Of a DNA stretch of 64,000 nucleotides, positions 1 through 64,000 are shown one piece after another. The notes under the pieces were generated by a model. That model saw only the letters and a list, made by a program, of their open reading frames with translations, ran no database searches and had not been told where the DNA came from. The stretch is from the NCBI GenBank assembly GCA_030248225.1, contig JASANE010028973.1:23681-87680 (forward strand). The letters run 5' to 3'. The DNA is from Trileptium ribeirensis. Lineage: Eukaryota > Nematoda > Enoplea > Enoplida > Thoracostomopsidae. Position numbers and translations under genes: made by a program. The first letter of the stretch is position 1, and each line of letters opens with the position of its first letter.

Positions 1-2180
1 AAACCATACACTAACAAGATCGCCTGAATCATTGGCGGGGTTATCGGATTTTCAAAAATTTAGGCTTATTGGCATGAGACAGAATCTAGGGTTAAAAGGA
101 TGTTGCTTAAGTCTAAAATTTCATGAGTTACGTTTACTAATACGATAATTATAGGTTTGGGTTATTGTATACGCTACGTTAATATCAAAAATCGTATTAG
201 CCTCGTTCGTTTTTCGTTGGCAACTAAATCTACGGCATTTAACGGATTTAATAGCAAATTTATATATGGTTTGGCTTATTCGATAACAAGTATTATTCCT
301 GTCACCGCAGCAGGTAAACGCGGATTCTTCTGTTCAACTCCGATTTTGGTCACATCGTGTCGATTATCATACCAGTTGGCAGCTCTTGTCGGACTATTTA
401 TCGATACTTGACGTTCTTACAGTCGTAAATTTTGGCATATCGTTGGTGACGCTAGCGTTCGAATTGGCTATCATAACGATAGCACTTTATCAGTTCTTTT
501 TTCGATACATATTTTCAGCGGAATCGATATCCAACGACCTGGTGCTCTACTAGGTTAGTTGTTGTTATAGATTACATGGCAATAACTATTTGCAATGGCC
601 GTAACTCTTTTGCACACTCTCCTACATTGTATAAATCTTTTTTTGTTATTAAATATTAAATATGTCGGCTAGGTACTGTGCAGCTAACTGAGAAAATTCC
701 TATCACTAGAAGTTCAATCGCTAAGTTAAACTGGTGTACAGGAAGCTACCCAGATTCGTTCATTACCATAAACCGTAATAACAATGGAACTTCAAGACTT
801 AATTTTTTCGGGAAATATGAATTTTTTTTGCTTGTTTCAGTTTGTAGTATCACACCATTAAATACAAATCCTGTTCAGTATACGTTACGTTATGTGCATA
901 TTCAAATAGCATGTTGCTGGGATATATTCATTCCCGTAAATTCAAAATTTTTTTTTGCATCATTTACAATGAAAGGCGGATATAACGCGATCCATTCAAC
1001 TAAAGTAATGATCCGAAACGTTTAAAATCTCCTAACCTGTCAACTTATACTATACTCTTCTGACCTTCCTACGTAATTCACAAATCCTGTTTGAATACCA
1101 TATGGAAGCACATTTTTTTTGCTTAGATCTGCGCCCCTCTAGTTACCACAACAAAAGCACAAATATAACACCAATTTTTCAGTAAATATATATATCGGCA
1201 TCCGTGAAATTATCGTGTTTTGGAAGTTCATGATTTATATTTCAGCATTCATCTTTTAGAATTATTAACACCACTACAAGAATTATCCTTGTACCACTTT
1301 ACAAATTAGAGGTACTGAAAGATGATGGTTTTGGTTAATTTAAATCTGTTTGTAACAGGTGTATCCGCTGGTTAGTAGTATGATGACCACTTGAACACTA
1401 GCGCTGGCCACACTTTACCCAGTCGTGCTAAATATCATGTTTTAAAAGTTGTTTACCTCCTGGTGTCGTTCGCTGTTCGGGTGTAGATTGATCTACTTTC
1501 TAGTTTACTTTTAGAATTTATATTGGTAGGCGCTAGTAGATTGTTATTGTTTATCTTAGCAGAGCTCGATGTATAGAGTATGAGAATATAAGCAATACTT
1601 ATATATAATTTAACGAGTATTTTATCATACCGACATTTCAATGGATAATTATACATGTGTATGCTTGTGTGTATATACATATGTACATGTATATCTAAAT
1701 ATGCGTGTATATACCCATGTGTGCGCAGGTATATGTGTACGTATTTCGAACGATGTTTTATTTTTTTATTTATTTCAAACTCATAAAAATTTAGTTTTGT
1801 TTTTTTACTTCTAGGAACTCATTTCTAAGAATCGTTTTAAAAATAGACCACTACATGTGGTCGTCAACATCAAAAAATATTAAAATTTTATCGCGAGAGC
1901 GTGGCACATTCTGACCCTTAAAATAAGTTTATTAAATGTCAAAAGAGTTGGGTATGAATTTCGGCAAACTTGCTTGAAACTTTTTATTGCGCCTCAAGCT
2001 CGTAAACATCAAAAAATACAAATATTGAAGTTCGTGGTAGGCATTTAAAATTACTTTGCAGGTTCCGACAACTAAGATCAAGAAACGTTTCATATATTCT
2101 AAAAATAAATAACTGGGATGTAGCAATATTCCGCAAAATTCTGAGAATAACACCCAGTGATCTGGAGTTTCCTAGACGGC
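1..2180. other. non-coding stretch, no gene seen
   Basis: No frame here resembles a known protein and the longest are about 115 codons. About 1650-1750 is an alternating TA/TG microsatellite-like tract. The stretch could be an intron of the ArfGAP gene whose exons begin at 5433, since the 5' part of that gene is missing, but I found no exon here. Confidence 0.5.
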
Positions 2181-2188
2181 TCGGTAGG

Positions 2189-2228
2189 TATAAAAGATTA
2201 CGTCAGGCATTCATCGGCCCTCAGTCTC
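2189..2228 (+). promoter_or_regulatory. TATA/initiator-like core promoter
   Basis: TATAAAAG at 2189-2196 is followed by TCAGTC at 2221-2226, which matches an initiator about 32 bp downstream, the usual RNA polymerase II spacing. A splice-donor-like GGTAAGT follows at about 2245. The hairpin array starts 80 bp further on. A TATA box, an initiator and a donor in this order resemble the R/leader region of an LTR element or the start of a spliced non-coding transcript. No matching second LTR was found, so the assignment is inference. Confidence 0.4.
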
Positions 2229-2309
2229 AAAGTGCCTAACTACTGGTAAGTGTTCACTTTATTCTTACGACCAAGCGGTCTCCTTTATAACTTAAACAAT
2301 TTTGCGAGC

Positions 2310-2641
2310 GAGCACGTTGGTGCTTCTGTACAGCGTTGTTGACTGAGTTGCACGTATCTGAGAGCACGCTGGTGCTTCTATGCTTGAGAGCACATTAGTG
2401 CTTCATCTGTAATTGAGTATCGAGAGCACATTAGTGCTTCAATTGCATTGTGTCTTGAGAGCACATTGGTGCTTCAGTCGAGTACTTTTGAGAGCACATT
2501 AGTGCTTCTGTTCTATTCGGTTGAGAGCACATTGGTGCTCCAGTTTAAGCGCTTATTGAGAGCACACTGGTGCTCCATTTCTGAACCTAGCCTCTGTGGA
2601 ACTCAGTCTACAGTGTTGTTGCGGGAGCACACTAGTGCTCC
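2310..2641 (+). repeat. array of nine GAGCAC hairpins
   Basis: Nine copies of GAGCAC-NNNN-GTGCTY start at 2310, 2362, 2388, 2424, 2459, 2492, 2525, 2560 and 2625. Each folds into a 6-bp stem with a 4-nt loop (GTTG, GCTG, ATTA, ATTG, ACTG or ACTA). The first six close with a G-T wobble (GTGCTT) and the last three with G-C (GTGCTC). The ninth extends to 7 bp (GGAGCAC/GTGCTCC). The DNA between the stems varies freely, so the stem is what is conserved. Confidence 0.8.
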
Positions 2642-2681
2642 GATATAGCGTATACGTGTATTCAATCTAAGGCTAGGACTT

Positions 2682-2835
2682 GGATCTTACGATCCCTCTT
2701 CTTAACGCAAACAATATTGATACGTATACGGCTTTGCGAGCGAAAATTTACTAGTGTTTGTGAGTATTTGGTGCTTGTGTGTCATTTATATTATATATTC
2801 ATATCGCTAAGGATAGGCATTGGATCTTACGATCC
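2682..2835 (+). repeat. paired GGATC-TTAC-GATCC hairpin repeats
   Basis: The hairpin GGATC-TTAC-GATCC occurs at 2682-2695 and 2822-2835. Both copies lie in a longer conserved block: a CTAAGG(C/A)TAGG-like sequence stands before the hairpin and CCTCTTCTTA after it. The spacing is 140 bp. They follow directly on the GAGCAC array and appear to belong to the same structured unit. A further perfect stem, TAACG-AG-CGTTA, lies near 2917-2932. Confidence 0.65.
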
Positions 2836-3049
2836 CTCTTCTTATCTCAATCTATTTATCTATACTTATACATTTATCTCTGTTTGTAGTGTGTCGTGAT
2901 TGTGTATTGGTAACGTAGTAACGAGCGTTATCTTAGGTCCTGAGTGCTACTTCCCCGGTTAATTAAATCTATTCCCACGCTACCGATTGAGATTACATTG
3001 GCTTTATAAAAACCTATCAGTGACCGTAATAACAATTTTTCTTTCAAAC

Positions 3050-4330
3050 TTTGTAGTTAGTTCTTAGATTTTGAAAATCTTGATAAATTCCGTAAGTGGA
3101 ACCGACTGACAAAGTATCTAGTCTTGTACCTATTTTTCCAACAAGTGTGTCAGACTAATTCTTAAGAAATTTTGATTGGATACCTGTCCTATATTCTACT
3201 AAATCACAGTACCGAGCAATATCAGAAGAGAAACTATCAATAAACTTATCTGAACAGAAAGCTTTAATAAACCGATACTTAGGGGACCTTTCTTAAAAAT
3301 GTTTCGTAATCTTGTATCAGGAACGATATGTAGGTCACCACAGATGACGTGTCCATGAAGTTTGTAAATGAATTTGATGCGCAGGTACAGCTAATATTCC
3401 TAGCTATGCTGTCCACCTTGCAGATCGTATTTCTGTAGTTAAAAATACGAGAACAAACTGGTTTGTTATATTTGAAGGAAACAATTTAGGTTTAGTATAC
3501 TTTTTCAGATTCTTATTAATGTAAAAATTGATAGGCCAACAATCAACGATTTCAAGTTGCTTAATTATTTTATTAAGTCTTATGTCGTCAAAAATTCTAT
3601 GTTTAAAATTTACCATGTATTGAATATCCTTTTTATAATATCCAGGATTACTGAAGTTTGATTCACATCGATAATCTATTAAATCTGACAAAATATTCTT
3701 AACAGATTCAGGTAATCGGTAATTGGGGTCTGAAAGAATGTTAAGTATGATGTTTACATTCTTATTACAGCTGTTTAATACAATGTGGACTATTTTATGT
3801 TTGAAGAAAATACAGTCTTTGTTATGGGCAGAGTTCAAGTCCTTAGCAATATCTGCTACATGGTTTAGTGTACGTAGTCTTCTACCCCATCTACGTCCAC
3901 GCTTCTTTATCTTTTTTATGTGAAATTTGGGAAAACAAGAATTATTTCGAAGGTTAAAAAATGTAAATTTATTTTCGTCCATTGCTACGAACTTTTCGTT
4001 AAGACCATAAAGTAATTTACTACAAAGTCTATCTAACCAGAAGGACTCACGTGAGCGTCTGTATTTGTCACTCTCGCTCTGGAGGTCAATGCTGTCATCA
4101 ATTATTTCAATGACTTGGACTCTCACGTCCGAAGGTGAGCATATACCATTGTTGAAATGGTCAACAACGGTTATAATGTGTTTTTTTATCATTTCAGACG
4201 GCGTTTTTTATGTTCTCTGCAGCATTCTTTTAGAGATCTACTAGTTTCACCTATATGCTGTACATTACATTTGGCGCACGAAATTCAATAAATAATATTT
4301 CTAGTTTTACAATTCAAGGGAGTGTATGTC
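3050..4330 (-). mobile_element. Penelope-like element fragment with upstream GIY-YIG nuclease
   Basis: Read on the minus strand from about 4316, the translation carries a GIY-YIG nuclease start: NCKTRNIIY, then QHIGETSRSL, with two C-x-x-C cysteines (CAKC) between. A stop stands where a leucine is usual after NIIY. After a frameshift near 4195 an open frame of 262 codons (4192-3404) continues with HFNNG, RRSRESFWLDRL and YGLNE, all typical of the nuclease region of Penelope-like elements. A second frameshift near 3400 leads to SCTC and then GHVICGDLHI and RNIFKKGP. These are linker motifs that precede the reverse transcriptase in elements with the permuted order (Naiad-like). No reverse transcriptase follows below about 3050, so the copy is cut there and is dead. 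The order is seen directly; the clade name is from memory of the family. Confidence 0.7.
3404..4192 (-). pseudogene. open frame of the Penelope-like element (GIY-YIG C-terminal part and linker)
   Basis: This is the longest frame in the window (262 codons). Residues 1-70 complete the GIY-YIG region (HFNNG near residue 12, RESFWLDRL near 47, LLYGLNE near 60). A basic segment KKIKKRGRRWGRR near residues 93-105 follows, then a linker without recognised domain. The start codon is not biological, because the domain begins about 120 bp upstream in another frame. It is not a host gene: the same pattern extends across frameshifts on both sides. Confidence 0.7.
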
Positions 4331-4719
4331 TGGAGCTACTAAATCTATTGGTATTGTAATCAAGAATTTGAAAAGAATTATTTGAGAAAGCTGCCAGAAA
4401 ATTTTGGACCATTCTGTAGATGCCGGTATGTGACGCAAACTCATTTACAATGGGTATCAAAGGCCTTATTAGGTATAACTGAGTTCGTAGTCTGCTTGTG
4501 TCCAAAGTAGTAATTCAGGTCTGAATTGGAAGGCCGAAAACGAACTCTCCCATTATGGCCTTCCGGTATGACAGGGCAGGTGGTTAATGAGATTGTAAGC
4601 GCCCCCTGACTATTTAAAGCCTGCAGGGTACTAGGGGCCATTTGCAATTTTGTACTGTTCATGAATAAAAGGAGGGTTAGTTTTATATAAAGGGTGCCCA
4701 AGTCCCTTAAAAGTTAGGC
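4331..4719. other. non-coding stretch
   Basis: On the minus strand this could hold the extreme 5' end of the Penelope-like element, since a cysteine-bearing segment normally precedes the GIY-YIG motif, but frames are broken and nothing firm can be assigned. Confidence 0.35.
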
Positions 4720-5130
4720 TGATTTTGTAGCGCAAAAGATCTCTATAGAGTTGTGCTTGACGCTTTGTTGCATGGCTGTTTTAAGATGCAGTGTCTGGGT
4801 CAAAAGGACTTTTTCAACGGGTCTATGAGACCCAAAATATACGAAAGGTACAATACCTCAGCAACTACATGATTTATATGGATGTTTTTGGTGTCATTTT
4901 GTTGAGCAATTCACCATCTATACAGTGTAATATAACGTGCTTTTGCTGTCTTTATTTGCGTTGCATGGTAGCATGGTAAAAGTGTGATTTTCAATGGGCA
5001 AATGAGACCCAAAAAACACGAAAACGGCAATGTCTCCGCAAACTTTCGAACTATTTGGATGTTAATGGTCTCCTTTTGTAGAGTAATTCACTCTTTATAT
5101 AGTTTTTCATCGGAGGCTGCTGCTCATCTG
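4720..5130 (+). repeat. two units of a ~190-bp dispersed repeat
   Basis: Two tandem degenerate units share, in order, a GGGTCAAAA-like motif, an ATGAGACCCAAAA motif, a (G/A)CAATNTCTC-like tract with CAAC, and a 3' part reading roughly TGGTCTCATTTTGTAGAG then AATTCATCCTCTAT. The same unit recurs at 6790-7215 and, inverted, at 35590-36180. Open frames at 4791-5214 are by-products. Confidence 0.65.
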
Positions 5131-5239
5131 AGGGTCAAAATGGGGTTGTCCGTGTGCCACCTCATTGTGACAACCGATCAATGCTTCGTGCTAACCGCCG
5201 TTAGGCCAAATTAGTGCGAACCATACGAGGATATGCTGC

Positions 5240-5375
5240 GATTAATTATATATATATGTATATTTTATATATTGTATATTATAAATATTATACATTGCAT
5301 ATATATATATACAATATACATGATATATATAAATATTATATATTGCATATATACAATATATAATACAATACGTGT
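5240..5375. repeat. TA-rich microsatellite
   Basis: The tract is almost pure alternating TA with interspersed CATA and TATTG, about 60 bp upstream of the first recognised ArfGAP exon acceptor. Confidence 0.85.
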
Positions 5376-5432
5376 ACGCATGATGTGCATTTCTGTAATT
5401 AGCTATATAACCGATTTTTAATAATTTTTAAG

Positions 5433-5564
5433 TTATCGTAACACCGGAACCGAAGATTTGTTTTCGAATACGTCATCATTGTCGAGAAATACGTCGGGAA
5501 ATGATTTATTTTTTGACGCGATCGAAAATTCGACGTCATCGGACGGTGGAAATTTGAATGACGA
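5433..5564 (+). CDS. ARFGAP3: ArfGAP exon a (linker)
   Basis: The exon is 132 nt between TTTTTAAG and GTAGGT. It reads [15 protein letters not shown] and continues to [18 protein letters not shown]. The low-complexity Ser/Asn/Asp composition fits the linker between the GAP domain and the ISS region. The last two bases (GA) are completed to GAG by the first base of the next exon. A TAG would follow in frame if the donor were not used. Confidence 0.65.
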
Positions 5565-8500
5565 GTAGGTGTCTGACTAATTTCTAACTATATTGGTCTG
5601 TGTAACTGCTGTTGGTGCAGACAATAATGTTGACGGCTTATGTGAGGTACTTACAAGCAGCGAATGTAGAAGTTAATCTGTTAACGCATGTAGTCGCGTC
5701 GACAGCGATCAGTTACAGTGCGATGAATTGTATTAACTAACTTCGACACGTACAGTGTGAATGATGTGTTAAATCGCGCACTTGTTAAAGTTTTAATCCG
5801 GATGGAAGCAAATCATAATATTCTGTATATCTCGGCTTTTGTAATAATATACAAATTAACTTAAAATGACGCCGTTACCGTAGTATTTATTTTGTAATAA
5901 CTGATATGAATTCCCAACTATGGTTGGGCCTTTAGTGCACTGCATTACAGTTTTGTACCAAAGCCACCTTGCAGAAATAAAGCATAACCCATTATGCTAT
6001 TCTGCCGTAAAGAAATAGTCGCCCAGTTGTGCCTTTTTGCTATGTGTACGATTCAAACGAATTTCTGGTTGTTTCTGCATTATAATATTGTGGTGACTGG
6101 TATAATGGTAATTTTTTCCATAGCTAGGAATGAAGATTCTGTTTCTGGTTTTGTCTGCTGTTTTTTCTTTTTGTTTCTCCCTTTTAACAATAACTAAAGT
6201 TAATTTTTATGGTAGTTGGCAATTCGCCTAGGTGCATAGTATAGTTAAAAATCAGTTTCCAAAAAGTTAGGAAATTTGGCTTTCTAAACATAAATTACTT
6301 CAAAAACATATCAGATATTCCTTCGACCTTCATTCGAACAAAATTTTGAAAATTTTTCTGTTTTCTGTAAAATGGTTCTCTGATGCCTATTAACTTTGAA
6401 TTTGGATTTTGTAACTCCTTCGACCTTCATTCGAACAAGGTTTTGAAATTTTTCCAATTTTTGAAAAATGGCTCTCTGATGTCTATTAACTTTGAATTTG
6501 GATTGGTGAATATTGAATTCTAAGCGTAGTGAGTGAAAGCTGCGAAGCGAATGATTCTTGTTACTCGTGACAGTGGTGAAATTTGCCAATGCACGTTATT
6601 GGATAGTTAGTGCTCCAATCTTGCCTCCGAAAAACCGGACCAAAGGGGCTCGCATCGGGTCCCGATAGGCCCAAGAATTACGTTATTTATTGTAACCCCA
6701 CAGCCGGTGTTTTATAAGCAAATAAGGCTGTCTAATGTTTCTCTAAGCGGTTCTCTTAGGATATAGGATTTGTGTCAAAACCGGTTTTAAAATGAGCACA
6801 TGAGTCAAAACACGCGGTAATTGTAACATTCACAATCACTCAAGGTATATGGGTGTACTAACCTTATTTTGTAAAACAATTCATCCTCTATGTAACTGCA
6901 AATATTTGCTGCTGTTGTCATTATATATGCTGTAGGGTTGGGTCAGAAAGGGTATTTGAATGGGCTATGGTACCCAGAATAAATGAAAATGGTAATATTT
7001 CCACAACCGTTCGAGTTATATAGGTTTTTGCCATTAGCATTTTGCAATTCATCCTGTGAGTAGCTTCAAATGGTGTGCTACTGTTATTATTTTGGCTACC
7101 GGGTTGGGACAAAAAGGCTTTTAGTGTGTCATAGGTCCCAAAATAAATAAAAATATTGATGTATCGATAACTGTTGGAGAAATATAGGTATTTTTGGTCT
7201 CATTTTGTAGAGTATATAATGTACCTGCACGCTGCGAGCATAATAATGCCGTATATCTTCTCAAATATTCAAGCAACATGACTAATATTCGGCGGCTCAA
7301 TTTGTAACTTAATGTTCAATATTAATGTGCACATCTCTCTAAATTAGTTAGTTAATACGCAGAGTTCGCCATTTTGGCCATAAGATAAGCTACTAGTTAT
7401 ACAGTATTACAGATTAAAATACATACACTTTTTTGACAAATTAATTATTGAACTCTGTGGAACGAGAATTCTCAATTTTGGCTTTGGAGGGGGGTTGAGG
7501 AGGTCCTGTAGTGGCTGTCGCACCTGGATCTTGATAACGGTTGGGCGGATTTTGAACTCATTCGAACCGCAATGGTCGATTTCAGTGTAGTGACGGAGCC
7601 CGATTTTTCAATTTTCCCCGTGGGAAATGTTATGGGGTAAAATGACGTCATTTTGGCCCATTTTTCGGGCACCCCCTCCAGTTTTTGCGACATTTCTCAA
7701 TAAGTAAACAAGGTATTTGCAAATTAATAGGCCTATTCCATGTAGCTTTACCAGGGCTTTCCAATAATATACAACAAGTTTTTCAACTACTTCCCAATCT
7801 GGAGTCTATGAGCTTTTAGTTGGCGATAAATTTCATATTTGGTGAAAAGTCGTTGGAAATGCATCTAAATGTGTGTTTTTGTTGCTTTTAGTGTCTTATA
7901 TGGGGTTTTCTGGGCAGATAAACTCATTGCAAGTGTTAAAAATATTGTTGGGCAAATATTTTTTACACTTCTGGTCCATACTTGGCATAAAAAATGACGT
8001 TTTCGAAATTTTTGGTGAGAAATCATGGGAAAAGCACCTGAATGTGTGTTTATTGTTGGTTTTAGTGTCGGATATGGGGTTTTCTGGGTCGACGAGCTCA
8101 TTGCGAGTGTAAAAAATATTGTGTGGCAAATATTTTTCGCACTTCTGCTTCGGGGGATTGTTCTCACCACTCGAATTCTGGCTCGCATGCGAGCTTCACT
8201 AGTTTCAAATCAGCATATTGAGAGACCGCTGTTTTGTAAATATAGCATCCAACAGAATATATTAGGTATTTCTGGTGTAAATGTTGAGAATGTTACGTAT
8301 TTATGGTAGAATAATTGATGACTATGTGATCATTAGCAACCGAAATACCTCTGTAGACGCTTGGAGTTGTAATTTTGTCGCGCTGCAGTCAAAGCTGGGA
8401 TCGCGTAGACACAGCAACGCTTTAGTAGATCAATTTCTGAGAACATTTTAAACGTTATATTTATATTAACGTCGACCATTCAGCAGCTGTGTGGTCTCAT

Positions 8501-10233
8501 TACATTCGTGCACAAAATGTAAAGCAGCACTGACTTGGGTTTAAAATGATTCACCGTGTAATAAATTTCGGTTCGATGCTGGGCCAAACAATTTGAATTT
8601 TAAAAAAATTTGCCGTTCGTAGGGCAATACCAGTCAATGGCTGAGCGTGTAATGCTCGGTCTGTTGTATGTAGCTGATGATGCGCTGTCATTGAGGCGAC
8701 GACGTATTTCGAAGTGAAATTTGGGTTTTAGGGCCAAATCGCCTTACACTCGCTCCGACAGCAACAGGATGACGTCATCGACTAGTGCAACTAGTAATTT
8801 TACGTCGTCGTCCGATGCTCTGACAAAGTTTGGGAATGCCAAAGCGATTAGTTCCGATATGTTTTTCGACGGAAAGTCACGTGATGTAAGTCAGTACGAT
8901 TGACTTGTTAAAAAATTAGTGAACGTTTGTGTTATTTGACGATTGTGAGTTGGCAAATTCATGCTGGGAGTTAAGGCTCGTTCGCACACGTTCAAATTTT
9001 CTTCTCAAAATTTGAGCGCATGACTTACTAATTTTTAGTTTTTCTGGTGAATCTCAACGTCAGCTAATTTAACGCCTGCAAACTTTGTTTTAGCTAAAGA
9101 CAATTTTTCCCATGTCGGAAGGCAATAATTTTGAGACTATTCTATACTCATAAGAGAACCTCAGAAAATTTGCTGTTAAACACCGATATTTGTCCATGTT
9201 GATATACTTGCATACTTTATTTATTTGCATAATATACAGATATGCGTTTGTATATATATGTTTGTATGTTCATATATATTATTGTGTTACATTCCAGCGT
9301 TTCCCAACCTGCTGCGCTTATATTCTATATTAGTCACCACCAACGCTATAACCTTGTAATGTTTTTAATATCATTATCATTACGTGATTTTGATATCAAT
9401 CCGTGTTGTGAATTTTGGATTTTAAGTATGTAAGTTGGCAGGAACAGACGTATGCGAGCCTTAGTAATACTTGGCTTATGTTCATATTAATTTAAACTAT
9501 GCGGGTAACGGTTGTTATTCTTGAACCTAATTGTTATTAATAAAATACCTTAAAAATTAGTGTTCCAAAGCGAAGTTAAATATGTGGAAACCTCAAATAA
9601 TGGTACACTCCGGCCACACTTGTGATAGCGACTATGAGGAAGTGTTAAAATTGATTATCAACTTTTGTCTATAGACAGTAGATCGCTTCACCCGCGTGCG
9701 TAGATGATATATTTGTGAGTTTGATATGTCACATTTACAAAGCCTCCAATCAGGCGACCAGAATTTTGAATATTTATTCGGTGCTTAAAAACGTCGTTAT
9801 GTTTTTTTCAGAACGGTTACGGCGATAATGCGCTCAATCGATTCCAGGGTCAAAACGCAATTTCGTCGGCTGAGTATTTTGGTACTGATGAGGATAAGAA
9901 AAAGGGTGGGATGTCCTACTCGTCATATTCGAGCGCGTACTATCAAAACGTGCCTGAAATGTCGGATATAAAGGACTCCGTTCGAACCGGCGTTACAAAA
10001 GTCGCAGGAAAGTTGTCATCGTTGTCGAGTTCAGTTTCTAGTTATATCGGGGTAGGTTACTTATTTTAATTTTATTTGATAAAGTTTACGAGATAGACTA
10101 GCTACGATATTCAAATTATTATTAACAGGTTGGTGGTTCCAGATGTGGGGGTGCCAAACCATGTTGCCAGTGTATTAGTATCGGCAAGAGTGCACAAGGG
10201 AACAGTATAACACTTCGCTGTATTATCATGTAA
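5433..10233 (+). CDS. ARFGAP3: ArfGAP2/3-type Arf GTPase-activating protein, 3' part (4 exons)
   Basis: ArfGAP2/3 proteins stimulate GTP hydrolysis on Arf1 and act with the COPI coat at the Golgi. The exons here are 5433-5564, 8732-8885, 9812-10051 and, less surely, 10129-10233. All have AG acceptors and GT donors and join in phase. The translation has the family's C-terminal landmarks: [14 protein letters not shown] (exon 2), then AISSAEYFG, a serine/tyrosine-rich spacer, and [20 protein letters not shown] (exon 3). These match the regulatory 'ISS' repeats and the C-terminal amphipathic segment of ARFGAP2 and ARFGAP3. The N-terminal zinc-finger GAP domain was not found and should lie upstream of the window. 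Invertebrates commonly have one gene for the vertebrate pair, so 2 versus 3 cannot be decided. Family assignment is strong; the last exon is weak. Confidence 0.85.
6320..6510 (+). repeat. 97-bp tandem duplication
   Basis: CCTTCGACCTTCATTCGAAC starts at 6320 and again at 6417. The two units match throughout apart from point changes and both end near TTTGAATTTGGATT. The repeat keeps the minus-strand frame 6311-6589 open and explains that frame's internal repeat. Confidence 0.85.
6790..7215 (+). repeat. two units of the ~190-bp dispersed repeat
   Basis: This has the same motif order as at 4720-5130, including TCATTTTGTA, AATTCATCCT and a GGGTTGGG(T/A)CA(G/A)AAAGG-like start. The units are diverged from each other. 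Confidence 0.6.
7490..7690. repeat. interspersed repeat, copy related to 17395-17540
   Basis: Shared blocks include CATTCGAACCG, a GTCGATTT block, and a GGGGTCAAAATG/GGGGTAAAATG stretch with CCCATTTT. The terminal arms of the inverted-repeat element at 27135-27794 carry a similar GAACCGGCATA block, so these may be diverged members of one family. Confidence 0.45.
7850..8146 (+). repeat. ~170-bp direct duplication
   Basis: Both units contain a GTGTGTTT-TTGTTG block, TATGGGGTTTTCTGGG, CTCATTGC and GGCAAATATTTTT. The first spans about 7852-7972 and the second 8022-8146. Open frames on both strands here come from this duplication. Confidence 0.75.
8732..8885 (+). CDS. ARFGAP3: ArfGAP exon b (ISS motif)
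   Basis: The exon is 154 nt, with acceptor GGGTTTTAG and donor GTAAGT. It encodes [14 protein letters not shown], a Ser/Thr-rich run, then [16 protein letters not shown], which is nearly identical to the vertebrate ARFGAP2/3 segment. It ends in phase 0 and joins the exon at 9812. Confidence 0.88.
9812..10051 (+). CDS. ARFGAP3: ArfGAP exon c (C-terminal segment)
   Basis: The exon is 240 nt (80 codons) after TTTTTTTCAG and before GTAGGT. It carries [14 protein letters not shown], a [10 protein letters not shown] run and the C-terminal [18 protein letters not shown] helix. If the donor were skipped the protein would end five codons later (stop near 10067). Confidence 0.9.
10129..10233 (+). CDS. 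ARFGAP3: possible last ArfGAP exon
   Basis: A good acceptor (TTATTAACAG) and a matching phase give 34 codons ending at TAA 10231-10233. The product begins [15 protein letters not shown] and is cysteine-rich. The family normally ends soon after the C-terminal helix with a short DRYG-like tail, so this exon may be wrong. Confidence 0.35.
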   Translation, partial: VGGSRCGGAKPCCQCISIGKSAQGNSITLRCIIM

Positions 10234-13200
10234 ACTTGTGTCTGATAACGCGGGCGTCTTCGGTCTGACCCATTTATTTCTGCTTGGTCATCATGCACAG
10301 ATTCCCAGATTCACGGAAAAGGTAGTTCGGACCCCATTATTATGTATGTCAAACCCAGTCCACCAGTTTTGAGAGGGCGTCGGTTTAACCAACCAGCATC
10401 TGCTATCCATCCGACCCCCTGAAACTGGGCATACCACCCTTAACGTAGATATTTGTTTGATTACAAGTTACACCCTCCCCCAAAAAACTGTGATAGGGCC
10501 TGTGCATGACGGCCCCCGCTCCCAGAATTGGGGGTCAGGCTGAAAACGCGTTTTTTCAGACACGGGTTTACGTTAAAATGCAGGGAAGTGTCATACTCTT
10601 CCATTATGCACTCTTGGTATCGGTTATTTGTTAGTTGCTAGTTTGTAAAGGTTGTATTAATGAAAAGTGCTGCGCGAATGCTTCATGCTGCATTTATTTT
10701 TACATTGAATAATTGATTCAACCATCTTTTTGTGTCCATCATCTGGCAAACTATTAATTGCACCCTGCGTAGAGTGTTTTTTACGATACAGTTGTTTCCC
10801 ACTGAGCGGGTGGCAGAGCAGGTGAAAACTCAGTCGGAGAAGTCGATTATACATTATTTTATCTTTTATGTCTCTGGCGAAGGGCGATTTTATGTCCCTG
10901 GGTTGTCCATTGAGTCAGAAATCCAGGGGGTATCAACGAGGAAACATCCTTTCGAGACACTGAGAGTGAAAATCTCGTTGTCAAAATATGATGGAGAGCC
11001 ATTTTGCCATAAACGTATTCTAAACTGTTTATTTTCTTATTTCTATTACAAATTCATTACAACCCGCGCCTGAGCAAGCTTGTACTTCTAAATTTTGTGT
11101 TGATTTTGAAATGGCAGATCTGATTAAATCGAAGTTTCGTCAAAATGAGATTTTTTCATTATGTCTCAAGGAGTTACCGGGGTGGTCGTCAAGGCTGGAC
11201 ACACCGGTACAACACCCCTGAATAGTGTTCTATACGTTAGGTCATGAACATTCGGTAGCTGGTGTCCACCACAAACGATCGCTACTCGAAACATGTTTTA
11301 GCACAGCTTCTTCAAAGGGTGACAGTAATTTCAGTCGCATAACGTAAAACCCAGTAGAAAGTGTTGATATAATTTGGCCGAAGTAGCTAGATGTTCAAAT
11401 TTAAAATTATCGAAATTTCGATCGATTTCGACAAAACGAAATTTCGATCTATTTCGATTTTAGCGCAACTACAAAAATTTCAAATTTATAACATTTCGAT
11501 TATTTTCGAGTAAATAAAATTTTTATTGGTTGCGATTTCGATTTCGCTCGAATTTGGTCGTTTTCGATTGCATTTATTTTTGGACGCAACTGTAGGCATT
11601 TAAAAATGTTGCTCCGGAATTCAAGTAAGCATTATTGCTCCACCGTTCTACCGTTCGGAGATTCTTAGCCTTTCTCATCTGCTAGCTGCATAGTCAAGAT
11701 AGACTTATTATTATAGCCCATGTGGCATTGTAATAGCTTACGGCTGAAAGGATGCCTCCCAGATATTTCGACTTTCACCAGCTAATGTGACTAACCAGTT
11801 CTTGTTCGCCGTAGTTCATGCCCGCAGGTACGGCTAAAAATTTGTGAATTGATTGTACTTTTTGCCTGGCAGAAGACAGAAGTTCCATATTTTGGACTAA
11901 AATTCTCATAAAATTTCCCATTTATGCAAAAGAATGTTACAGATTTTTTACTTTTTATTTTAAGTCGTTGGTCGTTAAGATAAATTAATTAGACTTTTCT
12001 GAAAGTTTGGGTACTTTGTGGTTCCTGTGTTCAACTACTGGGTTAATTTCTTAGGTATTTTTAGTTCACTCAGTCCCTAACTGGGACTCTTCAGGTTATG
12101 TCCCTCAGGTATAATTTTGGTTGTTTGGAGTAGTCAGGTGTCCAGAATCGTATTCCAGCAACAGACGGAGCTGCTGAGCTGTGTCTAGGTATTGCGTGCG
12201 TTCAAAAATTTTTTTAGATTGTTTTGCTAGAATTGCATTAATAGTAGTTACTTTGGTTAATTTGTGGGAATGTGACCAAAGCTGACTCTTTTCTCGTGAT
12301 AGTGAATAGAAGTTTCAATGCTGAGTTCTGATGTCTGCGGTTTGTAATGCATAATGCCATTGTTTGACTACTATCCCAAACATTAAATTTCTTAGACGCT
12401 TAATTTAGGATTAACGTAGTATGCGGTTTTCCCCATTAGACTGGTACTTTACTAACCAAGATTGAACGTAGTATGTCAAGCTTCTAGGCGATCGTAGCAG
12501 TCGTTATTTTGTACTTTATAATATTACACTATGTAACTCATTCGACAATGAGAGTCTCGACATTTTGATCGAAACTTAACTAACACTGAATAAATTTTTC
12601 GTGCTCTTTGACGTGAGCGTGGCGTTGAGGTCAAAGATTAGCAAAAATGGGTTACATATTTATTTTTGCCGTATACCAAATCGACGTATATATGTATCTT
12701 TGAAAAGTGTTTAAAACGTGGCAAATGATCAGCAATCAGATTTAGTATATTCTAAGGTCTCAAACCTAGCAAGTCAGAATACTAACAAGAGTTGATGATT
12801 TCTTACTCAAAAATATAACATTCTTCTGCAAAAACATATCAACCGAAGAAGTATGTCGAGACCTTTTCGCACGGTTTTACTGTATCACCTGTGAGGGGGC
12901 AGTTCTTCTGCCATGTTAGTCGAGTTGTGCTTTACGTGTATTGCTTTGTCTGGGAGGAGCTAGTTTGTCAGTCGACGGATACACGCCTTATGTACATGAA
13001 TCAGCCAGCGATCCGGGCGAAGCATCGATCAGCTCCAAGGCGTGTTCCGTGCAAGTGTTAGTTATGCCTATCGAGTACTAGTAGTCGCCGCGGCAATCGT
13101 CTGTTGCTCGCTAGGGACATATAGTATACTTGTCGCGAATACACAGTTTTGCTTTTTGATAATAGTTTTTTAATAGTTATTTGATCGACGTTTGCTCGTT

Positions 13201-14330
13201 GCTCGCTAGTAGTTTACAAATTGGTTGTAAATGGCGGCGGCGGATGTGTCCCAGTAGGTTGATATCGTTGTTTTCATTCAATAATGATCAATTCTATATT
13301 TATAGCTACTAACGTATTGTATTAATAGCCTGGCTTGCAGTTCTCCTTCCAAGATTCGAACCTATAAGTAAACTAGTAATGCTACGATGAATGCATTAAC
13401 AAAACAATTAGTATTTGCGACTTGTAAATTTCCGACCAGCTAGAAAACTTAAGTTGATTATTTCAAAGAAATCACTTGAGTTTAGGATGAAACTATTTTA
13501 GGCCGAGGTCAGGCCAGTTTTTAAAAGATAATAGAAAGCGATTACCGCTAGTGTAGTGGAATTATGTAGGTTTTTCGTTGCTGCTCGTCAGCTATGCCCG
13601 AATTGATTTGAGCTTCTCAAGTTTAAAGGTGTCTAGACTCAACTGAACTATTTACCATAATAAATGAGTTTGGGGCTAACGAATGTCGAATTAAATTTAT
13701 CGAACCGTGATCAAGTCTCAAACGAACTTCAAACAGCCTTCGCACAAATTTTATAAATCTGATCGAGCACAATGTCGACTAAAATTAGAACATATATCCA
13801 TCGGTTGCTCGCGTTTGTTCAAACGAACAGCTCTCTGTTGTTTTTAAAGTACTATATGTGCCTGATGGCCATATTTTCAAAACCTTCCCCTGAGAAGCGC
13901 GAATTGATTGGGAACAATAAATTATCGCTTTTACGTCTGTCTGTATAACTGTAGTTATGTAGTCATAAACAAGGGAAGAGTCTTTGGCTAAACACGTTTG
14001 GTTTTGATTTGTCCATGGCTTATGCACTCAGTTCTAGATGTGTAACCCATATTTGTGTTTTACGACACTATTTTCTAGTTTTGGTCATAAAAACGATGCC
14101 ACATTATTTGAATCATTTCTTGTTTTTCACTGTCATGTAGAGCCATGTATTTATTCTATGAGTGTACCTAAGTTAAGAAATGCCTAGTTGTTTAACTTTT
14201 CTATGGTGTTTAGTTTAAGCTGGCTCGTGTTTATACTACGTGGCTGGTAGGGCATAGCCGAAATTCCGGTTAAGGCAAAAATGCTGTTCCTGTTGCTGTT
14301 CCGGCAATATGCAAACACCATATCCTTTTG
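10234..14330. other. non-coding stretch
   Basis: No gene recognised. 11390-11560 is a degenerate ATTTCGAT-type simple repeat. The remainder shows only short frames. Confidence 0.5.
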
Positions 14331-14333
14331 CAT

Positions 14334-14715
14334 GGGCTCTCCAGATTATAGGGGCCCTGGCATTTTTCGGTGTCTCATGGTTCAAAACAAGCGCCCCCCG
14401 ATTCATGGCAAAATTTTGGGCTCCCCCGGTTCAGTGCCTCGTGGCATTTTTTGTTTCGAATAGGTACAAAGTACATAACATTTCATCAAAATTTTTACCA
14501 AAATTTTATAATACTAACTCAACTTAAATTTTTACTATAATTTTGTGAAAATTTGCCTTAAAATAGCTTTTTCTCTCCATCTAAAGTGTTTTGGCAATGA
14601 TTGTGACACGATTTTTTAGCCGTTTTTCTTTTGGAAAAATAGGGCGCTCCCCGGTTCGGAACTAGGAACCCCCGGTTCATGCTCCCTGGCCAAATTTTCA
14701 GTGAATGGAGAGCCC
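14334..14715. mobile_element. short element with 10-bp terminal inverted repeats
   Basis: GGGCTCTCCA at 14334-14343 is matched by TGGAGAGCCC at 14706-14715. The interior repeats CCCCCGGTTC and CATGGCAAAATTTTG-like blocks in two orientations. The flanks resemble the family copy at 24800-25160, where this block is absent, which supports an insertion. No clear target duplication is visible. Confidence 0.45.
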
Positions 14716-15448
14716 AGTACCCTTTCCGGAAATCTGGTTTTGAAATTTGTTCAAAAGTTTCCGAATTTTTCCTCCAGTCGTGGTCTGAACATAAGTCTTT
14801 ATATATACTGTGATGAGTTTCCAGTCACATCGGACAAAAACTTTTACCATTCAAATAAAACTGTTAAACTTAAGTGCGACAAATACTTTCAGTGGTATTT
14901 TTTCGTCATAACCCTGTAGGAATTGTTAATCTTCAGCATAATTTACGCAACAATGCCAGGCGTGTGCTTTCCCTGTTTTCTTAGCACGGTATAAGTGGGG
15001 GAGACCGTAACTAGGTGGCAATTCTATGGCTTTTCCAAAAATTAAATTTTTTTAGCAAAATTTGTCGAAAGTCGACAAAATTATAGCAAAAATTGGAGAT
15101 AATTGGCAAAATTTGAACAAAAATTCGGAAAATTTGGAACAAAATTTGTCAAAAAGAAAAATATTTGATCGGGGGAGTTGTCTTTTAGGGGTCACGTAGA
15201 GCTAATGAGGCATCAGCTCCGCCCCTTCCCTCTTTAAAATGCCTCTAGCTACCAAAAACAGTTATTGATTTATCCATTTAATGAAATGCAGTGCATGTCC
15301 AGATTCGCTTTGTTTCACGCATAGCGTTCTGTTAAGAAATTTAGAGCATGCCTTGAGTAATATATTTTCTTTTAGCTCCGGAAAAACGATTTATTTCAAG
15401 TTTCCTACGGAAAACATAATATAACAACCGTATGTCAAGTAACCGAGG

Positions 15449-17049
15449 GGTCATTTCACGAAACCATGTACTTTTGAAACACCACTTTTTGAAGCCAAAA
15501 TGAAACGTTTTCGAATGTACAGTGTCTAGACCCCTTCCGATGTAAAAAACCCTGAATTTTTCGAATATCGAGGTCTCTATGCAAAACGAGCTACCTGAAA
15601 CCTGCTACAGGGGTTGGAAAGGGCCCCCCTGGGGGTCAAATTTTAATCCGAAATAAGTCATTATTCTGTAGTGTTGACGGAGTGACACGCGAACCATGGT
15701 CTGTTTTTATGCAAGTCCATCCAAAATGGTCCTAGTCAAGCCATTTGGAGCACTTGCGACCTAAAATTGATGCTGCTAGGGCATTATTGGGGTTAAAATC
15801 GACCAATTTAGAACAAGCCTGTCGCAGAAGTTTTTCTAGCGCAACGGAGACAGCACCTACAGATACCATTTTATGCTCACAAACCTACCATGAGCGGGGG
15901 ACGTCTGAGAAAAAATTTCAGGCAGATCCTTAGGCCTTGTAAAAAATGGCACCCCGATATGTTGAGTCGGGGGGGGCTACACCTCAGGTCGTGGGGGGCT
16001 ACACCTCAGGTCGGGGGGGGGCTACACCTCAGGTCGGGGGGGGCTACAGCTTCCTACAACATGCAACGCGCCAAACTTTAGCTACTTCTATACATTCTAG
16101 ATGTAAGCTGGTGTAAAACAAATACAATAGATCTATGACCAGTTTACATTTAAGTAATGATACCAAGGACAATGCGTGTAATAGATGTGCGGGCAGGCAG
16201 AAGGGTTTCCGAGCTGCCCAGTTAACAGCACGGCCCCATATCATAGTGCAATGATGATGAACTTATATACTAATATGATTCTTGCGACCTTCGATTACTT
16301 TTATTATACATGCGGTCGGGGGGGGGGGCTACATTTTCATTAAAAATTTTTAATAGATGGGTCGATTCTAGTGGGGCTTTACTATGTTTATATCCGGCCT
16401 ATTGTAAGACTGTATGCTAAATTTGGCTTTTTTAAATTTAAGTTTGGTCAGATCGGGGGGGGCTACATTTTGCATACCCCATTTTTGGCATTTTATGACC
16501 TTCGACCTCATAATGAAATAACACATGGACAGACGCTGATATTCTTTTTTTTTCAATAACACCTGTACTGATTGCGATTACCGTTATATAGCATTTTTGG
16601 CGCTAGTGCACTTTTACGTTATTTACAAGCGTCTGAAAGCTGCCAGATTTGACCTTGGTCGGGGGGCTACATGTCACGAAAAAAATTTTCGGAAGCTTGA
16701 CGTCAGCTTCAGTGTCGATGCTTACTCCCAAGTTTTTCCGGAAAAATTAGCAAATACCAATGGATCACAGTGAAATGAAAAACACATATATGTATCACGT
16801 GCTAGCGATACGGCGAACGTTTATATTAGGACATGTGTTTTTGGCTTCATTTGACCAACTCGGGTTGAGGGCCTCTGGCTCCTGCTATGTTTAGGGTACA
16901 GAGGTCCACCATACCTTGTTATGATCGTCGGATATGGTATTACTACATCTCACAGCGACATTAAATTTCCTTACAAAAGACTGGTGGTATGGGCCAAAAA
17001 GTGCCGATGTAGCCCCCCCACTAAAATGACATGGTTTCGTGAAATGACC
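15449..17049. mobile_element. 1.6-kb non-autonomous DNA transposon with GC-run motif
   Basis: A 21-bp perfect terminal inverted repeat beginning GGTCATTTCACGAAACC stands at 15449-15469 and 17029-17049. The element is flanked on both sides by CCGAGG (15443-15448 and 17050-17055), a 6-bp target duplication. A paralogous unoccupied site at 25490-25575 matches both flanks continuously. No transposase frame was seen. The interior has a repeated motif GGTCGGGGGG-CTACA (15965-16050 in tandem, then about 16313, 16453 and 16657, and inverted near 17008). Confidence 0.85.
15962..16052 (+). repeat. G-run tandem repeat
   Basis: Four units of about 24 bp read GGGGGG(G)CTACACCTCAGGTC with G runs of 6-9. 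Runs this long and regularly spaced could fold as G-quadruplexes. They lie inside the transposon at 15449-17049. Confidence 0.85.
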
Positions 17050-17394
17050 CCGAGGCAATCGTCAACAGAACGAAATTGTTTAGGCTAAGCTCGGTTGGAC
17101 GGGTGTATATTTGGTGTGACCTAGTTCACGTAGGGTTGCGTAATGGAAGGCATTTTAGATGCGTAAAAGCCGACAAACGTGATAAATAAATGAAACATTT
17201 TTTAAATTTCTCAGCTTCCTCAATGTCTCAGCGAAGGCACTAATATCATCGCAATACAATAAGTTTAAGCTATTTAGTCTTTGATACCTTTATCTTTTCC
17301 TTCCATTTGTGTTAATCAGAACGTAGTGGAGATTGTGTGTTGCAGGGGTGAAATCTTTTAAATTCCGTCTGTTTGTGTGTTTGATCGGCCATAA

Positions 17395-17545
17395 CTCGAG
17401 AACGCCTTAACCGATTTTCATGATCTTGGGCGCATTCGAACCGGCATAGTCGATTTACGGTGAACATCCCGAGCGTTTTTGATTTGGGGTCTTGTTTCGG
17501 GGTCATGGGTCAAAATGTGGGTTTTTGGCCCCATTTTACCCCATT
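17395..17545. repeat. interspersed repeat copy
   Basis: This is related to 7490-7690. It has AACGCCTTAACCGATTTTCATG, then CATTCGAACCGGCATAGTCG and a run of GGGGTCA/CCCCATTTT blocks. Confidence 0.45.
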
Positions 17546-17571
17546 TTAGTACCCTTCACCGAAGCAAGCTT

Positions 17572-18166
17572 ATTTTTATCTTAACTATCGAATTCTTTTC
17601 TCGGGATGGTTTTATTTAATAGTAAAATGGTAAATGCCGATGTCTCTTTTTGTTTTTCGATTAAGGCTCCGGTTCTGGATATATGGGATTTGATGTACGG
17701 GGGTATGGCGTCCCAATGGTTCCTCGACCCAAAATTTGAAAATTTGTTCTGACGTCCTGGGCGGCTGATAAGATTTACCTGGGTGTTTTCGGGCATGAGA
17801 AACTCATTGCCGCTACTGGTTTGGCTCTGCGACCTATGGTTCCATGAGTACGATGGTATGACGCCCATGGTTCGGGGTCAGAGGTCAAAATAGGGGTTTT
17901 TAGTACCCTTCACGGAAGCAAGGTTATTTTTATCTTAACATTCGAATTTCTTTCTCTGGTTGGTTTTATTTCATAAAATGATAAATGCCGATGCCTCTTT
18001 TTTGTTTTTCGATTAAGGCTCCGGTTCTGGAGTTATGGGGTTTGAGGTACCCTCGTGGTTCCTCGACCCAAAATTTGAAAATTAGTGCTGACGTCTTGGG
18101 CGGCTGATAAGTTGCACCTGGGGGCTTTAGGGCATGGGAAACTCATTGCCGGTGTTAGTTTTGTTG
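17572..18166 (+). repeat. two direct copies of a ~250-bp repeat
   Basis: Copy 1 (about 17572-17826) and copy 2 (about 17928-18166) both contain TTTTTATCTTAAC, AAATGCCGATG, CGATTAAGGCTCCGGTTCTGG, GGTTCCTCGACCCAAAATT and GGGCGGCTGATAAG, and end at AACTCATTGCCG. The two are separated by a unique segment of about 100 bp. Confidence 0.85.
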
Positions 18167-18169
18167 TAA

Positions 18170-21100
18170 CTTGTGCTGGTATTGTGTGATGTCCATATAC
18201 AGCATATCGGCGAATGCTATCGAGAGCAGATTTGATGTGCACGCAAAAGGCGTAGGCGTAAGTGTACCTATGCTTCACTACGTTCTGCAATCTCGATAGA
18301 GTTACCAGTATAGATTTATGACTTGCTTCTGGTTCTGCTTTAAAGTCCCGGTTCCGGTAAATTTAGGTGCCTGTCATACCCTGGTATCTAGATTCATACC
18401 CGCTCAAAATGATTCGGTGAATAAGATCTGGCTAGTCTGTGCCATGATGGCTGATTCTTTCCCGGGAAGTTTACAACACTACCTCTGTATATCTATTCGA
18501 CGGGCTTGGTTTTAGATGACAAAATTTTTTTCGTTCACCTGATATTGGAGGATAAATAGTGGAGATTTGGAGCTGCTTTCAGACGAAAACTGTATACAAT
18601 TCCGCGGTGTCGGCTTAACTGTAATTATCCGGTTTGACCTGAACATAAACTTTTCCCTGTGCGTGGTTAATTTTTACCGCCGTGCATGCTGCAATGTTAG
18701 TTTTGTTCATAGGTTTTGTATAAGGCTGGGGAGAATGTGCCGTTTTGCTTAGCATTGTTTGATATTGCACATAATGTTCGCTACTACGAACAGAGTCATT
18801 GATTAAATGATTGACTAATAACGGGCAAACGCCATTATTCTTTAAATACTAGCGTTAAATTATTGACGGAACCACAGCTACAGTTTCTACTAGCAGTGTT
18901 GCCAATATTTAATTAGTCGAATCGCCACGGATCAGAAACGTGATACGACAAGTGTTGGTAGGGTAAACACGGGTACGTTGGTTGGTTGATTATTTAAAGT
19001 TTGAGAAATTTCATTATAAATTTAAACAATACACCAATCACATTGCTAACAAACAATTCATTTTTGAAGGTAAAGCGCGATACGGTGAGGAACACATTTG
19101 GGCAAAAACAAACATATGGCAATTAACTGATCGTGGCGGTGTTATGACTGAATTTAGTTTATTTAGACATTTCGACGACCGATATCCATGACTTTTTGCT
19201 GAAGTACCACATTGCACGATTGTGTTTCACCACACTATATCGTTTTGAAACAATTATTACTATTTTTGTAGCAATCGTTTTCTTACCGTTTTAGCGTAAA
19301 TAGCACCACTGCAGTTGTTCGAGACTTGTGATCGCCTGTTTATTCGGTCGGTCGTTCGTTTGAATCGCCGTCCGTCTTCGATCTGCTCCAATCGCTGTGT
19401 TCAATGACGGCTAATGATCGAATATTATAATTATTGACTAAAACGTTTGAACCACCTAACCACACATTGTTCCTGTTCACCGTCACAAGTCCTTTTATCC
19501 TGCTGCTTCCCGAGAGAACACTTTTTGTTCATTTTGTTGTTCTAACTCGTATTATTTATGTTTTATAAAATGTATTTTGTGTGCAAAAATGTTATAATTA
19601 TTGTGATCAAGATATTGCGATCATAATCATAGGTATGATAGTAATAGCTACAATCCCTGTCAGAAATGCAGTTCGCGACTTTGTCGATGGTCGTTCGAGC
19701 ATTGTTCGACATCTAATCGAACATGAATGTTTGTTCGCTCGAGCAGTATTTGTTTGCAACACGACTGTCATTTTGGGAGGGTCTGTAGATTAGGCGTTAG
19801 TTGTAGGAATTTAGGCACGGAGGTGGGGGTCAAGTTTTATAAGTCTTGACTCTGTCTTCGCAGGGACGAGTTGGGTCCGAAGAATACCATGACATACTTT
19901 AGCTTATTGCCGGCAGATGTGGATCCCGGCTATTTCTTGTGAATTCAGTGGACACATTGCAATTGTATTTTCGTTGTAGGACTTGACGATGGATTGACTG
20001 CAACTATGGTTTTGTTTATGGAAAACTTTGGTGCCTAACACAACGCCTACAATTGGCTATAATTTATATCTATGTAGGTTACAAATAATAGTACTATTGA
20101 TATTTGTATGAAGTGGCGACATTACCATTTTGTGCTCGTCTAATTTTTATCGCTTTATAGTAGTGTCGTGATTTTGGTCAAACCATTTTGTAATCGGATG
20201 TCGGCCTATTCGATGAAAAGGATACGGACGATATAAACATATTATGAAAAACGTGACATGAGCGCGACGAAATATTCTTAAATTGAGCCGAATATTATTG
20301 AACTGTGTCCTAAAATTGATATTTGCCGGCATAACAACACAATGATACATAATGTGGTTGAGCTGTTGTATAAAACAGGTTTCAACTTTTCGAAACAAAT
20401 TAAACGTAAATCGTAAAAAGCCTAGTTTCAATACTTATGTTCTACGTACTATCCGACATGGTTATATTTTTTATTTTGAGCTTATTTTTATAATGATTAA
20501 GCTGTACTGATTGGATATAGTGGACTGTTGTAGCACACACTATAAAATAGTTATCAACTGCAAACATGCTTTGCATAAGTTGGTGCATCCATTTTCGGAC
20601 CGAACACTAATGAGACACATCTGATGTTTGAAGCAACGATGTGACCGGCCACGACTCTGATGACGGTCATTTTTATGGTGTCTGCACTTAAAAATACTGG
20701 CGCTCGAAACATTCGATGTCTAAGTTAAAATGAGGACGCGTCAAAATTTTTATTCGTCCGTTAGAAATCGGGTACCGGCCCGGCTAGCTTGCTGTACCGT
20801 GGGCCGGCCGGCCGAAATTCTTCCTAAACCCACCCTAAGAACTTATAGCTTGACTCATTGTTTTCACGCATTGGAGAGCTTGTATTTTTTATGCACGTAG
20901 TATACCTCCTATCGTGTGCAATAATTTTCATTTTAAAATTTAATAAAAACATAGTAAAAAATATATGTATACGAGATAAAATACATATGCTCATCCTAAA
21001 TTTTTGCATTGAGTTTTGTGAAATTGACACAAAATTTCAGAGGTGCAATGCAGCGATTTTTGACATCTGTAGCTTGCTGTATGTTATATATACGTTTTTC

Positions 21101-24100
21101 ATTGCTGTTGTTGCCTGCCCTTAAAAATATATAAATGTAATATTGTAGTTGTAGCAGTGATATAGTTGAAGATTGCCGAATGGAGTGAGGGACCAGCGAA
21201 TAATGCAAACCATGTGGGTGCGATCGAATTGAATTGAGTTTCAGGTTTTTTGTGTGTATAACCACAGCGTTGTGTAGCATTAAGTTGACGAATCAATTTT
21301 ATATGGAACTTTTAACTATTTTTAGCCAAAATGGGATAATATAAATTTTGATAATTTTGAACCGCTAAAGTCTCTACTTTGTGTCGTGTGTGCTGGGAAA
21401 ACCCAGGCGGACATCAAAATACACGAGGGTCCTATTTTCACGAGTCAGATCCAGGCTGTTAGAGACCTCATTCAATAAACGAAATTTATTTGAGTGTTAA
21501 ACGTGTTTGATTAACGTATAGTATAGAATAATTTTGATAGGTTTTATAAAGTTTACCACCGAAACAGGACTACTAATGTTTAGAGACTATAGTTTGCGTT
21601 AAAATTGCCGCAAGCAAAATGCTAACCGATCATCGGTGTTGTAGTGTTGTTCGTTAGTTTATATTGCGGCTGAATAATAATTGCTTATATATTATTTTTC
21701 TATCTAGCCATAGTAGTTTCTACTAACTCCGATCGGACTACCATGCTAATTGTATGAATAAATAGTCTAGCTCTTGTAAGTTTGGTTTGTCATGCATACA
21801 AAGATTTGTACAATAATGTGACTAGTTCGAGCACGAATTGGAACCAGCAAATCTACACGACCGTGCGTACAAATCTGTGAATGTACGGCGAACCTGCACA
21901 ATTGGGATCAGTTGAAGAATCCCCCCCCCGATAACTAAGGGGGAATTCTTCCACAGGGTACTACGGAAAAAATTCTTACACGTTGTACTACATATCAATA
22001 TCAACCGTGTTGGCCCAAGTAACCCTGAGGGGCGGAAAGAAAATACAGGCCATGTCGTTCTCGATATACTAAGCCTAAGCCTTAAAGTCCGGGTAGTGAG
22101 TTGAAACTTTATGAATGTTGCAACGCCTCAAGTTACGATATTTTTCATCGTTTACACCTCCAACAAATATGTCATAAATAGTATAGTGGTTCAGTTCACT
22201 AATTCATGTGTGGCAGGATGGTGGCGCTGGCCATGGGCGCAGAATAGGGGAGACTTGTCCCCTTTATTACTTTTTGAACTGGGGGACATCCCCTACTGTT
22301 GAAAATACGACATTTAATAAGGCAAGGATTAAAACGATGTTGCTTATCCACACACTCGCACATGTATCTTAGAATTTTCAAGAGCTCTATTTATACAATA
22401 AAAACCCATTTGGTATAAATATATGCCAGTATCTACACCCATCAATTTATTTTTTGGCATTTTATGTTTTAACTTTTTTACATTATGCGCAGTTTGTCTA
22501 GAGCTGTCCTACGAAGCTGTCCCCAAACACCACTTTTCAATTAATATCTGCGCCGTTGCGCTTACTTTCTGTCGTAAAATAATATATTGTTAGAACCTAA
22601 ATGCTTAGTACTCAAAATCTATTATGTAGCTAAAATTCGATCCCATTGTTGTTTTCTCTGACTGAAATAGATTAATTTTAGTTTGCTTTGGCATGTATGC
22701 CTTGCAGTAATGTTTGTTAATCCTTTTAAATATTCCATTAGGTCGTTTTGCTGTAAGATTTCTCGAAATTAGAAATTTCACACGTTTTAGTAATATATGT
22801 AATTTTGAACAATATGTTAAATAATATGAAATAAGTAGTTAAAAAATCTTTAAATACGTTTAAATTTCCACGGATATTGATAGTTAGAAATATGCATTGA
22901 AGTGTTATCTTAATATGAATGAACAACATGTTTGATGGCCGTCTGATTTGAAATTACAATTATTTTATGCAAAGCCTAGTTTGTTTTGTTTTCACTATGA
23001 TGAGTATACACACGCTGCTAAAATGAGACAGTGCACGCCGCAATTTAATTAATATTTTCGCATACTTTATCATCGGGTTTACTTGAGGGTTCTGAGAAAG
23101 TAAAATTGCAATTTTGATATCAACAAAAGTAATTGATTTGTTGGTCAAGTTATGGATCGGTAAATACTGTCCCACAGAGACGGACATGTGAAAGTGAAAT
23201 ATTTAGTCTCGGATGGTACTCAATCAGTCGCGAATTTTTTTGGTCCGGCCAGGCCCACCCGATCCGCCGCGATATTAGACGCATGTAAACGAAAAGTATT
23301 TTAAGTCCTATATGTATTTGTAAAAGTGTCATGAGAAAAATATATGCATCTAAACTCTGAATTATTTAAAACTTCTGCAACATATTTGCTATACTGTTCG
23401 GATAACTCAAACAAATGTAACTTCCGCATATTAACGCCAAATCAAATGTAACCGCATCTAGACCACATATTAATACGTTATTTTTTTCACAGGCGCTGTG
23501 GACTTGGACCTCTGGTATAACTACTGTACAAGTTCTATAGCTTATTTAGGAGGTTTCAAAATGCTCACGCCTTTTACGCCTACGTAATTGTAACAATTAT
23601 ATTATTATTCTTGGTTTCATTTCATGGGAACTTATTAATGTTTCACTAGGAAAATTTAAAAAAGGCGTTTGTATTCGTCAAGCTTTGTTTTTAAATTTGG
23701 AAATCGCGCCGTCATTCAATGTAACACTGCTTACCTATTTCTTTGAACACAATACTTTTTGTTTTAAAATTTCCCGTCAGCTCATTATTTTGCAAACATC
23801 TAATGTAACTAGTGTTTCACCGCCATTTACACTGGATAACTTGGCAGTGCAACGCTGAAGCATTTGATATTTGGGAGCAACTGATGTTCGGAATTGGATC
23901 GCCGATGTTTAATTGTTAATCGTTGTCGACGTGTCCTCTAGCAAGAAAATGAACAACCTTGTTGGAACGTCATTGTGCAATTGGGCACTTTCCAAGTCCA
24001 GATTAGCTCAGTTGGGTCTTCTTGGGCCTGTGTCCACATTGCGTTCAAACCGATTTGTGGTCACACTGCATTTGATCCAGTACGACCAAATTGTGTGTGT

Positions 24101-24790
24101 ACCCAATGTCGTGTGTATTTATGTGTTTGTTTTCTATGCTACATGGTCCGATTTGGATGCTGTAAAATATTTGATCCTCTGTCGCATTCTGAAGATGACT
24201 TTTGAACCCGTATGTTGCGGAATTAAAAACATTGCTGTTGTGTAAATTTTGTTATATCGAACAAAGAGCTTGGAAAAATGCAGTGTCACAATTTTTTAAC
24301 GAAATCACTGTTTATAATTGAATTTCAGGAAAATTACTACAATTAGCAACTCAATGTCGATAACGAAGCGGCAGGGTGCGAAAACAAATTAAGATATGTG
24401 TAGATATATGACGTCTGACTTTCTATTGCTCTTGTATATAAATATATATGGTATGTTTTTGTTCATATACATATATATTTCAAATAATACAGCTTGTATA
24501 TTTAAAATATGTTTCAAATCATATGCTGCAAAAGATTGAATCTTTGCTTTCAGATATGCATCTTGACCTATTTAAAATCCGGCCAAAGTAACGATTGGTG
24601 GCGGTGTAAAAGTAATGCTGGCTATTCCAATCCCGATATGCTAGACTGTATTTATTTAGACTAAGCTTATTTGAGTCTACGACTAAAGTGGTGGAGCTAC
24701 CGCCCCCGAACGTTTCAATTCTCGACCGCCGGTTTGAATAGTTAGGGTATTAATGATACAGTATTCTTCCGTAATGGTATTTTTTCCATT
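18170..24790. other. intergenic stretch, no gene recognised
   Basis: Only short frames are present. The frame 18982-19191 (69 codons) has an ordinary-looking amino-acid mix but matches nothing I know. 19320-19790 is rich in GTTCG/TCGTTCG words, as is 39420-39780. 21916-21952 is an inverted repeat (GAAGAAT-C-run ... G-run-ATTCTTC). A dispersed-family copy lies at 21990-22110. Confidence 0.45.
21990..22110 (+). repeat. dispersed repeat with CTCGATATACTAAGCC core
   Basis: CTCGATATACTAAGCCTAAG starts at 22060. The preceding GGCCCAAGT and ACAGGC(C/T)ATG(T/C)CGT(T/C) blocks also occur in the copy at 29150-29330. A third copy is inverted at 54240-54380. Confidence 0.6.
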
Positions 24791-24799
24791 TTATTTGTA

Positions 24800-25580
24800 T
24801 ATATCAAGGAGTAACCGGAATTCCGGTTCCTGTATGGTTTTTGTCCTTTCCCGGAACCGTAACCGGAACATGATTTTCGCAAGAACCGGAAATTTTATTT
24901 GAAATGTTCCACATTTTTTGCTTCATCTGTGGTCCAAACATATGTAATATATATACAATGTTCAAGTTCCAATACAACCAAACAAAAGAAAAAATTAACT
25001 CAGCAACGCCAAGTGAAACTTAAGCAGGGCACAGTAGGAATTTTTCGTCTTAACCTGCAGCAGTGTGTAAACAAAACAAAGCCAGGTCGATGCTTGTTGC
25101 AGCTATTTTACACATTCAGAAGTCTGCGGGGTATGTTCGAATTAAACCGTCCAACTCTGTAACAGAGTATCGATTACGTAGAAGTACCTAGCGTAAGCTT
25201 AGCTAACATAAATTGCTTCAAGAACCAGCCAGTGTGCTTGTAAACTTTGTAAACCAGTGTACATTAACGTGAAGCAACCTTATCTGCAACGCAGCCAGAA
25301 ACTACTTTCTTGGCAATGACCTGTATTTTTATTGAAACTGTGCGAGCAGTATCACACTTATTTATAGCATTCTGATTAGAAAGTTATCATCATTAGCATC
25401 TAACTGACGGGCACTGTTTGCACAACGTTAGCCTAAACAGTGTCTCTGACCACTGATCCGAAAATTACCTTCTCTTTGAACCATAAACCAATGATTTCAA
25501 GTTTCCTACAGAACAACATGTAACCAACGTATGTGTAGTAAAGAGAGGCGACTGGAGACAGAGTGAAAGTGTTTATTCTA
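24800..25580 (+). repeat. second copy of the repeat interrupted at 15449
   Basis: Blocks shared with 14250-15446 and 17050-17090 include a CCGGTTCCGGTT-type start, GTGGTC(C/T)(A/G)AACATA, GATTTCAAGTTTCCTAC and GTATGTGTAGTAAAG. At 25541-25550 it shows the site without the 1.6-kb element. A shorter CCGGTTC-rich piece follows at 25848-25895. Confidence 0.6.
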
Positions 25581-25599
25581 CGCTCCATGAGTTGTAATC

Positions 25600-27128
25600 A
25601 CATTCATTTTGACGCAGTACACTCAAGGGTGTAATAGTGCAAGGCATTTTTTGCTCTTGGTGTGCAAAAATCGACATATTAATCGATAAATAAACATTAT
25701 TAGCTTGTTCAGTCTTTTTCAAGTTTGAGAAAGACAATAATGGCTTTAAGTTTAATGTAAAAGTTATTTTCAATACATTTCAAATACGCTATACCTTCAT
25801 TTCTCCCTTCATCTGTTTTACTATATATAAGTTTCGAAGACCAGGTTTCCGGTTCTGGTTTAAATGGACGGTTCCGGTAAATTTCGATTCCGGTTATTCC
25901 CTGGTATATATAGATATATATATATTTTGAACCTTAACAGTGTTTCATATAGTGCGTGGAATGGTTATTATTGTCGCCCATGGGCCGTGATGTCCATCGT
26001 TAAAAATTTTCAAAATAGACTTGACACATCTTTACATTCAATATGGTCTCTCGTTTTTTTCGCACGTACTCCTGTTTTCTATACTCCTGGTATGATGACA
26101 TAGAGATGGGATTGCAACGAGTCAATTACTCGATTTCGCAGCAACGGAGTGATTTTGTTTGGGCTTCGCTCGGTGTGACACGTTTTTCGTACGGTGACGA
26201 CGTCTGTGTTCAAAGCCAGCTGTCGAATACTGCCAATGGCGCAGATTACTTCTGAGGTTTGAAGGGGGCGAGATGTTTGGCGCAGTATTTAAATTGGGAT
26301 TGTGAGCATAGTATCCATGGATCGAGGTGTTTTGGTCCCAGATTACCAAATGTATGGGTGGCGACGTATATCTTTCATACCACAGGATCTACGCCTATGG
26401 GCACATTGAACTGCTGCCCTGGCCATAGGTCATATCTGAATGACGCGTTAGTCCATGCTGATTTAACTTCACTAATATATATAAGTTTTATGCACCTGAG
26501 TAGCATGATTAAATACAATATGGAAGTAATGCTGGAAAAAGAATTTAAATTTTTGAGGTATACGCGATAACTTTTCAAATGACACTTGGCACGTTAGCCC
26601 CATATTATTTCGCTGCGGCGTTTGATAAATTTGAAATAGTTATTTTTGTGATTGCCGCAATGTCCTGATTGGAATTTACAGCCGAAGAACCGTTTTTATA
26701 TTCATAAATTCATTAGCAGCTCCTATGTCAATTTCGTTATCCCCGGAGAGCCAAGAACAAAGAAACACGGCGTCAGAACATTTATGTGGAACTGTGTTGC
26801 AATATGTTTTATGCGATCACCGGAACACTTATTAATATTAGTAGGTATTTGGTGTTTTGTTATTTTCGTTAGTATTTCGACACTGATTATTCCATTCCTT
26901 TGCGGTCTGTGTTCAATATATATTTATAATATAATGATGTATAAATAATTATCCAGATTTAAATTGTGTAAATGTCAAGTTTCACTCACGTACAGGATCA
27001 TGTGTAGCTTCTGCATCTTGTTTGGCCGTATAAAGTTATGTTCTTCTACGTTTAAGCCTATCCTGTGGTACCCCCACTTTTATGGAGTGGATTGATGTGA
27101 TCCTTAGATTTTACTTAATCTCACGAAC
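25600..27128. other. intergenic stretch
   Basis: Short frames only. None is recognised. Confidence 0.4.
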
Positions 27129-27134
27129 ACAGTG

Positions 27135-27794
27135 GGGTTCTTTTCCTTTATCCCCCCCAGCCGGAATTTCGTCAATTTTTAAGATACAGGCAAGATTTTG
27201 GTACCAATCGATTCAGCTCGATATGCCGGTTCAGAAAATACCAATTTTACCCACATCCCTGACAAAAATTTTTTTTCGAATTTTTGGGGTCCCAATGGTC
27301 CCCCCTTGGGAACCCAAAAAATTTTTTCTTCCGAACTTGGTCATGTTGGGTACCGTTCGACTCGGCTTAATGAGGGAAATCTAATGATGCGTATTTTATT
27401 GAAATCTGTGGAGGCGTTCAAGAGTTATGGCCGAAAACTGTCAGTAAAAACAACATTCCACGCAACCAATTATTAATAATTTTAATAAAATTATTAATCA
27501 AATTTAATAAAGCGACAATGTCTTCCTGGATGGCGTCGAATCATTAGATTTCCCTCATTAAGCCGAGTCGAACGTTACCCAACATGACCAAGTTCGGAAG
27601 AAAAAATTTTTTGGGTTCCCAAGGGGGGACCATTGGGACCCCAAAAATTCGAAAAAAAATTTTTTGTCAGGGATATGGGTAAAATTGGTATTTTCTGAAC
27701 CGGCATATCGAGCTGAATCGATTGGTACCAAAATCTTGCCTGTATCTTCAAAATTGACGAAATTCCGGCTGGGGGGGATAAAGGAAAAGAACCC
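27135..27794. mobile_element. 660-bp foldback element with ~254-bp inverted arms
   Basis: The left arm 27135-27388 and right arm 27540-27794 are near-perfect inverted copies beginning GGGTTCTTTTCCTTTATCCC. They are joined by a ~150-bp AT-rich spacer containing TTATTAATAATTTTAATAAA-like sequence. ACAGTG flanks both ends (27129-27134 and 27795-27800), a 6-bp target duplication. No transposase is encoded; the frames in the arms mirror each other. The high arm identity suggests recent insertion or conversion between arms. Confidence 0.9.
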
Positions 27795-27800
27795 ACAGTG

Positions 27801-30800
27801 GTTTAAGACGTAATTCTTACATCTGGCTATATTCCTTCCGCTTGCTTCAGGGGCCATGCGAAAATATTCATTAACAGATCTATCTACGCTGTTTGAGATC
27901 TACTGCGACATGGCTTCGTATAGTTCTTCACCGACTCTGCTTAACTGTGACGATAGATGCCAAATTAGTGGGTTGTTGAAACAGACGCTTTGAAGGCAAT
28001 AATAAGCCTATTACAAAATTTAATAAGCTGGACCTGGTGTGTTACTGACGAATAATAGTGGCATCGTTTGTACTTGAATTGATAGGAATATAATGAATGT
28101 TGTACGTACTACGATTTTATTACTTTTTTGGTGTGTAATTGTATATATATATTAGTTACCTAATATTTAAGTTTTGTGTATGCCTTTAAAAGCGGTTATA
28201 TATAATTTAAGCAAGGGGGAGGTGAAGTTGAGGAGTACGTTATTGGTGGTTTACGAACGCGTCACACAAGTAGACTAGATTTATGTAGCCAAAACATCAA
28301 ATGTAAACACTAATAAAGCGTTGACGTTCACTTGGATGTTTTCGGGTGGAACAGGTCCATGTTTTTGATAATCACAATCTCAATCTCAATATTGGCAGTT
28401 GTGTGATATGAAAGACTAGGAATTTTAATTGCAAGAAATATACATATATAATTGATGTTTGGTGCTATTTTTCTACTTATCGTAAATAACATAACTGCCG
28501 TAGACTTTAATTTGTAACTATCAGCTGTCGAGTATTTTATGGATTAAAAACGGTACGGTGCCCTGAACGACAAGTGCTTTTTTGTAGCACAAATCTAAGT
28601 CCGAAATTGGCACCATCATGTGTCTATCATCTAGAAATTATTTTGAAATGTAGTTTAGTTAACACGTATCGTATGGTATATTCTCCTATCTAATGATGAT
28701 GTGCATATGACAAGTGTCCAAGGCTCATCGATTAGGAGTGGGGATGGTTGTGGTGGGTTCTTACAAATTTAAAAATTGCTTATATTTTGATAGTTTGTGT
28801 AATACTTTGCTGATAATTGCAAAAATTTTCAACTTCCGGGTGTAAGTGGATCTTAGGAGGTAAGGCTGGGCTCCTCCGTATGGACACTTATGTCAATTAT
28901 TATATGTAATGATATATATCTACTTTTATATATGAGGCGGAAAAGTGACATAATAACATGGCAAGATCTACTCATCAGTTGGCCAATATCATCCTTAGTC
29001 GCCTTGCAGCATATTTCCTAGCTCTTGAAAAAAGCAACGACATTTCCCGTTACATTTGCATATAAACTGAAAGTGGCGAAAATATTTATTTTTTTGCGAA
29101 AGACGCCGTGGCCTTGAAAAACAAATTTGACCATTTGAGTAGGTACAGGCTGTCATGCTGTTTACCCAAAAGAGCCCAAGTCAAGTTGATGGGCAAGCTA
29201 TATACAGGCTATGCCGTCCTCGATATACTAAGCCTTAGCCTTTAAGTTAAGGCCTTTATATGAAGCATATACTAACTCAGGGAGCTGCCTCCTCCAACCC
29301 CCCGCACTAAGCCGTTCTTTTTAAGACATAGATGTACACCCCTCAGCTTACTCAAATAATGTTTTCTCATCGTTATTGTATAAATCCGCTTTTGTTTGTA
29401 TTCTCAATAGGCTTTGCCTCCGTTGGTACCAGCTACTGTCGATATGTAAATACTTTATGATAATATATATACTAACGAATAATATTACAACATTGTATAT
29501 TGCATTCACTCTTTGTTTTGGCGGAGTTGAGTAAAATTTTATTTGGGTTTATCCCATGAGTTGTTTCTTTCGGAGCTCCGATGTTTTAGGAGCTTGATCA
29601 TCCTTGAGTGAACTAGACATTCGCACTATCCATTAAGTGGCAGTTGAGATATATCTTAAAGGCAGGCCTGATGAGCGATTTAAAATTTACCATTTTCTTT
29701 GTGTACGGAGAATTTTTGGTTCGTCGCTAAGTCACCCGCCGCATTATAACAGTGTAAATTTTCTATCTGCTGCTGCAACGCGGTGTTGCTCGCCATGCGT
29801 CGGGAGCTTAAAAGCCTTGATTAAACGACACAAATTAGGACGCGGTTTACATATTAGGTCTAATATTTTGTTTGGTAGGATGCGGTTTCATCTAAAATAG
29901 TTATGCGTATAAGAGTGGCGATGAGTGATCAGGATTGAGGCCTCCACAACCGTGGGGCCAGTTATATGTGTACTCTTCGTGATATATGTACGTGGGTGTG
30001 TCGTGCGTGTTTTAAGCTCCTGGTGGGTGCCTGTAATTAACGTATAGTTCATACTAGCTGAGGTACTCGCCCCCACCCGAGGGTGGAGAAGCTTCGCGGC
30101 ATAGTAGCCTGCCAAATTTATTCGTTTACTTATATATCTGAGTTTTGCTGAGCTTGTATTGAAGGTTCGGACTCACTTAGCTTAATAGACAATTTTCATC
30201 AGGGTTCATTCAGAGGAAGGGAATAACTGGCTATAATCTGTAATCAAGCCGTAATAGTTCTCATCATTGTGAACCAATGCCCGGCTTTCGTTCAGGCGAT
30301 AGTATAGGGTGCGCGATTAAATGTTTTCGTCAGCTCATGCTGATGATTGCGTGAAGGTTACGTTTACGGTTGCCAGTAGATAACTCAAATGGTATGCTAG
30401 AAGCTAATTAAAAACGGTTGCATAGCGGTGGAATAGAACATTGTCCTCCTGTTGAATACCTTTGGAATAGAACACGATCCTCCTGCTGAAGGACTGCGCT
30501 AATTTAGACATCCAAAAGTGCACCACTTAACTCAGTACATAAGTTAATACATAGTTAGCTAACCCTCCTGGGGGTTTAAAAATATGCAATCTCTGTTGCG
30601 CTTTGCTGACTCAGAATATATATGGATTGGGGTGTGTCAATACTTTTGACAGTGTTCAAAGACAAACATTAAGACTAAAATTATACGCAGAATAAAAAAC
30701 CCTCTGTTCTTATAGATTTGAGATGTCTGCCATCCATTAGTTCGTTGCGTACACCTGGTTTCTTTTGTCAAATCAGTTCGTAAAAACAGTGAACGCGAAC

Positions 30801-31800
30801 AAATGATTTTCCCTTTGTGTGCGTACATGATTTCGTATGCAGCAACGTGTATGCACTGTTCGCAGTCACTATTTTGCGATTTAGCTGACCGCGTGCAAAC
30901 GCAGTTTACCAATTGCGGTTTTCTCGTATACCATAATACACAGATAGACCGCGAACACTGATATGCAATTCAGAATGTCATTTGAAAACCTTGGACAAAC
31001 GTGTGAAATGGACAAATGTGCGCAAACGCTAATTGCATTTGTACATCGCAGAGCCCATGTTCGCGTTCGCAAAAATGCGTAATACCAATTGCAAAAAAAT
31101 GTTAAGCGCCAATTTCTACGGAAATTAATTCGTGATTTTGACAAATGTACGCACCTAAAACGGGCTCACGCGTTATGCGTCGAATATTTGGCTGGTGCTA
31201 GTGGCAATGGCTGGTTTCGAAGTGAAATAGCCGGCCGGTAAAACAGTGGCCCGGCGACAGCGAATGAACGGCTGAATTCTAAGAGGGTTTTTCTTTTGGT
31301 ACGAGCGAATTTAATTTTCATAAATGCTGCTACAGCATTTGCTCAATTTGGATAATAAAGTTTTAGCTCAGCGTACAGTGCAACGCTAGAGTCGAACCTT
31401 ACGTCAACACAGACAATAGTACCTAGCGTTGGGAAACTGCTGCGGTAATCTTAGGCTCATAGCCGGCCGTTTCGGTGCCAACGGCCCGTGGGTAACAATT
31501 TCTTGTCGTTAACGGTCTCGAAAGTTGGTCAGCGGTGCGAGCTCGGTCGACCGCCCGTTTTTAGTTCACTTGCTACACAGCAGTAACCGGCAATCCATAA
31601 CGGCTGGCCACGGGTTTCACCGCCGTTCGCAGCACTCCTATATATAATTTATATTTCGCGTGTACTGTATGAAATTCGTATGAATCAGCATTAGAGCAGA
31701 GACGTGTAAAACTTTATTAAAGGTTGTGTTGTGAGAAACATCTCGAATGCCATGAAATGGGTCAACGTAGTGCTCGATATGATAGTTTGGGATTACAAGG
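27801..31800. other. intergenic stretch
   Basis: Apart from the dispersed repeat at 29150-29330, no feature was recognised. Frames at 29637-29900 and 30637-31144 match nothing known. Confidence 0.4.
29150..29330 (+). repeat. dispersed repeat with CTCGATATACTAAGCC core
   Basis: The core is at 29219-29235. It is followed by a GGCCTTTATATGAAGCATA block and a C-rich block ending near GCCGTTCTTTTT. Both are matched on the opposite strand at 54240-54380. Confidence 0.6.
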
Positions 31801-31805
31801 AATAT

Positions 31806-31875
31806 CGATTGAGTTACTCAGTGATTAGAGCATAGGCTTCTAAAGCCTAACGTCGTAGGTTCCTCGTGGGCCGAC
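31806..31875 (+). pseudogene. tRNA-like sequence (tRNA pseudogene or SINE head)
   Basis: The sequence has a D-arm-like ACTCAGTGATTAGAGC (A box), a perfect 5-bp anticodon stem TAGGC/GCCTA at 31833-31837 and 31845-31849 enclosing TTCTAAA, and a GTAGGTTC T-arm start that then degenerates. Read literally the anticodon is CTA. The sequence resembles Arg-tRNA-derived SINE heads. The T arm and acceptor stem do not close, so it is not a working tRNA. Confidence 0.45.
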
Positions 31876-31879
31876 ACGT

Positions 31880-32235
31880 GATATCGAAGGAGCTGGGCCG
31901 AAGTGTTGTAGATCCGGGCCAGGCCGACCTCGATTTCTTCCAACGTGCAGGGGCGTGCCGAACAATTTAGCTTTGTTCTCACCTCAGTCAAAGACTGATT
32001 AATTAGTACAGACACGATCCGATAATCTTGGATCGTTCGAAAAATTTCTTGTGCTCATTTCATATATGCGGTTTTTAATCGTACTATCGCCTGTATCCGT
32101 TATATTGAGCATGCCTGCACCCGGTTGCAAAATGGCTGGGCAGAAATGTTACAGCTCCGGGCGTGCCGAAAATTTGCAGCTCTATACTGGGCTGTGCCGA
32201 TCTCGATTTCCAACGGGACGGGCCGAAAAATGTTT
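31880..32235. repeat. GC-rich repeated blocks upstream of the adenylate kinase gene
   Basis: GGGCGTGCCGAA occurs at about 31949 and 32159. A CCGA(C/T)CTCGATTTC(T)TCCAAC block occurs near 31925 and 32198. These may be the body of the tRNA-like repeat at 31806, duplicated. Confidence 0.45.
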
Positions 32236-32652
32236 GGATCGTTTTTATCTCTAGTGGTTAGAAAACTTTAAAATTGTGTGGACGAGTGCTTGACCAACAG
32301 CTGTCTTTCAGCATCTTTGGAGTAAACTTTATCTCTTTATGTCTGCATGAACCAATGTATACGATAAGGCAAACAGCTATTCCTAATGTATCATATTATA
32401 TACAATCACGGTTAGTCGCAAAACAAAATTGGGATGTGTGCTTGAAAAATTTGGGAACGATTCGTGAATAGGCTCAAAATTTAGGAACGATTCGTTAATA
32501 GACTCATAAATTAATTTTTTGTGATGTAATCGGTCGCGATAAATCTGCTTTTACTTCTTAGCGTTACTGTAAAGTAAACAACCTTTGCTCAAACGTAGGA
32601 TTACTCTAAACTCAACGCATGTGATACTTAAAAGCAACTTGCCTCCTGGATT

Positions 32653-32839
32653 ATGTCTACTTCCGCTGTCAGTGCAGCCCGCTTGGCCAAACTTGCCCTC
32701 AAATCGCATCTCCGATTGTTGCTCATGGGTCCGCCTGGATCGGGCAAAGGCACCGTTGCCGAACGAATTGTTAAGGATTTCGGATTTGCGCACGTGTCGT
32801 GTGGTGATGTATTGCGGACGCATATGCGCGACGACACAG
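32653..32839 (+). CDS. AK3: adenylate kinase exon 1
   Basis: The ATG at 32653 gives MSTSAVSAARLAKLALKSHL and then the P-loop, the spacing expected for AK3/AK4, so this start is preferred. The donor is GTATGA. An acceptor-like TTTACTTCTTAG at 32550-32561 lies 91 bp upstream and may end a 5'-UTR intron or mark a trans-splice site. That is inference. Confidence 0.93.
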
Positions 32840-35800
32840 GTATGAATTGTTGATTTACCTGGAAAATGCTCATTTTTCGAAAGCTATGTTTTTACCAAAA
32901 TTTCTACGGCGGACATTATTGACCGACTTGTATTGGCGCGGACACTGTATATATATACAGTTCCGGACAAAAATAACATCGCTTTGCTCACGACGAATAG
33001 CAATATTAAACAGCTGCTGACTATTAGTCCAATAACCTACAAATCCTAGGGGTGTCGGAGAACAGATTTGTTGACGTACCAAGATCCGCCTCCGAAAATT
33101 TGGGATTGTCTTTCGGAGCCAGGTGTACTGGATCGTATCATGCTCGACTCTTTTATATGATGAGGGCTAGAAATGTCTTACCCTTTCCGAGAAGCCATCA
33201 TGGACTCTCGACATGATGGAATCTGTTATTCTTGATGATTAATTTATAAACATCGACCTCGTCAAATATGGGAATAATATTGCAAATCTGATTTAACTGA
33301 GGGAAGAAGGTGGGTGACAAAAGCATAGAAACGCAGCTCTAGGCCAGGTTTTGCATTGAACAAAAGCTTGAAGAGTATTCTTTATATGTGGCTAGAAATA
33401 CGACATGTTTTTCGCTGTAGAGACGTCTGTGATAGCTGTTTTTATAAAATTTTAATCTAAATTGTGTATTGATTTTCAGCGCTCGGTCAAGAAGCCAAAA
33501 AATATATTGCCGAGGGTCGGCTGGTACCCGACGATCTCATTTGCGACGTAATGGTCGACGAAATGAACCATCGAAATCTTCAAAACGTACTAGTCGACGG
33601 TTAGTTTTAGATGCCCGTTTGTGATTAACAGTTATAGCCAGGATGGATTTCGTTGCCGAAGCCGTCAAAGTCACAGTGGTTTTGTAAATTGAAAGGCGTT
33701 TTCTTCATAGATTCAGAGGAATACCAATATGACTCTTCGTTGGCTAGATGGATTGATATATGCGCGGTAGCTGTGCTAAAGTTTGTGGTGCTTGCGGTCT
33801 ACATCGGTCAGTTTTGGTCATTGTTGACTTAAAGGCAGCTGAACACAATTTAGTTTTCGATTCCCAGAGTATCGGTGGATTACAAGTTACAAACCTGTCG
33901 GCTGTCATGTTTGCGCTTCCAAATGGTTTTGTACAGCGTACCTGAAAAATGCGATCAGTGGCAAGGCTTTACCAGCCGTATGTTATATACCTCTTGATTT
34001 ATTTCAAAATTTACTTCAATAACAATATTAAGTAGTTTGCAGCGTCTGCCACAAACTGCAACTATATTTTCAAAAGTAGACGGGGTAAATTTTTTCGCAT
34101 TCCTCTTTCGAGCTTTTGAAATGAAGCACCGTAGCGACCGGAGAATCTTCAAAATGCGCATGTGTAATTGTGCGAACAGGGGGTCACTCAACATTTTATT
34201 TTACGTTATAACTCTTGTCACACTGGCTAGTCCAAAGTGCTGGCGGGGGCAGCATTTTCAGCTGCCCTCCGGCAAAACGGAGGTGCCTCCGGCAAGTATT
34301 CGGTTACCCCGGCTCAAAGCCCCCTGCTGAGAAAAATAAACGTCAAAACGCGACAAAATTCGGCAAAAAAATTGGCCCTCGGCAAAATCCGGAACCCTTC
34401 GGCAGGTGAGCCGGGGCCACTCGGCTCATGCGAGTCGGCTGTAATTTCCGAGGTTTGGACTAGCCAGGTCACAGGCATCGGGTTGAACCTGGGACGGAAT
34501 CATCTTTATGAGAACTAGATCATTGCTGTCTATTTCTGTTAATTTGCGTGTATTTTTTTCCTAGCAGCCGTTTTCAAGCCCAAGTTTAAAAAGTATACCC
34601 CGAAAAAAGAAATATTCTAAATTTTGACAAAATCATTTTCTTGCTTTGTTGGTGTTGAGCGATGAAATTATAGTTTTGTTTAACTCATTAAACACGTTGA
34701 TTTCAGTATTGCAACTTTAATTGTGTTTGCTATTAAACTTGCCGAACTGTACCCGGGCAAAATTTTGGCACCAAATCTAGTAGCAAAATTTTGCCACGTG
34801 GTTAATATGTAGACCCATGGAATTTGTAGAATTCGGTATGAAAGAATACGGTAACAATGCGCTTGATATTCCCCAAAAAAGGCAAAGGACTTAAGACCTC
34901 ATTAAATGACGTTTCTGTATTATTTTTCTTGACGTGTTTGAATTATAAGTTTCAAAGTTTTTCAGCTTTTGGGTCATACGGAGAAGATACAACGTAAGGA
35001 CTCCCCAGGGTTGGTGATGTTTGTTAAAAATAGCTGTAGCGCTGCCAATAATGTATTAGAGATGTATTATTTTGAGGGGTGCTATGGTAGCGCAACTTGG
35101 ATGCTTGAAATAGTCGCTGAGCGCACTCGTACCGTTTTCCTTCGTTGGACCAGTAACTAGTTATATATATTGGCTATAACGAGATGACATTTTAAATAAT
35201 ATATATCATAAGGTGCACTTCGAAATTTGCAACAGCTTTTCAATTTTCCTCCAAGCTAACAACATCTTTAATCTGATTAATCATTGTGTGTTTTCCGTTT
35301 TGCAAAATCGATCAAAATAAGTTGTCTAGTTTTTGTTGCAAGTGTTTTAGCAATATGTCGGATAGTTTTACCAGTAAAATAATGCGTAATTAAAACTCTA
35401 TTATCACACAAATTAACCTAGTAATAATGGTAGCTTGTCCTATCGCCAAGGCGGTGGATTCTGAGCAATGAACATGTAATTTAGCGAGACATGCAATTTA
35501 GCAAGATGTACACAGCTATATTGAACGTCCACTTATGTGCAAAATGAGCATAATATCAGCCATCTTGTTTGAATAGTTAAGGAGATATATTCACTTATTA
35601 CTCATCTAGGGAGGCACAATATTGCAGTACATAGAGGGTAGGTTGTTTCTCCACTAAATGAGACCAAAAACACACCTAGGTAGCTCATGCTGTTGCTGTG
35701 ATATTGCCATTTTTATTATTTTGAGCCCCAGTCGCCATTAAAAACCTCATTTTGATCTAACTCTGCAGCGTAAACAATGACAGTAGCAACAGAATATTTG

Positions 35801-38800
35801 CAGTTATATAGAGGACGAAGTGCTCTACAAATTGACATATTTTTCAAGCGGATGCAGAGATATTTCCGTTTTCCTGTATTTTGCGTCTCGTATCATTCAA
35901 AAGCCGTTTGATTCAGCCCTACATCGTAAATAGTGACAACAACTGCACATGATTTTTAGGATAGAGGATAAGTTGTTCTACAAAATATAGCTCGAAAGGT
36001 TGCGGAGATGTTACCGTTTTTGTGCATTTTGGGTCTCATGGGCGCATTGTAAAAAATTATTTCGGCCCAAATCCTGCAGAACCAAAGTCGTTTAGGCCCA
36101 AAGCCGCGTAAAAAGCGTTATATAATCTTGTGTAGGGTTATGAGCTCCACAAAATGAGCCCAATTTGACTAAGATATCTATATTTACCGTGTTGTCGAGA
36201 TACAATGAATATTGTGACAAGCCGCTTCTTTCGCTTTTTCTGAGAGGGATTTTGGAGTCAGGTTTCGTGTGTAACAAAATATCACAAATAGCGATTTCAA
36301 ACTTTCAATCGAGTTATTACTTGAATCAATCCGCCCAGCCAAAGTTGCGTTAACCACCCTAAAATCCAATAATGGGCATTGTCAAATTTCATTACTATTC
36401 CGGCTAGTAAGAAAATTTTGACTGTAATGAGTGAAACGAACAAGGCTTTAATTTATGATTTGATATTTCATTTAGGTTTTCCTCGTACGATGAAACAAGC
36501 CCAATTCATTCAAAAACGCGCTCCTCTGGACGTTGCGATTGAACTGGCGGTTCCATTCGAAACGATTATCGAACGGGTGAAAGACCGGTGGATTCATGGA
36601 CCATCGGGACGAATTTATAATCTCAAGTTTAATCCTCCACAAGTTGAAGTGAGCATAATGACTAATGCATGGTACGTTTGTACTGATACAATTTCAGCAG
36701 TAGTTACCATTTCTAGTGTATGTCATTAAAAATAATTCCTCTGCTGATGCGTGTTTTTTGACTAAATTCAATATTTTCATTTCAAAATTCTAGTGTTGCA
36801 ATGGTTGTAGACATCGACGGTAAACTAGACCGCGATCAATGCGGTTTTGTTTGAATGATAAATGGAAATTCATTGAGACATTGTTGGTAACAAATTGAAT
36901 AATTTGTAAAATATATAAGTTTCTTTCAAGTTGGGATCAAACGGAGCAAACGTGATTTTATGTATAGTCTGTTATGAGTGTGATCACCTATAACGTGATG
37001 GGTGTGCACAGCCCTCCGAGACGTTAGGGGACTTTGGGGGGCGCCATGTTCATTCTCAGGAGAAATTTTAGAGCGGGAGGAATAAATTTTATTTAAAATA
37101 ACTAAATATTCCCATATTTTCATGTAGTTTTATAGCCATGAATGTATATTCAAGCTAAAAACGATGTTTTAACATTATAAATATTGGCAGTTAATGTGAA
37201 AAAACAATGTTCAAACAAAAACATAAATTTTCAGACATAAAAAACTTGGACTCCCAAGCGCGCGACATATCGCATGTTAGAAGTGTTTGAGCGCAACTGT
37301 CTGTGCATTTAACGGCTGAGCCATGCTGTATATATACCTTTGCGAACCAGAAATGCAGCTTGTTGCAGATGGTTGCAACTATGTGGCTACTATGATTGAG
37401 GCACGTGCTAAGGATCGATAACACCTGGTTTACAAAACAGATCTTGCTCGCAGATGCCCCATCAAGGTGGGAACGACCACGTCTTCGTGCCGTGGAAACC
37501 TGGAAACGTTCAACGCCGAATGAGGTGGAGCCATGTTCACGGACGTATCAATAAGACGACGGAAACCTCTAGATGTCATGTTCGGGCACGCTCGGACTAA
37601 CAGCAGTGGATAACGGACTAGTGCACAATCAACCTAGTTTTAGCCTTTTTAGGAGCTCAAAGTTTTTCCGAAAAAAATTTCACCAATCTCTGCCAAGTTG
37701 CAATAAATTTTTCCTAATTTCCCTTAGTTTTTTGCCTATTTTAGCGTATGTTTTGTTGAAATTTTGCGCGAACCTTTTGCTCGCGGCCGAAGGTGTGGTG
37801 CCGAAGCCTAGCGTAGTAGATTTTCGTGGGAAGGTATTGTAGACGGAAACCGGCTTCCCCTAACGATACCTATGAAATTGACCATTTTTGTCGCCCTGTA
37901 TGCAATACATAACCAAACAATATTAGTGAAAATAGACTACAGCTTGGAAATCGGTTTCGCGTCAGTAAAACTGTTGAAACAACGTGGAAAGAAATAATAT
38001 AGTCAAGTTGAACTCTGGGTAGCAAAACCATCGTATTATGCCTTCTTGATAACCTGATTGATAGTCGTCGCAACGAAAACGCACGAAATAACATGCATAA
38101 ATTTGAAAAATCTATATTTCTGGCAAAAATCTATCCGAAGATGAGTTATAAATGACACAGACAGACAAAAGGAAAAATTGGCCATTTTCTGCTTAGTGTG
38201 TCCGGTGTAAACTCTACTAGCTTTGCTTGCTTCGTTTCAATTATCAGGAAACTTTGTTTTAATTTGAAAAATATATCAGTTTATGCCTCTATGAAGTTTT
38301 GATAGGAACTAGTGACTTACGGATCAATTAATAGGATTCAAGCCTGGTCATCCTGAAGTGGGCAATAATGACTCTGGCGGTACACAAGTTGTGCTTACTC
38401 TCGTAATCTTCTTACTGGGCAGTCACAGACAACAATTTTTGGTTTTTGACCGAGTCGCCAAATACTAAAGCCTGTATGTGCCAAAATATGTCATCTAGAA
38501 AAGGAATTTTAGATGAAAAAACCTGCGTTAACATTGGGCTCATTGCGTATTTTTGACTTTCAATTGAGTGTTCATTTACAGTAGATCGCAAAGTTAGTAA
38601 AGCGGGAAGACTTTTAGCTGGTTTATATCCGCATGGCGCCTGAAAGGTCTCTAAGGTATATGTGCAAATGGCAATGTCTTCGTGTATCTTGATAAATATT
38701 CATGCTATTCAAAGTACAAGCCTTGATTGACACAGATTTTGGAGTGTACATTTTTCGTATTGAGAGTTTATATTACAACCAGGACTTTGGCCACGTCTAG

Positions 38801-39191
38801 CTATAATGACACTCGGCTTGAGCACAAAATTGGTGATTGAATCTTTATGCTGAAGGTTTCATTAGTTTTGTCGGCGTTGAGACATAAATAATTTTTTCGC
38901 CTGAACCAACCTGAGATGAAACTCAATGTGACTCTGTAGCCGTAGTATGTTGTATGTAATGTGTGTTGTACCGTTGTTTGTGTGAAACTGTATAATATTT
39001 CTGGTGTAGAAAAATAAATCTGTTAGTTTGGTTTAGTTTGAGTGATAAATAATTATGTTTTACTTTCATTAGGGCCTTGATGATGTCACCGGAGAGCCGT
39101 TGACACAGCGATTCGACGATGACCCAGAAGTGGTCAGTGCTAGGCTGGAAAGCTATCGTCAGCACGAACGGCCGGTTGCGAGGTACCTTAA
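32653..39191 (+). CDS. AK3: mitochondrial-type adenylate kinase (AK3/AK4 family), 4 exons
   Basis: The family transfers phosphate from GTP or ATP to AMP in the mitochondrial matrix. Exons 32653-32839, 33480-33599, 36476-36648 and 39073-39191 splice in phase (1, 1, 0, 2) into 199 codons. Visible motifs are the P-loop GPPGSGKG (residues 26-33), CGDVLR (AMP site, about 51-56), LVPDDL, DGFPRT, and the LID segment DRWIHGPSGRIYN followed by FNPP and DDVTGEPL. The LID lacks the four cysteines of zinc-type bacterial kinases and has the RWIH-PSGR-YN pattern of animal AK3/AK4. The short Ala/Leu/Lys N-terminus fits the uncleaved mitochondrial signal of this family. The family's usual length is about 225, so the last 25-30 residues are missing. 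They should lie in a further 3' exon, which I did not identify. AK3 versus AK4 is undecided. Confidence 0.93.
33480..33599 (+). CDS. AK3: adenylate kinase exon 2
   Basis: Acceptor TTGATTTTCAG; donor GTTAGT, a weaker but usable site. It reads LGQEAKKYIAEGRLVPDDL, then the stretch to NVLVD. The split glycine codon joins to FPRTM in exon 3. Confidence 0.93.
34223..34467. mobile_element. 245-bp MITE in adenylate kinase intron
   Basis: A perfect 14-bp terminal inverted repeat, CTGGCTAGTCCAAA, lies at 34223-34236 and 34454-34467. GTCACA flanks it on both sides (34217-34222 and 34468-34473). The interior is GC-rich with repeated CCTCCGGCAA and CGGCAAAA blocks. There is no coding capacity. Confidence 0.9.
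35590..36180 (-). repeat. about three inverted units of the ~190-bp dispersed repeat
   Basis: The minus-strand reading gives the same motif order as 4720-5130: TTTTGTAGAG..AATTC..CCTCTAT, then GGGTCTCAT and the AATATCTC block. Units are centred near 35700, 35890 and 36060. Confidence 0.6.
36476..36648 (+). CDS. AK3: adenylate kinase exon 3 (LID)
   Basis: Acceptor TTTCATTTAG; donor GTGAGC. It encodes FPRTMKQAQF, the VPFETIIERVKDRWIHGPSG core and IYNLKFNPPQVE, covering the end of the core domain and most of the LID. Confidence 0.93.
36649..39072 (+). other. adenylate kinase intron 3
   Basis: 2.4 kb. No repeats could be delimited with confidence and no exon was recognised. Confidence 0.5.
39073..39191 (+). 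CDS. AK3: adenylate kinase exon 4
   Basis: Acceptor CTTTCATTAG; donor GTAAGA. It reads GLDDVTGEPLTQRFDDDPE and on to ARLESYRQHERPVARYL, with AA left over (phase 2). The arginine of ARL is the usual catalytic arginine after the LID. Confidence 0.93.
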
Positions 39192-39990
39192 GTAAGAATA
39201 TATATTTTAGAAAATATATTAAATGACTCGGTAAGGCTGTTGGGTTTGCAGTATCTCTTTCAAAACAGCATTAATCAACAGTTTGGCGGCACGGTTGGAC
39301 ATTCCGGATGCCACTAATTTGCCTGTGTTATACTTAACGATTTCGTCATTATGTTTGTATGTTATAGCAAGTTACGTAATGCCGTAAAGAGATCTGATCT
39401 ATTCGTCTCGTTCACTTTGAACGCAATGAATATTTGTATTCGTTCACTGCTCGTCGTTTGGTGTTTACTCGCTTTCAACCTGTTGTTCGCTTTCTTCTGG
39501 CTTGATAGTTCCTCGGTGATGGCTTGATGTTCGTTCGGTCTTCGCCCGGGTTTCGCTCGCAGTTCGGTTGATGTTGTCTGTCGTGTCTGCTTTATGTTCG
39601 CTAAACGCCCTTGGAGTTCCCTAGCTCATCGCTATGTCTTGGCACGTTGCTATGCTGAAGTTAGGTCGCTTTTTGTTTGACGCATCGTTTGATGATCGCT
39701 CGAACATTGTTCGATCGATGTTCGCCCGCTGCTAGCTCGATGTAACTCGTTCTCAAAGCGATAGTCACTTCTAGCAAGCACTGCCGCTGTAAATCCGGTA
39801 TTTAAGCTGTAAATACGGACAACTTGATAACGCCGTAACCGAGTTACTAAAATTTTCACGCAGTGTTCGACGGCAAACCTTTCAGTATCGCTTTTCGCTG
39901 ACAAAGGGTGCTCGAAACTATACTACATCAAGATCTGTGTAAATTTTGCGGTTTTCGTGTACAACTTCGGCGTGATTAAATCTGCTTGAC
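39192..39990. other. non-coding, GTTCG-rich
   Basis: 39420-39780 is dense in TTCG, GTTCG and GCTCG words without a clean period, similar to 19320-19790. This is probably a degenerate simple repeat in the downstream intron of the kinase gene. Confidence 0.4.
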
Positions 39991-42755
39991 TCAGTACGCG
40001 CTTTCCTCCTTATGTAGCATACTCATGGTATGTGTAATAAAATCGACGTGACGCTGCTGCATTACGGACTTCCCAGACGTAATGCCCATACGACCCCGGC
40101 TATCGTGACTTCAAGGGCGGACCTATTGGGTAAATTTTCTTTGGTTCGGGTCAGGCCCAAGAAATTACGGAGCTTAGCAAGCCGCAGGAGCGCTTCACAG
40201 GATGTGTTCTGATCCTGCCGGACGGGTTGCTGACGTAGTCTACGAGGTACTACCTTTGAGGTCCCCAGGGAGGTTGGCTCCGCCACCTGCTCGCAGGCCA
40301 AAGAGACCAAACCGCTATTCCCTATTCACGTTTAACCCGGGAAGTGTAAAATTTGGAAGGTTTAAGTTTGATCTAAATCGGTTCCCATTATCTCGAAACT
40401 ACTACTTTATTTAATTTAGCCCACTAGGGTCCGAGAAATCCCTAGACGTTTAACGTCGGATTCGTGCGTCTAAATTTTTATACTGGGTGCTCAGCGTGAG
40501 TTTTAAAATTTCTTTCCTAATGAGTCGTATGAGTCGTACTTACATAACAATCATAATCAACAAACTTATTTGTAATCGGCGAGTCACGCTAAGGTTTGCT
40601 TCTTCAATGCGCATGTCAAACCTGAACGTGGGTCGTCGATTAGGGGTGACGGATTTCAAACCCCTTTTAGTTCCTATCGCTACTACGGTTCAGCAAAACA
40701 CTTGGACAACTTGGGTTTTCAGTGAGCATTTATTGATGAGTTTCAAAATTATGGGTATATAGACAGACACGTATTGCACGGGCGAATACAATAAGCATTA
40801 TGTCACGGATATGGTACGCTGATACAAGAGAATGATCAGAGCATCAATTGGGGCCGGTCGCGGAGTCATCGACTTTTTCACTGAACTCTCACAGCTGAGT
40901 CAAAACACGGCACATACTGTCAAGCCTTTTCTAATGATAGCTGTGCTTACCTTACTCACGAAAAACAAGGGGTCAAACCAAAAGTCAGTACCGGTAAGTG
41001 TTACGGTTAGTTATCGATAGAAACAGGCGCCATTGAACTAACTACTCGTTCGGTACAACGTTTGCTAATAGAGAGGGTACTCCGACACAACAACAGGTTC
41101 AGGTAAGCGAAAGGCGGAAACGAAACGGGGTATGCGGGGTAGAGCGTACAACGGGGCGTTTGCGAGACTTCATCTGGCTCATTCTAATCACGAAACTATG
41201 GTACATGATAATCGGTTATTAATACTCGCAGTTAGTAGCGTTGAGGTTAACCTATGACAACATAATACAACAACGACGCATATGAATACCATGACAAGTT
41301 TACGAAGTGCTCATCGGTACGACTCCTGAATTCCACGGTGCGACGGTGGTACAGTACAAATTTTCCTACTCGCATACATACATACGTGCTTACAGTGACC
41401 GTGTAAATTTCTCAATAGCAGGTGCAAATATACCGGTTAGTGTTGGTTCTTATTTCCAATGCAATCAAATTATCTCTCGGATAATAGAGAATGAAAGTTT
41501 CGGCAAGTTATGCGGACATAACTGATTAATTTTGGGTTCCAATCCCTATAAGATTATTCCACACGTACGAGGGTAGAACGGTAAAATTCGGTCTTAGTTT
41601 GCGGTCAAACCATAGTCTATTTGACGGTGGAAAACAGACTTTTCTTGTCTATAATCGTAAGCTAAAATGATGCTAAAGAGGATCGCGTAAACTTATCTCA
41701 TGAATCGCGCGTGGGTCCCGGTAGACGAAGGTTGGGACCGAGTTTTCAATTTTCTCCTAATATAAAATTATAGTCTTAATGAACTATGCAGGTTATGCTT
41801 GTGATTCGAGTGATAAGCGATTGGGTTTAGCTCCTAATAGTACTAAAACTAGGGTTACATTTGGCTTGAGAAAGGGCTCGCGGAAAGAACTCTATTTGGT
41901 ACGAAAATTTAGCTATTATTACAAGCGTTCTCTACTCGCCGAAGCGAGTCGGTAAGCGGAGACCCCGGTTGTCGGTACAACCGTAACAATTTTACTAGCT
42001 CAATCTTATTCGAGTTGCATCCTTAGACTGATCGGTCTCCTAGTTTCCATCCGAGATATTGATTCTAACTCTGTAGGGGCTGGAGAAACCTACAATTCTT
42101 GATATCCTCCTAATTTACCAGCCTTTCTCTACGAACTTTTGCATGGAGGCTGGGTTTGACCTTCTACCTCGCATTTCTAGGACCGGGTCAACGGTCCTCA
42201 CAAAATTTGGTCGGTCGGCCCGAGTCCCGGCAAACCCGATATCGCGTCTAGCGACATCGTCAATTTTATTTCTATAAAACTTTGCCACTGACAACAAATT
42301 TACCAACTCTGGGAACTTTGATAATTTCATTGCAGCGGCCGTATATCGGAGATTCAAGTCTCCGACGGCTTTCGTGCTGCTCTACTACTATATGATCAGA
42401 GAGAAACTAAAACTGCAAAAATATGTGCAAATGCAAGACCAAAACCAACTTACAAGGTTGTAAATACAACTGCGTAAGGCAGGAAATTCTATGAAATTTG
42501 TGTCGACCCTGGGCGGTTTTTGCTCTGCCCGGGTCCATGATTTTCATAATTTTTGAATGAGCCACGGCTTTGCCGGGCTCAATAGCTTAAACGAAAGGCC
42601 TAAAGGGCCTCTATATGTAGGAGAAAAATCACTAAAATTCCTGGAATAAATATCAAGTTATTAACGTGTAACGTTCGGGTAGGAGCGGACCCTTGTCGTG
42701 CCGTCGAGTTTGTGATTTCGGCGCTATAATGGCGGGTTTTAAAGTGGTGTCCGAT

Positions 42756-43240
42756 AGCGGACATTCTTACGAAGAAACAGCGAAAGTTTCAGCAAAATTC
42801 CTGGAGAGGATCTTGAGATATTTTAATTTCAATTTGGAATTTACATTTCTGGTGGGGTTAGGCCAATTCAAGGCCGTCGGGTTTATGTTTCCGAGGCGAA
42901 ATCAACGAGTTCTAGAGTCCTATGTATTAGCGGACGTTGCCACGAAGAAACTGCTAAAGTTCGAGCAAAATTCCTGGAAGAGAACTTATTTGAATTTTCG
43001 CGTTTTGATGGGAGCGATCCCTTTCATGGTCGTCGGGTTTAAATTTCCGACGCGATATTTGAGTGTTCTACGTATCGAGTCAACTGCTCGAATCTTTCTC
43101 GAGATCCGGGTAAAATTTTAACCTACTTCCTGGAACAGTTCTCTAGATGGACCGAATTTCTTACTTAGGTGAGCCGTCTCGCTCACGGGGCGTTATATCA
43201 GTACTTCTAAAGTTCCCACACGAAATTTTAGCAGGCGGAC
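42756..43240 (+). repeat. degenerate 173-bp tandem repeat
   Basis: AGCGGACATT-(CT)TACGAAGAAAC starts at 42756 and recurs as AGCGGACGTTGCCACGAAGAAAC at 42929. A partial third (GCGGACATTGCC) lies near 43235. Each unit carries AAAATTCCTGGA and GTCGGGTTTA. The 142-codon frame 42693-43121 exists because of this repeat and repeats itself accordingly. Confidence 0.7.
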
Positions 43241-44059
43241 ATTGCCTATGACACCATTGTCTTATTAATGAAATTTGGACGTGTCCCTAAAGTAAATTTG
43301 TCTAAAAACACCAGTGCATTTTTACTAACAGAGCATAAACAAGAGGACGGGCTCTGGTGCAAAGAAATCGAGAAACGCATAAAATCCTGAAGGCAAATTT
43401 CGATAAATCCTAAGTAAAACATGCATGTGCGTGTATGACCGTGGATGATTCGGAGTTCCAATGGTAATTTTCAACCAAAAACGTTTTATTTAACCTCGGT
43501 CGGTTCAAAAATATTTTCTTAATTCCTAACTCGGCTTAGGGAATCATGTAACATTAATCGCAACGCGAGTGTCGCGTTTGTTTGTGCCCTAACTCATCGA
43601 CCGAGGGAGGTTCAGCAGGACTTCGGCCATCTAATCAGGCAGTGCGATCGGCTAACCACGACCATATGTCTGCGGGACAAGCTAGGCCGGGCAGGGCTAC
43701 CATGAAAAAGGGAAGTGTGGACAGGGGAGGCGAAATGCTATACGTTGGTTTGCTTATTAACACGCTATTCCATGCTATGGGTTAACTAGCAACTTGGTTT
43801 CTACTTATTATGAACGTTCGGCTATCCTAACCGCCTCCCTGTCCGCACTTACTGCTGTTCGTTCCAGCGGTCGACGACCATCGCGTACGCCCATGCCGTC
43901 ACAAAGCCAAGTCGGGAAAACCGTAATAGCAAAGCATAAAGCAACGTCGGAACTTTAACACAATAAGCGATGGAGTCGGTCTGCAAAACGACCAAACTCC
44001 ACGCTGCCGAAGTCGTACTAAACTCTGGTGAATAAGTGCGTCTGCGCTTTTATATGAAA

Positions 44060-45110
44060 ATTTAAAATTTTAAATTTTCGAATCTCGGAGCGGTTAAAGT
44101 ACTTATTCAACACTTTTGGGAAAATTTGACCCCAAATTCGATTTAATATTACTTAATTAAAGTAAATATTCTTATCGCTGCATATTTCGAATACTTCTGG
44201 TCCAATTTTAATATTAAATCTATATAATCGAGTTTGATTTATAGCTTTGTTTAAACAAAGCTTAATATAAATTCCTTAACTTAATATAAAGTCTTCTAGA
44301 AATTTCCCAATAATTTGGTAGTTAAACTATCAATTTAATACAAAGTTTTAGAGCAGCTATACACAACCCTAGTATAACCGTCGCATCAAACTATAAAGCA
44401 TACTTCAGCAGCCAACAATATTTACTCAGAAGCCCAGTATTTGATGATTTGGGCGGCAGCGAACTACAGTTATTTATATAAAACTACAAATCTCTTATTA
44501 AGTCTGTATCAACTTTTGCTGATAAGAACCTCGTTCTTGTACAAACTTTATATAAACCATATAATAATATTTGAAACTCTCTAGAAACTTTTAATAACTT
44601 ACAAGTTAAACTACAAGCCGTAATATCAACTAGATATTCACTTCAAGCTGGGGGATCAAGAGTACTTCTACAAATGTTGCCGACTTCGCCGGGCACTGCA
44701 AGTCAAACAATCGATTTAAATACTTTCTTTGTATAAAATCCCAGCAATTCCAGTAGGAAACTTTATATTAGTTTTATACTAAATTCATTCGTCCGCTGAT
44801 AAGACGCGTATCTTGTTTGCCCAACAACGCAGTCTTTAACGGTGAGGACGTTAGCACAGATCTCAAACTCTTAAATAAACTTTATCCTATCTATTAACTT
44901 CATCATTAATTTTATATCAAACGTGAAAGTTACATTATTTGCTTAACAACGGCTGTAGTATTTGGTAGTCGGATCGGCAATGGACGGAGCTTAACACCAA
45001 GTTATAAAGCGAATACACCCTTGCAAAGTCGATAAGAAACTTCTCTCTAATATAGATTTATATCAACTTTATTTTAATACATATTTGTCGTATATAAACG
45101 TGTGTAGAAA
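44060..45110. repeat. AT-rich degenerate repeat region
   Basis: Variants of AAACTTTATATTA/AGTTTTATATCAA and TCTAGAAACTT recur at irregular spacing. No period could be set by eye. Islands of GC-rich hairpin sequence (GCCGACTTCGCCGGGC and others) interrupt it. Confidence 0.4.
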
Positions 45111-46339
45111 CGGGCTTCAGAAAGAGACATAGAAAAAGAAACGCAGCTTGGATGAACAAACAAAAGAGGGTAGGGCAAAGGGATAAAAGGGCAGCTATCC
45201 CTCGGCGATGGCCGGAGTGCCAAAAGAAACCCGGATTCGGACTCAGTATGTCCGTCCGGTTAAGATGATATGTAACAGGACCGTAGTCGGTCTACTGGGG
45301 GAAAATGAGCTCTTGGGGGAGGGTCAAAGCGAAATTTTTCTTCGGGTAGGGTATTTTAAACGGCTTCCGCGGGTTCGGGGTATAGTTTTCAAGGGTGTTC
45401 TATATATTTTTGGGTTAGTCTTGACAAGGGGAATTTAACAAGGGGTGACACGCCTGTCGGGGCGTCGTTTTGTGTTTTTTCATGGCAAGGGGTACCTAAA
45501 AGTGGGCGCAGCGGGACTGGTCCGTGCTCAAATTAAAGCCGGTGTTTTGGGGAACCTAATGACACTCTATATATTATTCTATGTTTAGTACTCGTTACGA
45601 TATTTAATTATCTGTATTTAAATCGCCTACGTACCTACGAATTTGTCCATAAGGCCGTGGATCCGTTTGGATCTCCACGAATCCGGTCTCATTCGAAAGA
45701 CTGCAAAATTGTCTAGAATAAATGTTAAGTACGAAATTTTCGAATTCCCAACGGTTCCGGTGATATGGGCCGGAGCCGATACTTTCGACACCAAGTTTCC
45801 CTAAATTTCTAAGTTTTGCTTCTTATCTTAACCAGCGAGATTGAACGCTGGTAAATAATATTTCATAAAGCACGACGATTTACCAGTGTGACGATAACTA
45901 TTGAACACTGAGAAATTTTATACTATCTGTCTTCTCTTATAATTTTCAGGAAATTCTCTCAATTGCTGTTCGCTTTCGGGCGGACAGTCACGTTTCTGTG
46001 GTCCTCATTCGTGAGGACGGTCGTGACGGGTATCCGTCACGACCAGTTATTCCAATAAAGATTTGTAACAAATTGCGTGGTCCTACCATTCGGGGTATGG
46101 CTATTTCTATACGTATCGGGATCGGCGGGGAGTCGTACCGTCCTATATTCCTACGAAATCGCGTATGGCAAGGTCTCGCCATACTCACGTTCTGTACCTA
46201 TAAAATATCAATTTACATGCGTGAAAATCCCTAACTTTTCTTCTAAAATCATCCCAAATAAGTTACTCTCTATCAATTGTATCTCCAACCTTGAAATTAC
46301 AAAAATACAACAAAGTATGACAAACAGGATACATAATAT

Positions 46340-46790
46340 CATAGTAAAATACAGGCGCTTTTATGGCCTGGTCAACCCAATAAAATAGTACAATTATAGC
46401 ACGACATAATCATAAAAGCGGTATACAATGGCAATAATAGGGCGGCGCTTTTATGGCCTCACGTAATAACAACGAACGGTATGAATATGATATAGCGCTC
46501 ATATACAAATGGTTAACGAATACTATCCCGATCAAGCGGCTGGATCGTGTACCTGAAAATACGTATGAGCAACAACATCGGTTCCAACGGTACACAATTA
46601 GATGATGCGATCAAGATAATGTATATCAAACACGTGCCTTTATGGTCATCAAAAGTATTACAAAAGTGATATTAATAGTACGTAATTCAGGTATATATAC
46701 CAATGATGCCTTTATGGCCAACGATAGTATGGTGAAAATCATGATAATGCCAATACATATACCAAGGCGTGCCTTTAGGGCACCACAATC
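46340..46790. repeat. dispersed GCCTTTATGGC-type hairpins
   Basis: The motif occurs near 46351 (AGGCGCTTTTATGGCCT), 46443, 46637, 46706 and 46769 (GTGCC-TTTA-GGGCAC). The loop (TTTAT/TTTA) is stable while the flanking stem bases differ between copies. Confidence 0.55.
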
Positions 46791-47425
46791 AAAATGTATA
46801 TAGATGGATATACGATATAGATATCTGTATATACGGTTACAATTCCTTGACGATCATCCATCCCTGAAATATCAATAACGATACCCATCCTGATCAAAAC
46901 AATGTCGGCGGTGCAGGCCGAAATACTGAAAATACGAGTCGGTTACATAACGGGACTCTTGGACCTAATTACTCCGGGCTCGTGCCATTTCCCTATATAT
47001 ATATATATATATGTGTGTGTGGTGCGGTTAAATTTGTTCCGATTACGTACATATATACCTTGATTTCAGCTCTGTTTCAATTATTAACGTATGTACCCGG
47101 TGATTTCTGATTTGTTGTAATTATGTAATTACATAACTGTATTGATCTTGCGAGTTATTTCAATTACTGGTTAACGTTTATGCGGTGGTTCATGGTTTGT
47201 GCCATTTAGGCAGTTTACATATGAGGTGACAACAGGGCTTTGTAGTCGATGGGTATATGTAGAGGAACTCAGTTTATATATTTGCTCACGCTAAGAGGCA
47301 ATTAATTGATTCTGCTTACATAGATGTACGTATTGCAAGGCGACGGTGGGTTCCTCACCCTTTTGGGCTATTCCCGTCGGGTGTCCCAGGTTGGGGAAAG
47401 ACTGGTGGCTGAATTCGGAAATGTT

Positions 47426-47760
47426 GACCACTATACCGGTGGTCGTGATTATTGGGGAATTCGACTAAATGTTAACCATTACACTATGGACAGGATTTTT
47501 TGTTTTCGTTAAAATGTTGTCCATTATACTTTGGACAGGATTTTTCGGTATTCACTAAAAATGTTGTCCATTATACTGTGGACAGGATTTTTCGGTATTC
47601 ACTAAAATGTTGTCCATTATAATGTGGACAAAATTAATGATGGTCGAAAAATGTTGACCATTGCTCTGTGGTTAGGATTATTGTAAAAGTTGACCATTAT
47701 TGCGTGGTCAAGATTATGGGTTTTCGCTAAAAGTTTACCATTAGGCTGTGGTCAGGATTA
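47426..47760 (+). repeat. eight-unit hairpin array with compensatory stem changes
   Basis: Units of about 35-50 bp carry the stems GACCAC/GTGGTC (47426), a weak one near 47473, TGTCCA/TGGACA (47518 and 47565), TTGTCCA/TGGACAA (47610), TGACCA/TGGTTA (about 47655), TTGACCA/TGGTCAA (47690) and ACCA/TGGT (about 47737). Loops are 7-8 nt, mostly TTATACTG-like. The stem switches between GTCC/GGAC and GACC/GGTC with both sides changed together. The linkers share AGGATTTTTCGGTATTCACT. Confidence 0.8.
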
Positions 47761-47779
47761 ATCCACCTCGTAACGATCC

Positions 47780-50700
47780 GTATGGATCTGTTACATATGC
47801 ATATTGCCTCATCAATTTTTTCACTGCGAAATAAGACAACTAAAACCGTTTTATAATTTGTACAATATAACTTCCGCATGGATTTGCGATTTGGTCGAAT
47901 TTTATTCGTTATAATTTGTGTCACCTTTAACGTCACCTCGGGTCTAATTTTTCACAAGGCATAAGTGTCCGTGGTCATATAAAGCTGAACGATGTTGGTA
48001 AGTCAGCAGTAGCAACGCAGTATCTAGTAGCGCATAACCAAGACGGCGCACCAGAGACTAACCCACGTGCGAATGTTACGATAATAAATTGGAAATTCCT
48101 ACGCTGCGCTGTATAAATATTATATTTACATTATGTTTTTAAGATTTTACGAGTTTTAGTAATTTCATTTTAGAGATCTCGGTATTCTTAAAAGTTTTGC
48201 TGGTACGAAAACAAACGAGATCTGGCCGTGTGTTTTCGACTTTTTATCCGAAGTTCGAAAACCGTTTCATCGAACGCCCTACGCTTCAACCTGAATACTG
48301 GATGAAGTTTCGTTTTGTTGTCGAGTTTTGATGCAGCCGCACAGTAACTAAAAGTGATTTCTTTATGGTCGGGCCAGTTGAAGACAATAACTATACCGCA
48401 ATCTGAGCGTATTTTTGGATTAATACTTTTAGTTCTTAATTTTTATTTTAATATGTTTTAATCTAAATGTTAAACGCATTTTATGCGGATAGAAAATAGA
48501 GAATTTTATATCGTTTTGAGTTAAACAAAGTTTGTTGACCAATGTCACTTTTGGATTTTGATTTTGTATTGGACATTTCGTTTAAATCATGAAATTTCAT
48601 TGCGTTGCTGTCACAGGATATAGTTTGTCTGCAAGCTTATCGAAATATTTTGCTTAAATATTTTTTTATTTTATAATTTCCGATTAAGTTTTAGCTGTGT
48701 ATGCGTGGGATTCGTCTATTCCGGAAAGCTAAGTTCAGTTGTAGCTGTCTGTCAAACTACAGGACTGTTAAATTATCCTTCGGGTTTGATATACAATACT
48801 CGAGGAAATACACAGTCTGCTTGAAAGAAGAAAGCCCAAACCTTTACCATACTGTCGAACAAACACAACGGGTATGTAGATGTGTGATTGACTACATTTA
48901 GTTTTGTTTCACCCCAGCAATCCTAACGCTTAAATAACACGATTTTTATTCCCAGTTTGCGGCACATCTTATTTCTTTCAATTATTTGTGGTACCCTTGA
49001 TGCTCCGAATTGGCTTTCAAGCAAGATTTTTGAATTTAGTTTCTGGTCGGGGTTTTGAAAGAATAAAACAAGTATATCCCTCATCTCCAATAATTTTATT
49101 TAATTATTTTATTTGTAGAGTGGTGGTGAATTAACAGGTCAAGGCGTCTTCAGGTTGCTTTTTATGTATTATAGCCTAAATGAATTTTATTAAAAGCCAT
49201 AATAACGGTTTTGTTTTTGCTGGGTTTAGTATTAGCAGCTAATAGTTTGATTAGGTTATGAGTGTAAAAAGTTTAACTGTTGGGTTTGTAAATACCGTAG
49301 GTGCCCATGGATCGTCGGCTTAGGAGGTACACTGTGCCGCCGGGGAGCGGTAGGCCAGGTAGATAACTGTGAATTTTCTCTCGTATCCCCAGTTTTCTTC
49401 ATAATATTCGTCGTTTTCCGTAATTTTGCTTTTCAATTTGCTCAAACTGCCAAAATTTTCTGCGTGCCTTCGCCGTGAACAGGTTGATGAGGAGTGTAAG
49501 TTAATGTTGAGGAGACTTAGAGGTTGTAATTATGGCTTGGGTGGTCGCACCAATGGGATAGCCCCTGCTCACCCCTATCGTGGGTACCTATGATTTATTC
49601 TATGCGTAACACACTCCAATAATTAATTGCGCCTTAGATGTTGCTTGATTTTGTAATAAATTTAGGGACCTGTTTATTGGTTCCTGCGTGTATCACCACT
49701 GAGGCCCTTGCATTTCGGTGAATATGAAGTGACCAGACCGTGATCAGTACGGTTGGTTGCGCGTGTGCCCCAGATTTCCTGTGTTTAAACTTGTAGCCGT
49801 ATGAAATTAAAGTCATGTCAGCGATCTCGGTGCGTCAGTCTGATGTTTATGTCACTGCGGTGAGGATTCCCCCATAGCGCTTCTACATTTTGTATCTTAA
49901 TATATACATACGAATATTTTCTGTAATTTTTTCACAGGCTTGCTTTTTAGGCATAGGGTGTGAAATAGTGCTTTGTTTGCGCTGTTCCACCTTATTTATG
50001 TAGGTATGCATGTACAAAATTAGGCGAAATTAGTTCGTTCTTTATTTCTCAGCATGTATATTCGTGCATGTTTACAAATCATGGTTAGACCTTTAATAGT
50101 TTTATATATAAACACTTTTTTGTAGTACTGGATCGTATCAAGTTCCCCTCCCAGCGTATCTTGTCAGGTTCCCCTGGAATAATCGTATAATCTTGTCTCA
50201 TGCAAGCCTAAGGCTATGCCTAAGCTAAGATTTGATGCACAATTCAAGTTTAAATTTTTGCCCTACGGTACTCATGTCGAGTGTCCCCTCTGTTATATAA
50301 TAAGTGGGAAAACTTGACTCGATGCACAGTAAGTTGCAGAAGATTAGAGTTAGCGTTTGACTTCGCATGTGGAAACTACAACTAGGCCTGGCACACCTAA
50401 AAATTTTAGTTAGGCAATCCATGATTACATCATTCTTTTTTAGTAACAAAACTCGACCGCTACTAATTATACTTGTGGCGATGTTATACGTACGATGTGA
50501 GCAAATTTGGCTAATACACTGACATAGTAGCGGCGTAAAAATAGTAAGGCGTAGCGTTTCATAAAGATGAAAATTTCATATCTCTTACATGACTATCTTA
50601 AGCATTACCGGTTCTTGATTATGCTTATGATATTAACAGGTTCATTCGTGTTATATAGCAAGTTATTGCAGCTATGTATAGCCGTGTAGCTAATTGTAAT

Positions 50701-51330
50701 CGGATAAATTAATACATGTAATTAGAAGCATAATCTATTCTCTTAAATGATACGGACAGGACGCTATGGTAATGTGTACAGCGGCATGTACAGATGGGGT
50801 AAACAAAAATTTTAATCAAGGAGCCTTCTAGTTGAAAACGTCTGTGGAAAATTTAGGAATGTTATATGACCTCCAGCCGCATGCCTTTTAACCTGCACCA
50901 ATTAATGCATCGGACTACTCCTTTGACATTGGACCATGACGAGACAAACTTCAGCTCCCCTTTAAGACGGAAGAAATTTTGTGGGTTTAAATTCGATAAT
51001 TTTAGGGTTCAAACCAATGTTTTACTGTTTGACGCGAGCACATCTTAGACGTATGGATTTCGCAAGTTGTGCGGCAATATTTTATGAGTATTACATTATA
51101 AAGTTATATTTGCTGACGGCATCAACTTTAGTTCTACATATAATTTATTGTTGTTGTTGCTATGCAATTTTTCATTTATACTATTTAATTTTCTGATTAT
51201 TTGCTGTATTTACGCCAGTGTAACGTTGACTGTATTTTTCTAAAAGCTCTCCATTATCAGTGGAATTTTGGTTGATGTAATTTTGTAAACCTCTTCACTT
51301 TTAATAAATTTTATTTTCCAAATAAAACTA
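47780..51330. other. intergenic stretch
   Basis: A TATAAAG-like box at about 47978 with a GGTAAGTC donor-like site 20 bp on is reminiscent of the 2189 promoter but is weak. No gene was recognised. Confidence 0.4.
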
Positions 51331-51334
51331 TTAT

Positions 51335-51710
51335 TTACTGATTTCCATTATACAAAAATGAACGGCATATAGGCATCATATAGGCACTACGGCACACGAC
51401 AACAAACATATAATCAAGTATCACACTTCTCCACATAGAACGCGTAACAGACAGTTGAACTGCGGAGCTGTCGTGAACATATCCGTCCTTTGAACACTCG
51501 TGTTTCCAACGTCCATGTTTCTTGATAAGTGACTGAGGCACCACGGAATTTGACGCAAAGCTCCACTCGATCTTAAACTATGAAGCGTAAATTGAGCCAC
51601 GTTGTCAACAGAAAGTCGCCGCAATACCGCCTGAAATATTACTTGCATCAGAGCATAGGAAAGCTTTGACTTTTATAGCGGAGAATTCTCTCTCCGTTTA
51701 CTAAGTCTGA
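51335..51710 (-). pseudogene. tyrosine recombinase fragment (Crypton/DIRS-like), frameshifted
   Basis: The minus strand reads KLSYALMQVIFQAVLRRL, then FTLHSLRSSGA, in one frame (51648-51421). In the next frame (51544-51335) it continues SLIKKHGRWKHECSKDGYV and DSSAVQLSVTRSM. These are the C-terminal catalytic boxes of eukaryotic tyrosine recombinases: Arg in HSLRSSG, His in KKHGRW and the Tyr nucleophile in KDGYV. A single-base loss just after the SSGA codons would explain the frame change. The N-terminal half is absent or decayed beyond 51710. Crypton-, DIRS- and related elements carry such enzymes, and no reverse transcriptase is seen next to it. Confidence 0.78.
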
Positions 51711-52533
51711 GCAACAAATAATGATCAATGCCCTGAGAATCTCGCGGCAGACCTGTGTGGACATATGGCCAACTATACTTTGATGCTGCTATAGTACCTA
51801 AAAACCAAAAAGAATTAGGATTTACATATAGAATGCATGAAAACATATCATAAATAGAAACTGAGATAGGAGAGTGTGGGGAAATGGCCGTGTAAACGAT
51901 ACAACTGTAAAACGGCGTAGAATGCTGAACACTCCCGATTTTTGCTTAAATATCAACTTCTGACGAACATTTCCATATGCAAATAACTCTATATCGTAAA
52001 AAAATTTGTTTTAGTTTTATGTTTTCCTTAAAAGAAACAAGTTTTATAAATGCATTATCTTTTAATTTGCCACAGTTCGTTCGATATTTGTTCGCTTGAA
52101 ACTCATTAATAATTATCGTGTGATAGCATATTAGTCTAGTGAATATTTATTTAAGTTTCTGAATTTTTACACACTGAAATGAGATGAGATTGGTCTGCGC
52201 GGTGAGAAGCATGAGCTATGAATATGAAACATTCAAAATATTTATAGAGAAATATTAACACTTATTGCTATATTTTTACATTACCTTTTTATCTAATTAT
52301 TTTTGTAATGTGGTGTGTCTAAAAATATATATTATTTTCGGAAAACCTAAGGATGATATTGATAATATTGGAAACACCGACGACATCATATTCTGATCCT
52401 TTCAATATTGACGCTAATGGAATGAATACTCACGAACGAAGGAAATTTTCGTAGTTATTTCTGTTGTAAATTGTGGGAATCATTTTGTTGTTTTTATGAA
52501 TACTGCCGGTAGTTTGGTGATACGCCATTATGT
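51711..52533. other. non-coding stretch
   Basis: No feature recognised. Confidence 0.4.
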
Positions 52534-52830
52534 GTAAAATTTAACCCAGCAACTCTTCTAGCGAGCGGAAACAGATCTACGGAGTAAAATTTAACCCAGC
52601 AACTCTTCTAGCGAGCGGAAACAGAGCTACGGAGTAAAATTTAACCCAGCAACTCTTCTAGCGAGCGGAAACAGAGCTAGGAGTAAAATTTAACCCAGCA
52701 ACTCTTCTAACGAGTGGAAACAGAGCTACGGAGTAAAATTTAACCCAGAAACTCTTCTAGCGAGCGGAAACAGAGCTACGAGTAAAATTTAACCCAGCAA
52801 CTCTTCTAGCGAGCGGAAACAGAGCTAGGA
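52534..52830 (+). repeat. six-copy 49-50-bp tandem repeat
   Basis: Copies start at 52534, 52584, 52634, 52683, 52733 and 52782, each beginning GTAAAATTTAACCCAGCAAC and ending CGGAAACAGAGCTA(C)GGA. Copies are 95% or more alike by eye, so the array is young. Confidence 0.95.
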
Positions 52831-54660
52831 TGTGCTCAGTTTCTACACATTTTGAAGTTTTTAAATTGAGCTTCCAAACTTCGGCTTAACGTTCCACATA
52901 GTATCCAAGTAATTATACATTTGATTAGCGGCAAGAAATAACGCTTCTCAGCTTATATATATCGAAACCGTAGTAGAGTGTTTTTGTCCAATAAACAAAA
53001 TCACAAAAAGTTTTGAATTTATTTGAATTAAGTCTTGTTAAGGGTAATTAAAAATATAAGCCTCCAATTTTCACATTTAGGCCTTTAACGCTTTGCGTAG
53101 ACCAGGGTTGTTGTTTTGTCAAAATCACGCATGCATCGTTCGAATTCACATTTCTGCAATCGGTATTCGGATTCTAGTGACCGCAAATAAGGAGGGCTCC
53201 GCGATGTATGAACCGAATTTGCGTACGCGAACAGTTCTCCATTTCTCATGGTTGTCCGCGTTCACCGAACCACCACGATCAATCGGAGAGCTATTTTCGC
53301 GGACAGCTATGTATGTATTGTAGTATACCATCGCGTTACCATTCGCGATTGCCAATAGTGTTTTCCCGTGTACGTGGCCACAAGAATGCTATTCTAAATC
53401 GCAAAACAGCAATCGCGAACATGTGCATCTACATGTTGCTGTGTCATAAATCTTTGTTCGCGTATATTCATCACTTTTACAATCCTAAACTGACTTGACA
53501 AAAGAACAACCCAAGTATACCTAGGCATCTAACGTGGACATCTAAGGGTTAAGGTGGTACGTCTATCGACATTTTCTGATATTCCAAATTCTATTGTTAG
53601 TTTAAAAATGTTGTAACCTGAAATGTTGGGCGTCCCCAAACGGCCGAAATCAAAGTCTCAAGTTCTCGTCTGTTTTATGAGAATTTGTTAATAAATCACT
53701 GTAGAAACTAAAACAAAAGGTTATTTGCACATTTACATCCTATTAATAGGCGACGAATCAAAAATTTGTAAAAATTGATCGAATCTGGTGTAGAGTTATG
53801 TGCAACCAGGCGGATAATAAGAATTTTCGCACAATTATTGTACGCGATTTGTGTTATTTTCCGTTCGGCTTCGCTTTCTCCGTGTCAGAACTAGGAAATG
53901 CTGCGGTCGCTTTCGCAATGCGAGGTATTATGAAGTTTTAGTATCAAGGATTGATGAACATTTGCTGCGATAGCAATTATAGGGTTGATGCCGCTTTAAA
54001 AACTGTAAGCGAAAAGTAATCATAAACTTCAGTGTTTTCCAAATTTCATCTAGGTGCAAAATGCACAAAATATATGCAACCAATTCAGCTTTATACTGAT
54101 GTATACTAAAGTAACGCCAGCTTAAAACTAAAAATTAACAGTATATTATGCGCATAGACGCGGTGTGTATATTCTAATCACTTTTGAACATTGAATTATA
54201 ATCACTCAACTTTAGAGGCCGGAAAATAACGTTAGAAAAAAAGAACAGCTTGGAGCGGAGGGTTCGGTGGGTCGCACCACCCCGATTTAGGCTTAGGCTT
54301 AGTGTATGTCTCATATAAGGACCTTCACTTAGCCTAAGGCTTAGGCTTAGTATATCGAGAACGGCATGGCATGCATTATACTTCGGCCCCTAAAGTTGAG
54401 ATATGCCACATTTTGTATTGTTTATATATTTCTTTCGAAAACTGCCTTTTTAATTATCATTATTGTGTTGTAATCTCGTATGAGTTGTGCTGATTGGCTC
54501 AATTTGGTTTGTATTACATTTATATTATATGTGCATAAATACTACTGTATTTTATGCAGTTAGTACTCGCCGAAATTTGGTGCTAGATTTCCAACAAGGC
54601 AATAGCGAAGACTTAAAATGAATTTGAAATATGACTGTTAATTAGGTGAAGCGCTGTAAG
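52831..54660. other. intergenic stretch with one dispersed repeat
   Basis: 54240-54380 is an inverted copy of the CTCGATATACTAAGCC family. 53090-53480 has CGCG/TTCGCG-rich blocks loosely like 30840-31140. No gene was recognised. Confidence 0.45.
54240..54380 (-). repeat. dispersed repeat with CTCGATATACTAAGCC core
   Basis: The core on the minus strand is at about 54344-54361. The TTATATGAGACATACACTAA and GTTCTTTTT blocks match the copy at 29219-29330. Two TTAGGC units occur here by virtue of the core and are not telomeric. Confidence 0.6.
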
Positions 54661-54670
54661 GCAAACTTAA

Positions 54671-55024
54671 TCAAAAAAATTTAACTTTCAAATCAGATTT
54701 TTTCTTCAAAAAATTTAACGTTCAAAATCTGAATTTTTTCCTCAAAAATTTTAACGTTCAAATCTGAATTTTTCCTCAAAAAATTTAACGTTCAAATCTG
54801 AATTTTTTCCTCAAAATATTTAGCGTTCAAATTTGAATTTTTTCCTCAAAAAATTTAACGTTCAAATCTGAATTTTTTCCTCAAAAAATTTAACGTTCAA
54901 ATCTGAATTTTTTCCTCAAAAAATTTAACATTGAAATCTGAAGTTTTTCCTCAAAAAATAACGTTGAAATCTGAATTTTTTCCTCAAAAAATTTAACGTT
55001 GAAATCTGAATTTTTTCCTCAAAG
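54671..55024 (+). repeat. ~35-bp tandem repeat, about ten copies
   Basis: The unit is TTTTTTCCTCAAAAAATTTAACGTTCAAATCTGAA-like, written here as two halves: a TTTTTTCCTCAAAAAATTTA half and an ACGTTCAAATCTGAA half. Copies vary by one to three bases, and one near 54955 lacks part of the A/T run. Confidence 0.95.
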
Positions 55025-57119
55025 ATGAACATATTTGTAAATGAGGAAGCGTTGAACAGCACTGTGTTTTCGGCGAGTACAGCATATTGTCTGTGTCATC
55101 TTTTGCTACTGGACATAGTTAGCTCTGAATTTGAATTTCGAAGCCTTTAGTATAAATGAATTTTTAGTAGTGGTGATGGCCGCCGGATAAACAAAAGCCG
55201 TATTGGAGCGAATTATTGCCTGAGCTATTAATTTTCGGAAATAGCGTTTGGCAACTTTTCTATGTTTATGGCCCGTCTGAACTAAATACGTTCCTTGTGA
55301 AAATATCTGAGTATTGGAGTGCGGCGGGCTAAACAATTATATGAGGCGATCAAGTATCGAAGTCCGAAAGCTACATAGTTTTACCATCACGACATAACGT
55401 CATTTTAATGGAAAATGATCATACACGAAATTTGAACGAGCTCAAATATCCTCATGAAATTATGTGCACATTCTGGACCTTCCGTCGTGTTAAAGTGAAG
55501 TGACCTGAATAATCTGGGTTTTGAGTCTGGGAGCTTGGTTTATATATTTACTAGTCAGGAAACATTGTTTTCAGACTTGTAATTAGAAAATTGTCGTACA
55601 TGGAATTCGGTTCGATTCCTAGAAATATACTTATATGTAATATGTTGTATATATTTATATTTGTGGTGCTTAGCTGCTCATATTTTATCATGAAAGTGCT
55701 TCCGGGTATTAGAGTAGTTTTGCTTTATCTCTTTGTTCTTCAAATATTAATTATTAAGTTCTAATTAAATTTGATAAGGATATGAGAAGCGTCGTTTCGC
55801 TGGAATCTTTGAATGTTTTTGGTAGCTCCTTTGAGAATTGTATTTTCAGGAGGGTGGCTTGTCAATATAGCAGTTCTAGTTTATTATGGGTATTATAAGA
55901 GCCGTGTATACTTAAAGCTCTCAATTTTTTAAGGTTTACGTATGATTAAAATATATAAAAATGTATATAATATCGTATGTGTTTAAGGTTTTTCGGCTCA
56001 GAATGAAGAGAGTAATGTGTCTTAGCCGCGGCGCTATATGAATTCCAAATTATTCTATAAGTATACTGTTCTATATTTTAAATGGAATAAATATTTTTTG
56101 TAGTTTAACATGGGCTGATGGCGGTGCTTGGTAATTATTTCAAAGTTATTCCGTCTTGCTTTATGTCCCATCGTCATAAACTATTTTTAGACTGTATGTA
56201 ATCCGTTTTGGTTAGCTCCACTATGTCTAGCAGTATTCGACATCTTAAAGGTAGGTATTTAGTAAAAAGTGAGGGGACATCTTTTCCAATTGCCTTGTTT
56301 CATTTTTATTACGACGTTCTCGGTGAAATGCGCAACTCAACAACGGACAGTTGGAACAGTATTGTTGAAGGATCATAATCTTTAACTGGATGCTTGCGGC
56401 GGTGTTTTTAGTACTTTGAATCTTAACGGCACGTCTGGACCATGTTCGTCGAAAAGACTTTTTACCTTGCTTTCTGACCCTTCTGATGTAGGTAGCTTTT
56501 ATATCCAACATCCCTCGCCACTTTCTTCTGGTTTTCGCTACAGGTATCAGTGCGGGGACTGGGGCATTACGCCATTGCCTCGTTTATGACGGTGACAACA
56601 GCACTAGCTAACTCTTCGCAGTCCTTAACGATTTATTGCTTCCAATATAAGAATACATGCCTCCTGGTAGAATTGGAATGCCCCAGTGTTGTGGAGAATT
56701 AGCCTGCTACATGGCATGCAAATATGTCGCAAAGGAGATTAATTTCGATTTTGGGACTTTTGCATTGGACACTCTCAACCTATGGCAAGCGGACATATAA
56801 CAAAGAGCGCTGATTTCATTATAATGTTTATAACAACCGTGTAGAATATAACATATAGGCAACCCAAAAGCCTATAGATCCAATCTAGTCCTCTATGTTC
56901 GTAACACTGAAAAATACTTTGCTGCCGAACTTGGAAATTTTAGTATTCTATATATATGGTTCTTGTAGAAGCTTGCACCATGTGGGGATGGAAAATTGAT
57001 GACATAGGACATTCAGATGATGGGAAATTAGAAATATATGAAATTGGGAAGATGTGAAGTTTTTTCAGATAAATTAGACTGTGAAATATAATGAATGTTA
57101 GTCAACATTAAGACTTGGA
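55025..57119. other. intergenic stretch
   Basis: No feature recognised. The minus-strand frame 56511-56245 is basic and unmatched. Confidence 0.4.
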
Positions 57120-57280
57120 AACGAATACAGGAGGTGGCCCAATGTTTACCGACACGCTCGTCCAACGACAATAACAACTACAGCTCCGCTTCAACGTAGT
57201 TTTCTTACAACATGTCTGTGACATTATATAAAAAGTCAACCAGAGTTTCAAAAATTTTACATATTATTTGCAACAAGTGA

Positions 57281-57643
57281 TTGGAAAGTGGAATTTGGCC
57301 AGACGATTCGACAAAGTCAATCATGATTTCAATACCAAAGAAAGCAAGCATTAAATATCAAGACCACAGAACAACTAGTCTATTATGTCATTCACGCAAA
57401 GCACTACTCAAGATCATCCAGAAGAGACTGCAAAATACAATCGAACAAACTCTCGACCAATGCCAAGCTGGGTTCAGAGCTGGTCGGGGCACTGACGAAC
57501 AAGTTTGTAATCTGCGAATATTAATTTGTGAGAAGTACATCGAGTACAATATGAAGGTATTCCACAATTTTATTGATTACAAGAAAGCTTTTGACAGAGT
57601 GTGGCAATTTGGACTGTGTTGGCGAAACATGAACTTGACTTGA
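57281..57643 (+). pseudogene. reverse transcriptase fragment, fingers/palm start
   Basis: 120 codons with the first aspartate of the palm in FIDYKKAFDRVW (about residues 97-108). A frameshift follows in WQFGLCWRN. Confidence 0.8.
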
Positions 57644-57770
57644 TTATTTTAAATCTTCTTCAAAATCTGTACACCAACTCTGAGAACAGAACACGATTAG
57701 AGTTGGTGTGAACCACAGCAAGTACTGAAGATGCAGCGTTGGTGTTCGGAAAGGCTGCATATTATCACCA

Positions 57771-58022
57771 ATGTTATTTAACTTGTTTCTAGAGGAAATA
57801 GTGACAAGAGCGCTTGAAGGCTTTCAAGGTGGAGTGTCAGTGTATGGCATGAATATCAACAACATGCGATTTGCGGATGACATTGACCTGATTGAAAGCG
57901 CAGGTAGGGAACTAAAAGTTTTGACGGAAAGACTGGATTCTATGTCATCGAAAATGGGAATGGAGATCAGCTCTGCAAAAAGCAAGTTGGGAACTCACCA
58001 GAGACTATTCAAGAACAAATAA
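57771..58022 (+). pseudogene. reverse transcriptase fragment, FADD box
   Basis: 83 codons that begin inside the 'LFN-FLEE' motif and carry FADDIDL at about residues 33-39, then MGMEISSAKSK. It continues in another frame from 58022 with the thumb-side FKYL motif. Confidence 0.82.
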
Positions 58023-58689
58023 TGGTGTCCGGAGAGCCACTGGAGCAGATACACCAATTCAAGTACTTAAGTGGTATAATTCATGAGAATGCTAAATCAA
58101 CTGCAGAAGTGGAAAACCAAAGTTGCTATGGCCAAAGCGGCAATGTGAAAATTGCCCACACTATGGTGCTCCAAGAAAGTACGGTTTACAACAAAACTAC
58201 GATTGGGAAATTCCATTGTGATGTGTGTGATTCTCTATGGCTACGAGGCATGGACGTACAATGTGGAAATCGAGAAAAAAGATAAATGCTCTGGAAATGT
58301 GGTGTTACAGAAGATTGTTGGGTGTATGGACAAACGGACGAATTAATCAGTACGACAACAAGAGGAGGTAGACATCAGTACAGCCTTCTTGAGATTGCTA
58401 AAGAGAGTAAACTCCGCTAGTTTGGACACGCAACCAGGCATCATTAGGTAAATCTACCATTAGCAAACACCATTATGCATGGACGTGTGAATGGAAAGCG
58501 CAGGCAACAAAAACCCAGGAGGAGCTGGCTGAATGACATTAAGAAATAGACGGGGATGAGCGTTTCGAAGGCAAGTCGAGCTACACTGGACCGGAAAGAA
58601 TGGAGAAGACGAACTCATTGTGCATTCACGGACCCCAGTGGTCTATGATGTTAATGAATGAATGAACAGTAAAGATACACATAAATCAT

Positions 58690-61600
58690 TAAAATTGTCT
58701 TGTTAAAATATAACTGGATGCTGCGCTGACATTTTTTGTTTGGTAAACATTAATTAAATTTTACTTGGATAGAATAATTTGATAATTTTATACTAACGGT
58801 AATGAAACAGTTTAGGGAGCATTGATACTGACATATATATGTATCATAGATATACCCAACATAATAATTATGTTTGTGGACATATGAGCAAAATCGAATC
58901 AGTTTTTAATAAGTTATATTCTTTAGGGCCACTTAGATTACACGTCTGCAGCGCCAAAATGGTAATCTTGAAGAACCACTAATAATTTTGGTGCCATTTA
59001 ACTCAGCTAGTCGACTGGGTTAAACGCCACACTAGAATAATACTTATGGCATTTTCTGAGATTTAATGCTTGTCCGAAATTTTTTTTGAAAACTCTCAAT
59101 ATATGTATAATTTTGTATAGCATTCCGACCGTATTTGCGAGCTAAGTTGAACAGTATCAAAATCAGGTTAATTCAATCATAACCCTTAGCCTAAGGCTGC
59201 GGATATAACATGAATGAATGTAGCTCCTTAATTCAAGAAGGAACTAAGCTAATTTTGACACCATTCCGCTCATTTCGTCAATGCAATTCGTAGGATATAT
59301 TATGCTTTACATCTATAACTATTATGTAAAGCTTGGGACTTATCACCGAAGAGACCCAACAAAAGCTGCTACTATTCCAAAATAAAGTCTTAATTTGTCG
59401 GGTGTTGTTCCTGCTGTATATCTCAGTGATATTGCGCCCACAGGCAAGCCATGTAAGGGCACATCGTGAAAGTGTGAGCTAAATCGGATCACTTTTAGTG
59501 TAGCCATAAGCGGTAATATAAAAAACGGGCCTATATTAGCCTGCAGTATAGCGTTATTTGATCCCTGCTTCCGAATAGGCTCAGATACATGCACAATATT
59601 GCTGTTGAAGGGGTGTAGCTTTACGTGCCCAATAGAAAAATAATTAGCCATACAGATGACCTAATGGAACCGGCTAGCTTAGTAGGCCGCCGGCGGGTTT
59701 ACTACAGTGCTCGTAGGCATGAGCATCGGATAGTAAATCGCTACCCAAGTACCCTACCGGATTAAACTGGCCGGGTATCCGAGTAGCTACACGAGTGCCC
59801 GGATACCCGACACTAACTTTGGTAATTCTCGCAAGCCGCAGTATCCAACACGATATATACTCAAATTGACGCATCTTAGACGTTCAAATTATTAACTCAC
59901 ATCGCCAACAACGACAATTCATGAACGAATAGCCGGATGTTCCACCAGGACTGTTCCAGCGTGTTACCATGCGGAAAATTGATTGCGAACCTCCACCTAC
60001 TAGCACTGTGGTTTTCTTTCGTTCGTATTTATATTTTTGTGTCAATGAGCATATTTAATCACTCTATACGTTATGTCTTGTCCGTTATTTGCTGTGTTTC
60101 TGTCTGTCGATATATATTCATTATAGGCATTTATATAACAAAAAGACTTCCAACACAACTCGCTGCAAACGATTGCCCAAAGCTGGTACTACACACAGCA
60201 CAAGTAGATTCGCCGAATGTCATCAAATTATATTCCCCTGTGTTTTGAAACGCAAGAAATCGTCCATCGTGCATTCAAAGAAGCTGGTGGAGCGTGATGA
60301 AAAATACAAAACATTACAAAGATTTATTTAAAAGAGCAGGGCAACATATGTATAAATTTGGTATCTAAAAAATCTAGGGCTGCTACATAGAGTAAATTCT
60401 GTAACCACTAGCTATGTGATCTATTTTGATAATTTTTATTAAGCTATGTGATCTATTTTGATAATTTTTATTAAAACATCGAAATTTTTATTTCCAATTT
60501 TGCACATTTCATTGTATATCCAATTTAATATAGAACCTATCACAGTATATGTATGATTCATATGTGACGCCTACCCTTGCCTATAACATAGTAGGTATCC
60601 GGAACTGGTCATCTTAATCATCAATTACAAGGTTGAAGCCAATATTTTTGCGATATTAGTGTCTTCTATTAAATAAGAGACAACCCTGTACATATAGTAC
60701 CGGTAATGAAGAAATATCAAAAAATGACGTAGTGTCTAGTGTTAATCCTAGGAGCCTAACAATCCAGCTTCAACCGTGACAAGAGTATGCTAAAGATTGT
60801 ACAAAATACACGTTACGAGGTATAGGGTCAATGAAAATTAAGGACATTGTCCGGGTTTAACACATATTGATATTGAAGTAACATATTTGATAACACCATA
60901 GTTTCCTTAACCCTAGATATATTGCCGATCTGTTGCTCAATATTAATAAAGTACAGTCAACTCTGCCGTACTGTTATATTTCGACAATAGAAAGCATTAG
61001 GTGAATACTGAGTTTTTTGCTCCGAATTTTTTATCATGCGAGCATCTAATTTTCCTTTTGCGTAAACGCACAGTTGTTCTGCGTGTTGTGACTAAAAATT
61101 AGAAAATATCGTGTTTAAATTTAGTTGTTTAGGCTTAACATTGTGCCGCTTATCATGTTTAGAATCTACCAAATATTTTCAAATGTAACTCTTTCCGTAA
61201 TGCTGGGTCAAAGAAATCTAAGCTCCCAGATTCTAATATTCATTTTGCCCTGACATTTTGTACAACTATACCATGTTTGAGTTTTTTCCATTCAATGAAA
61301 CACACAATTGAAACACACTGAAAAAACGAAGTTTCCAAAATTTTAGTATCAGAGTTTCTTGCTTGTACATATCACATTGTCTTGCCTGTATGTACATGAA
61401 CTTATGATGTTAAAAACAGCGCTGCATTCATTGTTTTGAGGCTGGTACGGGCATATCAAAAACTCCACAAACAGACACAAAATAATCAAATTGAGAAATT
61501 CACGCTGAGCTAATGGCTTATAAATGGACAAAATTTAGTCTGAAGCTATAAATCTTTAGGCTTATAATATCATGGCATGCACTTGGTTTACGATTTTACT

Positions 61601-62830
61601 GTAATTTTGGAGTCTAAATCAGTGAAATTTAAATTTTTGTGTTCAAGGGAGCAAGGGATTTGACTCGTATGTAGTATTGCTTATGTAGTTACATAAACTC
61701 TGTAAACCATTCATACCCATAAAGGAGGCAGGGGGTTACACCACTGACATGCGGACCACCCTCGTCGTTAAACGAAGCGCCCATCCCCCTCACCATCGGC
61801 AGGCTACCTAATCCTGGGAGGCCGAACGCCTCCACCCTCGACGACCAACCTACCACCCTAAGACCACGGACCTTTTATGTATGGTTGTAAACCTACAGAG
61901 GCAGGTTGTTCAGAGGCGTAGCCAGAACTGTCCGCATAAAGGGCAGGATTTGCCAAGAAAATATACGCGAACATAAATATATATGTACTTTCTGCAATGC
62001 AGCACTGGGGTTTGGTATACATGGTTCAACGGAGACACGGCACTCCATGCCGCCCTCTCTGTGTACGTAAACAGGACAAAAGATTAATGTTTCTTTCTCC
62101 ATAAAGAAGTTGGAGTCAAGTGCTTAATTGACTTCGATTGAATAAATTTTTTTATTTATTTACATATTTATATAGTATAATGCGGCGTTTACGTTATAAA
62201 GGACCCCATATGGAAGTCTTGTCCCCAATAGTCCACACCATACTATCCAGCGGTATACAGTAGTAGATAGAAAATGGCGGTTTGGCCCCCCCCACCGGTG
62301 GGCGGTGGTGGTGGTGAGTCATGTGACGGTTGAATATATGTACATAGGTGTGCAGGCATATATTGGCATACATGTCTACTTCACATATATAAATACACAT
62401 ATATAGCTTTAATTTTCGTTGATTTGATAAGCTGAAATATTAAGGTGTCTCTGTTAAAATTAATTCTTTTTAATAAAACAGAAACGCTACGTCAACTCAA
62501 CCTCATTTAATATGCATAAAACTCAGAATATTTAATTACTTGAAGCTCATTAAGTATGCAAACGCCATATGCCAAGATATCTCATTAGCTATGCACAAAA
62601 AACAGAATATTTAATTAGGTCAGTCTCATCTAATATGCAAGCACCTTATGTTCATTATTAGGAGTAGTATAGTAGGAGCAGCACGAACACAGAGGATTTG
62701 AGGATTCATTCACCTTCATTTTTCCAGAAAAATTTAAATTTTTTGTTCGTGGTAATTAGGGGTACCGGGTTGTACGGGGCAATTAGGGGAGGCTACGGGG
62801 TTGTACGGAGCTAGGCACGGGGTTGTACCA
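58690..62830. other. intergenic stretch
   Basis: A 32-bp exact duplication lies at 60410-60473. 61910 begins CAGAGGCGTAGCCAG, which resembles the terminal repeat of some hAT-type elements, but no partner end was found. The minus frame 59651-59343 (102 codons) is unmatched. Confidence 0.4.
60410..60473 (+). repeat. exact 32-bp tandem duplication
   Basis: The AGCTATGTGATCTATTTTGA... unit occurs twice without a difference (60410-60441 and 60442-60473). Confidence 0.95.
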
Positions 62831-62911
62831 TGGTGTCAGCGTGTGCCGGGTACTTGTTCCAAGGATATTATATCATGAATGTATAGCATACATATATGTA
62901 TATTGCAAGTT

Positions 62912-62970
62912 AAAACGTTTCGGCCGTACCAAGGGCTTCATCAGGCGGCTGTAGGCTACCGCTACGTTTT
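62912..62970 (-). ncRNA. type III hammerhead ribozyme
   Basis: Read on the minus strand, every part is present in order. Stem III 5' strand AAAACG (62970-62965), UA before the cleavage site (62964-62963), stem I GCGG with a 10-nt loop and CCGC (62962-62945), core CUGAUGA (62944-62938), stem II GCC/GGC with an 8-nt loop (62937-62922), core GAAA (62921-62918) and stem III 3' strand CGUUUU (62917-62912). Predicted cleavage is between 62963 and 62962. The first stem II pair is A-C in this copy. The neighbouring unit has a 4-bp GCCC/GGGC stem II instead. Self-cleavage is inferred from the fold. Confidence 0.8.
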
Positions 62971-63060
62971 TTTCTTTATTGAAGCGTGTGCCGGGTACTT
63001 GTTCCAAGGATATTATATCACGAATCTATATATATATATATATATGTATATTGCAAGTTC

Positions 63061-63096
63061 AAACGTTTCGCCCGTACCAAGGGCCTCATCAGGCGG
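63061..63096 (-). ncRNA. half hammerhead in the second repeat unit
   Basis: The minus strand has CCGC, CUGAUGA (63092-63086), a stem II with GCCC/GGGC and GAAAC, but the stem III 5' strand, cleavage site and stem I 5' strand are missing. The sequence past 63096 is unrelated. It cannot cleave alone. Confidence 0.75.
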
Positions 63097-63679
63097 AAAG
63101 GCTATTTTAGGGGGTACAGAATTCTCTTTTTATTGCAGATATCGGGGTACGTTAGGTGAAATTTAGGGGGCACAAAATAGCAAAATATTTGTAATTTTAG
63201 GAGTACACAAATGGTAAAATTACTAAAATATAGGATACAAAATGCCGCAAATATATTTTCATTTTTTAAGACAAATGAGGATTTTTTTCGACAAACACTT
63301 TGCAGGCAGCAGGATCGCACAAGGAAGGAAGGAGGGAAAGATCACAAAAAGCTATAATTTTAGGGGTACAAATATGTATTTTTGAGTTACAAACACTTTG
63401 CTGCAACATAGGGGTACGTCTAGGGGACAAAAAGGATACTGTTTACGAAAATTACTTTTGTGCAACATAGGGGTACATTACTGAAATTTAGGGGCACAAA
63501 ATAGTAAAAATGTGTAATTTTAGGGGTACACAAATGGTAAAATTACTAATTTAGGGATACAAAATGCCACAAATATGTAATTTTATGGTACATAGGTGGT
63601 AAATATATACAATCTAGGGGTACAAATGGTAAAAAATATATCATTTAGTGGTATAAACTTGCGAAAATAATGATAAAAG

Positions 63680-64000
63680 TGGTAATTTAATAGTCAAAGT
63701 GTACAAATCCGGTTATAAAAGTTAAAAAGTATGAAAATTCTGTAAAATATAATAGTGTATATTGGAAAATTTTGCGTACAAGCACAAATTTTTAACATTT
63801 TAGTCAGTTGTTTGTGATATAATTGCATATTTTTATAGCATTTTTCTCATTTAGTTAGAAAATTTTCACAAAACCACAACTTTTTTTCGATCATTTGATC
63901 ACCATTTATATGATTTTATCAAAAATATGAAGATGTTAACTGAAATTTCTCACTAAATTCACAACTGAAACGGCTTATGCTAAGAAATTTCTAACATTTT
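63680..64000. other. AT-rich non-coding end of window
   Basis: No feature recognised. Confidence 0.4.

What the first reader, a model, noticed from the sequence alone, without database searches (positions are those of the whole stretch)
62912..62970. Complete type III hammerhead ribozyme on the minus strand
All core nucleotides (CUGAUGA, GAAA, UA before the cut) and three stems are present in the right order: 6-bp stem III AAAACG/CGUUUU, 4-bp stem I GCGG/CCGC, and stem II GCC/GGC. The probability of this by chance is very low. Most hammerheads reported in animal repeats, as I recall, are type I, so a type III form in an animal repeat deserves attention.
Basis: partly seen in the sequence, partly recalled or inferred. 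Interest (0 to 1): 0.85.

Follow-up and report, generated by a model that had tools for sequence, protein, structure and literature searches.

The report
Ribozyme at ends of Maverick element
A small RNA motif of a self-cutting kind, of a type rarely reported in animal repeats, sits near both ends of a virus-like mobile DNA element, just after a gene and its likely polyadenylation signal, which suggests that the element may use RNA self-cutting to shape the ends of its own messages.

Summary
The hammerhead is real. Minus strand 62970-62912 matches Rfam's type III hammerhead over its full length (33.9 bits, E 0.0018, below the curated cut-off); a structure scan found none in 100 shuffles. The window copy has one mismatch in stem II.

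It belongs to the terminal inverted repeat (TIR) of a Maverick/Polinton/adintovirus-like element: PolB, rve integrase, NADAR, capsid-like protein. It points outwards at both ends and is the most conserved 59-nt stretch of the TIR. It follows a 110-codon gene; the predicted cut lies 8-12 nt after AATAAA at 31 of 31 places.

A diverged second type III hammerhead stands at the TIR's inner edge at the capsid end. Four of five stem pairs that differ between the two are compensated; both allow the same loop-loop pairing.

Most likely role: making or regulating mRNA 3' ends. No cleavage was measured. Host, copy number and target-site duplications stayed untested because the genome server stopped answering. 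Among papers listed by eight searches (most lists capped) none was seen to report hammerheads in Mavericks.

The parts
62912..62970 (-). type III hammerhead ribozyme, TIR type (window copy B)
   Evidence: RF00008 33.9 bits; R2 98.1 bits at 62907-62976 (this copy was among the 11 rows R2 was built from)
62962..62963 (-). predicted cut site, ...CGUA^GCGG...
   Evidence: sequence; hammerhead numbering, recalled
62964..62970 (-). stem III 5' strand, pairs with 62912-62918
62912..62918 (-). stem III 3' strand
62959..62962 (-). stem I 5' strand GCGG, pairs with 62945-62948
62945..62948 (-). stem I 3' strand CCGC
62934..62937 (-). stem II 5' strand; first pair with 62922 is an A-C mismatch in this copy
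62922..62925 (-). stem II 3' strand
62954..62956 (-). GCC of loop I, candidate loop-loop pairing with GGU of loop II (62928-62930)
   Evidence: read; the pairing is possible in all 9 distinct rows of A3 (the window copy is not one of them)
62928..62930 (-). GGU of loop II, partner of 62954-62956
62975..62980 (-). AATAAA, probable poly(A) signal, 12 nt before the predicted cut here
   Evidence: function recalled
63036..63096 (-). partial second hammerhead (copy A): core, stem II and stem III 3' strand kept, cut-site strand absent
   Evidence: D4, 93% over 61 nt; R2 38.0 bits at 63055-63133; one of 7 such half copies among 38 places
62262..62837 (-). outer part of the TIR, from the element's terminus (5'-AGTAGATAG...; 62262 is the last element base) towards the ribozyme
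63161..63657 (.). about 31/63-bp repeats inside this rearranged copy; the window, and the contig, end at 64000 before the other end of the element

Best explanation
The ribozyme is a conserved part of the terminal inverted repeat of a Maverick/Polinton/adintovirus-like element. It points outwards at both ends and lies in the 3' untranslated region of a 110-codon TIR gene, with its cut site about 11 nt after AAUAAA, where poly(A) cleavage would be expected. A diverged type III hammerhead stands at the inner TIR edge at the capsid end, downstream of the capsid-gene cluster. I think the two ribozymes form or regulate the 3' ends of element transcripts: the inner one cuts off the late (capsid) message, and the outer one cuts the TIR-gene message at its poly(A) site. 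At the capsid end both together would release a 555-609-nt RNA carrying the TIR gene. Shown: ribozyme structure by sequence, element context, orientation, selective conservation, distance to AATAAA, compensatory changes. Inferred: that it cuts, that it is transcribed, and what the cut does. My estimates: real type III hammerhead belonging to the element 0.93; 3'-end formation or regulation as the role 0.5.
For: Rfam hit and shuffle control. Four intact copies score 37.8 bits. Element identity: PolB 45% identical to the PolB of Corynactis coral adintovirus, rve 1.8e-12 and NADAR 4.4e-39, 446-aa protein whose model resembles double-jelly-roll capsid proteins, mavirus and other virophages among them, termini like Maverick AGT ends. 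Ribozyme region pi 0.0046; 16 of 1125 windows at or below its value, all overlapping it. AATAAA 8-12 nt before the cut at 31 of 31 places, 11 nt at 25. TIR gene: 12 of 15 distinct versions are 110 codons, variable sites 11/7/23 by codon position. Compensated pairs 4 of 5 and loop-loop pairing possible in all 9 distinct rows. Prophage precedent of hammerheads flanking single genes (PMC3088659 passage) and Clec2 3'-UTR hammerhead with a suggested role in poly(A) site control (PMC6155905 passage).
Against: No cleavage or transcript was seen. The predicted minimum-energy fold of the TIR ribozyme is not the hammerhead (-19.9 against -14.6 kcal/mol), and the three folds tested are not strikingly stable against shuffles (z -1.86, -0.32 and -1.11). 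Scores stay below Rfam's curated cut-off, and Rfam did not report the capsid-end ribozyme at all at E up to 0.5 in three loci that hold it (L036, L048, L039). Within the TIR family no pair covaries. In the paralogue comparison the number of pairs changed on both sides is reached by 125 of 500 shuffles. The capsid-end ribozyme has U-U at the first pair of stem II. No AATAAA lies within 60 nt before it in the 6 copies checked, only AGTAAA-like letters. Two IMG/VR relatives, held in part, carry no hammerhead. All 30 loci were found with a query that holds the ribozyme, so conservation is partly ascertained, although the parts of the same query just downstream are more variable.
Confidence: 0.6

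Rival explanations
1. Retrozyme-like role: the two hammerheads excise a roughly 0.6-kb RNA at the capsid end, or unit RNAs from tandem TIR copies, that is ligated into a circular RNA.
For: Two same-strand type III hammerheads 555-609 nt apart in 7 of 10 capsid-end copies. Tandem units with a ribozyme core in each at periods of about 148, 510 and 1034 bp. Plant LTR retrozymes use type III pairs (PMC7229834 passages).
Against: 29 of 30 fetched loci hold further TIR sequence within about 1.5 kb of the ribozyme (the exception, L008, matches the window's own type); no independent retrozyme-like unit was seen among them. The PolB end has one ribozyme only. One half of the 148-bp pair lacks the cut-site strand.
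Confidence: 0.18
2. Outward terminator or insulator: cutting transcripts that run out of the element stops read-out into the host, or keeps host read-through from making complementary TIR RNA that would trigger RNA interference.
For: Outward orientation at both ends. Nearest ribozyme 494-1115 nt before the terminus in the sources whose end was found.
Against: Does not explain the tight spacing to AATAAA or the inner ribozyme at one end only.
Confidence: 0.15
3. Selfish or relic passenger: the ribozyme was captured once and is conserved only because the TIRs are young and homogenised.
For: Copies are very similar; no covariation within the TIR family.
Against: The ribozyme is the least variable window of the TIR. 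The paralogue differs consistently at 5 pairs with 4 compensated, unexpected for decay.
Confidence: 0.1
4. Chance match or low-complexity artefact.
For: Below Rfam gathering score.
Against: 0 hits in 100 shuffles; 31 places with the cut-site strand and core, 38 with the core; paralogue with compensated stems.
Confidence: 0.01

Closest known systems
Extended type III hammerheads of toad and termite HDV-like circular RNAs, Drosophila pseudoobscura and other dipterans (PMC7936874; passages and section 3.2 read)
   Same: Type III order; the capsid-end ribozyme has a short first stem I, an internal loop with GCCA, an extra hairpin, and UGGC in loop II, i.e. the letters of the GCCR:YGGC loop pairing described there.
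   Different: Here in the DNA ends of a Maverick-like element, and the TIR ribozyme in 3'-UTR position and without the extra hairpin. The paper reports the termite genomic motifs as isolated, with no recognisable ORFs within 2 kb.
Type III hammerheads of plant LTR retrozymes (PMC7229834 passages)
   Same: Type III hammerheads in repeats of a mobile element; two per element.
   Different: Retrozymes are small non-coding retroelements spreading through circular RNA; this is a protein-coding DNA element with inverted, not direct, repeats.
Hammerheads flanking genes in prophages (PMC3088659 passages)
   Same: Same-strand hammerheads on either side of a single gene in a DNA virus-like genome.
   Different: Eukaryotic element with a poly(A)-type signal; other genes.
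Clec2 discontinuous type III hammerhead in mammalian 3' UTRs (PMC6155905 passage)
   Same: Type III hammerhead in a 3' UTR; a role in control of the polyadenylation site has been suggested.
   Different: Clec2's has a very large helix I; this one is compact and belongs to a mobile element.
Mavericks/Polintons/adintoviruses (PMC8097293 passages)
   Same: PolB of the Maverick/adintovirus kind, retroviral-type integrase, capsid-like protein, TIRs, AGT...ACT-type ends.
   Different: Vertebrate Mavericks have two gene modules on different strands; here the parts read run one way. NADAR and the TIR gene are extra to the genes named in those passages, which mention no ribozyme.

Membership tests
Hammerhead ribozyme, type III | Catalytic core CUGANGA ... 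GAA and UH before the cut | tested here: met
Hammerhead ribozyme, type III | Open stem III, closed stems I and II | tested here: met
   (by sequence; the predicted minimum-energy fold of the TIR type differs)
Hammerhead ribozyme, type III | Paired stem II including its first pair | tested here: inconclusive
   window copy A-C and capsid-end ribozyme U-U at the first pair; most TIR copies fully paired
Hammerhead ribozyme, type III | Contact between loops I and II | tested here: inconclusive
   GCC:GGY pairing possible in 9 of 9 distinct rows, only one of its three pairs varies; contact itself not tested
Hammerhead ribozyme, type III | Self-cleavage | not testable with these tools
   needs RNA
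Rfam RF00008 by its curated cut-off | 48.5 bits or more | tested here: not met
   33.9 bits in the window, 37.8 in four intact copies, capsid-end type not reported at E up to 0.5
Retrozyme | Small non-coding repeat bounded by hammerheads, independent of other elements | tested here: not met
   29 of 30 loci hold further TIR sequence near the ribozyme
Maverick/Polinton/adintovirus | Protein-primed family B DNA polymerase | tested here: met
   (relatives include a named adintovirus PolB; PF03175 is precomputed for several relatives, but was not found in this protein itself); protein priming itself is inferred from kinship
Maverick/Polinton/adintovirus | Retroviral-type integrase | tested here: met
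   PF00665 E 1.8e-12
Maverick/Polinton/adintovirus | Double-jelly-roll major capsid protein | tested here: inconclusive
   80 matches with E 0.001 or less in the viral structure library, many of the 50 shown being capsid proteins, best E 1.3e-14, but a low-confidence model, pLDDT 52; Pfam Capsid_N only E 0.096
Maverick/Polinton/adintovirus | Terminal inverted repeats | tested here: met
   same TIR in opposite orientation at PolB and capsid ends
Maverick/Polinton/adintovirus | 6-bp target-site duplications | not tested
   genome server did not answer for the other ends
Maverick/Polinton/adintovirus | Packaging ATPase and protease | not tested
   the middle of the element was not read

The most novel reading that the evidence does not exclude
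A lineage of eukaryotic double-stranded DNA virus-like elements uses a pair of self-cleaving hammerhead ribozymes, one placed at a poly(A) signal, to make the 3' ends of its messages and to release a single-gene RNA from its terminal repeat: ribozyme-made mRNA ends in a eukaryotic DNA virus.
Probability: 0.35. Interest if true: 0.9.

Novelty: new variant of a known kind. Interest (0 to 1): 0.75.

Why it matters
Hammerheads in repeats of eukaryotes are mostly type I (PMC3088659 passage; PMC7229834 passages) and in animals are tied to retroelements; this one is type III and tied to a DNA element with viral genes. It sits at a gene's likely poly(A) site, under visible selection, with a diverged partner whose stems changed in step. 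It gives a concrete, testable setting for the old question of what genomic hammerheads do, and a possible home for the orphan type III hammerheads reported in insects and HDV-like agents.

Tried and rejected
Rejected: chance; satellite or retrozyme as the main home; reading the window pair as the normal form: half copies of that kind are 7 of 38 places with the core, and in the one place of that kind where it was checked the TIR gene stops early (L044 and L007).

Led nowhere: five searches of viral contigs for relatives gave only two distinct contigs with a PolB relative, held in part, and neither has a hammerhead. Pattern scans for the ribozyme in viral and prokaryote contigs gave 0, as did a phage-record search with the capsid-like protein. 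The TIR gene gave no candidate in a word-based protein search and no Pfam family above its cut-off. The capsid-like protein gave two weak relatives and no convincing PDB sequence match (best E 0.22). A script with a fuzzy pattern timed out. A first windowed TIR comparison was spoiled by truncated copies and an empty row and was replaced. Model R1 was built with a structure shifted by two columns and was used in no search; R2 replaced it. The count of 33 of 33 counted two places twice (overlapping loci); one search gives 31 of 31. In one search the energy given for the capsid-end ribozyme's hand-drawn fold (-9.8) leaves out pairs of its minimum-energy fold (-17.8), which itself contains the three hammerhead stems.

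Full report
Observation. Rfam release 15 gives RF00008, Hammerhead_3, over the full model at exactly those coordinates: 33.9 bits, E 1.7e-5 for a 601-base stretch and 0.0018 for the window. The curated cut-off is 48.5 and nothing in the window reaches a cut-off. A scan for core, three stems and UH before the cut finds this single site in the window and none in 100 windows shuffled within 50-nt blocks. The one flaw is an A-C mismatch at the first pair of stem II.

Repeat context. The site is the second half of a 148-bp tandem pair. The first half keeps the catalytic strand but not the cut-site strand. In the window's own genome (687 Mb, 20,229 contigs, unnamed) 43 matches were listed, with 40 of 360 candidates scored, so this is a lower bound. 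Thirty loci were fetched around matches (L001 is the window itself; L022 and L025 overlap). They hold 38 distinct places with the core: 31 with the cut-site strand and 7 half copies like the window's first half. Of 21 distinct sequences around the core in the fetched loci and the window, half copies included, most have an unbroken stem II (occurrence counts there count some places twice). Intact copies in L045, L036, L048 and L039 score 37.8 bits to RF00008; another L039 copy scores 26.

The element. Open frames beside the ribozyme fall into two kinds of ends. One end has a DNA polymerase reading away from the terminus: 7,670 of 7,992 scored candidates match at E 0.001 or less. Among the 120 listed, one is named 'PolB [Corynactis coral adintovirus]' (45% identity) and others come from Actinostola, Dendronephthya, Oculina, Mytilus and Gigantopelta. 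It is followed by an rve integrase frame (E 1.8e-12). Pfam's own DNA_pol_B_2 model did not hit this polymerase, although several of its relatives carry that domain. The other end has genes reading towards the terminus: a NADAR protein (E 4.4e-39), a 206-aa and a 446-aa protein, and a 185-187-aa protein that begins with a hydrophobic stretch. The 446-aa protein gave two weak sequence relatives. Its model is poor (pLDDT 52), yet its best matches in the viral structure library include adomavirus LO7, virophage and giant-virus major capsid proteins (80 with E 0.001 or less). Both ends finish in the same sequence in inverted orientation. A terminus ending ATCTACT was found 400-1,500 nt after a ribozyme core in 15 of 21 sources; the sequence beyond it differs from source to source. 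It resembles the AGT/ACT end motif described for vertebrate Mavericks (PMC8097293 passages). On contigs C17961 and C19179 a PolB end and a capsid end lie on the same contig, ribozymes outward at both (L033 with L034, L040 with L041). I therefore call the element Maverick/Polinton/adintovirus-like. Target-site duplications, ATPase and protease were not examined.

The window's copy belongs to a rearranged subfamily. Its terminus is at 62262, and its outer TIR part matches the reference TIR over 521 of 636 positions. Upstream of the ribozyme pair it has 31/63-bp repeats, and it runs into the contig end at 64000. In L044 and L007, two views of one place that also carries the ribozyme pair, the TIR gene stops early.

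Position in the TIR. A 110-codon frame ends 71-151 nt before AATAAA in the 7 copies measured. Twelve of 15 distinct versions are 110 codons; two further views were cut short. Variable sites by codon position in the 12 are 11, 7 and 23, which speaks for a real gene. AATAAA ends 8-12 nt before the predicted cut at 31 of 31 distinct places with the cut-site strand: 11 nt at 25, 12 at 2, 10 at 2, 9 and 8 at one each; the 7 half copies have no cut-site strand and were not scored. These places are copies of one element family, so this is one conserved arrangement, not 31 independent ones. That AAUAAA directs cleavage some 10-30 nt downstream is recalled knowledge.

Selection. Aligning the 30 loci (one merged row each) to one TIR of 1,307 nt gives pi 0.0046 and gaps 0.0075 over the 59-nt ribozyme; 30-nt blocks outside it run from 0.008 to 0.25. 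Of 1,125 59-nt windows with enough coverage, 16 are at or below the ribozyme's value and all 16 overlap it, itself included. The copies were collected with a query holding the ribozyme, so this is partly ascertained; the parts of the same query just downstream have pi 0.018-0.057.

The second ribozyme. At the inner TIR edge of the capsid end there is another type III hammerhead. Of 10 copies found by an exact pattern on the oriented strand, 7 have it 555-609 nt before the TIR ribozyme's cut; one rearranged copy has 1,187 nt and two have no TIR ribozyme within 1,500 nt. R2, built from TIR copies, finds it in 11 matches with 44.8-53.1 bits, but Rfam did not report it at E up to 0.5 in three loci that hold it. 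The TIR boundary runs through its stem II loop, so the PolB end has only its 3' part. Counted on a sequence alignment of 11 rows (9 distinct), and leaving aside the outermost stem III pair (unpaired in 7 of 9), 5 of the stem pairs differ consistently between the two ribozymes. Four change on both sides and stay paired (one in stem III, two in stem I, one in stem II), and the first pair of stem II becomes U-U. The shuffle control for pairs changed on both sides is not decisive (125 of 500 reach it), nor is that for pair types (500 of 500); cells paired, cells changed on both sides and covariation score exceed all 500. With two paralogues these are few independent events. A U-U at the base of helix II also occurs in an axolotl hammerhead that cleaves weakly as a single motif (PMC7229834 passages). 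Both ribozymes can pair GCC of loop I with GGU or GGC of loop II. The capsid-end one has the short first stem, GCCR internal loop, extra hairpin and YGGC loop described for HDV-like toad and termite agents and D. pseudoobscura (PMC7936874 passages). That paper reports isolated genomic copies in termites and further ones in dipterans (section 3.2).

Against. Predicted folds of the TIR ribozyme favour another structure by about 5 kcal/mol, although loop contacts and co-transcriptional folding are not modelled; stability against shuffles is unremarkable (z -1.86 for a TIR copy, -0.32 for the window copy, -1.11 for a capsid-end copy). Within the TIR family nothing covaries. Two IMG/VR relatives at about 40% identity in PolB, held in part, have no hammerhead.

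Mechanism. Outward direction, 3'-UTR place, steady distance to AATAAA and a same-strand partner after the capsid genes fit 3'-end formation or its control best. Prophage hammerheads that flank single genes are the nearest working analogue (PMC3088659 passages), and a role in poly(A) site control has been suggested for Clec2 (PMC6155905 passage). Every step after 'the structure is there and conserved' is inference.

Literature. Eight searches of the held library were made; only searches listed all their papers, the others only the top 8-20. In these listings no title or abstract start describes hammerheads in Mavericks, Polintons or adintoviruses. Of the two papers that hold both 'hammerhead ribozyme' and 'Polinton', I read passages of PMC6431247, which tie hammerheads to Terminons and other Penelope-like elements, and did not open PMC4609113 (one mention of each). 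PMC11071296, on adintoviruses and others, mentions a ribozyme only as a hypothesis for anelloviruses and adabscoviruses in the passages seen. Subscription journals and other preprints were not searched.

Untested. Host identity, total copy number, hammerheads outside the element and target-site duplications could not be examined, because the genome server answered only.

Noticed in passing
window 57281-57643: Fragment of a reverse transcriptase (PF00078, E 1.2e-9), by eye LINE-type, i.e. the window is repeat-rich eukaryotic DNA.
   Followed up: no
window 3404-4207: 267-aa open frame on the minus strand without a Pfam match; by eye it recalls a GIY-YIG-type endonuclease end of a retroelement (recalled, untested).
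   Followed up: no
L039 3902-6680 (oriented) and L049 1-1215: Tandem arrays with periods of about 1034 and 510 bp whose units hold a TIR ribozyme core; they may be assembly artefacts or true amplification.
   Followed up: partly
L045, L033, L036 and other ends: A 110-codon TIR gene with no homologue found by a word-based search and no Pfam family; being in the TIR it occurs at both ends.
   Followed up: partly
L036 8434-8970 minus: NADAR-domain gene carried by the element next to the capsid genes.
   Followed up: no
window 52534-52827 and 54674-55023: Two minisatellites of 50-bp (about 6 copies) and 35-bp (about 10 copies) units.
   Followed up: no
L036 6301-8886 (oriented): Gypsy-like protease and reverse-transcriptase frames just outside the capsid end (named by eye).
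   Followed up: no
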